Positions 1 to 64,000 of a stretch of DNA of 64,000 bases are shown here, in pieces. Below the pieces are notes generated by a model. That model saw nothing but the letters and a program-made list of their open reading frames with translations, made no database searches and was not told the origin of the DNA. Position 1 is the stretch's first letter. Each line of letters begins with the position of its first letter. The position numbers were made by a program, and so were the translations under genes. Origin of the DNA: Methylomonas sp. ZR1 (GTDB lineage: Bacteria > Pseudomonadota > Gammaproteobacteria > Methylococcales > Methylomonadaceae); the NCBI RefSeq assembly GCF_013141865.1, contig NZ_RCST01000001.1, forward strand, positions 1,674,001 to 1,738,000, in the 5' to 3' direction.

Positions 1-791
1 GCGTAAACCGCACCGCCAGAAGATACGCCGGCAAAAATACCCTCTTGTGCAGCCAAGGCTCGGGTGGTGTTTTCCGCGTTCAGTTGATTGACTTCGATGA
101 TGCTATCCACCCGCACAGCGTCGTATATTTTAGGTAAATATTCCCTAGGCCAGCGGCGAATACCCGGGATTTTCGATTCGCCTTCCGGCTGCACGCCGAT
201 GATTTGAACCGCGGGATTTTGTTCTTTCAAATACCGGGAGGTCCCCATGATGGTGCCGGTGGTGCCCATGGAACTGACGAAATGCGTAATCTTACCCTGC
301 GTGTCGCGCCAGATTTCCGGACCGGTGCCTTCGTAATGCGCCAAAGGATTATCGGGATTGGCGAATTGATCCAGAATCCGTCCCTCGCCGCGCGCTTCCA
401 TGGCTCTTGCCAGATCGATGGCTGCTTCCATGCTGCCTTTGGCCGGGGTCAGGATGATTTCCGCACCGTAGGCTTTCATGGAGGCAATGCGCTCAGCGCT
501 CATGTTGTCCGGCATGATCAAGGTCATCTTATAACCCTTAATCGCCGCTGCCATCGCCAAGGCAATACCGGTATTGCCACTAGTGGCTTCGATCAAGCGG
601 TCGCCCGGTTTGATCTCGCCGCGCGCTTCGGCATGTTGAATCATGCTTAAGGCTGGCCGATCTTTCACCGAACCAGCCGGATTGTTACCTTCCAGCTTCA
701 CCAAAATAGTATTGCCACCGGCGACCGGCAGGCGTTGCAAACGCACCAATGGCGTATTTCCGACAAAAGATTCTATGGTTGGGAAGTTCAT
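1..791 (-). CDS. cysM: Cysteine synthase B, 3' end outside window
   Basis: O-acetylserine sulfhydrylase of isoform B, making cysteine from O-acetylserine and sulfide (or thiosulfate) in the cytoplasm with PLP. About 263 N-terminal residues of a usual ~295 are present; the C-terminus lies beyond position 1. The start MNFPTIESFVGNTPLVRL is typical of the family. The PLP lysine is K43 in the NNPAGSVKDR motif, and the phosphate-binding SGNTG loop and a MGTTGT segment follow. It is transcribed divergently from ppk1 across a 126-bp gap that must hold both promoters. Nothing looks broken. CysK is the alternative, but the NNPAGS form of the lysine motif and the early sequence fit CysM better. Confidence 0.9.
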   Translation of the reverse strand, partial: MNFPTIESFVGNTPLVRLQRLPVAGGNTILVKLEGNNPAGSVKDRPALSMIQHAEARGEIKPGDRLIEATSGNTGIALAMAAAIKGYKMTLIMPDNMSAERIASMKAYGAEIILTPAKGSMEAAIDLARAMEARGEGRILDQFANPDNPLAHYEGTGPEIWRDTQGKITHFVSSMGTTGTIMGTSRYLKEQNPAVQIIGVQPEGESKIPGIRRWPREYLPKIYDAVRVDSIIEVNQLNAENTTRALAAQEGIFAGVSSGGAVY

Positions 792-917
792 GACTTTAAC
801 GTCCGGTTAAGTTTACGGCGGCGATTATAGCAAGTTCCAGACCTCAAGCGCCGCTGTAACCCAAGGCGAAAAAATTTCATTTATAATCGACTGACCCCAA
901 TCAAACCAGCAGCCGAC

Positions 918-2987
918 ATGGAATCCATCGATTTAAATAGTCCCGAGCTTTATATCAACCGCGAACACAGCTTATTGGAGTTCAACTTTCGGGTGCTCGC
1001 GCAAGCCCTGGACGAAACGCTGCCGCTATTGGAACGGCTGAATTACTTATGCATTTCTTGTTCCAATCTGGATGAGTTTTACGAAGTACGTGTCGCCAGC
1101 TTGATACAAATGGCGGAAATGGACCCCAATCTGGTCAGTTCCGACGGATTAACCATTAACGAGCAATTCGACAAGATCTCGATCAAAGCGCACGAACTGG
1201 TCGCCGAGCAATATCGGGTACTTAACGAAGTACTGATCCCCTGCCTGGAAACCGAAAATATTCGTTTCTTAAGGCGCGACCGCTGGAGCCCGGCACAAAA
1301 AGCCTGGCTGGAAAAATATTTCAACGAAGAGCTATTGCCGATTCTGACCCCAGTCGGGCTGGATTCGGCACATCCGTTTCCGCGCATTCTCAATAAAAGT
1401 TTAAATTTCATCATCTCCCTAACCGGCAAAGACGCATTTGGCCGTAACAGCGGCCGGGCGGTTTTGCAGGCGCCGCGCGCCCTACCCCGCATCGTGCAAT
1501 TACCTGTCAACGAGACCGACAGCGGGCCTTACGATTTTGTGTTTCTGTCCTCCATCATTCATGCGTTCGTCAACGAATTGTTCAACGGCATGATGGTCAA
1601 GGGCTGTTATCAATTCCGGGTCACCCGCAACAGCGATTTTTTCGTCGACGATGACGCGATCGACGACTTGATGCTGGCCGTGGAAGGCGAACTGGCGATG
1701 CGCAATTACGGCGATGAAGTACGTCTGGAAATCGACGGCAATTGTCCCGAAGAAACCGTGAATTTCTTGTTGGCGCGCTTTGATTTAAAACCGGACCGCT
1801 TATTTTTAGCCAACGGTCCGGTCAATTTAAGCCGGATGCAAACCATCTTGAGCATGGTCGAAAGGCCCGATCTTAAATTTACGCCCTTCAAATCCAGCGT
1901 GCCGCCAGCGCTAGGGCGCAACAAGGATATTTTTGCCAGTATCCGCAAACAGGACATTTTGTTGCACCATCCTTACGAGTCGTTCTCGCCGGTGGTGGAT
2001 TTCATTCGCCAGGCCGCTGCCGATCCGGATGTACTAGCCATCAAACAAACCTTGTACCGCACCGGCGTGGACTCGCCTATCGTCGCGGCCTTGATCAAAG
2101 CCGCCCGCGCCGGTAAGGAAGTGACGGTGGTCATCGAGCTGCGGGCACGTTTCGACGAAAAGGACAACATTGGTCTGGCCGCAAAACTGCAAGAAGCCGC
2201 GGCTCACGTGGTGTACGGCGTGGTGGGGTATAAAACCCACGCCAAAATGTGCATGGTTTTGCGCAAGGAAGGCAGCACATTACGCAATTATGTGCATCTG
2301 GGCACCGGCAACTACCACCCTAAAACTGCCCGGCTTTATACCGACTACGGATTATTTACCTGCGAAAAAGAATTGGGCGAAGACGTACGCCGGGTATTCA
2401 TGCAACTGACCAGTTTAGGCAAGGTCAGCAAACTGAATAAGCTGCTGCAATCGCCGTTCACTTTGCACCACGGCATCCTGAAGATGATTGATAGAGAAAT
2501 CGAGCATGCCAAAAAAGGCAAGCCGGCCAGGATTATTATCAAGGTCAATGCCGTGGTCGAGGAAACGGCAATTCAAGCCCTGTACCGCGCCTCGCAAGCC
2601 GGCGTGGAAATCAAAATGATCGTGCGCGGCGTCTGTTGCTTGCGGCCGGGCGTGCTGGGGGTTTCAGAGAATATCGAAGTACGCTCCATCGTCGGCCGCT
2701 TCCTGGAACACACCCGCATCTATGCGTTTTGTAACGGCGGCGATTGGGCGGTTTACGCATCCAGCGCCGACTTGATGAACCGCAACATGTTCCGCCGGGT
2801 GGAGGTCTGTTTCCCTATCGCCGACAAACGGATTGCCGAACGAATTCTTAACGACCTGGATGCGTATCTCAGAGATAACGCCCAAGCCTGGCAATTGCAA
2901 AGCGACGGCCAGTACCGGCATTTGCGCGCCGACGATCAAGCCATTTATCAAGTGCAGAGTGAACTGCTCAAAGCGTTTTGCGGATAG
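918..2987 (+). CDS. ppk: Polyphosphate kinase 1
   Basis: Reversible transfer of the ATP gamma-phosphate to polyphosphate. The 689-residue length is normal for Ppk1. The N-terminal segment has SNLDEFYEVRVA, the body has the KTHAK segment that carries the autophosphorylated histidine in this family, followed by HLGTGNYHPKTARLYTDYG, and the C-terminal phospholipase D-like half has the EHTRIYAF region. The ATG at 918 is the family start (MESIDLNSPELYINRE). dnaQ follows 8 bp downstream, so the two are probably co-transcribed. The exopolyphosphatase-type gene is not adjacent as in E. coli but sits at 35718. Confidence 0.97.
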   Translation: MESIDLNSPELYINREHSLLEFNFRVLAQALDETLPLLERLNYLCISCSNLDEFYEVRVASLIQMAEMDPNLVSSDGLTINEQFDKISIKAHELVAEQYRVLNEVLIPCLETENIRFLRRDRWSPAQKAWLEKYFNEELLPILTPVGLDSAHPFPRILNKSLNFIISLTGKDAFGRNSGRAVLQAPRALPRIVQLPVNETDSGPYDFVFLSSIIHAFVNELFNGMMVKGCYQFRVTRNSDFFVDDDAIDDLMLAVEGELAMRNYGDEVRLEIDGNCPEETVNFLLARFDLKPDRLFLANGPVNLSRMQTILSMVERPDLKFTPFKSSVPPALGRNKDIFASIRKQDILLHHPYESFSPVVDFIRQAAADPDVLAIKQTLYRTGVDSPIVAALIKAARAGKEVTVVIELRARFDEKDNIGLAAKLQEAAAHVVYGVVGYKTHAKMCMVLRKEGSTLRNYVHLGTGNYHPKTARLYTDYGLFTCEKELGEDVRRVFMQLTSLGKVSKLNKLLQSPFTLHHGILKMIDREIEHAKKGKPARIIIKVNAVVEETAIQALYRASQAGVEIKMIVRGVCCLRPGVLGVSENIEVRSIVGRFLEHTRIYAFCNGGDWAVYASSADLMNRNMFRRVEVCFPIADKRIAERILNDLDAYLRDNAQAWQLQSDGQYRHLRADDQAIYQVQSELLKAFCG

Positions 2988-2995
2988 GATAAGCC

Positions 2996-3715
2996 ATGAG
3001 TCAAAAACCCCGCCAAATCCGGCAAGTGGTGCTGGATACCGAAACCACCGGCATCAACCCCAAGGAAGGCCATAAGATTATCGAAATCGGCTGCGTGGAA
3101 CTGATTAACCGCCGTTTGACCCGTAATCATTTCCACGTCTATCTGAATCCGGACCGGGAAATCGATGCCGGCGCCATCGAAGTGCATGGCATCACCAACG
3201 AATTTTTAAAAGATAAGCCGCGCTTCGCCAATGTCGTCGAAGACTTTATGCGCTTTACTCAGGGTGCGGAGCTGATCATCCACAACGCACCGTTTGACGT
3301 CGGCTTTTTGAATCACGAATTGGCGCTATTAGCCGGGGAAGAACGCCGCGTCGAAACCAATAGCACCGTGTTCGACACCCTGGCTTACGCCCGGAAAAAA
3401 CACCCCGGCGCGCGAAACAGTTTGGATGCCTTATGTAAACGCTACGGCATAGACAACAGTCACCGCGAATTGCATGGCGCTTTACTCGACGCGGAAATCC
3501 TTGCAGATGTCTATTTGTTGATGACCGGAGGCCAGGCTTCCCTGTTGGATGAAGGCGATCACACCGGCAATGGCGGCGAACAGACTATCGTTAGACTATC
3601 GGCCGACAGAGCGCCATTAAAAATCATTGCTTGCAGTAGCGAGGAAGAACTGGCGCACCAACAACGTTTGGCAAAAATCGCCAAAGTCAGCGGCAATTGT
3701 TTGTGGCAACAGTAG
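2996..3715 (+). CDS. dnaQ: DNA polymerase III epsilon subunit (proofreading exonuclease)
   Basis: 3'-5' proofreading exonuclease of the replicative polymerase. The 239 residues match the family length. The DEDDh motifs are visible: Exo I in VLDTETTGI, Exo II in HNAPFDVGFLN and Exo III in HGALLDAEILADVYLLMTGG. The C-terminal tail after about residue 185 would contact the polymerase alpha subunit. It lies 8 bp after ppk1 and converges with the large PilZ/GGDEF/EAL gene, leaving only 28 bp between stop codons. Confidence 0.96.
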   Translation: MSQKPRQIRQVVLDTETTGINPKEGHKIIEIGCVELINRRLTRNHFHVYLNPDREIDAGAIEVHGITNEFLKDKPRFANVVEDFMRFTQGAELIIHNAPFDVGFLNHELALLAGEERRVETNSTVFDTLAYARKKHPGARNSLDALCKRYGIDNSHRELHGALLDAEILADVYLLMTGGQASLLDEGDHTGNGGEQTIVRLSADRAPLKIIACSSEEELAHQQRLAKIAKVSGNCLWQQ

Positions 3716-3743
3716 TGTAGCTGATTTTTTAGACACCCTGCTT

Positions 3744-6700
3744 TCAAAAGCCCCAGAACTCAGTGTCTTCAAATGAAAAAAGCGGTGCGCTCGGCGGCGG
3801 TTCGATGACCAACTCGCTGAGCGGCATTGGTTTATGCACGCCGTAGCCTTGGGCATAGTCGACGCCTATGGTTTTTAAAACCTCTCTGATCTCGCTGCTT
3901 TCGACGTATTCAGCGATGGTCGTCAAGCCCAGGGAATGAGCGATTTCATTCATGGATTTAACGATGGCAACATCGGCTTTGTCATTTAATATGTCTTTGA
4001 CAAAGGCCCCGTCTATTTTCAGATAATCGATATTCAAGTTCTTCAGATAGGAATACGACGAATAGCCTGACCCGAAATCATCCAATGAAAATTTGCAATT
4101 AAACTGCTTGATGGCTTTGATGAAACTATTTGTTAAGTAAAAACTTTCCGCTGCAACCGTTTCCGTGACTTCAAACGTCAGTTTATTTGTGGGCACGCTG
4201 GTTGATTCCAATATCCCTTTAAGAAAGCCTAAAAATTCTTCGCTGTTAATAGATTGTCCGGACAAGTTGATCGCAAAGCCATCAATATGATCGAAATAAT
4301 GTCTATTATTTTCAATCCACATAAGCACATTGGTAATCACCCATTGATCAATTTCCGGCATACGCTTACAGCGTTCCACAGCAGGTATGAAATGATCGGG
4401 CGGAATAATATTATCGTTTTCGTCTTTAATACCCAGCAAAATTTCGTAATGTTGATGACTGGCACTGGTTTCATCGACCGCGGTAATCATTTGGCAACGT
4501 AAAAACAACCTATTCTCGGAAAATACCTTGTCAATATTGCCTATCCATTCGTATATTTTATTTTGACGTTTTAAATTCTCGTCATCATGCGTAAAAAGCA
4601 AAACATTATTCGGACCGGAACGCTCTGCCGACATGCTGGCGGTATCGGCATTTTGTAACAACTCGTTAACGTCAAAATTGTTCTGTTCGAACGGCACCAA
4701 ACCGATACTCACACCGATGGTATAGCTTTTATCTTGCCATTGAAACCGCGATTCACTAATGACTTTTAACAGTTTTTTGGATAACTCATAAGCAGTTTGC
4801 GCGCCGCAATCTTTTAGCAGCACTGCGAAAGATTTATCGCCGATTCGCGCGAATAAGTCGCCATCACGCAACTGCTCGCTGATTAAATGCGTGAGGGTTT
4901 TTAAGAATTGTTTGCCGCCAGCGACGCCGCAAACATTAGTAATGACGCGAAAATCCAAAACCTCTATATGACCCAAGATATGGCCGGTACTATCGAGTTT
5001 AACGAGCTCGATTTTTAGCTGTTTAACAAACTCGTCTTTGGTGAGTAAATCGGTTTCCGCGTCATGCGTAGCGTTATAAATCAATTTGCTATGCATATTT
5101 TGCAACATTTGATTGGTCGCGCGATCCATTAAAGGCACATCCAGGCTTTCTATTCTATTCGCTCCGCCATTTTCCAAAAGTAGTGCCAACTCGGTCTTAT
5201 TAAGCTCTAACTTAGTCAGTCCATCGCGATTAACAAAAACGCAAATTGGTAAAATATCGCCTATCCAAACCAGTTTCATCGGTTCAAAACCTTCGGAGCC
5301 TCTATAGATTATCAGCCATTCGCCCACCTGTAATTGTGAAACTTGCGCTGCCCATTCAGATTCTATAATGTCCTGCATGGATCCAGGCGCGGGAATTCTG
5401 ACGGTATCCATCGGCTTCCTAACTTTTGGCACACCGCTACCCACCAGTAAAGCAAACAATTCTTCAATAACATTATCGCGTTTGAATAAGTTAGGACAAA
5501 CCGTGCCTAGATTCTCTTCGATAAATTTGAGTGTGGTATGAATGCTGACCGATTGCATATTCAGAAACGAATCCTGTTCGTAAAGCCAAAATAGTAAATC
5601 GTCAATTACTTTGAGATAAGAGGCTTTTTCCTCAGGCTTAGCTTCCTTATTTAATTCGGCAATCACTAACAGGTCTTGCCATCCAGCGCCAAGCAGCGTG
5701 GGAATAATCGATGGTACAGAGCGGCCGGCTATACGCTTATCAACTTCCTGCTGAATAGTCAGTCTGGCCGCCTCCAATTTTTGTTGGCCTTCGTAAGGCT
5801 CTATTATGCGTTTGACGTTGGTTTCATTGGATTTTGTCCACTGCTTAGTGACGCTATCCAATTCATGCTCGACTTCTGTGAAAACATTAGGATTGCTAAT
5901 GGACTCAGCGGAAATCCGCGCTATTGCTTTTTCTACAGTATTTTTTATATTCGTATTTTTGATTACCCGATTACTTTTAATCGCAGGTTCCAGAACAGCT
6001 AGTTGATTAAGTATCTTGCGGGCAGGGTGCGACTCGGAATCCAGAAAATCATTACCTTGCATGGGCAATGACAATAGAGGTAAATGAATACTTTCCAAAT
6101 AATCTTTAATGTCTTTAGAAAACTCAAGCTCACCGAACAAGGCATCAAAAAACCTACCATACAGTTCAAGACGCTGAACATCGTTTGCGGCCAACGATTT
6201 TGCCTCCGGATTATCAGCTTGTAATTTATCGGCAAGGCTTTTTTGCAGTGTTGTGGTATCTAAATGAAGGCCCGATTTAGCGGTAATATCCTTTTGGATT
6301 TTCGCAATAGCCGATAAAACTTCAGCTGGGTCAAATACTTGCTGGACATTATTGACAGGCAGGGTATTTTCCTTGCGCTGGGTATCGGTAGATACGGCCA
6401 TTGTTTCAGTTAACAGGTTCAGTAATTTGCCTGTAACCTGGCTTAAAGGTTGAATAGCTTTATGAACGACCAGCGGTTCGGCATCCAAATAGTCATTGAA
6501 ATAAACTTGCTGTTTATCGCTATTTTTTGTATCAAAAACAGAGCCGCTCTGCTTACTATGAACGGGCATTTGCAGTCGCGCGGATTCAAACTTAGCTAAA
6601 GTCGCAGCTGCTTGCTTATAAAAACCCGGCAACTCGATAATTAAGATTTTTTCGAAGCAGTTATAAATTGCCTTTTTTATATTACTCCCCAGCTCTAACT

Positions 6701-7559
6701 GCAAAAATATTTCCCTAAAACTATCACATAAAACCGCTGGACCAATTGGATTATTGACTGCATTATCAAATATACCAAACACCCTGCATAATTCTCTAAC
6801 TAACAGATTAAGCTCGTCGTCAAAATAGTTTTTAAGCTTTCTGATAGTAGCCGACATATTCAGCCAGTCTTCAAAGTCGTCTTTTTCGATTAATGAAAGC
6901 GAATCATGATATAAAGCATCTGAGTTTTTTTCGTTGTCACTGGAAATATAATCAACCTGATATATAACAGAACAACAAAATTCGCTACTAATAATCTCTC
7001 TATTCAGCTTTAGCGTGGTAATTAAGTCGTCAAAAGCCGATGGATTGGAAAAAAACTCAGCATGCGTGTTCGCAGCTTCCATGCAATCGCTCAGCGAGTC
7101 AAAAAACCTATCGATTAATAAAGGCAAGCTTTCTATTAGAAATTGTTTAAATGTGTTTTTATAATTTTCTTGATTTAAATTGTCTGGTGAAGTATCTAAA
7201 TTGTCATTCGTTGAGGAAAGCGATCCAACATTTGCTATTTTTCTTAACGCATTAAACGTGGTGGCGGGCATCTGTTCAGTGACAAGGCCTACTCCCGTCG
7301 AACCAATATGCGTTATTTGCGCATCTACTTCAAAAGTTTTTAGCTCGAACTCCAATTGAATAGAAAAGCGAATTTTTATATTTTTATGCAATGCAATCTG
7401 CGGATGACTTTTATCAAAAACCAGATAAAATCCACCGCTACAAAAATCCAGAATACGGCATTCCAGTGTATCAGTTTGGTCGATTATCAATAAAGCGTTT
7501 AGATCAATCGCATATCTAATATAGCGACGTCTTTTGCTTTTTTTAATACTAGCAGACAT
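3744..7559 (-). CDS. PilZ-DUF1631-GGDEF-EAL cyclic-di-GMP signalling protein
   Basis: A 1271-residue cytoplasmic signalling protein with no membrane segment seen. The order is: an N-terminal PilZ-like segment (about residues 1-110, starting with KKSKRRRYIRYAI), a long helical region of DUF1631 type (about 120-790), a GGDEF domain (about 870-1000) and an EAL domain (about 1010-1250). The GGDEF signature reads IGDKSF, so diguanylate cyclase activity is unlikely. The EAL domain keeps the first glutamate (YEILLGI), FEVTET, DDFGSGYSS, LKIDG and the AEYVE glutamate, so it could bind or hydrolyse c-di-GMP. Base composition is somewhat more AT-rich than its neighbours. It stands alone, convergent with dnaQ. 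Family architecture is known; the target process is not evident here. Confidence 0.85.
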   Translation of the reverse strand: MSASIKKSKRRRYIRYAIDLNALLIIDQTDTLECRILDFCSGGFYLVFDKSHPQIALHKNIKIRFSIQLEFELKTFEVDAQITHIGSTGVGLVTEQMPATTFNALRKIANVGSLSSTNDNLDTSPDNLNQENYKNTFKQFLIESLPLLIDRFFDSLSDCMEAANTHAEFFSNPSAFDDLITTLKLNREIISSEFCCSVIYQVDYISSDNEKNSDALYHDSLSLIEKDDFEDWLNMSATIRKLKNYFDDELNLLVRELCRVFGIFDNAVNNPIGPAVLCDSFREIFLQLELGSNIKKAIYNCFEKILIIELPGFYKQAAATLAKFESARLQMPVHSKQSGSVFDTKNSDKQQVYFNDYLDAEPLVVHKAIQPLSQVTGKLLNLLTETMAVSTDTQRKENTLPVNNVQQVFDPAEVLSAIAKIQKDITAKSGLHLDTTTLQKSLADKLQADNPEAKSLAANDVQRLELYGRFFDALFGELEFSKDIKDYLESIHLPLLSLPMQGNDFLDSESHPARKILNQLAVLEPAIKSNRVIKNTNIKNTVEKAIARISAESISNPNVFTEVEHELDSVTKQWTKSNETNVKRIIEPYEGQQKLEAARLTIQQEVDKRIAGRSVPSIIPTLLGAGWQDLLVIAELNKEAKPEEKASYLKVIDDLLFWLYEQDSFLNMQSVSIHTTLKFIEENLGTVCPNLFKRDNVIEELFALLVGSGVPKVRKPMDTVRIPAPGSMQDIIESEWAAQVSQLQVGEWLIIYRGSEGFEPMKLVWIGDILPICVFVNRDGLTKLELNKTELALLLENGGANRIESLDVPLMDRATNQMLQNMHSKLIYNATHDAETDLLTKDEFVKQLKIELVKLDSTGHILGHIEVLDFRVITNVCGVAGGKQFLKTLTHLISEQLRDGDLFARIGDKSFAVLLKDCGAQTAYELSKKLLKVISESRFQWQDKSYTIGVSIGLVPFEQNNFDVNELLQNADTASMSAERSGPNNVLLFTHDDENLKRQNKIYEWIGNIDKVFSENRLFLRCQMITAVDETSASHQHYEILLGIKDENDNIIPPDHFIPAVERCKRMPEIDQWVITNVLMWIENNRHYFDHIDGFAINLSGQSINSEEFLGFLKGILESTSVPTNKLTFEVTETVAAESFYLTNSFIKAIKQFNCKFSLDDFGSGYSSYSYLKNLNIDYLKIDGAFVKDILNDKADVAIVKSMNEIAHSLGLTTIAEYVESSEIREVLKTIGVDYAQGYGVHKPMPLSELVIEPPPSAPLFSFEDTEFWGF

Positions 7560-7975
7560 AAATCAGATGAAATAGGAAAAAACTACCGTAATAATAGACG
7601 CCGACCGTGTTGTTTAAACCAAGCCAGTGTAAACTCCGTAAATAGACTAATTGACATTATTTAACGAAGCGGAAATGTATTTATTTAAGCACTATCTATC
7701 TAACGACAATACTGGTGTGGATACTATACCACGATAGGCTTGAGTGCGGTCCCGGCTGGTTGTCAAGTTTAGACCAGTTCAGGCGAATATTTAGCGCACA
7801 AAAAGCGTGGTTTCAACGGTTACTTGAGTCTCGCCAAGGTTTATAGTTCAACAGCTTCAAGCACTCACGACACAACCCGTGTTTCGGCGAATGTTTTGCG
7901 CGATTTTGCTTGCCGATTGCGTCTGAGTTTGGGATAAATAAAAAAACCTGACAACAAACCCCAAAGTGGACATCT
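7560..7975. other. Intergenic region, promoter-like sites and an imperfect long inverted structure
   Basis: About 415 bp without a supported gene. A TTGACA box lies near 7651, but no well-spaced -10 box was convincing. Between about 7735 and 7890 TGAGTGC and GCACTCA, and GGCTGGTTG and CAACAGC, could pair into a long interrupted hairpin. I could not match it to a known RNA family. The segment just before the EVE gene ends in an A-rich stretch followed by the start codon at 7976. Confidence 0.3.
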
Positions 7976-8434
7976 ATGAATTACTGGCTGATGAAATCAG
8001 AACCCGACACCTTCGGCATTGACGACTTGTTTAACCGACCCGGCCAAACCGAGCATTGGGACGGTGTGCGCAACTACCAGGCGCGGAACATGATGCGTGA
8101 TGACATGAAAATCGGCGATCAGGTATTTTTTTACCACTCCAACTGCGACGAACCGGGTATCGTCGGTATCATGCAAGTGGTGCGCGAAGCCTATCCCGAC
8201 TTTACCGCGTTCGACCCGGACGATAAGCATTTTGACCCGAAAAGTAATCCGGACAAACCTACTTGGTACATGGTCGATGTAAAGTTTGTCAGAAAGCTAT
8301 CGCGTAACATCAGTCTGCGCGAACTGAAACTGAAAACCGAATTAGCCGATCTGGCCTTGCTGCGCCGCGGCAACCGCTTGTCCATCATGCCGGTGAATGC
8401 TGAGCAATGGGCATTTATCCTTAGTTTGGAATAA
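7976..8434 (+). CDS. EVE domain-containing protein
   Basis: A 152-residue single-domain protein of the EVE family (thymocyte nuclear protein 1 / PUA-like fold). It starts with NYWLMKSEPDTFGIDDL and has WDGVRNYQARNMMRDDM and DQVFFYHSNC, all characteristic. In this fold an aromatic pocket binds modified bases, and bacterial members often lie near RNA-metabolism genes; the substrate here is unknown. The stop codon is 2 bp from the end of the convergent GNAT gene. The assignment to the family is firm and the function is not. Confidence 0.92.
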   Translation: MNYWLMKSEPDTFGIDDLFNRPGQTEHWDGVRNYQARNMMRDDMKIGDQVFFYHSNCDEPGIVGIMQVVREAYPDFTAFDPDDKHFDPKSNPDKPTWYMVDVKFVRKLSRNISLRELKLKTELADLALLRRGNRLSIMPVNAEQWAFILSLE

Positions 8435-8436
8435 GA

Positions 8437-8910
8437 CTAAACATTGGGATCCTTTAGGGACACGCTCATAACCGTCACGCGGTGGTCGCGATAATATTCC
8501 TCGGCCATCGCTGTCCAGCCAAGTTTTGCATAGAAACCAGCCTGATCCGGCGTGAACAGATAGAGCTTGGCAACGCCGGCTGTCTTAGCTTGCAACATGA
8601 CATGTTTTACTAACTCTGAGCCGATGCCCTGCCGACGAAATTCGGGGGCCACATAAACGCTGGCCAACCATGGTGTCAGTTCCGGGCGGGTATCCATATC
8701 GCTTTCTATGATGGCTGCCGAGCCGGCTAGCTGGTCTTCATGTTTGTATATGAAGGTGCTCGGAATTAGTTTGTTGCTTAAATAAGCCTGCATTTTTTGG
8801 ATGCGGTGTTCCAAGGCTTGGCCCGGATTCAGATCGGCCCATTCGGCGTGGTGCCATTGGGCTAGGGTTGGGATTTGGTGGGGTTCTTGGGAGAGGTTGA
8901 TGATGGTCAT
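8437..8910 (-). CDS. GNAT family N-acetyltransferase
   Basis: A 157-residue single-domain acetyltransferase using acetyl-CoA. The acetyl-CoA pyrophosphate loop is RRQGIGSEL, preceded by the beta strand ASVYVAPEF, and the C-terminal strand LFTPDQAGFYAKLGW is typical. The start MTIINLSQEPHQIPTLAQWHHAEW matches a subgroup that acetylates small molecules. The substrate cannot be read from sequence. It is convergent with the EVE gene and its 5' side opens into a repeat-rich intergenic region. Confidence 0.88.
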   Translation of the reverse strand: MTIINLSQEPHQIPTLAQWHHAEWADLNPGQALEHRIQKMQAYLSNKLIPSTFIYKHEDQLAGSAAIIESDMDTRPELTPWLASVYVAPEFRRQGIGSELVKHVMLQAKTAGVAKLYLFTPDQAGFYAKLGWTAMAEEYYRDHRVTVMSVSLKDPNV

Positions 8911-8962
8911 ATTTAATATGCGGAATGAGCGTATTCCATCTGCTCAGAATAAAACGATCAGG

Positions 8963-9295
8963 TGTCGCTATCGCGACGGCTTGATTTAATGTCGGTTCGC
9001 GGACCGACAACCGCGATACTTTTCGCTACGAAAACCATCCTTGGTTTTCTCCCTTCGGGCCAGCCTATCGGCTGTTCAAATTCGCTCCAAGCGAATTTGT
9101 GCTTGTCCAAAGAAAAGTATCCAAAAGAAAAGACACCCGGATTTCGCCCTGATCCTGCGCTTCTCGTTTTTTGCAGGGGTTGGCGAAAGGGGCTTCCTGC
9201 CCCTTCGCCAACGAGCGGCATCCCTGCCGCTCCCCTGACGGGCTAATCCTGCAAAAAACTGCGATGCTCGGGGTCGAAATACGGGACCAAACCCC
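8963..9295 (+). repeat. Long structured repeat, copy A
   Basis: About 330 bp matched in inverse orientation by copy B at about 9465-9740. Shared blocks include GTGTCGCT.TCGCGACG, TAATGTCGGTTC, CGGACCGAC and AAAGTATCCAAA. Inside is a strong hairpin (GTTGGCGAAAGGGGC paired with GCCCCTTCGCCAAC). Short reading frames over it look like by-products rather than genes. Confidence 0.75.
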
Positions 9296-9334
9296 ACTCC
9301 TAAGGGAAAGCTGTCGTAATAATTAAAACCATCC

Positions 9335-9435
9335 CTTCTCCCCCAGGGAGAAGGTTAGGATGAGGGAGTCCAAACAAATGCTGCAAGAATTTTCCCCCTC
9401 AACCCAACCCTCTCCCGCAAGGAGAGGGAGCGTTA
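9335..9435. repeat. Pair of REP-like elements in inverse orientation
   Basis: Two short palindromic units, CCCTTCTCCC...GGGAGAAGG followed by TTAGGATGAGGG, and CCCTCAACCCAACCCTCTCCC..GGAGAGGG, face each other across about 40 bp. Elements of this kind are scattered between genes in many proteobacteria. On transcription either unit would form a GC-rich stem-loop. Confidence 0.7.
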
Positions 9436-9464
9436 AGACCACGAAAATACATTAATCCCCCTGC

Positions 9465-9740
9465 TACACAGCAACGGTGTTTCCCCGTATGCCGCGCCGA
9501 GCACCGGAGCTTTTATCGAGAACAGCCCGAAGGGGCGCCGCAAGGATGTGGCGCGTCGGCGGAGGGGCTGGGAAGCACCTTCTGCCGACCCTCGATAAAA
9601 GCTTCGGCGCGCAGGATCAAAGCGGCATCCGGGCCGCCTTTTCTTTGGATACTTTCTTTTGGCGAAGCAAAAGAAAGTATCTCGGTCGTCGGTCCGAGAA
9701 CCGACATTAGAATCAGTCGTCGCGACAGCGACACAAAATT
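9465..9740 (-). repeat. Long structured repeat, copy B (inverse of copy A)
   Basis: Read on the minus strand from 9740 it follows copy A base by base for about 60 bp (TGTCGCTGTCGCGACG, TAATGTCGGTTC, CGGACCGACGACCG). It then diverges but keeps an equivalent hairpin in which GTTGGC/GCCAAC of copy A has become GTCGGC/GCCGAC, a compensated base pair. Together with copy A it frames the REP-like pair. Confidence 0.72.
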
Positions 9741-9784
9741 GTAGCCTGCATAGGTAAAGATCGTGCTTGCCCTGCCAAGCAGAA

Positions 9785-10426
9785 TTAATTAGGAATCCAA
9801 GGCACACGAAAAATTTTCTTCCAATCATGTTGTCGAGTGGGAAGAAGTGACCTCATGTTCGTAGCATGAAATAGTAGGCAATATCGCACAAAGAGGCTGT
9901 CAAGCATATCGATGCAATCGTCTAACTGTTTATATGTAGGAAGTTGCTTTGGACCTCGTCTGTCACGATGTGCAACACGTCTGTCTGCAAAATCCTCACA
10001 TACAGCACTTGTCTCACGCAGATGCTTTAGGTCACAAGAAACTCTGTCGGGATCAATATGTTTACAATTTGGATCAGCAAACCGATTAAAGTCTTTGTCG
10101 GCAAAACCCTCAACAAGTGAGCCTTTATAAAGTGAGACATAATAATCGCGGCTTAAAATTTGAGGAGATGCGACCATTTCAGTCAACAACCGAGCTAAAG
10201 AAATACTTTGATCATCGCATTTTACTTGACGGCGAACCCCGCTAACCACATGGGACACATAGGTGTTAGTAAAATATCTATAAAATGAATTAGCTTCGTG
10301 CAACTCAGGATTATCGCTAATTATTTTCTGGACTTCATGAAAGGTATGCTTTGCAACGACAAGTTCTCGAATCTCTGACTTTATAATATCAAGCCATTTC
10401 AGCCATTTTTCGAGTTTCTTGTCCAT
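9785..10426 (-). CDS. AbiU2-like HEPN-fold protein (tentative)
   Basis: Cytoplasmic, helix-rich, about 213 residues from ATG 10426 (MDKKLEKWLKWLDI). A longer frame from 10456 would overlap the end of kdsB by 20 bp. The pattern SLARLLTEM in the middle, RRVAHRDRR near residue 155 and a final helix with LDSLFVRYCLLF resemble the AbiU2-type HEPN-like family, some members of which are linked to abortive infection. That reading is from memory of the family pattern and is only moderately sure. The gene is the last of the lpxK-kdsB strand block, is less GC-rich than kdsB, and is followed by the repeat region, so it may be an acquired cargo gene. Confidence 0.5.
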   Translation of the reverse strand: MDKKLEKWLKWLDIIKSEIRELVVAKHTFHEVQKIISDNPELHEANSFYRYFTNTYVSHVVSGVRRQVKCDDQSISLARLLTEMVASPQILSRDYYVSLYKGSLVEGFADKDFNRFADPNCKHIDPDRVSCDLKHLRETSAVCEDFADRRVAHRDRRGPKQLPTYKQLDDCIDMLDSLFVRYCLLFHATNMRSLLPTRQHDWKKIFRVPWIPN

Positions 10427-10436
10427 GATTTCTTGG

Positions 10437-11216
10437 TTAGGGGCCTGAATTAACAAGACCTAGCCGCCTAGAAACTCTCACCAAATCCTCCTCCGTATCC
10501 ACCCCCGCCTCCGGCGTCTTATCAACAATCTTCACCAAAACCCTCTCTCCATGCCAAAGTATCCGAAGCTGCTCCAACGACTCAACACTCTCTAACGGCG
10601 ACGCAGCCCAACCGCAATACCGCTGCAAAAAGCCCACCGTATAAGCATACATACCAATATGCCTGAAATGCGGCAAAGCAGCAGACGCAATATCGTGATT
10701 ATCCGGAAAGGTCGAACGGTTCCAAGGAATCGCCGCTCGGCTGAAATACAAGGCGTAACCGTTTTTATCTAAAACCACCTTAACCGCATTCGGATTGAAG
10801 ATTTCCTCCACATCCAAAATTTTAGCGGCCAAGGTCGCAATGCCGGCCTGATCTTGCCCGGCCAAAGCAATAGCTACATCACGAATATATGCCGGCGGAA
10901 TCAACGGTTCGTCGCCTTGCAGATTGACCACGATCTGTTCGTCTGCCCAGCCCATAACCCTAGCCACTTCGGCAAGCCGTTCGGTGCCGGACTGGTGATT
11001 GGGATCGGTCATTACCGCTTGCAAACCTAAGTCGCTGACCGCATCGAAGATGCGTTGGTCGTCGGTCGCCACTACCACTTGCTCGGCGTCAGCCTCCAGT
11101 GCCCGTTCGCACACATGCACGATCATCGGCTTGCCGGCGATGTCCAACAAGGGCTTACCCGGCAAGCGGGTAGAGCCGTAGCGCGCCGGAATGACGACTT
11201 TAAAACCGCCGCTCAT
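10437..11216 (-). CDS. kdsB: 3-deoxy-manno-octulosonate cytidylyltransferase
   Basis: Activates KDO as CMP-KDO for lipid A-core synthesis. The 259 residues fit the family. Motifs are [15 protein letters not shown] at the N-terminus (CTP binding), [20 protein letters not shown] and the late YRFF-equivalent region [11 protein letters not shown]. The start overlaps the end of the Trm112-like gene by 4 bp (ATGA type), so it belongs to the exbB-exbD-lpxK-trm112-kdsB operon for outer-membrane biogenesis. Confidence 0.96.
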
Positions 11217-11404
11217 TTACGTAGCGCGTCCGCTTCTTCGAAGCTCAGTTCGCGGGCTTCATCTTCCAACATCACCGGAATATCGTCGCGGATCGGGAAA
11301 GCCAAATTGTCGGCTTTGCAAATCAGTTCCTGTTTGTCTTTGTCGTAAATTAAGGAGCTTTTGCACAGCGGGCAGGCCAGAATCTCGAGCAGTTTTTTAT
11401 CCAT
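11213..11404 (-). CDS. Trm112/YcaR family small protein
   Basis: 63 residues, starting [18 protein letters not shown]. The CPLC pair and a later LIC cysteine with [13 protein letters not shown] are the family hallmarks. Homologues sit between lpxK and kdsB in many gammaproteobacteria, as here, and are thought to act as small zinc-ribbon-like partner proteins. It overlaps lpxK upstream by 8 bp and kdsB downstream by 4 bp, which indicates coupled translation. Confidence 0.93.
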
Positions 11405-12398
11405 GAGCTTTGTCTTTGAGTAGTTTTAACAGTTGTTGAGAAAATGCCACGGGCAATTCGGCATCGATAGGTAAATACCAATATTGGTCGGTAGCGAAAC
11501 GGGCACATTTCACCGAGTCCTTTTCGGTCATAAGCACCGGGCGCCGGTCTTTAAATTGCAAATCTTCGGCAGTAAAAGGATGGTGGTCCGGCAAGGCGTG
11601 GGTTTGACAATCCAGTCCGGCAGCCGCCAATTGCGCAAAGAAACGGGCCGGGTTGCCTATCGCCGCGACGGCGTGGCAAGCCGTGTCTTTGAATTCGACC
11701 AGCGGTTTTCGTTCGCCGGTTTTCATGTTGATCAGTTGCTGGCCCTTGCAGTGCATCGGCAACTCGCCTTCCAACAATTCATCCGGGCCGTTGACCACCA
11801 CCAAATCCACTTGTTTGACTCGTTCCTGCGGCTCGCGTAGCGGGCCAACCGGCAGACAATAACCGTTACCGAAGCGGCGCTGACCGTCTATCACCACAAT
11901 CTCGATGTCGCGTTCCAGCGCGTAATGCTGCAAACCGTCATCGGAAATCAGCACGTCGCAGGCGTTGGTTGACAGCAATTGCCTGCCCGCCGCTACCCGC
12001 TCGGCGCCGACCACAATCGGGCAAGCGCAACGTTTGGCTAACAACACCGCTTCGTCACCCACTTGCGCCGGATCGCTCTCGGCGGTTACGGCTTGCGGAC
12101 CGGTGCTGGCGGCGCCGGCATAACCGCGACTAATCACGCCCGGTTTGTAGCCGTTTTGTTTCAGGAATTCGACCATCCAGATCACCAAGGGCGTCTTGCC
12201 GGTACCGCCGACGGTGATGTTGCCGACGATAATGACCGGCACCGGCAATTTGGTCTTTTTCAGTAAGCCTATGCGATACAAAAAGCGCCGGAAGCGGACC
12301 GCATCGACATAGAGCATGGACCATGGCATCAACCAAGCGGAGATATACATCTCCTTGTACCAGGCGTCCTCAAACCATTTGATCAATTTTTTGTTCAC
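11397..12398 (-). CDS. lpxK: Tetraacyldisaccharide 4'-kinase
   Basis: Phosphorylates the 4' position of the lipid A disaccharide at the inner membrane. 333 residues. An N-terminal hydrophobic segment ([15 protein letters not shown]) precedes the Walker A loop [13 protein letters not shown]. The segments [23 protein letters not shown] and MTEKDSVKC are all family-typical. It follows exbD with a 4-bp overlap and precedes the Trm112-like gene. Confidence 0.96.
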
Positions 12399-12829
12399 GG
12401 TTTTTCCGGTCTGTTGATAGCAAAGGTAATATGATGAAAGCCCAATTGATTTGCTACATCCAAGGCGCTGACTACCGCTTGATGCGGGGCTTTGCCGTCG
12501 GCACTGATGATGAACGGCAATAGTCTGGATTCGCCGGCGGTTTGTGCTAAAGCCGCTTTCAAGCCGTCCAGGTTTTGATTCACCAACTCGTGAAACTGAT
12601 TATCCTCACCGGCCAAGGCATAAGTACCTTTGGCATCGACGTATAAATTGATGGTCTTACCTTGCTCCGTGGCATCGCTGCCTTGCGCTTCCGGTAAGTT
12701 GATCTTCAGTTCGGAATGATGGCGAAACGTGGTGGCCACCATGAAGAAAAACAGTAAAACCAACAACACATCTATCATCGGGATTAAACCGATATCGACC
12801 TGCGTGCGGCGTTTGCGGCGGAATTGCAT
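12395..12829 (-). CDS. exbD: ExbD/TolR family biopolymer transport protein
   Basis: 144 residues with a single N-terminal membrane helix (IGLIPMIDVLLVLLFFFMVAT). It contains the aspartate needed for proton use in ExbD/TolR stators, followed by a periplasmic domain. It starts one base into the stop of exbB and overlaps lpxK. The position upstream of lpxK is common in Methylococcales-like and other gammaproteobacterial genomes; the partner TonB or receptor is not in the window. TolR is the alternative name, but no tolA/tolB/pal genes are nearby. Confidence 0.9.
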   Translation of the reverse strand: MQFRRKRRTQVDIGLIPMIDVLLVLLFFFMVATTFRHHSELKINLPEAQGSDATEQGKTINLYVDAKGTYALAGEDNQFHELVNQNLDGLKAALAQTAGESRLLPFIISADGKAPHQAVVSALDVANQLGFHHITFAINRPEKP

Positions 12830-13443
12830 TAAATATCCTCGCGCGCGCCTTGCATGATGTCTATCAGACGCAGCGACTCTTCTTCCATCCGCACCACGTG
12901 ATCATCAACCAGACGTTCGAAATAACGGTGAAAAAACAGGCTGGGAATCGCCACGGTTAAGCCCGAGGCGGTACAAATCAAGGCTTCGGAAATACCGCCG
13001 CTCAGCACGGCCGGATCGCCCATCCCGCCTATCGCGATGTCGGAAAACACCCGGATAATGCCGTCCACGGTACCCAGTAATCCTAATAAAGGCGTGATAG
13101 AAGCTATGCTGCCCAACGCATTTAAATAGCGTTCCAGCTCGTGTGTCACCTGCCGGCCGACTTCTTCGATACTGGATTTCATGATTTCCCGGCCATGCTT
13201 GCGATTCAGTAAGCCGGCGGCCAGAATTCTGCCTAATGGCGAACTCAGTTTGATGCGCCGAATGGTCGGTTCATCCAATTTTTTATCCCGATGCAATTGC
13301 CAAATGTACGGCACCAAATCGACGGGAATGATGCGTTTGCGTTGCAAGGACCAAAAGCGTTCGCCGATGATCGCCATCGCCACGATGGAACACAAGATGA
13401 TCGGCGCCATCATCCAGCCGCCGTTTTTGATTACTTCAAACAC
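12829..13443 (-). CDS. exbB: MotA/TolQ/ExbB proton channel family protein
   Basis: 204 residues, with an N-terminal membrane helix (GGWMMAPIILCSIVAMAIIG) and two more around residues 100-170 (SIASITPLLGLLGTVDGII and SEALICTASGLTVAIPSLFFHRYF). The TPLLGLLGTV and GLTVAIPS segments are the family signature. It forms the proton channel with the ExbD protein encoded immediately downstream. It is the first gene of the exbB-exbD-lpxK-trm112-kdsB run. Confidence 0.93.
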   Translation of the reverse strand: MFEVIKNGGWMMAPIILCSIVAMAIIGERFWSLQRKRIIPVDLVPYIWQLHRDKKLDEPTIRRIKLSSPLGRILAAGLLNRKHGREIMKSSIEEVGRQVTHELERYLNALGSIASITPLLGLLGTVDGIIRVFSDIAIGGMGDPAVLSGGISEALICTASGLTVAIPSLFFHRYFERLVDDHVVRMEEESLRLIDIMQGAREDI

Positions 13444-13477
13444 GTTGTCTATCCCTCTTTCATGAAACTGATCAATT

Positions 13478-14632
13478 TTAACCCAATCCGGGGCGAGATT
13501 GCCGGGCCACGCCGATATAGGTAATCAGCAAGGCCGCGCAACACACCAAGGCGGCGATGATGTAAACCAAACGCCCACCCAGCATATCCCAGAAATAGCC
13601 ACTGTACAGACTGCCTATCATCCCGCCCAAGCCAAAACTGATACTGCTATACAACGCCTGACCTTTGCTTTGATGGCGCTCGCCGAAATACTGATACAGC
13701 AATTGCATCGCCACCACGTGCGCCACCCCGAAGGTCGCCGCATGCAGAATTTGCGCGCAGATGGTCAATGCCAGCGAATCCACCCCGTCGGCGATTAACA
13801 GCCAACGCAGTACGCTCAGCAATACCGAGGCAAGCAACAATGTGCGCGGCGAGAGCCATTTCAACAAACGGCGCATTGCCATGAACAGCAATACCTCCGC
13901 CGCTACGCCGCTGGCCCATAACAGACCGGTTTCGGTGGCCGAATAGCCGTGTTGTTTTAGGTAAACCGAATAAAACACATAGTAAGGACCGTGCGCGACT
14001 TGCAGCAGCATATAAACCAGCAAAAACGCCAGCAGCTCCGGTTTGAGGAGAATTTGCCAGATGCCGCCAGCGTTGCTGTGTGTCAAGCGCGGCCGCGCTT
14101 CCGGCGTCATCAGCGCCATCAGCCAATTCAACAACATCAAGCTACCGATAATCCACGGCAAATAGGCGATGCTAAACTGATCCAGAAACCGACCTATGCC
14201 CAATACCGCCGCAATAAAGCCGATAGACCCCCACAACCGGATTTGGCTATAACGCTGCGGTTCGGCTTGTAAATGAAACAAGGTCGCGGCTTCGAACTGC
14301 GGCAAAGTGGCATTCCAGAAAAAGCTGAAAACTACGGTCACCGCGGCAAACCACAGGTAATCGCTGCGGTACAAAAACCCGGCGAAACACAGCACCGACA
14401 GCAGTGAGGTGATGCGAATCAGCCGTAAACTACGACCGGTTTTGTCGGCCAGCCAGCCCCAGTAATTCGGCGCGATGATCTTGGTAGCCACCAAAAAAGC
14501 CGTCAGCTCGCCGATTTCGGTGGCGGCGAAGCCGACTTGCTTAAGGTATAAACTCCAAAACGGCAGGAAAGCGCCCAGCGTAGCGAAATAGCAAAAGTAA
14601 AAGCCGGATAAGCGCCAGTAAGGTACGCTCAT
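13478..14632 (-). CDS. MFS transporter, HcaT/nucleoside-permease-like
   Basis: 384 residues with about 12 predicted hydrophobic helices. It begins PYWRLSGFYFCYFATLGAFLPFWSLYLKQ, typical of the 3-phenylpropionate permease (HcaT)-like MFS group. The cytoplasmic loop after helix 2 reads WLADKTGRSLRLIR. The substrate is unknown. It abuts aroC on the same strand without a gap. Confidence 0.85.
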   Translation of the reverse strand: MSVPYWRLSGFYFCYFATLGAFLPFWSLYLKQVGFAATEIGELTAFLVATKIIAPNYWGWLADKTGRSLRLIRITSLLSVLCFAGFLYRSDYLWFAAVTVVFSFFWNATLPQFEAATLFHLQAEPQRYSQIRLWGSIGFIAAVLGIGRFLDQFSIAYLPWIIGSLMLLNWLMALMTPEARPRLTHSNAGGIWQILLKPELLAFLLVYMLLQVAHGPYYVFYSVYLKQHGYSATETGLLWASGVAAEVLLFMAMRRLLKWLSPRTLLLASVLLSVLRWLLIADGVDSLALTICAQILHAATFGVAHVVAMQLLYQYFGERHQSKGQALYSSISFGLGGMIGSLYSGYFWDMLGGRLVYIIAALVCCAALLITYIGVARQSRPGLG

Positions 14633-15721
14633 TCAGCGCAGAATCGGCAATCCTGAATTTACATGCAGGTTTTGCGCGCGATGCCGTAACAGATGATCCA
14701 TCAATACGATAGCCACCATCGCTTCGGCGATAGGCGTGGCGCGGATGCCGACGCAAGGATCGTGGCGACCTTCGGTGACCACTTCTATGACTTCGCCTTT
14801 GCTGTTGATACTGCGGCCCGGCAAGCGCAAGCTGGAGGTGGGCTTCAAGGCAATCCGGGCCACGATGTCCTGACCACTGGAAATACCGCCCAGGATACCG
14901 CCGGCATGGTTGCTTAAAAAGCCTTCCGGGGTGATTTCATCGCGGAATTTAGTGCCTTTGGTGTCGATGCACTCAAAACCGTCACCTATTTCCACACCTT
15001 TGACGGCATTGATGCTCATCAAGGCATAGGCCAGCTCTGCATCCAGACGGTCGAAAATCGGTTCGCCTAGGCCGGGCGGGACGTTGCTGGCAATTATTTC
15101 GATCTTCGCGCCTATCGACTCGCCTTCCTTACGCAAGGCGTCCATGTATTTTTCCATTTCTTCAACTTTGCCGGCGTCGGGACAGAAGAATGGATTATTG
15201 GGAATTTCGTTCCAGTCGAATGCGTCGATTTTGATCGGACCCAATTGCGACAAGTAGCCGCGCACCAGAACGCCATGTTCTTGGAATAGATATTTCTTGG
15301 CAATCGCACCGGCGGCTACGCGCATCGCGGTTTCCCGTGCCGAGGAGCGGCCGCCGCCGCGATAATCTCTAAACCCGTATTTATGCTGGTAGGTGTAATC
15401 GGCATGGCCGGGCCGGAAGCTCTCGGCGATTTTCGAATAATCCTTGGAGCGCTGGTCGGTGTTTTCGATCATCAGCCCAATCGGGCAACCGGTGGTTTTG
15501 CCTTCGAACACGCCGGAGAGAATTTTCACTTCATCGGCTTCGCGGCGTTGCGTGGTATGCCGGGACGTGCCGGGTTTGCGTCTATCCAGATCGATTTGCA
15601 AATCCGCTTCCGAGAGCTCCAAACCGGGAGGGCAACCATCGACAATAGCCAATAAGGCCGGGCCATGGCTTTCGCCAGAGGTGCTAACGGTAAATAATTT
15701 TCCTATGCTGTTTCCGGACAT
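14633..15721 (-). CDS. aroC: Chorismate synthase
   Basis: Final shikimate-pathway step, converting EPSP to chorismate with reduced FMN. I place the start at ATG 15721 ([20 protein letters not shown]), giving 362 residues like E. coli AroC. The reading frame stays open upstream to 15817, but that part encodes an arginine-rich stretch inside prmB and is not family sequence. Signatures [34 protein letters not shown] and the late [18 protein letters not shown] are intact. It begins 3 bp after prmB, an arrangement found in many gammaproteobacteria. Confidence 0.96.
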
Positions 15722-15723
15722 GG

Positions 15724-16653
15724 TTATAACGCGCTGACAAAGTGTGAGTGATAGAGAGAGACTTGTTCGGCGGTCAGTAAAAATACGCCGTCGCCGCCGC
15801 GTTCGAATTCCAGCCATTGGAACGGCACGTCGGGGAACATTTCCTGCAAGGTTTCGGCGCTGCTGCCCACTTCGATGATCAAGATGCCCTGCTCCGCCAG
15901 ATAACGTTTGGCATCAACCAAAATGCGCAACACCAGATCCAGGCCGTGTTCGCCACCGGTAAAGCCCATCTCGGGTTCGGCATGAAATTCAGCGGGCAGG
16001 CTCTCCCATTCGGCAATAGCAACATAGGGCGGATTGCTGACGATGATGTCGTATGGCTTGATCGGCAGTTCGTTGAATAAATCGGATTGATAAAGCTGGA
16101 CCTGTTCTTCCAGTTCATGCTTTTCGATATTGATCTGCGCTACTGCCAACGCATCGTCCGACAATTCCACTGCGTCCACTTGCGCATCCGGGAAGGCATA
16201 AGCACAAGCGATAGCGATGCAGGCGCTGCCGGTGCATAAATCCAGGATGTTGAACACTTGGGTTTCTTCGATCCAAGGCTCGAAACGTTCGGCAATCAAT
16301 TCGGCTATGGGTGAGCGTGGCACCAAGACCCGTTCATCGACATAAAAAGATAGGCCGGCAAATATCGCTTCATGGGTTAAATAGGCGGACGGTTTGCGTT
16401 CGACGATACGGCGTTCGATTAAAGCCACCACAGCCTGGCGTTCGGCCATGGTAAGCACCGAATCCAAATAGCCGTGATCGAGATCGTAGGGTTGGTGCAG
16501 AGTATGCAACACAATCGCCGCTGCTTCATCCAAAGGCGTGACTGTGCCATGTCCCAGAAACACGCGGTGCTCGGCAAAACGGCTGGCAGCCCAGCGAATA
16601 TAGTCTCTGATGCTGCTGAGGGTTGTGATAACATCCGGGCCTGTTATATTCAT
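15724..16653 (-). CDS. prmB: Ribosomal protein L3 glutamine N5-methyltransferase
   Basis: SAM-dependent methylation of Gln in ribosomal protein uL3. 309 residues. An N-terminal helical part ([11 protein letters not shown]) precedes the SAM-binding [19 protein letters not shown] and the catalytic SNPPY motif. The C-terminal strand FEVGG equivalent is [11 protein letters not shown]. PrmB is preferred over PrmC because of the length, the N-terminal region and the position just upstream of aroC. Confidence 0.94.
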
Positions 16654-16740
16654 GCGTGTCTATGTAAAAAATACGTGTAAAAAATGCAACGGCGGATTTT
16701 AAACCAATCCCCCGCCGCTTGCCCGAATAAAGCAAAGTAA

Positions 16741-17619
16741 ATGACCGAGGCCCATTCTCAAGCGCTATCCGCCAAACTGGCAAAAAATCGCCTGTATCAA
16801 GATTGCTTTAAATACATGCAATCCGATTCTTTGGCGTTACCGACCATACCGGATGTATCGGTAAAAATCCGCCGGGCAATCAATGAACCTAACGCCAACA
16901 GCAACAAAATCGCCAGAGTCGTGCAGATCGATCCCAGCATTACCGCGCGCTTGGTGAAAATCTCCAATAGTCCGCTATACCGGGGCCGGCGCAAGATCGA
17001 AAGCTGTCCGGAAGCCTTGACCCGTTTGGGCTTGAAAGCCGCGCAGGACATTATTACCGCCTTCGCGTTGAAAGCGGTGTTCAACGCCAAATCACCGGTG
17101 ATTCGCCGTAAGATGCAAGAGCTTTGGGCGCATAGCAGTTACGTGGCGGCGATCAGTGCGGTATTTGCCCATAAAACGCCCGGCTTCGATCCGGACCGGG
17201 CCATGTTGGCCGGCTTGATTCATGACATTGGCGTGGTGCCGATTCTGGCTTACGCCGACCGGCAACCGGAGATTGTGGCTAATCCGGGCGACTTGGCTGA
17301 AGCGGTGCGCGAATTGCGCAGCCCGATTGGCGTGCAAATTATCCGCAAATGGGATTTTCCCGGCGACTTTGAAGACGTGATCATCCACGCTGAAAACTGG
17401 CACCGCGACAGCGGCGAAACCGCCAGTTACAGCGACATAGTCATGATTTCGCAATTGCACAGCTTCATCGGCAAGATAGACATCAAACAAATGCCCAAGC
17501 TGGACGAATTGCCGGCTTATAAAAAATTGGCCAAAGGCAATCTGGATGCGGATTTAAGTATCAATATACTCGACCAGGCTAAAGATGAGATCGAACATAT
17601 CCGGCAGATGTTGAGTTAA
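16741..17619 (+). CDS. HDOD domain signalling protein
   Basis: 292 residues, one HDOD domain (about 30-230), a catalytically inactive relative of HD hydrolases. LPTIPDVSVKIRRAINEPNANSNKIARVVQIDPSITARLVKISNS is the start of the domain, and GLIHDIGVVPIL retains the HD dyad, unusual for many HDOD proteins. These proteins usually act in regulation or motility signalling; the partner here is unknown. It is transcribed divergently from prmB. Confidence 0.88.
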   Translation: MTEAHSQALSAKLAKNRLYQDCFKYMQSDSLALPTIPDVSVKIRRAINEPNANSNKIARVVQIDPSITARLVKISNSPLYRGRRKIESCPEALTRLGLKAAQDIITAFALKAVFNAKSPVIRRKMQELWAHSSYVAAISAVFAHKTPGFDPDRAMLAGLIHDIGVVPILAYADRQPEIVANPGDLAEAVRELRSPIGVQIIRKWDFPGDFEDVIIHAENWHRDSGETASYSDIVMISQLHSFIGKIDIKQMPKLDELPAYKKLAKGNLDADLSINILDQAKDEIEHIRQMLS

Positions 17620-17746
17620 ACCGCTCAGCGCCAGCGTTGGCAATCTACTCAAGTTGCGGAATAATTCCGCCCAGATTGAATTGCGCAAATTGTAATTCGT
17701 AATCCTGAGTATTCTTGGATTTTTTCTTACCAAAGGAGTTAGCTAG

Positions 17747-18094
17747 ATGAAACATACATTATTAATCGCCGCCTTGCTGCCCACCCTATTTGCAAACCCC
17801 GCGCAAGCCGGTAGCCTGGCCAACGGCAGTTGGCAACCCAGCGGTTGCGGCGCCGTGCCCGAGTCACCTACTATCGATGCCGGCAATATCGATGCCTACA
17901 ATAAAAGCATTGCGGCGATCAACTCCTGGCAACAAAAATCCCGCGATTATTTCGAATGCTTGATCAAAGAAGCCAACACCGATAACGGCATCATCGCTGA
18001 CCACGCCAATCAGGCTCAGGCCAAATATCGGGAAACAGTCGAAAAAATCGGCGCACAAGCCGAGGCAGCCAAGAAAAAACTCGATAAAGAATAA
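17747..18094 (+). CDS. Small exported protein of unknown function
   Basis: 115 residues with an N-terminal signal peptide (MKHTLLIAALLPTLFANPAQAG, cleavage likely after AQA), so probably periplasmic. The mature part is about 93 residues, rich in Ala, Lys and Glu, with two cysteines (about positions 35 and 67) that may form a disulfide, and an Ala/Lys-rich C-terminal helix. An AAGGAG ribosome site at 17733 fixes the start. I do not recognise a family. It stands alone between the HDOD and lipoprotein genes. Confidence 0.8.
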   Translation: MKHTLLIAALLPTLFANPAQAGSLANGSWQPSGCGAVPESPTIDAGNIDAYNKSIAAINSWQQKSRDYFECLIKEANTDNGIIADHANQAQAKYRETVEKIGAQAEAAKKKLDKE

Positions 18095-18292
18095 GCTGGC
18101 GCGCACTGCAAGCTGCAGTTGCTGCGGCCGACAGGTTATTTTTACCAGCGTTTACAATTCGCGCCCCGATTAAGCCTCCCGAGCAACGGGGATTTATCAT
18201 AAAATCTCCGCATGACATGCAGCAGCCATTCGCGTAACGCGGGGGCTGCGCTCCCAGACCACCACTCTCTAGCAATAAACACTACCCAAGCC

Positions 18293-19540
18293 ATGAAAAA
18301 AATCGACATCAAGCTGCTGATACTGGCGATCAGCGTGCTGTTAAACGGTTGCGCCAGTCTCGGCAAAGGGATTACCGAAGCCATTCTGGAAAAGCAGGAA
18401 GCGGAAGACACCCGCATTTGCGAAATCAAAGGCGATAAATTCGAAGGCATCAAACCGCAACTGGAAGTGCATGACCGGAAAATGAAGCTGCTGATGGTGC
18501 ACGGAGTCGGCAACCACTTGCCGGGTTACTCCACCCAGTTCATGGAAAAGCTGACCAAGGAACTTGATCTGACCGTCACCAGCAAAAATGTGAAAAATAT
18601 CCGCTTGGCCGATGCAAAAGGCCTTGAGCGACCACTGGGCAATTTGCGTATCCACCGTTATCTGGATGCTAATAAGTCGCAGGAAATGCTGTTTTACGAG
18701 CTAACCTGGTCGGAGATTAGTGCCAAGGAAAAAGAAGTATTGTCTTACGATAATTCCGGAGAGCAGTCGTTTCGCCGCGCCGAAGTCAACGATTTGTTAA
18801 AAAAATTCTCGAACGATACCGGACCGGACCCTATCATTTATCTGGGCGAGAAACGCGAGGATATTTTGTCGGCATTCGCGCAATCCTTCTGCTGGATGAT
18901 CCACGGCGACTGGAACAACCTGCCGGACGACGTCAAGCAAACCTGCTCCACCAAGAACGTCACACCGTTTTACAACGACAGCTACGCCTTCATCTCCCAC
19001 AGTTTGGGTAGCCGTATCACTATCGACGGCTTGCAACAAATTGCCTCTAAACTGGGTAACGGCGAAACGGCCAGTTACTACACCGCATTAACCAATGTTT
19101 TAAAGAATAAAGAGATACCTATTTACATGATGTCCAACCAATTGCCCATGCTGCAATTGGGACGGGCGCTACCTGAAGTGGCGAATCATGCCGACACTTA
19201 TTGCCAAGCCGACGGCGCCAAATACAATGAACGGATCATGGCGAAAACTTCGGTGATTGCGTTTAGCGACCCCAACGATTTACTCAGCTATGCCATCCCG
19301 CACGATTTCGTGAATAAATATCTGGATTCGCGATTATGCGTGAATGTTACCAATATCAATATTAACGTCGCCAGAGTTTATGATGCGTTTGGCTTGGGTA
19401 AACTGGCGAATCCGATGGATGCCCATATCGGCTACGATACGGACGACCGGGTGATTGCCTTGATCGCCAAAGGCATCGCTAACGAACACACCGCACCTAT
19501 CGTCAAAGAGCGCTGTCACTGGGTGGAAACCATCGATTAA
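18293..19540 (+). CDS. Lipoprotein with alpha/beta-hydrolase-like fold
   Basis: 415 residues from ATG 18293 (MKKIDIKLLILAISVLLNGC); an upstream start at 18212 would add residues before the signal peptide and is disfavoured. The lipobox LNGC at about residue 19 indicates a lipid-anchored protein. LMVHGVGNHLPGY is an oxyanion-region motif, and FISHSLGSR matches the S-x-S-x-G nucleophile elbow, with serine in the SHSLG centre. DPNDLLSYAIP and a later DAHIGYD could supply the acid and histidine. It is probably a serine hydrolase or lipase-like enzyme of the cell envelope; the substrate is unknown. Confidence 0.78.
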   Translation: MKKIDIKLLILAISVLLNGCASLGKGITEAILEKQEAEDTRICEIKGDKFEGIKPQLEVHDRKMKLLMVHGVGNHLPGYSTQFMEKLTKELDLTVTSKNVKNIRLADAKGLERPLGNLRIHRYLDANKSQEMLFYELTWSEISAKEKEVLSYDNSGEQSFRRAEVNDLLKKFSNDTGPDPIIYLGEKREDILSAFAQSFCWMIHGDWNNLPDDVKQTCSTKNVTPFYNDSYAFISHSLGSRITIDGLQQIASKLGNGETASYYTALTNVLKNKEIPIYMMSNQLPMLQLGRALPEVANHADTYCQADGAKYNERIMAKTSVIAFSDPNDLLSYAIPHDFVNKYLDSRLCVNVTNININVARVYDAFGLGKLANPMDAHIGYDTDDRVIALIAKGIANEHTAPIVKERCHWVETID

Positions 19541-19547
19541 GCTTTTT

Positions 19548-19577
19548 AGGGTATGGCTGAAGGCTTAGCCATACCCT
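19548..19577. terminator. Hairpin after the lipoprotein gene
   Basis: AGGGTATGGCT and AGCCATACCCT form a perfect 11-bp stem with an 8-base loop, 7 bp after the stop codon. No T run follows on the plus strand, but T's preceding it on the plus strand mean A's, so it is not a classic rho-independent terminator; it may stabilise the mRNA end. Confidence 0.55.
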
Positions 19578-19701
19578 TCCCCTCGCATTACCCCTCACGG
19601 CAGTCTCGCCCACTTCACCCTCGCTTCACATTCCCACCATCATCCGCTCACCGTGCCGGTGCATGCTGTTCATCGTCTTTTAACTCCACGGAATAAACGC
19701 G

Positions 19702-21066
19702 ATGCAAAAAAAACTCTGGCAAAAGATCTGCATAATGTTCGGTCTGACATTGGTGCTGCTGATACCGATAGGCATGATAAAAAATCTGGTGGGCGAACGC
19801 GCCGAACGCCAACAACAGGCAGTGAGCGACATTGCCGCCAGTTCTGCCGGTCCCCAGCAATTGTTCGGCCCGTTGTTGACTGTACCTTACACCGAGCGCT
19901 GGACCGAGATTATCGAAACCAAACAGGACGGACAGCCCAATCGCGAACAAATCGAACGTGTCGATAATCGGCTGCTGTATTTTCTTCCCGAGCACCTGAA
20001 TATAACCGGCGAGCTTGCTACGGAAACCAAGCAGCGCGGCCTGTTCAAAGTGCGCTCTTATGTACTGAATGTCAGTATCAAAGGCGATATGAAACTGCCC
20101 GGTGCTTACGGCAATCCCAAGCCGCTACATAAAGGCCAGATCAGTTTCGGCACCCCTTACGCCAGCGTCGTGCTGGCGGATATGCGTGGCATACTCGAAG
20201 CGCCGGGCATGGAATGGGGCGGCAAGCAATATGCCTTCGAACAAGGCGCGGAGTTACCCATACACCAAGCCAACGGCATGCACGTGTCATTGGATGCTCC
20301 GCCTGTCGAGTTTGGCCCTATCAATATACCGTTTGCTTTCACGCTAAAAATACGCGGCATTGAATCGCTGGATTTTATTCCGGCCGGCAAGCAAACCCGC
20401 GTGGAATTGTCCTCAGCCTGGCAGCACCCCAGCTTTTACGGCCGATTTCTGCCTGATCCGCAAACCCAGCAAGTCGGCGAGGCAGGTTTTCATGCGCTAT
20501 GGTCGGTTGACGCACTGGCATCGAATGTCGCCGAAAGTCTTGATAAGTGTCAGGCTATCAGTTGTTACGACAGCTTTGGCATCCGCTTGATGGAACCTAT
20601 CAATGTCTATTCCTTGTCTGATAGAGCCAGTAAATACGGTTTCCTGTTCGTCTGCCTGACTTTTGCAGCCATCTTTCTGTTCGAAATTCTGAAAAATCTG
20701 GCGATTCATCCGGCGCAATACGCCTTGGTGGGTTTGGCTTTGGCGATGTTTTTTCTGCTGCTGTTGAGTTTATCCGAGCATTTGGACTTTGTGCTGGCTT
20801 ATCTAATCGCTAGTACTGCCTGCGTAATACTGATCGGCTTCTATCTCAGTGCAGTGTTGCGTAGCGCCAAACGCGGTATTAGCGCCGGCGCCTTACTGAG
20901 CGGCTTGTTCGGCAGTTTGTATGGCTTGTTGGAGTCAGAGGATAACGCGCTGATGCTCGGATCTTTACTGATGTTTGTCTTGTTGGCCCTGGCGATGGTT
21001 ACCACGCGGCGCCTGGATTGGTATGGACTGAGTCAATCCGCTGCCGATAACTCGGTAATCATTTAA
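19702..21066 (+). CDS. creD: Inner-membrane protein CreD family
   Basis: 454 residues. An N-terminal membrane helix (CIMFGLTLVLLIPIGMI) is followed by GERAERQQQAV, a large periplasmic domain (about 35-300), and then five to six hydrophobic helices to the C-terminus (YGFLFVCLTFAAIFLFEILKNLAIHPAQYALVG). SGPQQLFGPLLTVPYTER-like sequence is diagnostic of CreD/CET proteins. In E. coli it belongs to the CreBC regulon and affects envelope and colicin or beta-lactam phenotypes; no creBC genes are here. Confidence 0.92.
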   Translation: MQKKLWQKICIMFGLTLVLLIPIGMIKNLVGERAERQQQAVSDIAASSAGPQQLFGPLLTVPYTERWTEIIETKQDGQPNREQIERVDNRLLYFLPEHLNITGELATETKQRGLFKVRSYVLNVSIKGDMKLPGAYGNPKPLHKGQISFGTPYASVVLADMRGILEAPGMEWGGKQYAFEQGAELPIHQANGMHVSLDAPPVEFGPINIPFAFTLKIRGIESLDFIPAGKQTRVELSSAWQHPSFYGRFLPDPQTQQVGEAGFHALWSVDALASNVAESLDKCQAISCYDSFGIRLMEPINVYSLSDRASKYGFLFVCLTFAAIFLFEILKNLAIHPAQYALVGLALAMFFLLLLSLSEHLDFVLAYLIASTACVILIGFYLSAVLRSAKRGISAGALLSGLFGSLYGLLESEDNALMLGSLLMFVLLALAMVTTRRLDWYGLSQSAADNSVII

Positions 21067-21127
21067 ATCCCACCGGCTCGGGGCGTTGGCTGTCAGCAGC
21101 GTTCCGAGCAACAAAATCGAGGTAGTT

Positions 21128-21643
21128 ATGATTGTTGCTCATCTTCCGGCCGGCTATATCGTATCGACGCTGCTGTTTAGGCGATTTGCAAAATATGGGG
21201 TCACCGGGATAAATTTTCTGCGCGCCGGCTTGCTCGGCAGTATCGCGCCAGATCTGGATATGATTTATTTTTATGGTTTCGACCACCGCGCTCATCCGCA
21301 TCACAGTTATTTCAGTCACTTCCCCAGCGTTTGGCTGCTGTTATTAACGCAGGCAATCCTGTGTTTTCAGCATTGCCGGCACAAGAAGCTGCCGGTGTTG
21401 GCGCTGATTTTTACCGGCAACGGTATGTTGCATATGGTGCTGGATTATATTTCGACCAATATCTACTGGCTGGCCCCCTTCGTAAACAAGCCTTTTGCCT
21501 TGATTAAGGTGCCCAGTGTCTACCAGGATTGGTGGCTGAATTTTCTGCTGCACAGATCCTTTGTGCTGGAAATTTTGCTGGTAATTTGGGCTACCGGTTT
21601 ATGGTTTAGGCGTCGGTTAAATAGGCTCGAATTGGTCGAATAA
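21128..21643 (+). CDS. Membrane-bound metal-dependent hydrolase-like protein
   Basis: 171 residues from ATG 21128, which has a GAGG ribosome site 6 bp upstream; a TTG at 21086 is less likely. Three to four hydrophobic segments. The start MIVAHLPAGYIVSTLLF and the motif APDLDMIYFYGFDH followed by HPHHSYFSH resemble the YbcI/YdjM-like (DUF457-type) membrane hydrolases, whose histidine and aspartate residues could hold a metal. Function unknown. It follows creD on the same strand. Confidence 0.75.
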   Translation: MIVAHLPAGYIVSTLLFRRFAKYGVTGINFLRAGLLGSIAPDLDMIYFYGFDHRAHPHHSYFSHFPSVWLLLLTQAILCFQHCRHKKLPVLALIFTGNGMLHMVLDYISTNIYWLAPFVNKPFALIKVPSVYQDWWLNFLLHRSFVLEILLVIWATGLWFRRRLNRLELVE

Positions 21644-21646
21644 ACC

Positions 21647-22564
21647 TTAATCCGGAAGACGGATCGTTCCCTCGGCAAACAACACGGCTTGGCCGCCGAC
21701 CCTGATGGTCAAGTTCTCCAGGCCTTTGTTATCCATTTCCAAGTGGATCAAGCTGCGGCGTGTACTTTGCTCACCGCGTTCCACCGCAAAAGTGTGGGTG
21801 CCTTTCTGAGTGTGTTCAAACGAACACAGGTAACAACAAAATGCCGGCATCGCGCTGCCGACCGGCGGATCGGCGTGGATGCCAATATTGGGTCCCAGCA
21901 AGCGGGCATTGAAGTCCGCTTCCGGGCTTGATGATTTCGGGCAAAACAGCAAGATTTCCTGCGCCGCGGTTTGCGGTGCCGTGGATTGCGCCCAAGCCGC
22001 GTAATTAAAGCGGGCTTTGCGCACCGATTCGACATTCCAAACCGGCACTACTAAATAAGGAAACCCGCAAGACACCAGGCGTGGCGAGTATTTTTTATGA
22101 TCCAGCTCCGCGAGCTGCAAGCATAAGAAACTGCAAATTTCATCGTCGCTGGGCGCAAAGCGGTCGACTATCGAATCGACGCTACGGCTAAATTGTACCA
22201 AGCTCGGTTGGCCATCCTGACTGGACAGATTGACTTGGATAACGCCGATATTTTGTTCGAACTCGAGTTTAGTCAGCGGTTCGGTTAACGCCACACCGCC
22301 GGACATAGCCAACACGTAGGCCGCGGCAATAATCGGATGCCCGGCAAAATTGATTTCGCCTAAAGGGGAAAATATGCGCATCCGCCGGTGCTTGTCGTCA
22401 TCGGCTTTGTGAAACAGAAATACCGTTTCCGACAGATTCAATTCCTTGGCAATCTTGGCCATTTGCTCGGCATTCAAGCCATCGGCCTTAGGTAATACCG
22501 CTATCTGCGCACCGTTGAAAATCTGGTCGGTAAAGACATCAGCGATATAATATTGGTAGTTCAC
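21647..22564 (-). CDS. PhzF family isomerase/epimerase
   Basis: 305 residues. The N-terminal YYIADVFTDQIFNGAQIAVLP and the LNLSETVFLF segment with its catalytic glutamate are typical of the PhzF family. The IRIFSPLGEINFAGHPIIAA motif is also present. The biochemical substrate is unknown for most members. It ends 4 bp from the convergent membrane hydrolase gene and begins 4 bp after nirD, so it is probably co-transcribed with nirBD as the third gene. Confidence 0.9.
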   Translation of the reverse strand: MNYQYYIADVFTDQIFNGAQIAVLPKADGLNAEQMAKIAKELNLSETVFLFHKADDDKHRRMRIFSPLGEINFAGHPIIAAAYVLAMSGGVALTEPLTKLEFEQNIGVIQVNLSSQDGQPSLVQFSRSVDSIVDRFAPSDDEICSFLCLQLAELDHKKYSPRLVSCGFPYLVVPVWNVESVRKARFNYAAWAQSTAPQTAAQEILLFCPKSSSPEADFNARLLGPNIGIHADPPVGSAMPAFCCYLCSFEHTQKGTHTFAVERGEQSTRRSLIHLEMDNKGLENLTIRVGGQAVLFAEGTIRLPD

Positions 22565-22567
22565 ACC

Positions 22568-22948
22568 TTACTCCATTTCACAGACAGCCAAAGACGGCGA
22601 TTTTTGTTGTGCAGGCGACGACGCCGGCATCACGGCGACTCTGCCGTTTTCCAGGCGTACTTGATAGGCCGGCACACTGACGCCGGCATCTTCAAAGCAC
22701 ACACCTGTACGTAGATGGAAATGCTGTTTATACATCGGCGACGCGACCATCGGTTCGCCGCCTATGTCGCCTATCATACCGCGTGACAAAACGTTGGCGT
22801 GGCTAAACGGATCGAAGTTACCGATGGCATAAACTTCCTGCCGGCGTTGCAGGTAAAAAATCGCGATTTGTTTGCCTTTTACTAAGGCACACACCCCGGA
22901 ATCGGCTTGCAAATCGTCGATGCCGCACACATCTATCCAGGTACTCAT
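22568..22948 (-). CDS. nirD: Nitrite reductase (NADH) small subunit
   Basis: 126 residues with a Rieske-like fold that lacks the iron-sulfur ligands, as in NirD proteins. WIDVCGIDDL at the start and YAIGNFDPFSHANVLSRG and PMYKQHFHLRTGVC later are characteristic. It acts with NirB in cytoplasmic assimilatory reduction of nitrite to ammonium. The start codon overlaps the nirB stop by one base (22948). Confidence 0.95.
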   Translation of the reverse strand: MSTWIDVCGIDDLQADSGVCALVKGKQIAIFYLQRRQEVYAIGNFDPFSHANVLSRGMIGDIGGEPMVASPMYKQHFHLRTGVCFEDAGVSVPAYQVRLENGRVAVMPASSPAQQKSPSLAVCEME

Positions 22949-25488
22949 TATGCCGCCTCCTCGATTAATTTGAAATGTTTACGTTCTTGGACGTTGGCTG
23001 GCCTAACTTGGCCGCGTTCCTCGACAAACACCACATTGTCGTCGGCCTGATCGCTGTTGACGAAATGCCGGAAGCGTTTCAGGCGTTGCTCGTCAGCCAA
23101 GGTAGTTTTCCATTCGCACTGATAGGTGTCGATAACGTGCTGCATCTGCCCTTCCAATTGTGCGCCTATACCCAGCCGGTCTTCTATTACCACCGATTTC
23201 AAATAGTCCAAACCGCCTTCCATATTTTCCATCCATACCGAGGTGCGCTGCATCCGGTTGGCGGTGCGGACATAAAAAATCAACACCCGGTCGATGTACT
23301 TGATTAATGTCTCTTTATCCAGATTGGTGGCAAACAAATCGGCGTGACGCGGTTTCATACCGCCGTTGCCGCAGACGTATAAATTCCAGCCATTCTCAGT
23401 GGCGATGACGCCGATGTCTTTACCTTGCGCTTCCGCACATTCACGGGTGCAGCCCGAGACGCCGAACTTGATTTTATGCGGCGCGCGTAAGCCTTTGTAG
23501 CGATTTTCCAATTCAATTGCCAAACCGACGCTGTCATCGACACCGAACCGGCACCATGTACTGCCGACGCAGGATTTGACGGTACGCAAGGATTTGCCGT
23601 AAGCATGGCCGGACTCGAAACCGGCGTCGATCAGCTCTTGCCAAATCGCTGGTAATTGCTCCACGCGGGCACCAAACAAATCCACGCGCTGACCGCCGGT
23701 GATTTTAGTGTAAAGCTGATATTTTTTGCCGACTTGGCCTATGGCGATCAACATATCCGGCGTGATCTCCCCGCCGGCGACGCGCGGCACCACCGAATAG
23801 GTACCATCTTTTTGCATATTAGCCAGGAAAATATCGTTGGTATCCTGCAAACCGATATGCTGTTTTTCTAAGATGTAGTCATTCCAGTGTGAAGCCAGGA
23901 TGGAACCAACCGCTTGCTTACAGACTTCGCAACCCAAACCCTTACCATGTTTGTCCAGCAATTCGTCGAAGGTTTTGATTTCTTCCACCATGACCAGGTT
24001 ATACAAATCCTGGCGGGTGTGCGGAAAATGCTCGCAAATATCAGTGCTGACTTCCACGCCCAGCTTGGTCAATTCGCAATCCAATACCGACTTCAGCAGC
24101 GCGGAGCACCCGCCGCAACCGGTGCCGGCCTTGGTCTCGGCTTTCAGGCCGCCGAGCGTGGTGCAACCAGCTTCGATTGCGCCGCAAATCTGGCCTTTGC
24201 TGACATCGTAACAGGAGCAAATCTGCGCCGATGCGGGTAAGGCATCCGGCCCGAGACCGGCCGATTCACCGGCAAGTTGCGGCAAAATCAAGGAATCCGG
24301 ATGCTCAGGCAGCTCGATGCCGTTCAAGCAATATTGCAACAAAGTGCTGTAAGCGGACGCATCGCCGACCAAAACCGCGCCCAACAGCCGTTTCTGATCC
24401 TGACTAACCACCAAGCGTTTATAGATTTCACTGGCACCGTTTTGATAGGTATACACCATCGCGCCCTGGGTTCTGGCGTGCGCATCGCCGATACTGGCCA
24501 CATCGACGCCCATCAATTTTAGTTTGGTACTCATATCGGCACCGGTAAAACTGCCTGCTTCGCCTGCCAAATCAGCGACGACGGTACGCGCCATCGCGTA
24601 ACCTGGCGCTACCAAGCCGAAGATTTGTCCGTTCCACAATGCGCATTCGCCTATCGCATAAATATCCGCATCGGAAGTGCGGCACTGATTGTCGATCACT
24701 ATGCCGCCGCGCGGCCCGACTTCCAAGCCGCAACCGCGCGCAATGTCGTCGCGCGGTCTGATACCGGCCGAAAACAGTACTATGTCGGTTTCCAAGGTTT
24801 CCCCGTCCGCAAAATTCATTTTATGCAGGCATTCGGTGCCGTCATCGATCAGCGTGGTGTTTTTGTTTAAATGTACTTTCACATCCAGCGCTTCGATCTT
24901 GCGCTTCAACATCGCCCCGCCGCCATCGTCGAGCTGTACCGCCATCAAGCGCGGCGCAAATTCGACCACGTGCGTATCCAGCCCTAAGTCTTTCAACGCC
25001 TTGGCCGCTTCCAAACCCAACAAACCGCCGCCGATGACTACACCAACTTTGGATTTGGCTGCCGCGGTTTTCATCGCTTCCAAATCTTCAATGGTCCGAT
25101 ACACCAGACACTGCGGTCTTTCATGCCCCGGCACCGGCGGTACGAACGGATAAGAGCCGGTCGCCAGTACCAGTTTGTCGTAATCGACCACCACGCCATT
25201 GGCAGAAGTGACTTGCTTGCGCTCCCGGTCGATACTGGCCGCCTTGTCGCCTAAATAAATTTCGATACCGTGCTCGGCAAAGAAGCCGTCTTCTACTAAA
25301 GACAAATCAGCCGCGGTTTTCCCGGAAAAATACTCGGACAAATGCACCCTGTCGTAAGCCGCTCGCGGCTCCTCGCAGAATGTGACAATCCGATAGCGAT
25401 CTCTCGCATTGCTAGCGACCAATCCAGCCAGAAAATTCTGGCCTACCATACCGTTGCCGATAACAACCAGGGTTTGTTTCATATTCAT
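22948..25488 (-). CDS. nirB: Nitrite reductase (NADH) large subunit
   Basis: 846 residues. The order is: FAD/NADH domain (VIGNGMVGQNFL, VVIGGGLLGLEAA), a BFD-like [2Fe-2S] region (CSCYDVSKGQICGAIEAGC, GTGCGGC), and a sulfite/nitrite reductase half carrying siroheme and [4Fe-4S] (STWCRFG, GVSGCTREC, WNLYVCGNGG). It catalyses NADH-dependent reduction of nitrite to ammonium. An AGAGG ribosome site precedes ATG 25488. Expression is probably controlled by the sigma54-like promoter at about 25702-25717 and by the leader attenuator described separately. Confidence 0.97.
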   Translation of the reverse strand: MNMKQTLVVIGNGMVGQNFLAGLVASNARDRYRIVTFCEEPRAAYDRVHLSEYFSGKTAADLSLVEDGFFAEHGIEIYLGDKAASIDRERKQVTSANGVVVDYDKLVLATGSYPFVPPVPGHERPQCLVYRTIEDLEAMKTAAAKSKVGVVIGGGLLGLEAAKALKDLGLDTHVVEFAPRLMAVQLDDGGGAMLKRKIEALDVKVHLNKNTTLIDDGTECLHKMNFADGETLETDIVLFSAGIRPRDDIARGCGLEVGPRGGIVIDNQCRTSDADIYAIGECALWNGQIFGLVAPGYAMARTVVADLAGEAGSFTGADMSTKLKLMGVDVASIGDAHARTQGAMVYTYQNGASEIYKRLVVSQDQKRLLGAVLVGDASAYSTLLQYCLNGIELPEHPDSLILPQLAGESAGLGPDALPASAQICSCYDVSKGQICGAIEAGCTTLGGLKAETKAGTGCGGCSALLKSVLDCELTKLGVEVSTDICEHFPHTRQDLYNLVMVEEIKTFDELLDKHGKGLGCEVCKQAVGSILASHWNDYILEKQHIGLQDTNDIFLANMQKDGTYSVVPRVAGGEITPDMLIAIGQVGKKYQLYTKITGGQRVDLFGARVEQLPAIWQELIDAGFESGHAYGKSLRTVKSCVGSTWCRFGVDDSVGLAIELENRYKGLRAPHKIKFGVSGCTRECAEAQGKDIGVIATENGWNLYVCGNGGMKPRHADLFATNLDKETLIKYIDRVLIFYVRTANRMQRTSVWMENMEGGLDYLKSVVIEDRLGIGAQLEGQMQHVIDTYQCEWKTTLADEQRLKRFRHFVNSDQADDNVVFVEERGQVRPANVQERKHFKLIEEAA

Positions 25489-25596
25489 CAGGGGCCTCTG
25501 TTTACTCAGAATTTATGCAAACGCGCTACACGGCCTAGTGGCGGTAAGGCGATTCAAGGAGCTACTGTCTGGTCGCTACCGCCCTTTTTCGCAGCC

Positions 25597-25649
25597 AAAA
25601 AAAAAGGCATCCTGTTCGAATGAATGACTCATTCAAGCAGGACACCTTT
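25597..25649 (-). terminator. Intrinsic terminator in the nirB leader (attenuator)
   Basis: On the minus-strand transcript AAAGGTGTCCTG pairs with CAGGATGCCTTT, continued by a second helix (TTGAATGA with TCATTCGAA), and is followed by a run of nine U's encoded at 25597-25605. It lies about 110 nt before the nirB start codon, so it would stop transcription in the leader. Its 5' arm overlaps the hexaloop hairpin at 25640-25653, so the two cannot form together. Confidence 0.85.
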
Positions 25650-25690
25650 GTCCAGGTTTAATACGGGGGTAAAGTCTAACGACGAGACTT
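25640..25690 (-). promoter_or_regulatory. Putative NasT/ANTAR-binding leader hairpins
   Basis: On the transcript, GGAC-AAAGGU-GUCC (25653 to 25640) is a 4-bp stem with a hexanucleotide loop having A at position 1 and G at position 4, the signature of ANTAR target hairpins. Upstream, AAGUCU and AGACUU (25690 to 25672) form a 6-bp stem with a 7-base loop, an imperfect candidate for the companion hairpin. The ANTAR regulator is encoded at 27401. Confidence 0.7.
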
Positions 25691-25701
25691 GCTAAATCTT
25701 T

Positions 25702-25717
25702 AACAAAATTTATGCCA
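25702..25717 (-). promoter_or_regulatory. Sigma54-like promoter of nirBD
   Basis: Read on the minus strand: TGGCATAAATTTTGTT. The GG of the -24 element and the G of the -12 element are correctly spaced, but the usual GC at -12 is GT. Transcription would start near 25692, placing the leader hairpins at the very 5' end of a leader of about 200 nt. Confidence 0.55.
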
Positions 25718-25868
25718 ACATTAAAAACCCTTTAAAAACGCCGCTTCCCGCCGTCAGACATTATTTTTTTTGCAAAATTCGCACTCAAATAAGGCAAAGA
25801 AACCGGTTACTTGCACCACTATGGGGCTATCTGATCGCGAATTGCCGGGTTTGTCGCTATTGAATCAT

Positions 25869-25884
25869 TGGCATATAAACTGCT
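25869..25884 (+). promoter_or_regulatory. Sigma54-like promoter of the nitrate transporter operon
   Basis: TGGCATATAAACTGCT matches the -24/-12 consensus with GG and GC separated by exactly 10 bases. It lies 36 bp before the start codon at 25920. The opposite nirB promoter begins with the same TTGGCATA, suggesting joint NtrC-type control. Confidence 0.7.
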
Positions 25885-25919
25885 AAAAAAGACCAAGGAA
25901 CGACAACCACGGATCATCC

Positions 25920-27398
25920 ATGTCTTTTACGCCTTTTAAATTACTATCCATGCGCGGCAAGACCAAAGTGCTGCACATGAGCTGGATCGCGTTTTTCATC
26001 AGCTTCGTTATTTGGTTCAATCATGCGTCTTTATTAGTACTGATCCAGCAAGATCTGGGAATCAGCGAAACCCAAATCGAAATCCTGTTATTGCTGAACG
26101 TGGCGCTGACCATTCCGGCTCGGGTTATCACCGGCATGCTGGTAGATAGATTCGGCGCAAAAATCAGCTACAGCGTGTTACTGGCGGTATGCAGCATCCC
26201 CTGCTTCATGTTCGCGATGGCGGAAAATTTCACCGAACTGGCCTGGTCGCGGTTTTTACTGGGCTTTATCGGCGCCGGCTTTGTGGTGGGCGTACGCATC
26301 ATCGGCGACTGGTTTCCGGCCAGCCAGGTCGGCACCGCCGAGGGTATTTACGCAGGCTGGGGTAATTTCGGTTCGGCCGTTGCAGCGATTTTCCTGCCGG
26401 GCCTGGCGTTTTATTTTGGCGCCGAACACGGCTGGCGTTCGGCGATTGCCTTGACCGGCGTCATCGCTTTGATTTATTCGGTCATCTATTATTTCAGTGT
26501 GGAAAATCTGCCGCCGGAAATTGCCGCGCTGAAAACCCGCCGGCCGATGGCGATGGAAGTTACCAGTATCCGCGATTTGTTTTTATACATGCTGAGTCTG
26601 GTGCCTTTGTACGCGACCATCTCCCTTTTGGCGTGGAAACTGTCTACGCCGGCCACACCTGTTCTCACCGACGGCTGGAATCTGGCTATTCATGCTGTCG
26701 TCTGGCTACTGTTCCTGATCCACGTCTTTCAATTGGTCAACAACAACGCCGACCGCCTCAGCCAACCGATTGCCAGCATCCATCATTATCAGTACCGGCA
26801 GGTATTCATTCTGGCGATAGCCTATCTGGTTACCTTCGGCTCCAAACTGGCCGTTTTATCGATGCTGCCGATGTTTTTCTTTAAGACATTCAACGAAACC
26901 CAGGGCACCAGTATGTTGGATGCCGGGTTCCTGGCTTCCAGTTTTGTGGTGACCAATGTGATCGCCCGTCCGGCCGGCGGCTGGCTCAGCGACAAGATTG
27001 GCCGCAAACTGTCCCTGTATTTATTCGTGGCCGGTCTGGCCGGCGGCTATTGGCTAATGGCGATGATTTCGCCCCAATGGTCGATAACGATCACGGTTGC
27101 CGTTACATTGCTGTGTTCCATCTTCATGCAAGCGGCAGAAGGCGCGATTTTCGCGTTCGTGCCCTTAGTCAAACGCGCCATTACCGGCGAAGTGGCCGGC
27201 ATCGTCGGCGCTTACGGCAACGCCGGCGCCATCGTCTATTTGATTTTGCTGACCTTTGTCTCGACCAGCCAATTCTTTCTGATACTGGGTTTATCCTGCT
27301 TTCTGCTGCTGGGTTTGATTTATTACCTGGAGGAGCCGAAAAACTACATCACCGAAATCATGCCTGACGGCTCCTTGCTGAAAATCGCCCTGGATTGA
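25920..27398 (+). CDS. NarK/NasA-type nitrate/nitrite MFS transporter
   Basis: 492 residues with about 12 membrane helices. The start (KTKVLHMSWIAFFISFVIWFNHA), the loop LVDRFGAKISY, the nitrate-signature glycine-rich helix AGWGNFGSAVAAIFLPG and the second one IVGAYGNAGAIVYL identify the nitrate/nitrite porter group of the MFS. It imports nitrate for the assimilatory route that ends in NirBD. It is followed 2 bp later by the ANTAR regulator gene; no nitrate reductase gene is in the window. Confidence 0.93.
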   Translation: MSFTPFKLLSMRGKTKVLHMSWIAFFISFVIWFNHASLLVLIQQDLGISETQIEILLLLNVALTIPARVITGMLVDRFGAKISYSVLLAVCSIPCFMFAMAENFTELAWSRFLLGFIGAGFVVGVRIIGDWFPASQVGTAEGIYAGWGNFGSAVAAIFLPGLAFYFGAEHGWRSAIALTGVIALIYSVIYYFSVENLPPEIAALKTRRPMAMEVTSIRDLFLYMLSLVPLYATISLLAWKLSTPATPVLTDGWNLAIHAVVWLLFLIHVFQLVNNNADRLSQPIASIHHYQYRQVFILAIAYLVTFGSKLAVLSMLPMFFFKTFNETQGTSMLDAGFLASSFVVTNVIARPAGGWLSDKIGRKLSLYLFVAGLAGGYWLMAMISPQWSITITVAVTLLCSIFMQAAEGAIFAFVPLVKRAITGEVAGIVGAYGNAGAIVYLILLTFVSTSQFFLILGLSCFLLLGLIYYLEEPKNYITEIMPDGSLLKIALD

Positions 27399-27400
27399 AC

Positions 27401-27982
27401 ATGGCAGCGCTTAACGTCTTGGTCGTCGATGAATTCGACAGCGAACCCTTGCTGGAAACCAGCTTGCGCCAGCACGGCTGTGAGGTGGTAACCTTGAAAC
27501 TTAAAGAACTGGACATGATGCAAATTGTCCAGACCCTGAACCCCGACGTGGTGGTCTTGAATTTGTACGCCCCTAACGAGGCCGTCTTGCGCACCATCGT
27601 TGACATCAATCATAACTGTTCGCTGCCGGTCGTCATTTTCGCCGAAGATCAGCAAACCGAGACCATCAACAAGGTCATCAAAGCCGGGGTCAGTGCTTAT
27701 ATAGTCGACGGCTTGGATCCGAAACGCATCAAGGCCATCATCGACATCGCCATAGCGCGTTTCAAAGAACAACATGCTTTAAAAGAAGAATTAAAAAAGA
27801 CCAAGACTCAATTGGAAGATCGCAAGCTAGTGGATCGCGCCAAGGCGATTTTAATCAAGTCGCAAGGTTACACGGAAGACCAGGCCTATCACGCCTTGCG
27901 CAAACTGGCGATGGACCGCAACATCGCGATCGGTGAAATGGCCAAGAACGTCATATCAATGGCGGAGTTGTTCAACAAATGA
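27401..27982 (+). CDS. nasT: NasT-like ANTAR response regulator
   Basis: 193 residues from ATG 27401. An N-terminal receiver-like domain (1-125), a short coiled coil (about 125-140) and a C-terminal ANTAR domain (LEDRKLVDRAKAIL, YHALRKLAMDRN) are seen. ANTAR proteins bind paired hexaloop hairpins and prevent formation of an intrinsic terminator; such a leader precedes nirB. The usual phosphoacceptor Asp of the receiver is Asn54 (DVVVLNLYAP), and the usual switch lysine is absent (AYIVDGL). Control by phosphorylation is therefore unlikely; in known systems NasS sequesters NasT, but no nasS gene is present here. Confidence 0.88.
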   Translation: MAALNVLVVDEFDSEPLLETSLRQHGCEVVTLKLKELDMMQIVQTLNPDVVVLNLYAPNEAVLRTIVDINHNCSLPVVIFAEDQQTETINKVIKAGVSAYIVDGLDPKRIKAIIDIAIARFKEQHALKEELKKTKTQLEDRKLVDRAKAILIKSQGYTEDQAYHALRKLAMDRNIAIGEMAKNVISMAELFNK

Positions 27983-28261
27983 CGATTTGCGGAGCGGTCG
28001 CGGCAGCTATACATCAGGTCATTATTTTTTACCCGGCCCTCGAGAGTACTGGGCCTGTCGAATGATACACAAGCCTCGGCTTCGACGCGCTCAGCCCGAA
28101 AGGAATACCCGCGACAGATAAACGCGGGTTAATAGTCCGGCATCGCAGCTTGATCTGCGATGCCGTCGATACCGAGTTTTACCGCTGCGTCTGCAAACAC
28201 CCTATTTCGGTGAAGATGATGCCGATATGTGCTTGAGTCGCTGAAAAAATCGTCCCCATTA
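27983..28261. other. Intergenic region with an imperfect inverted repeat
   Basis: 279 bp between converging genes. GGGCCTGTCGAA (near 28049) and TTCGACGCGCTCAGCCC (near 28080) form an inverted pair resembling a widespread TTCGAC..GCTCAGCCCGAA repeat. No gene is supported. Confidence 0.5.
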
Positions 28262-30196
28262 TTACTTCAAGCCGTACACCTTCAACTGACTGCAAACCGG
28301 TAATTGATTGTCCGGCACGGTGCAGTCGGAAGTACCGACTCGATAAATCATCACGTAGACCCGGCCATTCGCCACCACCGGCGGAATCATCCGCGACATC
28401 TTGCCCAAGCCGCCGTTATTGTCGTCACCGGTGCGAAATAAGCGTTTCAACTTATTACCCGGCTCTATCGTGGTTGCATCGTAAGCAATCAGCTGACCTT
28501 CAGCGAACTCCTTATTGGCATCGCCGAATTTGGAAAATACCGCCCAAACGACCGCCGAATCGAAATCGATGGCGTGCGCAAAATTATTAGTTGTGGACGG
28601 TTTGCCTGATACCATCAACAAGCCGCCGGGCATACCGCCAGGCGATTCAACGCCCACCGATGCCATCTCCTCTGCTTCCGCACGGAAGCTTGGCAAATTT
28701 CCATCCACAGTGGAAAAATTGTAGGACTTCAAGCGGGAGTTTTCACCCCAGACATAGACGATGCCGCCGCTCTGATCGCGTTGCGCCAAGGCCAGCGAGT
28801 GGATATGGTGCATTTTGTTGTTTTCCGGATCGCCGCATGGCACGAACCAGCCGTGATCGCTATGCCCGGATGCCGGGCACGGTAGGCTACGATTCAGCTG
28901 CTGGGCCCGGTCCCAGTTTTCCTGAACGCCGCCCGCAAAGTAGGTTGCCACCAACGGCGGTTTGGACATCAATTGATTAAAGCGGTCGTTCCGGCCCAAA
29001 TTAAGTTTGTCCAAGGAGTAAATGATGCCGTCTTTGGTGCCTTGCAACAGCAGCCTTGAGCCAGGCACGAGCATCGGCCCGGCCGCACCGAAATCCCAGT
29101 CGGCGCCGGCGGCATGCGCTTGCGCCCTGCCGCAGGACACTTCGGAGTTATTGTCGCCCCAGAGACACTTATCAGCGGGAACGCGCTCATCCAAAAACGC
29201 TTTGTAAAAATCCACCTTTTCCAGTTCGGGCCGGGCTCCGCCAACGCTGGGTTTGAAACGGAGTTTGATCATGCTTTCGGCCAGATCGACATCGCCGTTA
29301 TTTGAAGTGCCGTTGGAGGTGGCGACATAAATCATGTCTTCTTCGGTGACCGGCGCACCGCCGGCATGCCAAATGCCTGCGCCCCAAGAATTGAATGACG
29401 TTGCGCAAAAGATGGCAGCTTGTTTGGAAAAGCCGCTTTGCCCGAGCAAGGCTCTGGTGTCGTAAGCCACCACAAAACCATGCGGATTTTTCCGGCCGCC
29501 CATCAGCGATTCGCCATTGGCGGCGAATGCCATGACCAAGCCGTTGTTCTCAGTCAACGCCAGTCCGGCCCGTAGTTTGGGATAGACATATTGCTTAGTT
29601 TGATTATTTTGCTTATATGTCGCGCCGGAATCGTTAAACCAGCAGCCGTTGCCTTCCTGTGACTTGCCGAAGATACGCACCGGTTTACTTTTTTGGCTGC
29701 CGTTCAGCGGATTTAAGGCATACACCCAGTAATCGCGGAACCGGCTGTCGTTGTTCTTCTTTTGCCAGGAAGCGACAAACAGTGTGTTGGTGGCAGGGTC
29801 AATTATCGGCGTGGCGGAAATACCCCAGGTGGGCGTGTGTTTCCACATATCCATGTCTTGCGAGCTGATTTCCGGGCCGAGTTTAACGTTATAAACGGTT
29901 TCGTTGGTACGGGCGTTAATGCCGATGACGTCATTCTTCATGGTGGTGATGATCACTAAATCATCGGCGCCGGCGCCCTTTTCAATCACCAAGGGCTGGG
30001 TTTCGACTTTGGCGTTGAAATCGTAAGTGCGCAGCAGCCCGAATTGCTCGGTATTCACGTTAGTTTTATTCAGCGTGAACTCTTGATTATTGGCCGCGGT
30101 ACGAAAATTATTGCCGGCGCGTTGCGTCACGCTAACCGCCAGCGCGGCATTAACCCAAAAAACCGTAAAGATAAAACCCAATTGCAGCGTTTTCAT
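28262..30196 (-). CDS. Exported PQQ-like beta-propeller protein
   Basis: 644 residues with a signal peptide (MKTLQLGFIFTVFWVNAALA), so exported. The mature part has repeated propeller blades: VIITTMKNDVIGINARTNE, TPTWGISATPIIDPATNTLF, WVYALNPLNG and IYSLDKLNLG. It resembles quinoprotein-like or BamB-type propellers. I did not see the adjacent-cysteine or Trp-rich PQQ site of methanol dehydrogenase, so cofactor binding is unproven. Several cysteine pairs could be disulfides. It stands alone and the function is unknown. Confidence 0.75.
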   Translation of the reverse strand: MKTLQLGFIFTVFWVNAALAVSVTQRAGNNFRTAANNQEFTLNKTNVNTEQFGLLRTYDFNAKVETQPLVIEKGAGADDLVIITTMKNDVIGINARTNETVYNVKLGPEISSQDMDMWKHTPTWGISATPIIDPATNTLFVASWQKKNNDSRFRDYWVYALNPLNGSQKSKPVRIFGKSQEGNGCWFNDSGATYKQNNQTKQYVYPKLRAGLALTENNGLVMAFAANGESLMGGRKNPHGFVVAYDTRALLGQSGFSKQAAIFCATSFNSWGAGIWHAGGAPVTEEDMIYVATSNGTSNNGDVDLAESMIKLRFKPSVGGARPELEKVDFYKAFLDERVPADKCLWGDNNSEVSCGRAQAHAAGADWDFGAAGPMLVPGSRLLLQGTKDGIIYSLDKLNLGRNDRFNQLMSKPPLVATYFAGGVQENWDRAQQLNRSLPCPASGHSDHGWFVPCGDPENNKMHHIHSLALAQRDQSGGIVYVWGENSRLKSYNFSTVDGNLPSFRAEAEEMASVGVESPGGMPGGLLMVSGKPSTTNNFAHAIDFDSAVVWAVFSKFGDANKEFAEGQLIAYDATTIEPGNKLKRLFRTGDDNNGGLGKMSRMIPPVVANGRVYVMIYRVGTSDCTVPDNQLPVCSQLKVYGLK

Positions 30197-30489
30197 GGCT
30201 CACTCCCCCAGTTGAATGTCAACTGAGCCTAGAGTGCGCGCAAGTGGCTTGTCAAGTTCTTTAAAAATAAAAGTATTTACAGACTCTGGCCTAACACATG
30301 GCTTATTTTCTGATACATGTATGCTTACCTGAGCGGTGGCATCAGGTTTTTATGGGCGAACACCGAAAAAGTTTGCCAAAACGCTTACCACAGCGAATCG
30401 TAAGGGTGAGTTTTTTATAGTACTCTAGCCACACCGCGAACATTGCGCGGAACAAGCGTAAATCCCGGTTGCGGCGAGGTGAGGATGTC
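30197..30489. promoter_or_regulatory. Divergent intergenic region
   Basis: 293 bp between the propeller gene and the FliK-like gene. A short inverted repeat, GTTGAATGTCAAC, lies at about 30212. No other clear site was recognised. Confidence 0.3.
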
Positions 30490-31989
30490 ATGGATATAAA
30501 GCTGCCTTTAGATGCGAAACTTGTGATGGCTTTGAACAAGTCGAGCGCGCCGCTTGCCGAGCTTAAATTGAATCAAGTGTTAGACGCCAAAATCATTACC
30601 AATCAAGTCATGCTGAACACGCTGACTGTCAGCGTCGCCGATAAAACCATGACTTTGCAGAGCCAACAAGCATTGGCTTTGCCACCCGGCCAGACCTTGC
30701 AGTTGCAAGTGGTAAGACTTTTGCCGACCCCGGAGCTAAAAATTATCGCCCCGCCACCATTGCAAACGCCCAATACCTCAAACTCAGCGCCGCCCGAAGC
30801 ACAACTACTTAAATTATTACCCTCCCCAACTGCGACTATTACGGCACCTGCAGTTAGCAATCCACTGGCGACGTTAAACCCAGGTGAACAGATACCAGCG
30901 CAGATTTTGAATATCGGCAAACATACCTTGACGTTGCAATTGACGCCGACACACAGCGATACCCAACAAACCCAAAGTACACCGCTGCCTAGCGGCGAAA
31001 ACCGAGTCGTGCTTGATAGCAAACAACTGCAATGGAGCGATCCGGCGGCTAAGTCCACGCTAACCGTCGGTAGCCGCATAGATTTACAAATTCTCAAGAG
31101 CGGTGAGCGCCCAGTGCTGAGCGCATCGTTACCGGCACCCTCTATTGACGAACAGATAGCGACGGTGTTCAAGCAGTTATTGCCCGTTCAAGTGCCGCCG
31201 CAACAATTTCTGGCGCACCTGGCGCCTCTGATAAAGCCTGCCGAAAGCGATAAAACCGTAGGCGAATTACTCAAGCAACTGGCCCGCGAAATATTGCAGC
31301 AGATTCCTGACAAAACCAAGCTGTTCGAACCGGCCACCCTCAAGCAAGCCATCGCCCAGTCCGGTTTGTTTATGGAACGCAATTTGGTCGAGGCAGAGGC
31401 AAAACCCGCGTCATTTGTGTTACCAGACGATTTTAAATTAAAACTGAGCAAGCTGATTGCACAGCTAGGCTTGGAGCTGACTGTGCCTAAGGATGAAAAT
31501 GCGGCTCAGCAGACAGCAAGCGAACTACTGAAAGAAACCTTGCAAAAGGCCCAGGGCAATCTGGCCAAATTGACATTGGATCAACTCAATTCGCTGCCCA
31601 GGGACGATTCGCCGAAACAGGTCTGGATGCTGGAGTTACCGTTCTTCAACAAAGCCGAGCCGGAAACATTGCAGTTGATAGTGGAACAAGACAAACAAGC
31701 CAACAGTGAGAACGGCCAAAAGAACTGGGTAGTGAGCATTACCATTACCCCTCCCGAACTTGCTACAATACATTGCAAGGTCTCCTGTTACGACGGCAGT
31801 ATTAACACCCGTTTCTGGAGCGAGTCCACCAGCACCGTGGATAAAATCAATGCGCGTCTGGACTATTTAAGACAACAGTTCGAACAAAAAGGATTAATAC
31901 CCGGATTTATGGATGTTCAACAAGGGAAACCCTCGCAAACCCATCCGCAAACGCTCCCACCGCAAAGTCTGTTGAGCGAAAAAGTCTGA
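30490..31989 (+). CDS. FliK-like flagellar hook-length control family protein
   Basis: 499 residues from ATG 30490, which has a GAGG ribosome site; a TTG at 30469 is less likely. The N-terminal two thirds are rich in Gln, Pro, Thr and Leu with low complexity. The C-terminal domain from about 380 (QVWMLELPFFNKAEPETLQL, WVVSITITPPELATIHCKV, RFWSESTSTVDKINARL) is the FliK C-terminal (Flg_hook) type. True FliK sits among flagellar genes; here no flagellar gene is near, so the role is uncertain. Confidence 0.75.
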   Translation: MDIKLPLDAKLVMALNKSSAPLAELKLNQVLDAKIITNQVMLNTLTVSVADKTMTLQSQQALALPPGQTLQLQVVRLLPTPELKIIAPPPLQTPNTSNSAPPEAQLLKLLPSPTATITAPAVSNPLATLNPGEQIPAQILNIGKHTLTLQLTPTHSDTQQTQSTPLPSGENRVVLDSKQLQWSDPAAKSTLTVGSRIDLQILKSGERPVLSASLPAPSIDEQIATVFKQLLPVQVPPQQFLAHLAPLIKPAESDKTVGELLKQLAREILQQIPDKTKLFEPATLKQAIAQSGLFMERNLVEAEAKPASFVLPDDFKLKLSKLIAQLGLELTVPKDENAAQQTASELLKETLQKAQGNLAKLTLDQLNSLPRDDSPKQVWMLELPFFNKAEPETLQLIVEQDKQANSENGQKNWVVSITITPPELATIHCKVSCYDGSINTRFWSESTSTVDKINARLDYLRQQFEQKGLIPGFMDVQQGKPSQTHPQTLPPQSLLSEKV

Positions 31990-32009
31990 TACCGGGCGGG
32001 ACACAGCAA

Positions 32010-32123
32010 TTGGATAATCAAACCTGCCGCGAACAGGCAAACAATTTACTCGCCAAGCCAGGCACTAGACTGCCGTGGCTACCGAAAAAACTTCTTACTT
32101 TAGCCAACGCTATGGAGAACTAA
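32010..32123 (+). CDS. Possible small ORF between fliK-like and fbp
   Basis: 37 codons from TTG 32010 to TAA 32123 (MDNQTCREQANNLLAKPGTR), ending 3 bp before the fbp start. A weak start and no recognised family; it may be only a leader for fbp. Confidence 0.2.
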   Translation: MDNQTCREQANNLLAKPGTRLPWLPKKLLTLANAMEN

Positions 32124-32126
32124 CGC

Positions 32127-33131
32127 ATGTCCCACCAAGTTACCCTAACCCAGTTCATCATCGAGCAGCAGCGCGGGCTGCCGGAAGCATCCGGTACGTT
32201 CACACTGTTGTTGAATAACATCGTGACTGCGTGCAAACAGATTTCCCACCGGGTCAATTGCGGCGCCTTAATTGGCGTATTGGGCAGCGCTGAATCTGAA
32301 AACGTGCAGGGCGAAGTACAAAAAAAGCTGGATATTATTACAAACGACATCATGGTCAAAGCTTTGGACTGGAGTGGTTCGCTGGGCGGCATGGCATCCG
32401 AGGAAATCAACGATCCGATCAAAATCCCCAAACAATATCCGAAGGGCAAATACCTGGTGTTGTTCGATCCGTTGGACGGTTCGTCGAATATCGATATTAA
32501 CCTGACTGTGGGCACCATTTTTTCGATTCTGCGCTGCCGCGAAGGCGTTGAACCGGAAACCGAGGATTTTTTACGCAAAGGCACCGAACAAGTGTGCGCC
32601 GGTTTCGTGCTGTACGGTCCCTCCACCATGTTGGTACTAACCACCGGCAATGGCGTGAACGCATTCACGCTGGATCAGGATGTCGGCGAGTTCATTCTCA
32701 CCCATTGCAACATGAAAATTCCCGAGGAAAGCAGCGAGTTTGCCATCAATATGTCCAACCAGCGTTTTTGGGAACCACCGGTGAAGCGTTACATTGACGA
32801 ATGCGTGGCCGGTATGGATGGGCCGCGCGGCAAGGATTTCAATATGCGTTGGGTCGCTTCGCTGGTAGCTGAAGTCTATCGTATCCTCACGCGCGGCGGG
32901 GTATTCCTGTATCCGCACGATCTTCGCGATCCGTCCAAGCCCGGCAAACTGCGCCTGATGTACGAGGCTAACCCGATGGCATTTATCATCGAACAAGCCG
33001 GCGGGCTGTGTTCCACCGGTCGCGAACGAATTTTAGATCTCAAACCCAGCAGTATTCACCAACGAGTGCCGTTGATTTTAGGTTCTAAATCCGAAGTAGA
33101 ACGGATAGTTGCCTATCACCAACAAGATTAA
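32127..33131 (+). CDS. fbp: Fructose-1,6-bisphosphatase class 1
   Basis: 334 residues. Hydrolyses fructose 1,6-bisphosphate to fructose 6-phosphate with Mg2+. The metal site [12 protein letters not shown], the early [16 protein letters not shown] region and the late [20 protein letters not shown] are intact. The start [17 protein letters not shown] is a family start. It works in gluconeogenesis and in pentose or RuMP cycles. The fnr gene follows on the same strand 62 bp later. Confidence 0.97.
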
Positions 33132-33193
33132 CTGGTCATCCGTTGCTATGTCGCCGCTTCGTCGAGAAGCGGCAAATTATCAAACCCAACACT

Positions 33194-33928
33194 ATGCTTT
33201 CATTGAAAACTCAAGCCCCTGAGCCGCTTAAAAATCAAGTCAGTTGCGTTAATTGCAGTCTGGATAATATTTGTTTACCGCGCGGTCTGTCGCAAGCCGA
33301 AATTAATAACATTAGCCAAGTCATCAAGGCCCGTAAAACCTTGCAACGCGGCGATTTTATCTACCGCGAAGGCGACAATTTCCGCGGCATTCTGGCTATA
33401 AAATCCGGCAGCGCCAAGCTGGTGGCTAACGATAGCCATGGCAACGAGCATATATTAAATATTCTGTTGCCCGGAGAACTACTGGGCTTCGACGGTCTCT
33501 CCGCCGAAAAGCACGGCTGCGCGGCGATTGCGTTGGAAACCATGAGTTTTTGCATCCTACCGGCCGACAATATGGAAGATTTGTTCAAGAACATGCCCAG
33601 CCTGACGCGCGAATTGTTTCGGCATACCGGTGAGAAAATGCTGGAGGACAAAAACCAGCTGGTATTGAGCAAACGACCGGCGGAAGAGCGTTTGGCTTAT
33701 TTTCTGATCAGCTTATCTGAAAGGTTGAAACGGCGCGGATTTTCATCATCTGAATTTAAATTGTCACTCACCCGCCAAGAAATCGGCAATCACTTAGGCT
33801 TAGCCTTGGAAACGGTGAGCCGGCTGCTGAAAAAATTCCAGGACGATAATTTGATCGTGGTGCAGAACCGCTTTATCGCAATCAAAGATATTACCGCCTT
33901 GCGCAATATGTTGGTGCCATTGGAATAA
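33194..33928 (+). CDS. fnr: Fnr-type oxygen-responsive regulator
   Basis: 244 residues from ATG 33194; the frame is open upstream to 33143 but that start adds non-family residues. The cysteines that hold the oxygen-sensitive [4Fe-4S] cluster are present: CVNCSLDNIC near the N-terminus (C-x2-C-x5-C) and HGCAAIALE in the cyclic-nucleotide-like domain. The helix-turn-helix reads LTRQEIGNHLGLALETVSRLLKKF, with the E-x-x-S-R recognition residues for TTGAT-N4-ATCAA sites. It is a dimeric activator and repressor for low oxygen. Confidence 0.95.
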   Translation: MLSLKTQAPEPLKNQVSCVNCSLDNICLPRGLSQAEINNISQVIKARKTLQRGDFIYREGDNFRGILAIKSGSAKLVANDSHGNEHILNILLPGELLGFDGLSAEKHGCAAIALETMSFCILPADNMEDLFKNMPSLTRELFRHTGEKMLEDKNQLVLSKRPAEERLAYFLISLSERLKRRGFSSSEFKLSLTRQEIGNHLGLALETVSRLLKKFQDDNLIVVQNRFIAIKDITALRNMLVPLE

Positions 33929-33932
33929 GCTA

Positions 33933-34697
33933 CTAATTTTTTATACCGATACCTTTGTGCAACAACAGCAAGCTCAGGGCGGTTAAAAACACGATAAAGC
34001 CACCTGTCATCGCAAAAGCCAGTTCGATCTCGACATCACTGACCCCGATCATGCCGTAACGAAAGGCGTTGATCATGTATAAAATCGGATTGGCCTGCGC
34101 GATTTTTTGCCAAATCCCCGGCAACATCGCTACCGAATAGAATACCCCGCCCAGATAGCTCAACGGTGTCAGTACAAAGTTGGGAATGATGGAAATATCA
34201 TCAAAGCTATCGGCAAACACCGCGTTGATGAAACCGGCCAGCGCGAACAAGGTTGCCGTCAGCACAAACACCGCAGCCGCGATGTCCCAATGCAAAATGG
34301 TGGTGTGGGTAAACATCATCGAAATCCCCGCCACCACCACGCCAACCAACACCCCGCGCGCGATGCCGCCGCAGACGTAACCGGCCAAAATCACATAATT
34401 CGGCACCGGTGCCACCAAGAGTTCTTCGATATGGCGCTGGAATTTAGTGGAATAAAAAGAAGACACCACATTGGAATACGAATGGCTGATCACCGACATC
34501 AGAATAATGCCGGGCACGATGTAGTCCATATAACTGACGCCATGCACCAGACCTATGCGGTCGCCAATCAGCTTGCCGAAGATCAGGAAATACAGTGCCG
34601 TGGTAATGGCCGGCGGCAGCAGCGTTTGCGGCCAAATCCGGGTGAAACGGCGGATTTCTTTGATTAAAATTGTCGAAAAAGCGACCGAATAGTTCAT
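33933..34697 (-). CDS. yadH: ABC-2 type permease (YadH-like)
   Basis: 254 residues with six hydrophobic helices. FTRIWPQTLLPPAITTALYFLIFG and MDYIVPGIILMSVISHSYSNVVSSFYS are typical of the YadH/NodJ family. The LTPLSYLGGVFYSVAMLP segment is the ABC-2 signature. It forms an exporter with the ATPase encoded upstream; the start overlaps that gene by 4 bp (ATGA). The substrate is unknown. It converges with fnr. Confidence 0.92.
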   Translation of the reverse strand: MNYSVAFSTILIKEIRRFTRIWPQTLLPPAITTALYFLIFGKLIGDRIGLVHGVSYMDYIVPGIILMSVISHSYSNVVSSFYSTKFQRHIEELLVAPVPNYVILAGYVCGGIARGVLVGVVVAGISMMFTHTTILHWDIAAAVFVLTATLFALAGFINAVFADSFDDISIIPNFVLTPLSYLGGVFYSVAMLPGIWQKIAQANPILYMINAFRYGMIGVSDVEIELAFAMTGGFIVFLTALSLLLLHKGIGIKN

Positions 34698-35599
34698 TGC
34701 ACCAGATCCAAAAATAATTGTTCCAGTCGATTGGACTTGTTGCGCAGGCTGAGGACTTCGATATGTTGCTCAGATAGCGCCTGGAATAAACGGTTTAGAC
34801 CATGGCTTTTCGGCACCGCCACATCCAATACAGTATCGGCGTTCAACACAATTTCACAGCCATCGATTAGCGGTGCTTGCGTTAAGGGGCGCGCTATATC
34901 CAATACAAAATGATCGGTGTGCAAGCGGCTCAACAAACTGCTCATCGCTGACTTTTCGACTATTTGTCCGTTATTGATGATGGCGATATTCCGGCACAGG
35001 CTTTCGGCTTCTTCCAGATAATGGGTAGTTAAAATGATGGTGGTGCCCTGTTTGTTCACATCTTGCATCATTTCCCACATAGAGCGGCGTATTTCGATGT
35101 CCACGCCGGCGGTGGGTTCGTCCAATATTAACAAGCGTGGCGAATGCACCATGGCTCTGGCTATCATTAACCGCCGCTTCATGCCGCCGGACAAACGCCG
35201 AGACACTACGTCGCGCTTATCCCATAGTTCCATTTGCCGCAAACATTGTTCGGTGCGCTGTAAGGCTTGCTTGCGCGGAATGCCGTAATAGCCGGCCTGG
35301 TTCATCACCACGCTCATGCTGGTTTCGAATTGATTGAAGTTAACTTCCTGCGGTACCACGCCGATGCAGGTTTTGGCAGCGACATTGTCTTTATCCAAAT
35401 CGTGACCGAAGATGCTGACCAATCCGCTGGTTTTGTTAACCAGCGAACTTATGATGCCGATCAAGGTCGATTTGCCGGCGCCATTAGGACCCAACAACGC
35501 GAAAAAGTCGCCGCGCTGGACCTCGAGATCCACGCCTTTCAAGGCTGCAAAGCCGTTGTTGTAAGTCTTTTTTAGATTTTGGATGGATAAAGCCGTCAT
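34694..35599 (-). CDS. yadG: ABC transporter ATP-binding protein (YadG-like)
   Basis: 301 residues. Walker A GPNGAGKST, Q-loop VVPQEVNFNQFETS, signature LSGGMKRRL, Walker B LLILDEPTAGVD and switch histidine TTHY are all present. The C-terminal ~80 residues form the extra domain of YadG/NodI types. It pairs with the permease downstream. It is divergent from the Ppx/GppA gene. Confidence 0.94.
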   Translation of the reverse strand: MTALSIQNLKKTYNNGFAALKGVDLEVQRGDFFALLGPNGAGKSTLIGIISSLVNKTSGLVSIFGHDLDKDNVAAKTCIGVVPQEVNFNQFETSMSVVMNQAGYYGIPRKQALQRTEQCLRQMELWDKRDVVSRRLSGGMKRRLMIARAMVHSPRLLILDEPTAGVDIEIRRSMWEMMQDVNKQGTTIILTTHYLEEAESLCRNIAIINNGQIVEKSAMSSLLSRLHTDHFVLDIARPLTQAPLIDGCEIVLNADTVLDVAVPKSHGLNRLFQALSEQHIEVLSLRNKSNRLEQLFLDLVQ

Positions 35600-35717
35600 G
35601 CTCTGATGTTATAATCCCGGGCAAAGAAATTGACGCGCTATTTAAATATGCGCCAATAAAGCTTTCGGATTTTATCAGAATTCACCGCTCCTCAGCAGCC
35701 TGAACAGGATTAGACTC

Positions 35718-37220
35718 TTGCCACATCAAATACCGACCAGTGTTGCTGCCGTCGATCTAGGTTCCAACAGTTTTCACATGATTATATGCAGCTTGCACAA
35801 CGGCAAATTGCAAACCATCGACCGCTTGAAAGAAATGGTTCGTCTGGCTGCGGGATTGGATCAGCATAAAAATCTCGACCAAATCACGCAAGAACGCGCC
35901 TTGGCCTGCCTGGAACGCTTCGGTCACCGCATCCGGGATTTTGCACCCAACAGCGTCTCCATAGTCGGCACCAATACGCTACGCATCGCCAGAAACTCGC
36001 AACAATTCATCAATAAGGCCGAAAAAGCTCTGGGGCATCCGATTCATATCATTTCCGGCATTGAGGAAGCGCGCTTAATTTACCAAGGCGTGGCCCACAG
36101 CCTGGGCAGCAATGCCAACAACCGTTTTGTGATGGATATCGGCGGCAGTAGCACAGAGTACATTATCGGCCGCGATGATATTGCCCACACTAAAGAAAGC
36201 CTGAACATGGGCTGCGTCACTGTTAGCCAGAACTTTTTCAAAAACGGCGAACTGACCAAAAAGGCCTTTCGTAAAGCGGTACTGTTTGCCGAGCAACATC
36301 TCGAACCCTTTCAAAACACGTTCAATTCCAAAAACTGGGAGGAAGCCATTGGCGCTTCCGGCAGCCTGAAGGCGGTCAGCAATGTGTTACAAACCATGGG
36401 CTGGAGCAATAACGGCATCACCAATGAAGGCTTGGAACAGTTGGTCGCCCACCTGTTAAAACTGAATCGGATCGACGAAATCAGCTTTCCGGCCTTGAGT
36501 ATCGAGCGGCGGCCGGTGTTTATCGGCGCGGTCGCTATTGTTTATGCCACGTTCAAGACCTTGAATATTCAGCAAATGACGGTTTCGGATGGCGCATTGC
36601 GCGAAGGTCTGGTGCAAGATTTGCTCGGCAGAATTTATAACGATGACGTTCGTTCGCAGACTAGCCAGACCATTGCCGCACGTTACCACACCGACACGTC
36701 ACACAGCCAACAGCTCAAAGAAACCTTACGTTACATCGCTCAGCAATTAGACGACCACCCTTGCTTTAACGACAACCCTGCCAGCTTACAGTTTTTGGAA
36801 TGGGCGGCGGAACTCCATGAAATTGGCTTTGAGATTGCCCATAGCCAATATCACAAACACAGCGCCTATATTATCGAAAATGGTGATTTGGCGGGGTTTT
36901 CCAAGCAAGATCAACTGTTGCTGTCTAAGTTGGTGCGCAGCCACCGCAAGAAGCTTAATTTAAGACGTTTTGAGGATTTGCCGTTTCCTTGGCGCCAACA
37001 TGCGCCGATCATGGCAGTGGTATTTCGACTGGCCGCTTTGCTACACCGCAACCGTAATAGCAAACGCCCGGACTTTAGCATCACGATTAATCGCCACGAT
37101 ATAAAAATTGATTTTCCGGAAAGTTGGCTGGAACAAGCGCCTCTGACGCATGCTGATCTCAAACAAGAAATGTATTACCTCAAGGAGGCTCGCTTTAATC
37201 TGATCTTTGATCAATGCTGA
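35718..37220 (+). CDS. Exopolyphosphatase / pppGpp phosphohydrolase (Ppx/GppA)
   Basis: 500 residues. The start is TTG 35718 with AGGA seven bases upstream; no ATG occurs before the conserved AAVDLGSNSFHMIIC phosphate loop. The second loop reads VMDIGGSSTEYII, and IISGIEEARLIY precedes it. A C-terminal HD-like region (EWAAELHEIGF) follows, as in full-length Ppx. It degrades polyphosphate and/or pppGpp; the two activities cannot be told apart by eye. The gene downstream overlaps by 7 bp. Confidence 0.9.
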   Translation: MPHQIPTSVAAVDLGSNSFHMIICSLHNGKLQTIDRLKEMVRLAAGLDQHKNLDQITQERALACLERFGHRIRDFAPNSVSIVGTNTLRIARNSQQFINKAEKALGHPIHIISGIEEARLIYQGVAHSLGSNANNRFVMDIGGSSTEYIIGRDDIAHTKESLNMGCVTVSQNFFKNGELTKKAFRKAVLFAEQHLEPFQNTFNSKNWEEAIGASGSLKAVSNVLQTMGWSNNGITNEGLEQLVAHLLKLNRIDEISFPALSIERRPVFIGAVAIVYATFKTLNIQQMTVSDGALREGLVQDLLGRIYNDDVRSQTSQTIAARYHTDTSHSQQLKETLRYIAQQLDDHPCFNDNPASLQFLEWAAELHEIGFEIAHSQYHKHSAYIIENGDLAGFSKQDQLLLSKLVRSHRKKLNLRRFEDLPFPWRQHAPIMAVVFRLAALLHRNRNSKRPDFSITINRHDIKIDFPESWLEQAPLTHADLKQEMYYLKEARFNLIFDQC

Positions 37221-38449
37221 AATTCCTGCTGTATATCCTCCTTTCACTGGCAATACTGTTCGTAGGCTTACTGTTTTTCGCAATCGACGATACGCCGTTG
37301 TTAAAAATCCATCAGGGTTTGAACCGCGAAGACATACAGCGCGCGAAGCAGTTATTGCATGTGGCACCGGAGGAAAGAGGCCAAATTAAAACCGTTAGTT
37401 TGGACCAGAAGGACTTGAATATTGCGGTGAGTTATCTATTAAACCATTTTGCGGAAAATACGACGCAAATTCAGATTGTAGATGACAGATTGATGATTCA
37501 GATAGCGATATTTGTCCCTAAAAGCCCCTGGGGCAGATATTTGGACTTTAGTTTTAATCTACGACAGGTAGATGACGCCATTGTTATCAAGTCTTTGAAA
37601 ATTGGTGAAATTTCCATTCCCGATCCCGCTGCAAATCTCCTGATTCCCGCTATCGTGCATAACACGCCCCTAGAGCAGCATTGGCAATTGTTGAGCCAAT
37701 ACGTCAAGAAAATTCACATTAGTCCGCAAGCTTTGGAAATCAGTTATCTAGGATCCATCGTCGACGCGGCAAAGCAATTGGCTATCCAAAAGCATCGGGA
37801 TTACCCAAACCTGCATCGTTATCAACAGCAAATCAACGAAATCGTCAGCCAACACGATCCTAGCTGGCGCTTATCTATTACTGATTTGTTGCAACCTTTA
37901 TTTTTGACGGCGTATCAACAAACACCGACGGAGGACGCCGTTCAGGAAAATCGCGCGATCATCATTGCTGTCGGCAGCTATATCTATAAACAGGACTTAC
38001 GCCGCTATCTGCCGCTTGGCTTGGTTTACAGCAAGGAATATCCTGTATTTGCTTATAAGCGAGTGGATATACCTCAGCATTTTATTGCTTCGGCATTATT
38101 GGCAATTCTTGATTCCTCATTACTCGGCGAGCAAATAGGCATAGATAAAGAACTGGGAGATGCGCAAAAAGGTAGCGGCTTCAGCTTCATTGATCTGACC
38201 GCAGATCGAGCCGGGACTAGATTCGGTCAAATAGCCGTGGCATCAACCGAGAAAGCGAGAGCATTACAAAGAATAATGTCTAGCACTAAAGATTATTCGT
38301 CTATTATCCCGGAATTACAGGACTTACCGGAACATATGGACGAAGCTACGTTTGTCAGCAAGTTTCATTCGGTAGGAAGTTCTGCATACAACGAGCTAAT
38401 CCAAGTAATCGACGACAGGATTAACGGCTTGCCGGTGTATCGATTATAA
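37214..38449 (+). CDS. Hypothetical membrane-anchored protein
   Basis: 411 residues. An N-terminal helix (LKFLLYILLSLAILFVGLLFFAI) anchors the protein; the rest is presumably periplasmic. FVPKSPWGRYLDFSFNLRQVD and GEISIPDPAANLLIPAIVHN form a beta-rich middle, and a helical C-terminal half contains KELGDAQKGSGFSF and DLTADRAGTRFGQIAVA. The latter segment resembles a metallopeptidase-like or lytic pattern only weakly, so I name no family. It overlaps the ppx-type gene by 7 bp and is probably translationally coupled to it. Confidence 0.75.
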   Translation: MLKFLLYILLSLAILFVGLLFFAIDDTPLLKIHQGLNREDIQRAKQLLHVAPEERGQIKTVSLDQKDLNIAVSYLLNHFAENTTQIQIVDDRLMIQIAIFVPKSPWGRYLDFSFNLRQVDDAIVIKSLKIGEISIPDPAANLLIPAIVHNTPLEQHWQLLSQYVKKIHISPQALEISYLGSIVDAAKQLAIQKHRDYPNLHRYQQQINEIVSQHDPSWRLSITDLLQPLFLTAYQQTPTEDAVQENRAIIIAVGSYIYKQDLRRYLPLGLVYSKEYPVFAYKRVDIPQHFIASALLAILDSSLLGEQIGIDKELGDAQKGSGFSFIDLTADRAGTRFGQIAVASTEKARALQRIMSSTKDYSSIIPELQDLPEHMDEATFVSKFHSVGSSAYNELIQVIDDRINGLPVYRL

Positions 38450-38524
38450 GTACCTATAGAAGGCACCCAAACCAGATCTGACAAAGTCGCACTACTCTGG
38501 TTTGCCGCCTGTTAAATTTTAGTA

Positions 38525-39505
38525 TTAGCTAAAAATCGATTCAAACGAATAGCCACTACTTTCAAGAATTTCTTTGAGACGCTTCAAACCGTCCATTTGT
38601 ATCTGCCTAACTCTTTCTCGAGTGACACCCAATTCTAGCGCCACCTGTTCCAGAGTTGCGTTTTCGAAGCCGCAAAGACCATATCTGCGGCATATGACTT
38701 CGCGCTGTTTTTCGGCAAGCTGATAGACCCAGTAGGTGACGTTATTTTGGATAAAGTCGTCTTGCAAGATTTCAGCAGGATTGCGGCTTTCTTCTTCGGA
38801 AATTGTCTCAAGTAGGGGTTTGTCAAAGTCCTTACCGAATGACACATCAACAGATGTGACGCGCTCGTTGAGTTTCAGCATTTTACTGACGGTTTTGGCC
38901 GGTTTATCAAGATGCCGAGCAATCTCGTCGACAGTCGGCTCGTGATCAAGCTGTTGCGCTAAATTCCGCTGCGCTTTCAAATAAATGTTCATTTCTTTAA
39001 CAATATGAATCGGCAGGCGAATAGTTCTAGTCTGATTCATGATTGCACGCTCTATGGTCTGCCTGATCCACCAGGTTGCGTAGGTTGAAAATCTGAAGCC
39101 ACGATCAGGATCAAACTTTTCCACTGCGCGGATCAGCCCCAAATTACCTTCTTCGATTAAATCGAGTAAAGGGAGCCCGCGATTTAAATAACGCCTGGAA
39201 ATTTTCACAACCAGACGTAAATTGCTTTCGATCATAATTTTTCGGGCTTGTGGATCGCCCTGTTGAGTTCGTCTGCCGTAGATTTTTTCTTCATCCGCAG
39301 TTAACAGTTGGGATTTACTGAGTTCATTCAGATACGCTCGGGTAGCATCGAAAGTACTCTCATTTTGCGATTCGTTACTTTCTATTTCGGCCAGCTTAAA
39401 GGTTTCGTTCGGATCGATTTCGACAACTTCTTCATCGACATCATCAAAAGAAATGAAATCTGGAATATCCATATCTTTAATTACATCTATCGTTTCTTCC
39501 ATCAT
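38525..39505 (-). CDS. rpoS: RNA polymerase sigma factor RpoS
   Basis: 326 residues. Region 1.2 ([18 protein letters not shown]), region 2 ([21 protein letters not shown] and [17 protein letters not shown]), region 3 ([21 protein letters not shown]) and region 4.2 ([20 protein letters not shown]) are complete. RpoS is preferred over RpoD because it lacks the long N-terminal region and because of the [10 protein letters not shown] form. GGGAG precedes the double ATG at 39505. A long leader region of about 480 bp lies upstream; nlpD is not adjacent as in E. coli. Confidence 0.96.
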
Positions 39506-39991
39506 GATTAATCTCCCAGGTATTTTGGCTTGCTGAATCGTTTATTTTTATTGGTACGTGTCTCGCCAGATAACTATTAATCCCTTAAAACTATTTAAAT
39601 GCAGATAAGATTGAAACCCAACAACCGAACCGATATTGCTCACTGCCAAAACCAATTAAGTCAATAGTTCATTCTTAACAACATCATGCCTCTTCGTGTA
39701 TTTCCGATCCGATCTAATTGAGGGCACTAACCTTAACGGCGAGTGCCAGTATAACTTTAAAAGATTTATCTTATAAATTGAATTTACTGATATTTTTGTG
39801 GCCCACATCTCTTTTTTGATTTTTATTCACAACGACCTCTCAGGTCATTTTTGCGACTAAAATCAGCAAGATCAAACTAAAATCCGAACCACTTCTAAAT
39901 TATGAAAATAAGAAAGTGATGCGCATCACATATATTTAAAAGAACTGCAAGAACATACAATTCTGAAAGGAGCTTTTTCTGATCGTGCTTC
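39506..39991. promoter_or_regulatory. rpoS upstream region
   Basis: About 485 bp without a supported gene, AT-rich and pyrimidine-rich on the coding strand. It likely contains the rpoS promoter and a long 5' leader. The only strong symmetric site is the palindrome at 39916-39929. Confidence 0.45.
39916..39929. promoter_or_regulatory. GTGATGCGCATCAC palindrome upstream of rpoS
   Basis: A perfect 14-bp palindrome inside AAGTGATGCGCATCACAT. It fits the CRP-family arrangement TGTGA-N6-TCACA closely (AGTGA..TCACA) and lies about 410 bp before rpoS and 63 bp past the stop of the J-protein gene. Confidence 0.45.
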
Positions 39992-40483
39992 TCAACGACC
40001 TAACAATGTTTTTTTGGCTTGATTAATTTGGGCCGCCAAATAATCTGAACCGCCTCGATCAGGATGAAAGCGCGAAATGAGTTTACGGTGGGCCTGAATA
40101 ATTTCTTCTTCCGTGGCGCCGGGATTAAGCCCCAAAACCTCAAAAGCTTCCGTTGTTGTCATACCCGCTTGTCGAGATGGCCCAGGACCAGGCTTACCAT
40201 ATTGTGGATTGCCGGCTTTGAACCGCAACCAAATGCTATGAAGCTGCGGCGCGTACCTTAATATTAGCGGCATCGAGCGCACTAAAAACGCGAATATTAC
40301 GCCAAATATCGCCAGCAGACCGCTAAGTTTTCCACTCAACATCAGTACAAGCAAAATCAGCGCAATCGCAACCCAGGCCAGTTGTTTAAGTCGTTTGCTG
40401 CGCAATTCGGCTGGTAGCTTCATAAATCCCGGCAGCATTAAAACTGCCAGTACCAATGCCAACAATATCACTATTCGTATCAC
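39992..40483 (-). CDS. Membrane-anchored J-domain (DnaJ-like) protein
   Basis: 163 residues from GTG 40483, preceded by GGAG with a 5-base gap. The reading frame remains open to 40627, but that would overlap mobB on the other strand and encodes Trp/Arg-rich non-family sequence. Three short hydrophobic helices (IRIVILLALVLAVLML, LAWVAIALILLVLML and LLAIFGVIFAFLV) precede a C-terminal J-domain with TEAFEVLGLNPGATEEEI and the RFHPDRGG motif. The HPD triad should stimulate a DnaK/Hsp70 ATPase at the membrane, as in TIM14/Pam18-like proteins. It is divergent from mobB. Confidence 0.87.
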   Translation of the reverse strand: MIRIVILLALVLAVLMLPGFMKLPAELRSKRLKQLAWVAIALILLVLMLSGKLSGLLAIFGVIFAFLVRSMPLILRYAPQLHSIWLRFKAGNPQYGKPGPGPSRQAGMTTTEAFEVLGLNPGATEEEIIQAHRKLISRFHPDRGGSDYLAAQINQAKKTLLGR

Positions 40484-40560
40484 CCGCACTCCAAACGCTT
40501 TAACCGACGAGCGCCATAATAACTTAGAATACGGCCAGTTCGACAAATGTAGAGAAGTCC

Positions 40561-41085
40561 ATGTCCAACCCTTCTGTCCTCGGCTTCGCGGCCGCCAGCG
40601 GCACCGGCAAAACCAGTTTATTGACAAAACTTATCCCGATACTGAAAGCATATAATCTGCAAATCGGTGTAATCAAACACAGTCACCACGACTTCGAGAT
40701 TGATCAACCCGGTAAAGATAGTTTTCGGCTGCGCGAAGCGGGTGCCACTCCGGTTATGCTGGTTTCCCGACACCGGCGTGCGGTAATCAGCGAATTGTCG
40801 GCAGATGGCGATATTTCGCTGACTGAACAGCTTGCCTTGTTTCCCAATGCAGGCCTGGATTTGATTTTAGTGGAAGGATTCAGGCACGAGAGCTACCCCA
40901 AAATTGAGCTGTGCAGACCAAGCCTAGGCAAACCGCTGCTTTACCCTGAAGACCCGTCGATTATCGCGATAGCAAGCGATCAACCCCTCTTAACACCACC
41001 CGGCTTACCGTGCCTTGATATAAACGATGCAGAGGCCGTAGCCAAATTCATTATCGAAATCTTTTTGAAGCGCCCACGTGACTAA
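40561..41085 (+). CDS. mobB: Molybdopterin-guanine dinucleotide biosynthesis protein B
   Basis: 174 residues. The Walker A motif is AASGTGKTSLL, followed by VIKHSHHDFEIDQPGKDSFRLREAGA, a hallmark of MobB. DLILVEGFRHESYPKIEL is the Walker B region. MobB assists MobA in attaching GMP to molybdopterin. It overlaps moeA by 8 bp. Confidence 0.94.
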   Translation: MSNPSVLGFAAASGTGKTSLLTKLIPILKAYNLQIGVIKHSHHDFEIDQPGKDSFRLREAGATPVMLVSRHRRAVISELSADGDISLTEQLALFPNAGLDLILVEGFRHESYPKIELCRPSLGKPLLYPEDPSIIAIASDQPLLTPPGLPCLDINDAEAVAKFIIEIFLKRPRD

Positions 41086-42322
41086 CATCTGCTACCCCAA
41101 CAAACACGAGTTATTGAGCGTCGAACAGGCGCTTTTGGAAATCCGCGAAACGATCGAGACCGTCAACGAACACGAGCATATCGATTTGCCGCAGGCACTG
41201 GGCCGGGTAATTTCCGAGAGCGTGGCGTCGCCTATGGACATTCCATCTCAACGCACGGCGGCCATGGACGGTTACGCATTTGCTGCTGGCGATGTAGCTG
41301 CCGGGCAAGCGGCTAAATTGCAAGTAATCGGCATCGCATGGGCCGGACGGCCGTTCTTGGCGCAGCAGAGGCCGGGCCAATGCGTCAGAATATTCACCGG
41401 AGCGGTAGTCCCGGAATTTGCGGACAGCGTTATTGCCCAAGAACAAATTGAAATCGATGGTGACACTGTATCACTTCCCCTAGACTGGCAGCCGTATAAA
41501 AATATTCGTGCAGCCGGCAGCGACGTTAAACAGCATGAGGAATTAATTGCCGCACCGAAAAAGCTGACAGCTCGCGATCTAAGTCTATTGGCCGCCGCCG
41601 GCATCGAAAAAATCAGCGTAAAACGCAAACTCAACATTGGCTATTTTTCGACTGGTGATGAATTGGTCGCACTCGGAGAACCGCTAGCTGTTGGCCAAAT
41701 CTATGACAGCAACCGCTATTTATTAGCCGGACTGCTATCCGACCCAAACCACACAGTCTCGGACTTGGGCATCGTCGCAGACGATCCTTTGAAACTCGAA
41801 CAAACTTTCAAGGACGCAGCCCAGCACTATGACGTCATCATTTCCACCGGCGGAGCATCGGTTGGCGATGCGGATTTTGTCAAACAAACGCTGGAAAAAT
41901 GCGGGCAGGTGAACTTCTGGAAACTGGCAATCAAGCCCGGCAAACCGCTGGCTTTTGGCAAAATCGGCCGCTGCTGGTTTTTCGGCTTGCCCGGCAATCC
42001 GGTTGCCGTATTGGTCACTTACGAGAAATTCGTAAAGCCGGGTCTGGAACAGCTTGCCGGCTTACCAGCCAGACAAGCATTGCGCTTGCGAGTCCGATGC
42101 GACAGCCGGTTAAAAAAATCGCCAGGGCGGCAGGAATATCAACGCGGCATCCTTTACCAGCAGGCTGGAGGCGAATTAGCCGTCCGTCTTGCCGGCCAAC
42201 AAGATTCTCATCAACTAAAAGTAGCCAGTCAGTCCAACTGTTTTATTGTGCTGGATGCCGATAGTACGGGTATAGATGCTGGAGAAATGGTGACAGTAGA
42301 GCCATTTTCTGCGGTGTTATAA
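41078..42322 (+). CDS. moeA: Molybdopterin molybdenumtransferase
   Basis: 414 residues, with GTG start at 41078 inside the mobB end. Inserts molybdate into adenylated molybdopterin. PMDIPSQRTAAMDGYAF, RIFTGAVVP, FSTGDELV and ISTGGASVGDADFV are the MoeA landmarks, and FGLPGNPVAVLVTYE is the late signature. Together with mobB it supports molybdoenzymes such as nitrate reductase, which is relevant because this genome imports nitrate and reduces nitrite. Confidence 0.95.
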   Translation: MTNICYPNKHELLSVEQALLEIRETIETVNEHEHIDLPQALGRVISESVASPMDIPSQRTAAMDGYAFAAGDVAAGQAAKLQVIGIAWAGRPFLAQQRPGQCVRIFTGAVVPEFADSVIAQEQIEIDGDTVSLPLDWQPYKNIRAAGSDVKQHEELIAAPKKLTARDLSLLAAAGIEKISVKRKLNIGYFSTGDELVALGEPLAVGQIYDSNRYLLAGLLSDPNHTVSDLGIVADDPLKLEQTFKDAAQHYDVIISTGGASVGDADFVKQTLEKCGQVNFWKLAIKPGKPLAFGKIGRCWFFGLPGNPVAVLVTYEKFVKPGLEQLAGLPARQALRLRVRCDSRLKKSPGRQEYQRGILYQQAGGELAVRLAGQQDSHQLKVASQSNCFIVLDADSTGIDAGEMVTVEPFSAVL

Positions 42323-42435
42323 ACAGCTGAATCCCCCAACCCAAGTAACAGCCGGAGTGTTCTGCGCGCTCCGGTTGGAAAACTCGAAACTCAAACAAAT
42401 TGCCAGCCCATGCATGCGAACGGCAGAATATCTGA
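42323..42435. terminator. Possible bidirectional hairpin between moeA and DUF3581 gene
   Basis: GCCGGAG and CTCCGG around 42350-42374 can pair between the two convergent genes. The loop is long and there is no clear T run, so this is a weak call. Confidence 0.3.
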
Positions 42436-43164
42436 TTACGCGGTGGCTTCCGCAAGATTACCTAAATAGCCATGTTTTCTAGCCAGATACTCGTCTACAA
42501 AGGCTTGCATCGGTTCGGCTTCATATTCGCGTAAACCGCTGACCGCTAGCTTCTTGAATCCGGAACCAACCACTTCGTCACCGCATTTAATTTGGAAATA
42601 AAGATACGCAGTGGCGCGCTTGCCGTTGACTTCCATTTTCGGTTCCAGCATTTCCAGACGCGGTTCGTGGAAGTCCATCCGGTTTAAGCTCAAGGTCATG
42701 CTTTCATAGATCACCAAAGGCCGGTCTATATTGAACATGACTTGCTCTTTGGCCAATAAAGGTACCAGCACATAAGGAAAGTTCTGCCCGGAAAACGCCA
42801 CGTAGTCACGAATTAACGCTTCGATTAAAGCCGGATCTCGGATCACATCGCCGGAGCGCTCGATCTGCAAATAAGTCTTGCCTTGGTTGTCGGTCACATC
42901 GATTTTTTCGGCGTCGTCATCGGGAAAATTCAACAACACGCCATGACCGACCATCCCGGAAAAAATGAAGTGCATGTTTCGGCTAAGGCCGTATTTGTCC
43001 AACACTAACGAGAATAATAAATCGCCCGGCACACAAAAACGTTTTGCGTCTTCGTCGTGCAAGGGGTTGAAGTCATGGGCGACTTCCTTGGCAAACATAC
43101 TGGCCTGCGCGGCGCTGATGGCGACACTGCCATCCTGAATGGCATAGTACTCTTTTAGAAACAT
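42436..43164 (-). CDS. DUF3581 family protein
   Basis: 242 residues. Start MFLKEYYAIQDGSVAISAAQA, then KEVAHDFNPLHDEDAKRFCVPGD, a MaoC/hotdog-like segment in which NPLHD is comparable to hydratase motifs. The family (DUF3581) is conserved in gammaproteobacteria and has no established reaction that I know of. It is followed upstream by the rhodanese gene on the same strand, 15 bp away. Confidence 0.87.
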   Translation of the reverse strand: MFLKEYYAIQDGSVAISAAQASMFAKEVAHDFNPLHDEDAKRFCVPGDLLFSLVLDKYGLSRNMHFIFSGMVGHGVLLNFPDDDAEKIDVTDNQGKTYLQIERSGDVIRDPALIEALIRDYVAFSGQNFPYVLVPLLAKEQVMFNIDRPLVIYESMTLSLNRMDFHEPRLEMLEPKMEVNGKRATAYLYFQIKCGDEVVGSGFKKLAVSGLREYEAEPMQAFVDEYLARKHGYLGNLAEATA

Positions 43165-43179
43165 AGCTTTATTAATTGT

Positions 43180-43503
43180 TTAGTAACGAGGAACAGACGG
43201 ATCGCAAATCACGGACCAGGCGTCGATGCCGCCCTTCAAGTTGAACAATCTTTGCAGTCCGGAATGCTGCAAAAAATGGCAGGCTTGCTGGCTACGCATA
43301 CCGTGATGACAAATCACCACCACGTCTCGGTCAGCCGGCACTTCGTCGAAGCGCGCGGGTATTTGTTGCAGAGGTATTAATACGCTACCGGCTATCTTGG
43401 CATAGGCAAACTCGTGGGGCTCCCTAACGTCTAGTAAAAATACCGACGGGTCGTCCTGTAAATGTTGTTTTAGCTGCTCTGGCGTGTATTGGTTTATGGG
43501 CAT
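43180..43503 (-). CDS. Rhodanese-like sulfurtransferase
   Basis: 107 residues with one rhodanese domain. LLDVREPHEFAYAKI is the conserved N-terminal motif, and the active-site cysteine lies in VVVICHHGMRSQQACHFL. It moves sulfane sulfur to an unknown acceptor. It overlaps the aminotransferase gene by 10 bp, so the two are probably co-translated. Confidence 0.93.
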   Translation of the reverse strand: MPINQYTPEQLKQHLQDDPSVFLLDVREPHEFAYAKIAGSVLIPLQQIPARFDEVPADRDVVVICHHGMRSQQACHFLQHSGLQRLFNLKGGIDAWSVICDPSVPRY

Positions 43504-44657
43504 ATGAATCTTTCCAGTCTTTGAAGCGCGGCGGCCATTCTATCGATTGAGGCGGTATATGCAAATCGAATGTGCTTGTGAGCCAAATACTGGCCAAAGT
43601 CTTTGCCTGGCGTTACCGCCACCCCTTCCTGTTCGAGCAGCTGCTTGGCAAACTCAAAACTATCGTCGGTAAACGCACTGCAATCTGCGTAGATATAAAA
43701 GGCCCCTTGTGGTTTGCAGGCAATTTTAAAACCCAGCCGTAACAGGTTGTCGTAAAGAAAATCCCGGCGTTTCTCAAACTCGTCACGGCGGCGATGCAAT
43801 TCCGCCATATTTTCAGCACTGAAACAGGCTAAAGCCGCGTACTGTGAATGGGTAGGTGTGGAGATAAAAATGTTTTGCGCCAGTTTTTCCACCGCGTCGA
43901 TAAAATCTTCCGGCACGATCAACCAACCGATACGCCAGCCGGTCATGCCAAAGAACTTGGAAAAGCTGTTGATGATAAATACGTCATCGCTGAACGCCAA
44001 AGCGCTGCTGACGGTTTCGCCGTAAACCAAGCCGTGGTAAATCTCGTCCGAGTAAAAACAGCCCCCTAAAGCATGCGTCTGCTGAATCGCAGCGCGTAGC
44101 GCATCGTTACCGATGACGGTGCCGGTCGGATTGGAAGGCGAAGCGACTAATACGCCTTTGCTGGCCGGCTGCCAGTGCAGTCGAATCAATTCGGCGTTGA
44201 GTTGATAAGCCGTTTCGGCGCCAACATTCACGAACTGAGTCTTACCGTCGAACAATTGCACGAAATTATCGTTACAGGGATAACACGGATCGGCCATCAA
44301 GATTTGTTCGCCCGGATTTAAACTAATCCCAAACGCCAGCAAAAACGCGCCGGACGCGCCGGGGGTAATGAAAACCCGTTTCGGATCCAGATTTACTCCA
44401 TATTGCGCTTGGTAATAATCGGCGATGCTTTGACGCAATTCCGGCAATCCGGCTGCAGCGGTGTACTTGACTTCCCTACCCTGCATGAACGCATTTCCAG
44501 CGGCTAATATTGCCGGCGGCGTTTCGAAATCCGGCTCACCGATTTCCATATGAATAATGTCCCGGCCTTCTTGTTCCAGCTGCTTGGCGCGCTGTAATAA
44601 TTCCATCACATAAAATGAGCTGATGCCGCGCATTCGCTCGGCGACGTGGTGTTTCAT
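43494..44657 (-). CDS. PLP-dependent aminotransferase class I/II
   Basis: 387 residues from ATG 44657 (MKHHVAERMRGISSFYVMEL); a TTG two codons upstream is the alternative. The PLP lysine lies in INSFSKFFGMTGWRIGWL. MEIGEPDFETPPAI and ASPSNPTGTVIGNDAL are typical of the fold-type I subgroup that includes aspartate and alanine aminotransferases. The substrate pair is not decided by sequence. It precedes the rhodanese and DUF3581 genes and is divergent from dksA. Confidence 0.92.
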   Translation of the reverse strand: MKHHVAERMRGISSFYVMELLQRAKQLEQEGRDIIHMEIGEPDFETPPAILAAGNAFMQGREVKYTAAAGLPELRQSIADYYQAQYGVNLDPKRVFITPGASGAFLLAFGISLNPGEQILMADPCYPCNDNFVQLFDGKTQFVNVGAETAYQLNAELIRLHWQPASKGVLVASPSNPTGTVIGNDALRAAIQQTHALGGCFYSDEIYHGLVYGETVSSALAFSDDVFIINSFSKFFGMTGWRIGWLIVPEDFIDAVEKLAQNIFISTPTHSQYAALACFSAENMAELHRRRDEFEKRRDFLYDNLLRLGFKIACKPQGAFYIYADCSAFTDDSFEFAKQLLEQEGVAVTPGKDFGQYLAHKHIRFAYTASIDRMAAALQRLERFICP

Positions 44658-44767
44658 GTCCAAATTCCGTTAGTAGAAAGCGCCTTCATAATAACAAACT
44701 TCTTGCTTGGCCCCGGCTATTCTGTTAAAAAGCCCCGATTTTTTTATAGACCGCCAGGAGTCATTGG

Positions 44768-45199
44768 ATGAACAATACTAACCCTGCCGCATCGGAATTT
44801 ACTTTTAAGCCTTATGAGGAAAAAGAAGGCGAAGAGTACATGAACGAGGCGCAGTTGAGCCATTTTTCCGCCATCTTAAATAAATGGAAGTCCGAATTAA
44901 TGATGGAAGTGGATCGCACCGTCCACCACATGCAGGACGAAGCGGCCAACTTTCCGGATCCCAACGACCGGGCTACGCAGGAATCAGAGTTCAGCCTGGA
45001 GCTGCGCACCCGCGACCGCGAACGTAAGCTGATCAAGAAGATCGACGAATCATTGAAGGAAATTGAGTCCGGAAACTACGGCTATTGCGAAACGTGCGGT
45101 ATCGAGATTGGTATTCGCCGTCTGGAAGCCCGTCCAACTGCTACCCTGTGCATCGATTGCAAGACACTCGATGAAATCAGGGAAAAACAATTGGGTTAA
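44768..45199 (+). CDS. dksA: RNA polymerase-binding transcription factor DksA
   Basis: 143 residues. It acts with ppGpp in the secondary channel of RNA polymerase. The coiled-coil tip has DPNDRA (the D-x-x-D-x-A motif), and the zinc finger is [21 protein letters not shown] with four cysteines. GGAG precedes the start. gluQ follows immediately and seems translationally coupled, an arrangement seen in gammaproteobacteria. Confidence 0.97.
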
Positions 45200-45201
45200 C
45201 T

Positions 45202-46095
45202 CTGCCCACAGCAACATCTTATATCGGCCGGTTTGCGCCCTCGCCTACCGGCCCACTTCACCTCGGTTCTCTATACACCGCACTTGCCAGCTATCTGGAT
45301 GCCCGTCAGCATAAAGGGCTATGGCTGTTACGCATCGACGATCTCGATACGCCGCGCAATATGCCGGGAGCCAGCGACGCGATTCTGAATTGCCTGCAAA
45401 GCTTCGGCTTGTATTGGGACAGCGAGGTGGATTATCAAAGCCATCATCTTGAGCAATACGAGCAGGCCATTGTCGAATTGCAAAGCCGGCAGGCACTTTA
45501 CCCTTGCACCTGTAGCCGCAGCTTATTGGCAAATTCGCCTTTGATTTATCCAGGTTATTGCCGCAAAAACCCGCAATCGACTGATGCGCCACATGCACTA
45601 CGAGTAAAAACGGCGGAATTTTGTCCGCGCTTTGTTGATGACTTGCAGGGTGAAATCAGCCAAAATCTGGCAGGCCAGCACGGCGATTTTATCGTCAAGC
45701 GTAAGGACGGCATCATTGCTTACCAATTAGCTTGTGTTGTTGACGACCAACGGCAAAAGGTCAATCGGGTGGTGAGAGGTTACGATTTATTGGATTCGAC
45801 CCCTAAACAGCTGTATTTACAGCATTTGCTGGGTTACCCGACGCCGCAATACATGCATATTCCGCTGATTGTCGACCAAGAAGGCCATAAGCTGAGTAAG
45901 CAGACCCGAGCGGAAGCCGTCAATCCCAATCAAGCCGGACCAACCTTGTTTCTGCTGCTAACCTTACTCAAGCAAAATCCACCACCCGATTTGCGGCTGG
46001 CCGCAATCGACAGTATTCTGGAATGGGCCATCGAACACTGGCAAGCCGAGCGTTTGACGAGCACCCAAGCCGTTTCTGCCTTACAACACAGTTAA
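45202..46095 (+). CDS. gluQ: Glutamyl-Q tRNA(Asp) synthetase
   Basis: About 297 residues. It adds glutamate to queuosine in tRNA(Asp). [21 protein letters not shown] is the class I HIGH-type motif, zinc ligands are CTCS and YPGYC, and the KMSKS-like loop is GHKLSKQ. No ATG, GTG or TTG lies between the upstream in-frame stop (45172) and the essential HIGH region. The start must be CTG 45202 (giving six residues before Tyr-Ile-Gly) or ATT 45190, which has AGGGA six bases before it. An internal ATG at 45361 would delete the active-site motif. It starts within 3 bp of the dksA stop. Confidence 0.9.
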
Positions 46096-46121
46096 TAACG
46101 TTCAAAGAAGGAGGTTACGTT

Positions 46122-48062
46122 ATGTCAGACCAAAAAATTTATCCGGTTAACCCGCAGATTGCCGCCAACGCGCATATCGACAGTGCCGAGTACCAGCGTC
46201 TATATCAGCAGTCGATAAACGAACCGGAAACTTTTTGGGCTGAGCAGGCCGCCGAATTTTTGGACTGGCATCAGCCTTGGCAGCAGGTACTGCAATACGA
46301 CTACCCCAAGGGCGAAATACAGTGGTTCCTGGGCGGCAAACTCAATGTCACCGTCAACTGTCTGGACCGACACCTGGAAAAACGCGGCGACCAGGTAGCG
46401 ATCATTTGGGAAGGCGACGACCCTGCGCATGATCGTCAACTGACCTACCGCGAATTACACACCCAAGTTTGCCAATTCGCCAACGTCCTGAAAGCCCATG
46501 GCGTACAAAAAGGCGACAGAGTCTGTATCTATCTGCCGATGATCGCGGAAGCGGCGGTAGTTATTTTAGCCTGCGCGCGTATCGGCGCGGTGCATTCCAT
46601 CGTCTTCGGCGGCTTTTCGGCCGATGCCTTACGTGATCGTGTCATCGACGCCGATTGCCGGGTCTTGATCTGCGCCGACGAGAGCTTTCGCGGCGGCAAA
46701 ATTGTGCATTCTAAATTGAATGTCGATAAAGCCGCCAAGCAATGCCCCAATTTGCATACCGTGATAGTGATCAAGCATACCGGCCACGACATCCCCTGGA
46801 CCGCAGGCCGCGATATTGATTATCGCGAAGCGATGCAATCCGCATCGACCGATTGCGAACCGGTGATGATGGACGCCGAAGATCCGTTATTTATCCTGTA
46901 TACCTCCGGTTCCACCGGCCAACCGAAGGGTGTGCTACACACCACCGGCGGTTATTTGCTGTATGCGGCCATGACCCATAAATACGTGTTCGATTACCAG
47001 GAAGGCGATGTTTACTGGTGCACGGCCGACATCGGCTGGATTACCGGCCATTCCTACGTGCTGTACGGGCCATTATGCAATGGCGCCACCAGCTTGATGT
47101 TCGAGGGCGTACCGACTTATCCGCATCCCGACCGCTTCTGGCAAGTCATCGACAAACATCAGGTTAATATTTTTTACACCGCGCCAACCGCAATCAGAGC
47201 GTTGATGGCCCAGGGCGACGATTTTGTCACCCGCACCAACCGCAGCTCATTACGTATACTTGGCAGCGTTGGCGAACCAATCAATCCGGAAGCCTGGGAA
47301 TGGTATTATCAGGTAGTTGGTAGTACACGTTGCCCGATCGTAGACACGTGGTGGCAAACCGAAACCGGCGGCATTCTCATCACCCCCTTACCGGGCGCGA
47401 CGCCGTTAAAACCCGGCTCAGCCACATTGCCGTTTTTCGGCGTAAAGCCGGCGATACTCGATCCGGATGGCAATATCATGGAAGGCGAAGCGGAAGGCGT
47501 ACTGGTGTTGACCTATCCCTGGCCAGGACAAGCGCGCACCGTTTATGGCGATCATGCGCGCTTTATCGACACTTATTTCGCCAAGTTCCCCGGCTATTAT
47601 TTCGCCGGTGACGGTGCCCGCCGCGACAAAGACGGCTATTACTGGATTACCGGCCGCATCGACGACGTATTGAACGTCTGCGGCCACCGCTTGGGTACGG
47701 CCGAAATCGAAAGCGCGCTGGTGCTGCATGACTTAGTAGCCGAAGCCGCCGTGGTGGGTTTTCCGCATCCGATCAAAGGCCAAGGCATCTATGCGTATGT
47801 GACACTGAACGTCGGCATCGAAGGCAACAGCAGCCTGAAAGGCGAGTTGAAAGACTTGGTACGCGAGGAAATCAGCGCTATCGCCCTACCCGATCTGATT
47901 CAATGGGCACCCGGCCTACCCAAGACCCGTTCCGGCAAGATCATGCGCCGCATCCTGCGTAAAATCGCCGCCAATGAATTTCACGATCTTGGTGATACCT
48001 CAACCTTGGCCGATCCTTCGGTCGTTGAGCAATTGATCGCCAACCGTCTGAAATTGCCTTAA
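46122..48062 (+). CDS. acs: Acetyl-CoA synthetase
   Basis: 646 residues from ATG 46122, which has an AAGGAGG site; the frame is open upstream inside gluQ but that is not family sequence. The AMP-forming signature is [19 protein letters not shown], followed by [14 protein letters not shown] and TWWQTETGG, and the C-terminal acylation lysine lies in [12 protein letters not shown]. It converts acetate, ATP and CoA to acetyl-CoA. The DMT exporter gene begins 2 bp later. Confidence 0.97.
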
Positions 48063-48063
48063 G

Positions 48064-48954
48064 GTGAAAACACGGCTGGCTTTAGCCTATTTCGGTGTCA
48101 TTCTGGTCTGGACTACCACACCGCTAGCCATCAAATGGAGCAGCATCGGCGTCAGCTTCGTATTCGGGGCGATGGCAAGAATGAGCACCGGACTGGCTTG
48201 CCTGCTGCTGTTATTGTTGCTTTTGCGTCGGCGTTTGCCGCTCAACCGCCCTGCTTTGATCACTTATCTGGCAGTGGCGATACAGCTTTACGGCAGCATG
48301 CTGATTACCTATTGGTCCGCTCAATTCGTGCCATCCGGCTGGATCTCGGTAATTTTCGGATTAAGCCCGTTTATGACCGCTTTCATGGCGGCGGCATATT
48401 TGCAGGAACGCAGCCTGGGTTGGGGCAAGTTATTCGCTTATTGTTTGGGTATGGGTGGGCTGGTGGTCATGTTCAGCTCGGCACTGGAATTGGATGAACT
48501 CGCTCTGCAGGGCTTGATCGGCGTGCTGGTGGCTACCTTCATCCACGCGGCTAGCGCGGTGTGGGTCAAGCAGATTGACGCACGTCTACCGGCTTTGCAA
48601 TTGGTTACGGGCGGATTGTTAGTCGCGGTACCCTTGTATTTCGGCACCTGGTATTGGTTGGATGGCGGCTTATTGCCGGAAAATATTCCACAGCAAACCC
48701 TGTATTCCATTGCTTATCTTGGCGTAATTGCCACCACCCTGGGTTTTGCATTGTATTATTTTGTGTTGGCCAACATGCAAGCCACCAATGTGGCGATGAT
48801 GAATCTAATGACGCCGATAATGTCCCTGGTGCTGGGTTATAGCGTCAACCAGGAACCGTTGACGATAAAAACCATGGCCGGCACCGCACTGATTATGTGC
48901 GCACTATTGATTTACGAAATCGTCAATCGCCGGCAACAACGGAATGGCGGGTAA
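48064..48954 (+). CDS. EamA/DMT family transporter
   Basis: 296 residues from GTG 48064, ten hydrophobic helices in two EamA halves. The second half ends MMNLMTPIMSLVLGYSVNQEPL, typical of the family. Metabolite export is the usual role; the substrate is unknown. It lies 1 bp after acs. Immediately downstream the region becomes rearranged. Confidence 0.88.
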   Translation: MKTRLALAYFGVILVWTTTPLAIKWSSIGVSFVFGAMARMSTGLACLLLLLLLLRRRLPLNRPALITYLAVAIQLYGSMLITYWSAQFVPSGWISVIFGLSPFMTAFMAAAYLQERSLGWGKLFAYCLGMGGLVVMFSSALELDELALQGLIGVLVATFIHAASAVWVKQIDARLPALQLVTGGLLVAVPLYFGTWYWLDGGLLPENIPQQTLYSIAYLGVIATTLGFALYYFVLANMQATNVAMMNLMTPIMSLVLGYSVNQEPLTIKTMAGTALIMCALLIYEIVNRRQQRNGG

Positions 48955-48976
48955 TCGCCACTCCGCCGTCTGCGAA

Positions 48977-49276
48977 CTAAATTTTGCTAACGCGCTGCTG
49001 CAGGTACGCGGCAAATTCTGATTTAATTTCCGGGTGCAGCAAACCATACTCAACATTAGCCAACAAGAAACCGAATTTTGATCCGCAATCGTAGCGATTA
49101 CCTGCAAATTCGTAAGACAGCACTTGCTCGTCTTTCATCAACGCGGCAATCGCATCGGTCAATTGAATTTCGCCGCCTGCGCAACGGCCGGTATTTTCGA
49201 TTTTTTCAAAAATCGCCGGGATCAGAATATAACGACCAACAACGGCGATGTTAGACGGCGCCACTTCATTTTGTTT
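48977..49276 (-). pseudogene. galU: 3' fragment of UTP--glucose-1-phosphate uridylyltransferase
   Basis: About 100 C-terminal codons remain of a usual ~290: KQNEVAPSNIAVVGRYILIP, GGEIQLTDAIAALM and NRYDCGSKFGFLLANVEYG. This is clear GalU/CelD-type nucleotidyltransferase sequence. Homology stops at about 49276, where an unrelated AT-richer sequence begins, and a GTG at 49264 is not a credible start. The N-terminal nucleotide-binding part is absent from the window. The remnant marks a rearrangement junction; a complete copy probably exists elsewhere. Confidence 0.88.
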
Positions 49277-49491
49277 AGTTCCAAAGCTGATGCATTGTTA
49301 CCATATGATTATAATAAAGAGTTATGCCGAACGGTAACTCATACGGGAATCAATCGGGTATCAGTGTTTTATAACGTGGGGACGATTTTGGTAAAGGCTA
49401 CGGAGTCGGATACCACAACCACAATCCCCACTATGGGCAGATCAATGCCCTGCTTCGCCGGCAAAGAAGATTTCTTTGATCATGGCAGTTA

Positions 49492-50592
49492 CTGCTCTTA
49501 AAATAAGTTAAGCCATATTCATGCGATAATACGCGCATGAAATGCAAACGAGATTCCGACGGTCGAGAAATCGACCACCATACCCTGCAAGTGATGCGTC
49601 AGCAGGCGGTCAAAGCAGTGAAAAACGGGCAGACCGCTGCCAGCGTAGCGGCAGTCATGGGCGTCAACATCCGCACGGTGTTTCGCTGGCTGTCAGACTT
49701 TGCGACCGGCGGTCAAAATGCTTTGCTGGCCAAGAAAATCACCGGTCGCCCACCCCTGGTGACCCCCGACGAAATGCGCTGGATTGCCGAAATGGTGCGG
49801 GATAAAACGCCCTGGCAGATGAAACTGGAGTTTGGCTTGTGGACCTTGTCGTTGATCGGCGAAGTCATTTACCGCCAGTTTGGTAAGCGCCTGACCGCGC
49901 CAAGCGTGGGTCGGATCATGCGGATTCTCGGCTTTACCCCGCAAAAACCCTTATATCGGGCTTGGCAGCAAGACCCGGTGTTGGTGGAAAAGTGGCAGGC
50001 TGACGAGTTTCCAGCCTTGAAGGCAGAAGCTAAACGCACCGGCGCGGTGATTTATTTTGCTGACGAAGCGGGCGTCCGTTCTGACTTTCATGCTGGCACC
50101 ACCTGGGCGCCGGTCGGGCGAACGCCCGTCGTGAAGTCGACCGGGTGACGCTACGGCTTGAATCTGATCTCGGCGGTCAGTGCGCGGGGCGATTTTCGCT
50201 TCATGGTGCAAGAAGGCAACGTCACCGCCGAGGTGTTTGTGGAATTCTTGAAGCGCCTGCTGCGCGGTGCCGAACAGCCGATCATTCTGGTTGTCGACGG
50301 GCACCCGATTCACAAGGCCAAGACCGTAAAAACCTTTGTGGAACAGCAGCAAGGCCGGCTGAAATTGGCCTTTTTGCCACCGTATGCGCCGCAATTGAAT
50401 CCGGATGAACAGGTCTGGGGCTACATCAAGCCGCGTGTCGCCAAGCAGATGCCGGAGAATAAAATTGAATTAAAGAAACTCGTTCAATCGGCCATGCACC
50501 GATTACAGAAACTCCCGGATGTCGTGAAATCTTTCTTTAGGCATCCGGAATGTCGATATGCTGGCGAGTGACAATACTTTCTTTATGAGCAG
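49492..50592 (+). mobile_element. IS630-family insertion sequence, 1101 bp
   Basis: Imperfect terminal inverted repeats begin CTGCTCTTAAAATAAGTT (left) and CTGCTCATAAAGAAAGTA (right, reverse complement). The element is bounded by TA at 49490-49491 and 50593-50594, the target duplication of this family. It encodes one transposase frame interrupted by a stop codon. Size and structure are usual for IS630. Confidence 0.88.
49537..50571 (+). pseudogene. IS630 transposase with in-frame TGA
   Basis: The two parts, 49537-50148 (203 aa) and from 50149 on (about 140 aa), lie in the same frame, separated only by TGA at 50146-50148. Full sequence has the helix-turn-helix SVAAVMGVNIRTVFRWL and the DDE catalytic residues: D in YFADEAGVRSD, D in LVVDGHPIHKAK and E in LNPDEQVWGYI. 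The stop falls between the first D and the others, so the protein is likely inactive unless read through. The translation resumes RYGLNLISAVSARGDF, as the family does. Confidence 0.85.
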
Positions 50593-50728
50593 TATCTGCA
50601 GGATTGGGTTGCCGCTATTTTCTCATCTGATGATTTGTTCGAGGCACCCAAATGTAGCTGTACTTTTGTCCTATAATTAACTGTGCAGATAAATATTACA
50701 AAATTTTCAACATTAAAATTACAATACG

Positions 50729-52249
50729 ATGCTATCAAACAACGATTTACAGCAAATTAGCGAAAAATGTATTTCAGAATCACAAATTGTTTATCAGCTT
50801 AAAAGTTTTGAAACGGGTTTCCCGTTTTTGAAAATTATTAATGCTGCATCACCAGATCATGGTATTACGATTGCTTCGGATGCACAAATTAATGATTTGT
50901 TGGAAACATGGAATGCTTATTTAAAAAGCGATGCTTCAATACTCAAATTTGTTCCGGCATCGGGTGCGGCTAGTCGTATGTTTAAAGATTTATATGAGTT
51001 TTTGGATGCCGATTATGCCGAACCGACAAAACCTGCTGAAATTAAATTTATTACCGAAATTAAAAACTTCGCTTTTTACGATGCTTTGAACGAATGTTGT
51101 TTGAAAAATAATAATAAAAGTATTGATGAGCTGATTGAAAATGGAGAGACGAAAGCCATTGTATCTAATTTATTAAACAGTAATGGCTTGAATTATGGTG
51201 CTTTGCCTAAAGGCTTACTTTTATTTCACACCTATAACAACGAAAAACGTACTTCGCTACAGGAGCATTTGGTGGAAGGTGGATTGTATGCTTCTAATGC
51301 ATCGAATGAAGTAAATATTCATTTCACAGTTTCAACTGAACACCGTCAACTGTTTGAAAAACATGTAAATGATACGCTTCCTGAATACGAAAATGTACTG
51401 GGTAAAAAATTCAACATCAGTTTCTCAGAACAAAAGCCATCGACTGACACTATAGCTGTCGACGAACAAAATCAACCATTTCGCGAAAATGGAAAATTAG
51501 TTTTTCGTCCCGGAGGACATGGCGCTCTTATTGAAAATCTGAACGATTTGAATGCAGATGTGATTTTTATTAAGAATATTGATAATGTGGTTCCTGATTC
51601 GCTCAAAAGCCAAACAGTCAAATATAAGAAAGCTATTGCAGGTTTATTGATTAAACTTCAACAAAAAGCGTTTGAAAATCTTCAACTATTGGAGAACGAT
51701 AACATCTCCATTTCAAGCTTACATGAAATTGCACTGTTTTGCGAAAAGCAACTTAATAACATTCACCCTGAAATTAACAAATTGAATGAAAGTGAATTAA
51801 AACAGTACCTAAAATCAAAACTGAATCGTCCGATTAGGGTTTGTGGTATGGTTAAAAATACCGGAGAGCCTGGTGGCGGTCCTTTTCTTACTGTAAATGC
51901 AGATGGAACCGTATCTACTCAAATTCTCGAAAGCTCGCAAATTGATTTATCAAATCCTGCTGAAAAAGCTAAAATGATGAATTCAACACATTTTAATCCT
52001 GTTGATTTGGTATGTGGAGTGAAAAACTATAAAGGCGAAAAATTTAATCTTTTACATTATGTCGACAACCAAACCGGATTTATTTCATCGAAATCCAAGG
52101 GTGGTAAAGAATTGAAAGCTTTAGAGTTGCCCGGACTTTGGAATGGAGCCATGAGCGATTGGAATACAATTTTTGTTGAAGTTCCTATCGAAACATTTAA
52201 TCCGGTAAAAACAGTGAACGATTTGCTTCGTCCTGAACATCAAAAATAA
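50729..52249 (+). CDS. DUF4301 family protein, Bacteroidetes-like
   Basis: 506 residues, complete. FVPASGAASRMFKDLYEF, KGLLLFHTYNN, VFRPGGHGALIENLNDLNAD and CGMVKNTGEPGGGPF are conserved features of the DUF4301 family, which I know mainly from Bacteroidetes. The first motif looks nucleotidyltransferase-like. The DNA is visibly more AT-rich than the host genes, codons end mostly in A/T, and there is no Shine-Dalgarno sequence before the ATG (AATTACAATACG), which is the Bacteroidetes habit. It is followed by a fragment of a Bacteroidetes-type LptF gene. Acquisition from another phylum, or a chimeric assembly, must be considered. Confidence 0.85.
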   Translation: MLSNNDLQQISEKCISESQIVYQLKSFETGFPFLKIINAASPDHGITIASDAQINDLLETWNAYLKSDASILKFVPASGAASRMFKDLYEFLDADYAEPTKPAEIKFITEIKNFAFYDALNECCLKNNNKSIDELIENGETKAIVSNLLNSNGLNYGALPKGLLLFHTYNNEKRTSLQEHLVEGGLYASNASNEVNIHFTVSTEHRQLFEKHVNDTLPEYENVLGKKFNISFSEQKPSTDTIAVDEQNQPFRENGKLVFRPGGHGALIENLNDLNADVIFIKNIDNVVPDSLKSQTVKYKKAIAGLLIKLQQKAFENLQLLENDNISISSLHEIALFCEKQLNNIHPEINKLNESELKQYLKSKLNRPIRVCGMVKNTGEPGGGPFLTVNADGTVSTQILESSQIDLSNPAEKAKMMNSTHFNPVDLVCGVKNYKGEKFNLLHYVDNQTGFISSKSKGGKELKALELPGLWNGAMSDWNTIFVEVPIETFNPVKTVNDLLRPEHQK

Positions 52250-52255
52250 GATAAT

Positions 52256-52381
52256 TTGTTTCCAATTAAAATTATTGAATCATATTTATTCAAAAGGTTT
52301 ATCACATTATTTGTAATGAGCTTTGTTATCTGCATACTTATTTTTCTCGATGCAGTTTCTTTGGAAACATGGCGAATTTAA
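52256..52381 (+). pseudogene. Broken 5' end of an LptF/LptG-type permease gene
   Basis: 41 codons: FPIKIIESYLFKRFITLFVM, then SFVICILIFL. This is the first membrane helix of the YjgP/YjgQ (LptF/LptG) family as found in Bacteroidetes. After CILIFL the expected MQFLWK appears in the +1 frame (from about 52354), so one base is inserted. After WKH the similarity ends, near 52370, which marks the right edge of the foreign segment. Confidence 0.55.
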
Positions 52382-52583
52382 AAGTGAAGTGCGCGATCTT
52401 TCTTTAACCTGCAGTTGCTATTTTCTACTCCGTATAGGTTAGGATGATCAGTTCCTTAAGGTTTTACTTTGACGAGCGGATGATGTGTGCCTAACCTTAT
52501 GGCAAAATTAAATAAGCACTGTAAGGTCTTTGTTTTAGGCGATAATGTAAGTTTATTCCCAACTCTCAGCACGAGATATAGCA

Positions 52584-53903
52584 ATGATAAGACTGTTATG
52601 CACCTTTTTGGTAGCATTGATACCGGTAAAACTGGCTTTTAGTCAGGATTTGCTGGAAACCTATCAGCTAGCGAAAGCCAATGACCCGGAATTTAAAAGC
52701 TCGGATATCAATAAGCTCGCTACCGCCGAGATCAAGTCGCAAAGCATCGCGCAGATGTTGCCGAATCTTTCCTTTAGCGCCAACAGCAGCCGCAATCGCC
52801 TGGAAAGTACCAGCTTTCTGGGAACCACCTTGCAGCATTACTGGGACAGCAAATTCGGTATCAATTTAAAACAACCGGTGTTTCATTGGGAACATTGGGT
52901 GCAGCTCGATCAAGCCGATAACAAAATTGCTCAGGCGGAAGCACAATTCCAGGCTAAACAACAAAGCCTGATCCGCAGAACCGCCGAGGCTTATTTCAAC
53001 ATTCTGGCCGCGCAAGACAATCTGGAATTTGCCAACTCGGAAAAAAAAGCCATCGAAAAACAATTGGAACAGGCCAAACAGCGGTTCGATGTCGGCATCA
53101 TCGCCATTACCGATGTTTACGAAGCCCAAGCCGGCTATGACAGGGCTCTGGCCAGCGAGATCGAAGCACAAAACCTTTTGGATAATAGCAAAGAAGCCTT
53201 GCGGGAAATCATTGGTGAGAATGCCGCCGAACTAAACAGCTTACAAGCGCAAATCCCGCTTAGCCCACCAGCACCCGAGGATTTGGCGTCCTGGTCGAAT
53301 ACGGCTGAGAACAATAATTTCTCTATCGTCGCACAAATTAATCAAGCCGAATACGTCCGCAAAAACGTCGAGTTACAACAATCCAAACATCTGCCCACCC
53401 TCGACATCGTCGCGCAATACAGCGAAATGGACACCGGCAACCGCTACGGTTTACGCGGCGACAATGAAAGTTTCGGATTGCAACTGAACCTGCCTTTATA
53501 CGAAGGCGGCGGCACCTCTTCCCGTAGCCGCCAAGCGGCCTACGAGTATGAAGCCGCCAAGGAAGATTTGACTAAAGTAAAACGCAGCATCAATCGCGGC
53601 GTTAAAGACGCATTTCGCGGCGTGGTTTCCAGCATCAGCCGGGTTAAAGCGCTAGACGCCACCAGCAAATCCGCCGAAATGGCCGTGGAAGCCGCTGAAG
53701 CCGGCTTTGAAGTAGGCACCCGCACCATGGTGGACGTACTCACCGAGCAACGTAATTTATATAAAGCCAAGAGCGATTACGCCAGAAGCCGCTACGACTA
53801 TCTGATCAACGGTATCAAACTCAAGGAAGCGGCCGGCAGCCTGAATGAGCAGGATCTGGAACAGATCAATCAATATCTGCAGGGAACATTGAGTAAGAAC
53901 TAG
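52584..53903 (+). CDS. tolC: TolC family outer-membrane channel protein
   Basis: 439 residues with a signal peptide (LLCTFLVALIPVKLAFSQ). The mature protein shows the two-fold repeat of TolC: LLETYQLAKANDPEFKSSD at the start, YFNILAAQDNLEFANSEKKAIEKQLEQAKQRFDVGIIAITDV in the first half, and EAAEAGFEVGTRTMVDVLTEQRNLYKAKSDY in the second. It forms a trimeric channel for type I secretion or RND efflux. No partner pump is nearby. It lies between two rearranged stretches. Confidence 0.93.
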   Translation: MIRLLCTFLVALIPVKLAFSQDLLETYQLAKANDPEFKSSDINKLATAEIKSQSIAQMLPNLSFSANSSRNRLESTSFLGTTLQHYWDSKFGINLKQPVFHWEHWVQLDQADNKIAQAEAQFQAKQQSLIRRTAEAYFNILAAQDNLEFANSEKKAIEKQLEQAKQRFDVGIIAITDVYEAQAGYDRALASEIEAQNLLDNSKEALREIIGENAAELNSLQAQIPLSPPAPEDLASWSNTAENNNFSIVAQINQAEYVRKNVELQQSKHLPTLDIVAQYSEMDTGNRYGLRGDNESFGLQLNLPLYEGGGTSSRSRQAAYEYEAAKEDLTKVKRSINRGVKDAFRGVVSSISRVKALDATSKSAEMAVEAAEAGFEVGTRTMVDVLTEQRNLYKAKSDYARSRYDYLINGIKLKEAAGSLNEQDLEQINQYLQGTLSKN

Positions 53904-54198
53904 CCTACCCATTGAGTGCTCGAGGCCGCTCGTTAACATTACCGGTTTCGCCGCTCGCCAATGCCGGGCGTTATTGGCACAACCATGTGCTGACCATGTA
54001 GGTTTCGGCTATAACCGGTAAATGTTCTGGCTGAGGATGCTGTGAGTTTCCAAACCTTTGCTATAGCGGGAAAGATACGCTTTACTTCGTTTACCGCATC
54101 CTCAACGGCTGAGGCCGCATGCAGCCAAGATCCGGCGGCAAGCAGCCCGCCGTAACCTTAATCGATTCATGCAAGCCTCGGAATCATCCCGTCATCGC
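53904..54198. other. Intergenic region after tolC
   Basis: About 295 bp without a supported gene. A few partial inverted repeats, for example GCATCCTCA..TGAGG, and the run into the 21-bp array. Nothing else recognised. Confidence 0.35.
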
Positions 54199-54555
54199 TT
54201 TTAGCCTTGCGCGCAAGCCTTTTAAGCTCGCGCACGAGACTTTTCGCTATCGTCGCAAGGCTTTTTGGGTTGCGCGCAATTCTAAAAGCCTTGCGGACTC
54301 ACTTAAAAGTTTTGCGGGCAACACAAAATCATTTGTTCGCCGGGCAAAACGCCTAGCGTGCAAGGCTATTAAGCTTGCGCACAAGCTATTTTGCTATCCT
54401 CGCAATGCTTTTGGGTTTGCCCGCAACCCACCAAGCCTTGCAGGCAAAGCAAATTGATTTACTCGCCCGGCAAAATGCCTTGCGCGCAAGGCGTTTTGGT
54501 TTGCACGCAAGAGAATTTGGCTTTCGCGACTAGCAAAATGCGATTCTCGTTTGGC
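54199..54555. repeat. Array of 17 degenerate 21-bp tandem repeats
   Basis: Seventeen units of exactly 21 bp with no insertion or deletion. Approximate consensus TTTTNGCNTTGCGCGCAAGGC. Most units contain a palindromic TTGCGCGCAA-like core. A higher-order period of seven units (147 bp) is visible: units 2, 3, 4 and 5 resemble units 9, 10, 11 and 12. After the loss of one unit, units 7 and 8 resemble units 13 and 14. The plus-strand frame from 54119 encodes heptads such as FKLAHET, FRYRRKA and FWVARNS; a TGA in unit 13 ends it at 54457. A minus-strand frame over units 10-17 also encodes heptads. Function unknown. Confidence 0.85.
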
Positions 54556-54843
54556 TCCAAGGCTTACTAACGGGGAACAGCTAACCACCCCTGCGGAAAA
54601 TATGGCATCTGTTCGGGAATTAGATATAGTCGATCACGTTATTTGTGGTGGGGTTTGACGGCCATCGGCCAAAAGCCGCCAAACGATACAAAAACGCCAA
54701 TCGCAAATGTCCACTCAAAAGCAGACGTAGAGTTTTGTAAGTTTACGAACCGTGCCAATCGCGAAAGATGCGCTTCACGTTGTTCGACGCATTCTGCGGC
54801 CCTCCCCTGTTAGATGCATTAGATTTGTAAGGAGTCAAATCCT

Positions 54844-54963
54844 ATGCCAGAATTACTGAAAACACGCGCGAACGTAAGATTAGCGAAGCTAGAAGTATAT
54901 TTGGTTGTCGAACATTGTTTGCCTACGCTTTGTGCTGTCGCAAATTTACAGATGGTTAAGTAG
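54844..54963 (+). CDS. Possible 39-residue ORF
   Basis: ATG 54844 preceded by AAGGAG with a 9-base gap. The product begins MPELLKTRANVRLAKLEVYL and ends NLQMVK; no family recognised. The good ribosome site is the only support. Confidence 0.22.
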   Translation: MPELLKTRANVRLAKLEVYLVVEHCLPTLCAVANLQMVK

Positions 54964-54993
54964 CCTGCTGCAATCGTGCATTAACGTTATCTC

Positions 54994-55015
54994 GTCATTG
55001 ACTGAAGTCAATGAC
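54994..55015. promoter_or_regulatory. Perfect inverted repeat upstream of the GTPase operon
   Basis: GTCATTGACT-GA-AGTCAATGAC, ten-base arms with a two-base centre, 65 bp before the ATG at 55081. A TTGACT resembling a -35 box lies inside it. Its size and position suit an operator for a dimeric regulator, which is an inference. Confidence 0.45.
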
Positions 55016-55080
55016 GCTGATCCAAGTATTAAATACCTATACTTGAACCTTATTTGGAATCTTATTTGTGGGAGTTAGGC

Positions 55081-55395
55081 ATGATTAAAGCAGAACAACT
55101 AGGAGAGAAGAGTGTTTTGTTTGGGATAATTTCAGCACTAATATATACTGCAAAACAAACCTATGGCGGGATAGTAAAAGATGCTGGACAAGAAACTGCG
55201 GTACTTGCAACAACAGTAATTATTCTTTCAATAATCAGCCTAGAATTTAAATTGTATGAAACTAGAAAAAGCATCAATAAAAGTCCGATAAGTATATTAA
55301 TTTTTTTATTTTTATATCATTTGGTTGCAGCTTTCATGCGTTCTATAGCAGCAAGATTACAAGCTCACAATATTCTGAAGAGAAAAACTCTTTAA
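55081..55395 (+). CDS. Small membrane protein / N-terminal part of the first cistron
   Basis: 104 residues from ATG 55081 with GGGAG nine bases upstream; a TTG at 55054 is a weaker start. Three hydrophobic stretches: SVLFGIISALIYTA, ETAVLATTVIILSIISLEF and SPISILIFLFLYHLVAAF. It ends at 55395 in its own frame, but at 55302-55308 it contains T TTT TTA in frame. A shift of -1 there enters a frame that is open to 56066. It may therefore exist both as a short and as a 328-residue form. AT-rich and unlike the flanking host genes. No known family recognised. Confidence 0.6.
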   Translation: MIKAEQLGEKSVLFGIISALIYTAKQTYGGIVKDAGQETAVLATTVIILSIISLEFKLYETRKSINKSPISILIFLFLYHLVAAFMRSIAARLQAHNILKRKTL

Positions 55396-56066
55396 TTTCG
55401 AGGTTTTCAAGTTTAAAAGGCGCAGCAATCAGTAGTTTTGAAAAAGAAAAAAAGGAAAAAAAACTCGAAATAAGCCAAATAGAACAAAAAAAACAGGCAC
55501 TGTTAACGGAGCTAAGGACTGGGTTCGGTAATGAGGCAAGAAAAATCACAAAAGACTTAGAAAAAAAATACGGAATTGCTTTTACAAATGAGGATAAAAA
55601 TTCGCTCGGAGATGTAGGAAAAAGAATAGATGATTATATTTCTAAAAATTATTCAGACATCCAATTTTATCAGGACTCGATTAAAAACATTGAAACTAAC
55701 ATTAAAGGCTTGGAAAATGAAAACGCGAGCAGCGAATCAATAAAAAACTTTATCTTGCAATATAACGCAGTTGGAAATGGCCTTAAGAATATTTTCCAAA
55801 ATTTTAACTTTGAAAACTATTTGTCAGATATTGATAGAATTGGGACTGTTTCTTACACGCTAGCAACAGTTGCCAACCAAAGCAAACTTAGTGATGTCAA
55901 CTATAGTTTATTAGTGACAACGATACTTGAGTTTTCTCCGATTATTTTAATATTCGTCAGTACGTCTGGTGCTACCACAAGGTCTCGGTCTGTTTTTCGT
56001 CCACCAAATCCTTCAGACAATGACGAACTCAGTGTATTAATAGACACAAAAGAACTAAAGGAATAA
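55302..56066 (+). CDS. Membrane coiled-coil protein, -1 frame continuation
   Basis: The frame is open from 55281 to TAA 56066 but has no ATG, GTG or TTG before 55710. The translated part from 55302 reads FFIFISFGCSFHAFYSS (membrane helix), then a lysine/glutamate-rich coiled coil (EKEKKEKKLEISQIEQKKQA), a mostly helical soluble region and a last membrane helix (YSLLVTTILEFSPIILIFVS). A start at TTG 55710 would discard the coiled coil. It ends 2 bp before the GTPase gene. Either it is the product of frameshifting from 55081, or the gene carries an indel. No family recognised. Confidence 0.6.
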   Translation, partial: FFIFISFGCSFHAFYSSKITSSQYSEEKNSLISRFSSLKGAAISSFEKEKKEKKLEISQIEQKKQALLTELRTGFGNEARKITKDLEKKYGIAFTNEDKNSLGDVGKRIDDYISKNYSDIQFYQDSIKNIETNIKGLENENASSESIKNFILQYNAVGNGLKNIFQNFNFENYLSDIDRIGTVSYTLATVANQSKLSDVNYSLLVTTILEFSPIILIFVSTSGATTRSRSVFRPPNPSDNDELSVLIDTKELKE

Positions 56067-56068
56067 AA

Positions 56069-56899
56069 ATGTTCGGTAAAAATTATTTTCTGGAAAACAA
56101 CTCAAACGCTTTGCTTTTATTTGGTGTTTCTGGCGCAGGAAAGACATGTTTTATTACTGCATTGATGAAATATCTTTACAATAAAAATGCACTTTTAATT
56201 GATAGCGAGCATGATAAAGATGGGGCGAAACACTTCTACAACCTTATTAAAGAGTGGTCAAATAACAAACTTCCGTCAATTACACCCACAGATCAACTTA
56301 GAGGTATTAATTTTGCCATAACAAAGAATAACAGTTTGGCAAAATATAGGATCTTTGATTTATCCGGCGAAAGCATAGCTTCAATTGAACGAAATTTTAA
56401 TTCCACAATTGAAAGCCTTGTTAATAACAATGAAACATCAGTGACTGTATTTATATTTATTGATCCAACCAAGCCCAGTTTAGATCAGGATCTTCTGCTT
56501 CATCAACTCTATCTCAGACTTGTAAATCATTATAACTACAACTTTAATAATGTTGCACTTGTTTTAACAAAATCTGATACTTTAAATCCCAATATCAAGT
56601 CCAAGCCACTTTCCAGCTACATTGAAAAAGATTTTACAGGCACCTTTAATTGGATAAACAAAAATGTCGCCAATAAGAATTTTTTCATTTTTAGCATTGG
56701 TGAGCAAGACTCTGGTGACAATAAGTTCATAATTAATCAAGATAATAAATATTGTGAAGATGTGGTGGATTGGCTATTTTCACACTCATTAAAAGAAAAT
56801 CAAAGCCTAGAAGTCAAAAGCATAAAAAGTGTCGCAAGTTTCTTCCTAAAAAACAAAAAAATTATTTCTGAAGTTTTTGAATTAATTATAAAAAAATGA
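56069..56899 (+). CDS. P-loop GTPase of TRAFAC-like type, conflict-system candidate
   Basis: 276 residues, cytoplasmic. G1/Walker A is GVSGAGKT (19-26), a Thr pair SITPT (about 70-74) may be switch I, G3 is DLSGE (97-101) and G4 is TKSD (167-170), so guanine specificity is likely. VTVFIFIDPTKPSLDQD lies between G3 and G4. The layout recalls the DO-GTPase-type enzymes described in bacterial conflict systems, but I could not confirm membership. It begins 2 bp after the membrane coiled-coil cistron and shares ATGA with the next gene, so it is the centre of a coupled three-gene operon. AT-rich. Confidence 0.75.
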   Translation: MFGKNYFLENNSNALLLFGVSGAGKTCFITALMKYLYNKNALLIDSEHDKDGAKHFYNLIKEWSNNKLPSITPTDQLRGINFAITKNNSLAKYRIFDLSGESIASIERNFNSTIESLVNNNETSVTVFIFIDPTKPSLDQDLLLHQLYLRLVNHYNYNFNNVALVLTKSDTLNPNIKSKPLSSYIEKDFTGTFNWINKNVANKNFFIFSIGEQDSGDNKFIINQDNKYCEDVVDWLFSHSLKENQSLEVKSIKSVASFFLKNKKIISEVFELIIKK

Positions 56900-57936
56900 C
56901 AATGCGTAGCAATGTTTTTGTTTTTACGTTTGGTTTTTTGGAAGTTTTCGGCCTAAAAATCTTTGAAGAAAAGCATATTTTTAATGCGGCTGCAGATATT
57001 AACAATGGTACTTTAATAAGCCATTTATGGCCGGACAGCAAATTAAAAATATTAGAAAATGGTGCTCTTGTTAGATTTAAGAGCATTGTAATTAATAATA
57101 TGGAATACAGGACCATAACTTATTACAAATTTTGCAAGGATAGCGATAATAGGGATGCGTTTTTCGGTTGCGGGATAGCATATATAAGAGATAAATTCAC
57201 CATTGACGTCCGTCGCTGTATATTGCAGCTGAATTCCATTAATACTTCTTTGTCGAATCAATTAAATCAACAGCTTTTTTTTGAAAGAGAGCCTATAAGT
57301 AGAACAGATATTCTTGATGAATTAATGTCCATTGTTAATAGCCAAAAAACTTTAGAAACAAGAAGTTATTCTAACGAAGCGATATTGCTCGACATTGAGG
57401 GAGACAGTGAAAATAGAAATATATTCAATGAACTTGATTTGCTAAATTATTTTTCATCTTGTAGTCAAGAAATTTATTTAGCCTTAAAAAACATTGAATA
57501 TAAATATCAAAATAGTTCAATAGAGGAGCTTAAAGAGCTTTTAAAAAATACTGGCAAAAAATTAGATACTTCAGAACCTGGGCATCAAGAAGATAAATAT
57601 AGATCAAGATCCAACAATATAATTCCAAAGATCAGATCATTAAAACAGCGCTTATCAATCAACCTAATTCTCAATTTAATTATTTTCGCAATTGGTCTGT
57701 TGAGCGCGCTGATTTTTTTAAACACAATTGAAATTAAAAAAGAAATAAGTAACATTTGCGCACCCCAAAATTCTGACAAAAAAGCAGAAGAGCCGCCCAA
57801 TGATATTAATAACAATCCCTTTAATCAACCTAAATTAAGCGGTATTTCAGATCTCAAAGTTAAGCGAGCAAAATTAATCAACGACTTAAATGAAATAAAT
57901 GAACAGATTAATAATCTAACAAATAATTCAAATTAA
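56896..57936 (+). CDS. Protein with C-terminal membrane anchor, third gene of the GTPase operon
   Basis: 346 residues, starting in the ATGA overlap with the GTPase gene. The N-terminal ~110 residues (VFVFTFGFLEVFGLKIF, FNAAADINNGTLISHLWPDS) look like a globular beta-rich domain. The middle is helical and acidic, and one membrane helix (LILNLIIFAIGLLSALIFLN, about 254-278) precedes a 68-residue tail that may form a coiled coil. With the GTPase and the membrane coiled-coil protein it could form a membrane-associated complex. It may be a GTPase-activating or effector partner, which is an inference from position only. Confidence 0.65.
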   Translation: MTMRSNVFVFTFGFLEVFGLKIFEEKHIFNAAADINNGTLISHLWPDSKLKILENGALVRFKSIVINNMEYRTITYYKFCKDSDNRDAFFGCGIAYIRDKFTIDVRRCILQLNSINTSLSNQLNQQLFFEREPISRTDILDELMSIVNSQKTLETRSYSNEAILLDIEGDSENRNIFNELDLLNYFSSCSQEIYLALKNIEYKYQNSSIEELKELLKNTGKKLDTSEPGHQEDKYRSRSNNIIPKIRSLKQRLSINLILNLIIFAIGLLSALIFLNTIEIKKEISNICAPQNSDKKAEEPPNDINNNPFNQPKLSGISDLKVKRAKLINDLNEINEQINNLTNNSN

Positions 57937-57957
57937 TGCATTATAGTCAGGGCCGTA

Positions 57958-58026
57958 GGGTGGATAAGCGAAGCGCCATCCCCCATAGGAACGCAAACAG
58001 GTGGATGGCGCTTCCCTTATCCACCC
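57958..58026. repeat. Long hairpin repeat after the GTPase operon
   Basis: Arms GGGTGGATAAGCGAAGCGCC and its near-exact complement, 24 bases each with 23 pairing, around a 21-base loop. It resembles the widespread GTAGGGTGGATAAGC intergenic palindrome of proteobacteria. It could end transcription of the operon or protect its mRNA, and it marks the right border of the AT-rich insert. Confidence 0.75.
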
Positions 58027-58219
58027 AACAATTTTTATTATTTGAATGGCTGATTTAAATTTTAAACCGACATTCAAGATAAATACACGAACTTACTCCT
58101 TGGGTCGGTTTCAATAAATTCCCATTTCAAAATACTATCATTCGCCAGTGGCGTAAGTCTCGCTGAATCCATGACCCAAAGTGTTACCTATAAAATCCAA
58201 ACACATGGGCTTTGCTTTA

Positions 58220-60178
58220 TTAAAACTTACGGCAGGTCAAAATAGCTTTAGCAAACACCCCGTCACTGCTTTCCAGCAAACTAAAGTGTTGTTTGGCGCG
58301 GGTGATGCCGGTGTAAATTAATTCGCGGGTGAGCACCGGGCTGATGTTTTCCGGTAAGACCAAGGCCACGTGATTAAACTCCGAGCCCTGCGACTTATGC
58401 ACGGTGATGGCGAAAGCGGTTTCCACATCCGGCAGGCGCATTGGCGAGATCCAGCGTATTTTCAGATTGGCCGATGGCTCGGTATCGGCACTGGGAAATG
58501 CCACTTTAAGCTTACCGCTACTGTCTCGCAACGCAATCCCAATATCGCCGTTCATTAGTCCCAGATTGTAATCGTTGCGGGTGATCATCACCGGCCGGCC
58601 TTCGTACCATAGCGCCTGCTTGGCTTTGGCAAACAACCATTCTTCGATGCGCTGATTAAGGCCTTCCACACCCCACGGCCCTTTCCGCAATGCCGACAGC
58701 ACCTGAAACGCATCGAAGGCGGTTAACACTTGCATGGCCCATTCGTCGTACTGCTCCGCACTGTCCGGCCGGCCAGCATTGATTTGCGCCAGATAATAGC
58801 CATACCCTGGGCGGGCGGCGTCCCCGCTATTAATCACCAGTTTTCTTAACAAACTATCGGCGGCCTCCGGGCTGGGCTGTTGCCGTAAGGCGATATATTC
58901 TGCCCGCGGTTCGGGTAGCAAATCGGGGTACTGTGCCGTGTCAGCTAAGATGGCCTGAGCCTGCAAGGCGTCGCCCTGATTCACGGCTTTAGCCAGTTGG
59001 CCGATGCCGCTATGTGCATCGAAACGATGACTGTGCCGCAACATGACGGTTTGTTGATTGATCGCAGAACCGGGCGCTACGGCAGGTTTGAGTTGTTCGC
59101 CGGCATAATCAGCAATCCAAGCCAGCGTTTCCGCATCATAAGCGGCGTGTTCGGCGCCGCGACATAAATCCCCCATCACCGAACCGGCCTCGACGGAAGC
59201 TAATTGATCCTTGTCGCCTAGCAAGATCAGCTGGGCGTTTGCCGGTAAAGCCTCCAATAGCGACGCCATCATTTCCAGATCTATCATCGACGCCTCATCG
59301 ACGATCACGATGTCGGCGACGATAGGATTGTGACGATCATGCAGAAAGCGCCGCGAATTATGCCGGCTGCCCAGCAAGCGGTGCAAGGTGCTGGCCTTTC
59401 GGGGAATAGTTTGTTTAATGCTGTCGTCGATAGCCAAGTTATCGAGTGCCTTGGCAATCGATTCGCTGACCCTGGCCGCCGCTTTGCCGGTCGGTGCCGC
59501 CAGCAAGATATTCAGACTTTTGGGTTTATCGGTTTCCTGTTGCGCCAGTTCAATCAATAAGGCCAACAATTTGGTCAAGGTAGTGGTTTTGCCGGTACCC
59601 GGCCCGCCGGTGATGATGGCAAAGCGGGCGCGCAAAGCCAGGACACAAGCAACTTTTTGCCAGTCCGGGCTTTCCGAGCTGGCGGGAAACAGCGTTTGCA
59701 AGCGTTCCGCCAAGGACGCCGGCAGTTGGTCCCGCGCCGGTTGCAGACGTTGCATAATGCAGGCTTGCGTGATTTGTTCGTAGTGCCAGTAACGCCGCAA
59801 ATACAGCCGGTTGCCCGCCAAAACCAACGGCGTATCGCCCGCTCCTGATGACACCAGTCTTGATTGTGATAGTGCCCCTTGCCAGACCTCAAGACTATAT
59901 ACTTTTAAGCGTGCCAACTCGGCCGCCGCCGCGTCCTGCTCAATTGCCCAGGCATCATCTGCGGGAATAGCCAGCGTCATCCCCGGTTGCTCACAGAGTT
60001 TTGCCAAGTCCAAATATACTTCGCCTCTATCCAGCTGATGGCTGACCAAGGCCCCCGCCCATAGCACTTGGTCAGACGCCGCCGGGTCGAGATCCAGCAA
60101 AAAACCGACGAAGGCCCGATTCAAATGACTTAACCAGCCTTTCGCTACCCAGTGTTGCATGCTCGCTTGCGTGGTCAT
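58220..60178 (-). CDS. recD: Exodeoxyribonuclease V alpha subunit
   Basis: 652 residues. Walker A GGPGTGKTTTL, DEXX region IVDEASMIDLEMM, the helicase motif LLGDKDQLASVEAG and the late VHKSQGSEFNHV motif are complete for the fast SF1B helicase of RecBCD. The last ~60 residues carry the YTGITRAKQ motif. It overlaps the recB stop by 4 bp (ATGA). Together with recB and recC it processes double-strand ends and degrades unprotected DNA. Confidence 0.95.
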   Translation of the reverse strand: MTTQASMQHWVAKGWLSHLNRAFVGFLLDLDPAASDQVLWAGALVSHQLDRGEVYLDLAKLCEQPGMTLAIPADDAWAIEQDAAAAELARLKVYSLEVWQGALSQSRLVSSGAGDTPLVLAGNRLYLRRYWHYEQITQACIMQRLQPARDQLPASLAERLQTLFPASSESPDWQKVACVLALRARFAIITGGPGTGKTTTLTKLLALLIELAQQETDKPKSLNILLAAPTGKAAARVSESIAKALDNLAIDDSIKQTIPRKASTLHRLLGSRHNSRRFLHDRHNPIVADIVIVDEASMIDLEMMASLLEALPANAQLILLGDKDQLASVEAGSVMGDLCRGAEHAAYDAETLAWIADYAGEQLKPAVAPGSAINQQTVMLRHSHRFDAHSGIGQLAKAVNQGDALQAQAILADTAQYPDLLPEPRAEYIALRQQPSPEAADSLLRKLVINSGDAARPGYGYYLAQINAGRPDSAEQYDEWAMQVLTAFDAFQVLSALRKGPWGVEGLNQRIEEWLFAKAKQALWYEGRPVMITRNDYNLGLMNGDIGIALRDSSGKLKVAFPSADTEPSANLKIRWISPMRLPDVETAFAITVHKSQGSEFNHVALVLPENISPVLTRELIYTGITRAKQHFSLLESSDGVFAKAILTCRKF

Positions 60179-63100
60179 GACGACGCTCCAAACAAGGCAT
60201 CCAAACCCTCGATCAAGGCTCTGGGTGGTTTATCGAATACGCGCCCTGCCCTTGGCCCTAAAGCGCCTCTTAAAAACAAATACAGGCCCCCGCCGATGTG
60301 GGTATCGTAATCGTAAGCAGCACCCAATCTGACTTTCAGCAAACGATGCAAGGCCAATAAATACAAGCTGTATTGCAGATCGTACCGCTTAGCCAACATC
60401 GCCGCAGTCAAGGCCTCCTGCGTATACGCCGCGTCGTCGGCACCCAAACTGTTGAATTTATAATCGACCACGTAGTACCGCTGATCGTGCACGAACACCA
60501 AGTCGATAAAACCTTTTAACAGCCCGTTTACTTGGCCGGGCAGTAAGCCCGGACGAGCTTGCCCGCCGAAGGTGTGGCGGCTGACCACGCGGTCCAGTTC
60601 CTCAGTGTCCACGGTATCGGCACCCAGCAGAAATTCCAGCTCGGCTTGATAGGCATTAGCTTCTAACGTAGCCAAACTAACATTGGCGTCCTCCAGCAAG
60701 GGCATGTGCAACCAGTGCGACAAGGCCGAACCGATGACAGCATGTTTGTTCTCCCATTCGCCGATAAATCGCTTTTGAATCAATTCTTGTCTTAAGGCAG
60801 GATTTGCCGACACACTGGAAAAACCGCGTTGCGCGCATTCCTCCAGCAGATCGTGAATCAACACGCCGGGGCCAGCGCCTCTGGGCAAAGCGTGGACACC
60901 GGACAAGGGTCTACTGAGCGCCGCAGCAATTTCGGCTTCGTCGTTTTGCTTATCGTCTTGGGCGGTTTCAAACTCAGGCAACAGCCGAGACTGATCTTCC
61001 GCAGGCGTCAGGTGGTCCGCGATGTGCAAGGCGCTATAGCTGGCTATCCACCAATTACTGAATACTTTACTGAGCGGCACGCGCGCATCAAAGCCACCCT
61101 CGTCTGCCAAAACCGGGCTATAGCGCGCGTCGTCAATTTCCGGTAAAGGCTTAATCGAAATTGCTGCGCAGCTGCCTTTCAGTTCAATCAGTCGCTCGGC
61201 TAAGACGCTAATAGGCATTTTTGCCTGCCAATTGAGTAAGGCACCCAGCGCCGATTTTTCCAACTGGCAATCCTTGGTACTGCCGGACTTGACCGGAGCA
61301 ATACCCAACCAACAAGCATGCCGGGCTCGGGTCATCGCCACATACAGCAAACGCAAATCTTCCTGCAACCTTTCTTCGTCGCTGATGGATTTGATCTGCT
61401 CTTGTTTATGCAAGTCGATTTGCAAATCCTGATTGTCGTCGTGATAGCGGTAATAGGCATTGAAGCGGCCGCCAACTTCCCGAAAGCTGCAAATAAACGG
61501 CAAAAATACCAACGGGTACTCCAGGCCTTTGGATTTATGAATGGTGACGACCTTAATCAAATTGGCATCACTCTCCAGCCTGATGATACCGTCATCGCCG
61601 GCTTGGCTACCGCCGGCCTCTATCGCCTCAGCCAGATACCTGATCAGGGCTTGCTCGCCTTCCAACTGGGTGCTGGCGCGTTGTAACAATTCAGCCAGAT
61701 GCAACAGATTGGTGATGGAGCGTTCGCCTTCGTTGTCGTCAGCCAGACGCGCATGTAAGCCATAATCGTTAATCAATTGCCGCAGCGCGGGCAAAATACC
61801 GTCCCGTTGCCAGCGTTGTTGATACGTCAGAAAGCGTTCCAGATGCAATTCCCAGCCGGGTTCGTCCAAGGCCAGTGCGTGCAGCGCTTGGTAAGACCAA
61901 GCAAAGGTCGCCGAACTTAAGGCCGCGCGCACCTTGCGCTCATTACGCGGCTCGGCCAGGGCATTTAACCAAAGCAACATGTCGACCGCTTCGCCACTGG
62001 CAAAGATGGAATCGCGCTCCGACAGATAAACGCTGCGCAAGCGGCGGCGCGCCAAAGCGTTGCGTATCGCCGTTGCTTCGGTGCCGCTACGAACCAGGAT
62101 AGCGATGTCCCCAGGCTGCAACATTTGTATACCGGATGCAGATTTAAACCCGGCTTGCCCTGCATCAGCCGCATTCAACAATTTGACAATCTGGCTGGCC
62201 GTCACCTCCGCCAGCCTTTCCCGATAAGCCGGCATGCCGACCGCATCCGCGCTTTCCCAATGCCACAGGGTCAACGCCGGGGCGGCTTGCTTATCGATAA
62301 GCCATACCTCGTCGCGACCTTGGGCCTTGACCGGCAAAAAAGGTAACCGATTGTCCTGTTCGGTTTTAAAGCGGAATGCGCCGCGCTCTTGCTGATCGGC
62401 GTGCAAAAACACCTGATTGACCGCGTCGACCAAAGCCTGAGTGGAACGGTAATTGGTGCCCAGGGTGTAATGCCGGCCTTGGGTGTCGCGGTGAGCCTTA
62501 AGATAAGTGTATATATCCGCGCCGCGGAACGAGTAGATAGCTTGTTTCGGGTCGCCGATCATCAAACAGGCAAAATCACCGTCGGCTGGCGTGGCGTAGA
62601 GCGCGGAAAAAATCCGGTATTGCAGCGGGTCGGTATCCTGAAACTCGTCGATCAACGCAATCGGATACTGCTCGCGAATCACCTGAGCCAGCCTGTCGCC
62701 ATTGCGGCCTTGCAGCGCGTTATCCAAACGAACCAGCATGTCGTCGAAGGTCATCCTGGCGATGCGTTGCTTTTCAAAATCGTAACGCTGCCTAATCCAA
62801 TGCACGGCGTGCTTGATCAGCTCGACTTTTAAACTCGGCAATGCCGCCAGTTGCTCGGGCAAGCGGCCAATCGCCGCAAAACCGGGATGGTCCGGCGGCG
62901 TTTGTCCGGGGTTGGCTAACTTAGCCATACCGGCCGGCGACAGATTCTCAAAGCCCTTGCCGATGTCCAGCATATCCTGCGCCGGGTCCAGGCTCCATGC
63001 CTCGATTTTGTCCAGCCAGTTGCGGCGGTTAGTGGCGTTGTAATTTTTTGCGGGCAGCACTTTGGTTTCTATTGCTGCCTCTAAGAGTTCGCGGACTTCA

Positions 63101-63843
63101 GGCAGCCAACTTAGCCAAGGCGCTTTTAAAGCCTGTAGCTCAGTCTTCCGAATGGACGCCACTGCGGCAATCAAGGCATTGATGGGCTGACCGTCGGCCA
63201 AGCTAGACGGTATCGGCTCGGCGTTACCCAGCAGCGAACGCACCGCCAGCAGTAATTCGTCCGGATGCTTGAACAACGTATACAGGCTAGCAAAATCGGC
63301 ATCGTTGGACATGTCGTAATAAAAACTGCGCCAATAGTCCCGCACCACCTCATTCAGCAATTCGGTATCGTTGGTGTTGACTTCCTGCCGGAACAAACTG
63401 CCGCTATCAAAAGCATGTTGTTGCAACATGCGGTTACACCAACTGTGGATGGTGTAAACCGCCGCCTCGTCCATCCAGTTGGCCGCCAATTCCAGACGGC
63501 GGGCGCAGGCCGGCCAGTCTACTTCAGGATAAGCGCCACGGATGTCTTGCAAGAAGGCATCCTTCGTCGGCAGTTGCTGACGAAAAAACCGTGCGGCCTG
63601 GCTCAAGCGTTCGCGTATCCGTTCCCGCAGTTCCTTGGTGGCGGCTTCGGTGAAAGTCACCACCAAAATATCCGGCGGCAATAGATAACGGCTGGGGCCA
63701 GCATTGTCGGGATGGTGTCCCAGAATTAACCGCACATATAAGGCGGCGATGGTATAGGTCTTACCGGTGCCGGCGCTGGCTTCGATCAGCCGCGTACCCG
63801 ACAACGGAAATGCGATGGGGTTGAGTGGGATAGCAGTGGTCAT
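60175..63843 (-). CDS. recB: Exodeoxyribonuclease V beta subunit
   Basis: 1222 residues. Walker A IEASAGTGKTYTIAALYVRL, DEFQD (LIDEFQDTDPLQYRIF), QAIYSFRGAD and the late VVTIHKSKGLEYPLVFLP helicase motifs are seen. The C-terminal nuclease domain has GFIDLVFVHDQRYYVVDYKFN with the D..D-x-K catalytic residues. The length is normal. The start overlaps recC by 4 bp. Confidence 0.97.
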   Translation of the reverse strand: MTTAIPLNPIAFPLSGTRLIEASAGTGKTYTIAALYVRLILGHHPDNAGPSRYLLPPDILVVTFTEAATKELRERIRERLSQAARFFRQQLPTKDAFLQDIRGAYPEVDWPACARRLELAANWMDEAAVYTIHSWCNRMLQQHAFDSGSLFRQEVNTNDTELLNEVVRDYWRSFYYDMSNDADFASLYTLFKHPDELLLAVRSLLGNAEPIPSSLADGQPINALIAAVASIRKTELQALKAPWLSWLPEVRELLEAAIETKVLPAKNYNATNRRNWLDKIEAWSLDPAQDMLDIGKGFENLSPAGMAKLANPGQTPPDHPGFAAIGRLPEQLAALPSLKVELIKHAVHWIRQRYDFEKQRIARMTFDDMLVRLDNALQGRNGDRLAQVIREQYPIALIDEFQDTDPLQYRIFSALYATPADGDFACLMIGDPKQAIYSFRGADIYTYLKAHRDTQGRHYTLGTNYRSTQALVDAVNQVFLHADQQERGAFRFKTEQDNRLPFLPVKAQGRDEVWLIDKQAAPALTLWHWESADAVGMPAYRERLAEVTASQIVKLLNAADAGQAGFKSASGIQMLQPGDIAILVRSGTEATAIRNALARRRLRSVYLSERDSIFASGEAVDMLLWLNALAEPRNERKVRAALSSATFAWSYQALHALALDEPGWELHLERFLTYQQRWQRDGILPALRQLINDYGLHARLADDNEGERSITNLLHLAELLQRASTQLEGEQALIRYLAEAIEAGGSQAGDDGIIRLESDANLIKVVTIHKSKGLEYPLVFLPFICSFREVGGRFNAYYRYHDDNQDLQIDLHKQEQIKSISDEERLQEDLRLLYVAMTRARHACWLGIAPVKSGSTKDCQLEKSALGALLNWQAKMPISVLAERLIELKGSCAAISIKPLPEIDDARYSPVLADEGGFDARVPLSKVFSNWWIASYSALHIADHLTPAEDQSRLLPEFETAQDDKQNDEAEIAAALSRPLSGVHALPRGAGPGVLIHDLLEECAQRGFSSVSANPALRQELIQKRFIGEWENKHAVIGSALSHWLHMPLLEDANVSLATLEANAYQAELEFLLGADTVDTEELDRVVSRHTFGGQARPGLLPGQVNGLLKGFIDLVFVHDQRYYVVDYKFNSLGADDAAYTQEALTAAMLAKRYDLQYSLYLLALHRLLKVRLGAAYDYDTHIGGGLYLFLRGALGPRAGRVFDKPPRALIEGLDALFGASS

Positions 63844-64000
63844 ACAGACGCCTCCCCTGCCGCTGGTAATTCGCGGATACGCGCCAACATCGGCCGATAC
63901 AAATTATCCGCCCAGTGTGCAAAATCCTTGTCAGCGGCAAACGCCGTCAAACTGGCAAAATTGGGAAAGAAGCGCGCCAAATAGGCGTCGTATTGCACTT
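63840..64000 (-). CDS. recC: Exodeoxyribonuclease V gamma subunit, C-terminal end
   Basis: Only the last 53 codons lie in the window: QYDAYLARFFPNFASLTAFA and HWADNLYRPMLARI, ending in GASV then TGA at 63840. The C-terminal fold and the place upstream of recB identify RecC. The rest is beyond 64000. Confidence 0.85.
   Translation of the reverse strand, partial: VQYDAYLARFFPNFASLTAFAADKDFAHWADNLYRPMLARIRELPAAGEASV

Follow-up and report, generated by a model that had tools for sequence, protein, structure and literature searches.

A three-gene operon with a predicted DO-type GTPase, a candidate conflict cassette in a variable slot between tolC and recD of Methylomonas

Between a tolC-like gene and recD of Methylomonas sp. 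ZR1 is an AT-rich cassette carrying three tightly packed genes on the forward strand. The window, the whole 64,000-nucleotide stretch of DNA analysed here, spans positions 1,674,001–1,738,000 of a 5.12-Mb contig (genome of 5.18 Mb, two contigs); unless stated otherwise, coordinates are those of the window. The slot and its surroundings comprise the following features.

52584–53903, forward strand: tolC-like gene bordering the slot on the left (TIGR01844, 349 bits)
54119–54778, no strand: degenerate repeat array and flank common to the same-species genome G704, left shoulder of the slot (50% GC)
54779–57945, no strand: AT-rich swap cassette holding the operon (32% GC; edges from alignments)
55081–55395, forward strand: ORF1, first frame (frame 1), a 104-aa N-terminal part bearing membrane segment(s); unbroken counterpart in the database protein P0003
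55281–56066, forward strand: ORF1, second part, open in frame 0, with a charged, coiled-coil-like middle and the last membrane segment
55300–55318, forward strand: T-rich tract where the two ORF1 frames part, by comparison with P0003
56069–56899, forward strand: ORF2, 276-aa P-loop GTPase, DO-GTPase type (by PF19975, PF19993 and motifs)
56896–57936, forward strand: ORF3, 346 aa (344 if the start is at 56902), one membrane segment, no family match (ORF calling, family scans)
57955–58029, no strand: hairpin repeat with 30-nt arms, 90% complementary, found beside recD in genome G013 too
58220–60178, reverse strand: recD, right shoulder of the slot (TIGR01447, 578 bits)

The operon measures 2.9 kb, with 2 bp separating ORF1 (55081–56066, in two frames) from ORF2 (56066/56069) and a 4-bp overlap joining ORF2 to ORF3 (56896–56899), in agreement with the first-pass annotation, which had described an AT-rich run of three closely packed genes. 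Purine-rich stretches lie upstream of the ORF1 and ORF2 starts, and the start of ORF3 and the stop of ORF2 overlap. Open frames of 276 and 346 codons at 31% GC are not the product of chance, given that stops are expected at about 8% of codons by our own estimate. Scans of the cassette for promoters and terminators gave nothing better than shuffled sequence, and a snoRNA-like Rfam match inside it, below threshold, was put down to chance.

The cassette stands out by its GC content, 32% against 50% over the first 50 kb of the window, and its edges are set by alignment to related genomes. On the left, the alignment with G704 stops at 54778; on the right, that with G013 starts at 57946 and those with G704 and G011 start at 58100. 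The tandem repeats and hairpin that had been noted at the borders are both present, the former as degenerate repeats with a unit of about 21 nt, or multiples of it, at 54198–54541. The neighbourhood had also been described as recBCD, of which NCBIfam models confirm recD and recB; recC was not seen. In the left flank region is a 70-nt, 84% match to a Methylomonas plasmid. Elsewhere in the genome, the hairpin core recurs once as a facing pair (68,593–68,661), and one further match carries two mismatches. An IS630-family transposase ORF is located near the slot at 49537–50148, and the G704 alignment is broken at 49495–50593. Elsewhere in the window, at 8962–9738, is an interspersed repeat, pieces of which (about 190–330 nt, 78–86% identity) recur in 6 of 93 sampled G704 stretches.

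ORF2 is, by the tests made on its sequence, a divergent member of the DO-GTPase family. It scores 37.6 bits against PF19975 and 33.3 bits against PF19993 (Pfam gathering cut-off of 27 for each) with partial coverage of the models (positions 1–120 of 271 and 5–193 of 226), and the genome scan agrees; among 14 control genomes, none passes the cut-off for PF19975 and one passes that for PF19993. With both gathering scores passed, the earlier DO-GTPase lead proved correct at the level of the family. The G1 (GVSGAGKT), G3 (DLSGE) and G4 (TKSD) motifs it had listed are present, their key residues falling in eight columns (G19, G24, K25, T26, D97, G100, E101 and D170) that are invariant in ORF2 and six DO-GTPases. 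Retained in ORF2 is DxxGE, the conserved Glu after Walker B, and its P-loop starts at residue 19.

Other matches of ORF2 are confined to low scores. PADLOC-DB 2.0.0 returned six weak rows, the best to mad8 (17.7 bits over residues 13–96), which we read as weak matches to the P-loop only. A match to phrog_14322 (function unassigned; E 4.5e-5, residues 6–66) and nSTAND/AAA models below cut-off were likewise put down to P-loop similarity. Membership of YcjX/DUF463 was rejected, PF04317 scoring 14.2 bits against a cut-off of 25, and the best PDB sequence match, the P-loop of YcjX, is not significant (E 0.17). A structure search with the ORF2 model gave generic matches; DO-GTPases are not among the best 50 listed, which excludes nothing. 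A near-identical GTPase, P0001, is cut short at 208 aa and ends in about 14 foreign residues, which may be an insertion or a contig artefact.

ORF1, suspected earlier of lying in two frames, is indeed split in this assembly. Its unbroken form is the 331-aa database protein P0003, which contains both halves and matches 98% of the frame-0 piece at 99% identity. Membrane segments are predicted in P0003 near residues 40–58, 70–88 and 280–298, and the middle of the protein is charged and, judged by eye, coiled-coil-like. Its best family match in Pfam, PHROGs and NCBIfam is no better than E 0.016, and no SLATT family was found on it at E ≤ 10 (Pfam). P0001 and P0003 probably lie on one contig, because the longest contig for each is 7,472 bases, and their source may be another assembly of the same strain. 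The split may come from misassembly or slippage, or may be a genuine difference; since ORF1 is split here, expression of this copy may be absent or variable.

ORF3 has a single strong predicted membrane segment, late in the protein (residues 255–273 of the 344-aa form), consistent with the one C-terminal helix first proposed for it. No family was found for it in Pfam (E ≤ 1) or PHROGs, and NCBIfam gave one weak row over the membrane helix (E 0.0045; 16.3 bits against a cut-off of 423). The structure prediction is unusable (pLDDT 39.7). Lying directly downstream of the GTPase, ORF3 occupies the position of GAP1. A GAP1-like N terminus, first proposed on visual inspection of one strand pattern, was rejected on profile comparison: the first 150 residues gave 0.1% against a three-sequence GAP1-N1 profile, six shuffles 0.1–0.2% and held-out GAP1-N1 sequences 25, 98 and 98%, a test of limited power because ORF3 is a single sequence.

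Partners of known DO-GTPases were not found in the operon. No GAP1 domain was found on P0003 (E ≤ 10) or ORF3 (Pfam, E ≤ 1), GAP1-N1 (PF20012) is absent from the whole of the ZR1 genome at E ≤ 10, and family scans found neither GASH nor FNIII on the operon proteins; the same scan does show GASH at two other loci (L018 and L019). The operon falls outside the DO-GTPase–GAP1 systems as these are defined, because no GAP1, GASH or FNIII partner was found there. Nor does PADLOC-DB 2.0.0 hold a strong match to known anti-phage systems for ORF2, ORF3 or the first ORF1 piece, the latter two being without a match at E ≤ 10.

Relatives were sought in protein, plasmid, phage, contig and genome sets, with metagenome DNA outside the scope. 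Against 5.8 billion proteins, each query had one match: P0001 for ORF2 (E ≤ 1e-3), P0002, apparently the window's own, for ORF3 (E ≤ 10), and P0003 for the frame-0 piece of ORF1 (E ≤ 10). No match was found by tblastn of plasmids and phages with ORF2, P0003 and P0002, or for ORF2 in collections of genome contigs and viral contigs. Among relatives' genomes, ORF2 and ORF1 each occur in one of 41, their own, and ORF3 in one of 274, again its own; the operon DNA is present in one of 37 genomes of the genus, the other 36 lacking it. Across the phylum, ORF2 matched 3 of 398 genomes, its own and two with matches of 47–50 residues (E 4.5e-4 and 6.8e-4), which run across stop codons and were taken as noise. 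A search of published work turned up nothing recognised with this three-gene layout. As far as these search sensitivities reach, the operon is so far an orphan. The first-pass annotation had said that its reading would fall if no other genome had a conserved three-gene neighbourhood; none was found in any other species, and read literally this counts against it. The absence marks an orphan, rather than a housekeeping set.

What occupies the slot was read in G704 and in three other genomes (G011, G006 and G013) whose recD is of the window type, at 86–94% protein identity. In G704, which has no match to the operon DNA, tiling located the orthologous site, with window positions 50593–54778 matched at 94.8% identity and 58100–63992 at 91.0%. 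Between those flanks is a different piece of 2.6 kb and 31% GC, which carries the following genes.

L152:6259–8603 (G704): type I-B retron genes at the orthologous slot, assigned with PADLOC

The first gene matches RT_I-B (E 6.9e-109, 14–321 of 322), with which Pfam RVT_1 agrees, and the second ATPase-Toprim_I-B (E 5.7e-169, 11–453 of 457), with which Pfam AAA_21 agrees; no retron RNA family was found in the piece by Rfam at E ≤ 0.1. In G011, a Mutator-family transposase occupies the slot together with two ORFs (440 and 254 aa, L046:7754–9785) that have no convincing family and matched no PADLOC family at E ≤ 0.01. Near its end the 440-aa ORF matches DUF2726 weakly, and its tail looks nuclease-like by eye. 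This pair beside recD is a candidate system of a new type. In G006, only about 90 bp separate the aligned ends, and G013 carries different genes on that side of recD and has the hairpin in common with the window. With that of ZR1 itself (G000), five states of the slot are seen in five genomes, and the tolC–recD site is thus a variable swap slot. Its cargo extends beyond known defence, as the G011 pair and the other genes of G013 illustrate.

Eleven further recD copies, at 59–72% identity, were identified (that of G010 partial). The far side was taken for nine of them (G003 and G010 left out), and G008 offers only 540 bases, leaving eight readable. One of these copies, 72% identical, is in ZR1 itself.

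G000:C1 ~176,600–182,300 (L048): second recB–recD-like stretch, compared with window 58220–63843

This stretch is 69% identical in nucleotides over 5.7 kb, and directly after the second recD is a SIR2 gene (PADLOC, E 1.6e-105). In G009, a GmrSD-type gene, assigned by family scan, lies behind an ORF that by eye resembles a transposase. Family scans thus place a defence-type gene beside two of the eight less similar copies; a Tn3 transposase is found by the same means at the far side in G012, and five copies (G015, G014, G007, G001 and G004), read by eye only, show no defence-type gene. Variability is established for the tolC–recD slot, not for every recD neighbourhood.

Taken together, we give about even credence to the operon being an exchangeable conflict cassette, probably anti-phage, seated in the slot between tolC and recD and working by a division of labour. 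Its starting points, the operon layout, the motifs and family of the GTPase and the exchange with retron genes, are observed. From family and layout we infer the remainder, namely defence, a membrane-effector role and the allocation of tasks. By analogy, the operon probably works like DO-GTPase systems, with ORF2 as a putative GTP-driven switch of that type. ORF3, held in the membrane by its one late helix at the place of GAP1, would sense or report the trigger as a sensor or adaptor, and ORF1, with membrane segments flanking its coiled-coil-like stretch, would be a membrane effector that the firing switch opens or assembles.

Defence is the preferred reading because the slot beside recD swaps the operon for type I-B retron genes, and it is no more than likely because relatives are missing and ORF1 is broken. 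The defence or stress module of the first-pass annotation accordingly stands on the shared address with the retron and falls short on the conserved neighbourhood and an intact ORF1. The strongest rival is a horizontally acquired passenger, neutral or decaying, whose once active genes are now breaking and serve no present function. The split of ORF1, the truncation of P0001 and the lack of the operon DNA in 36 of 37 genomes of the genus all favour it, but ORF2 and ORF3 are long, open and tightly packed, an unbroken ORF1 exists as P0003, and the split falls in a T-rich tract, a plausible place for misassembly or slippage; we consider such a passenger rather unlikely. Less probable again is a membrane GTPase module outside immunity, serving envelope stress or another purpose, whose place in the variable slot is fortuitous: some psp operons also include a member of the DO-GTPase family, with a predicted role in membrane stress (PMC11237479), and the YcjX P-loop is the nearest PDB match, whereas the YcjX family score is far under its cut-off, no psp-like gene is seen in the cassette and exchange with retron genes speaks against a non-immune cargo. 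Concerning ORF1 only, and compatible with a defence cassette, programmed slippage, on the ribosome or during transcription, within the T-rich tract could make the protein whole, a T TTT TTA heptamer lying at 55302–55308 in frame with the first half and the second frame being −1, but this is very improbable, as P0003 is a single uninterrupted database protein, such heptamers are common in T-rich DNA and there are no relatives for a test of conservation.

Pursuing the defence reading further, we tentatively suggest, as a possibility well short of even, a compact immune system of a kind not yet described, in which a single DO-type GTPase, lacking both GAP1 and a partner GTPase, would directly switch the ORF1 effector under the membrane-anchored sensor ORF3. 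Such a system would spread by cassette exchange beside recD, perhaps sense interference with RecBCD, a speculation drawn from the address alone, and turn ORF1 on or off through changes in T-tract length. If the operon is defensive, DO-type GTPases can run immunity without GAP1. The slot also provides a natural experiment, with one species, two genomes and one address occupied by either retron genes or a GTPase operon, the two occupancies being known from two genomes, too few for mutual exclusion. Within the genus, the recD side is a place to seek further systems, as the G011 pair and the SIR2 and GmrSD-type genes at other recD copies indicate.

Closest to the operon are the DO-GTPase/GAP1 systems (Kaur et al. 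2020, PMC7159879). Of these, 67% are reported to include a membrane component, and in some the effectors are SLATT proteins predicted to form pores. Likenesses are that ORF2 passes the DO-GTPase1 and DO-GTPase2 cut-offs with a DxxGE Walker B, that a gene lies directly downstream of the GTPase, and that there are membrane components. Unlike those systems, the operon has a single GTPase with no GAP1, GASH or FNIII found, an ORF2 whose P-loop begins too early to leave room for N-terminal zinc ribbons, and a compact layout with two unclassified membrane proteins. The type I-B retron (RT and ATPase-Toprim) of G704 has the same tolC–recD slot and a similar GC content and size, whereas its proteins are unrelated to those of the operon; the address alone is in common. 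To the YcjX (DUF463) stress GTPases, the likeness is of the P-loop only, ORF2 differing in its score below the family cut-off and in having no psp-like neighbours in view.
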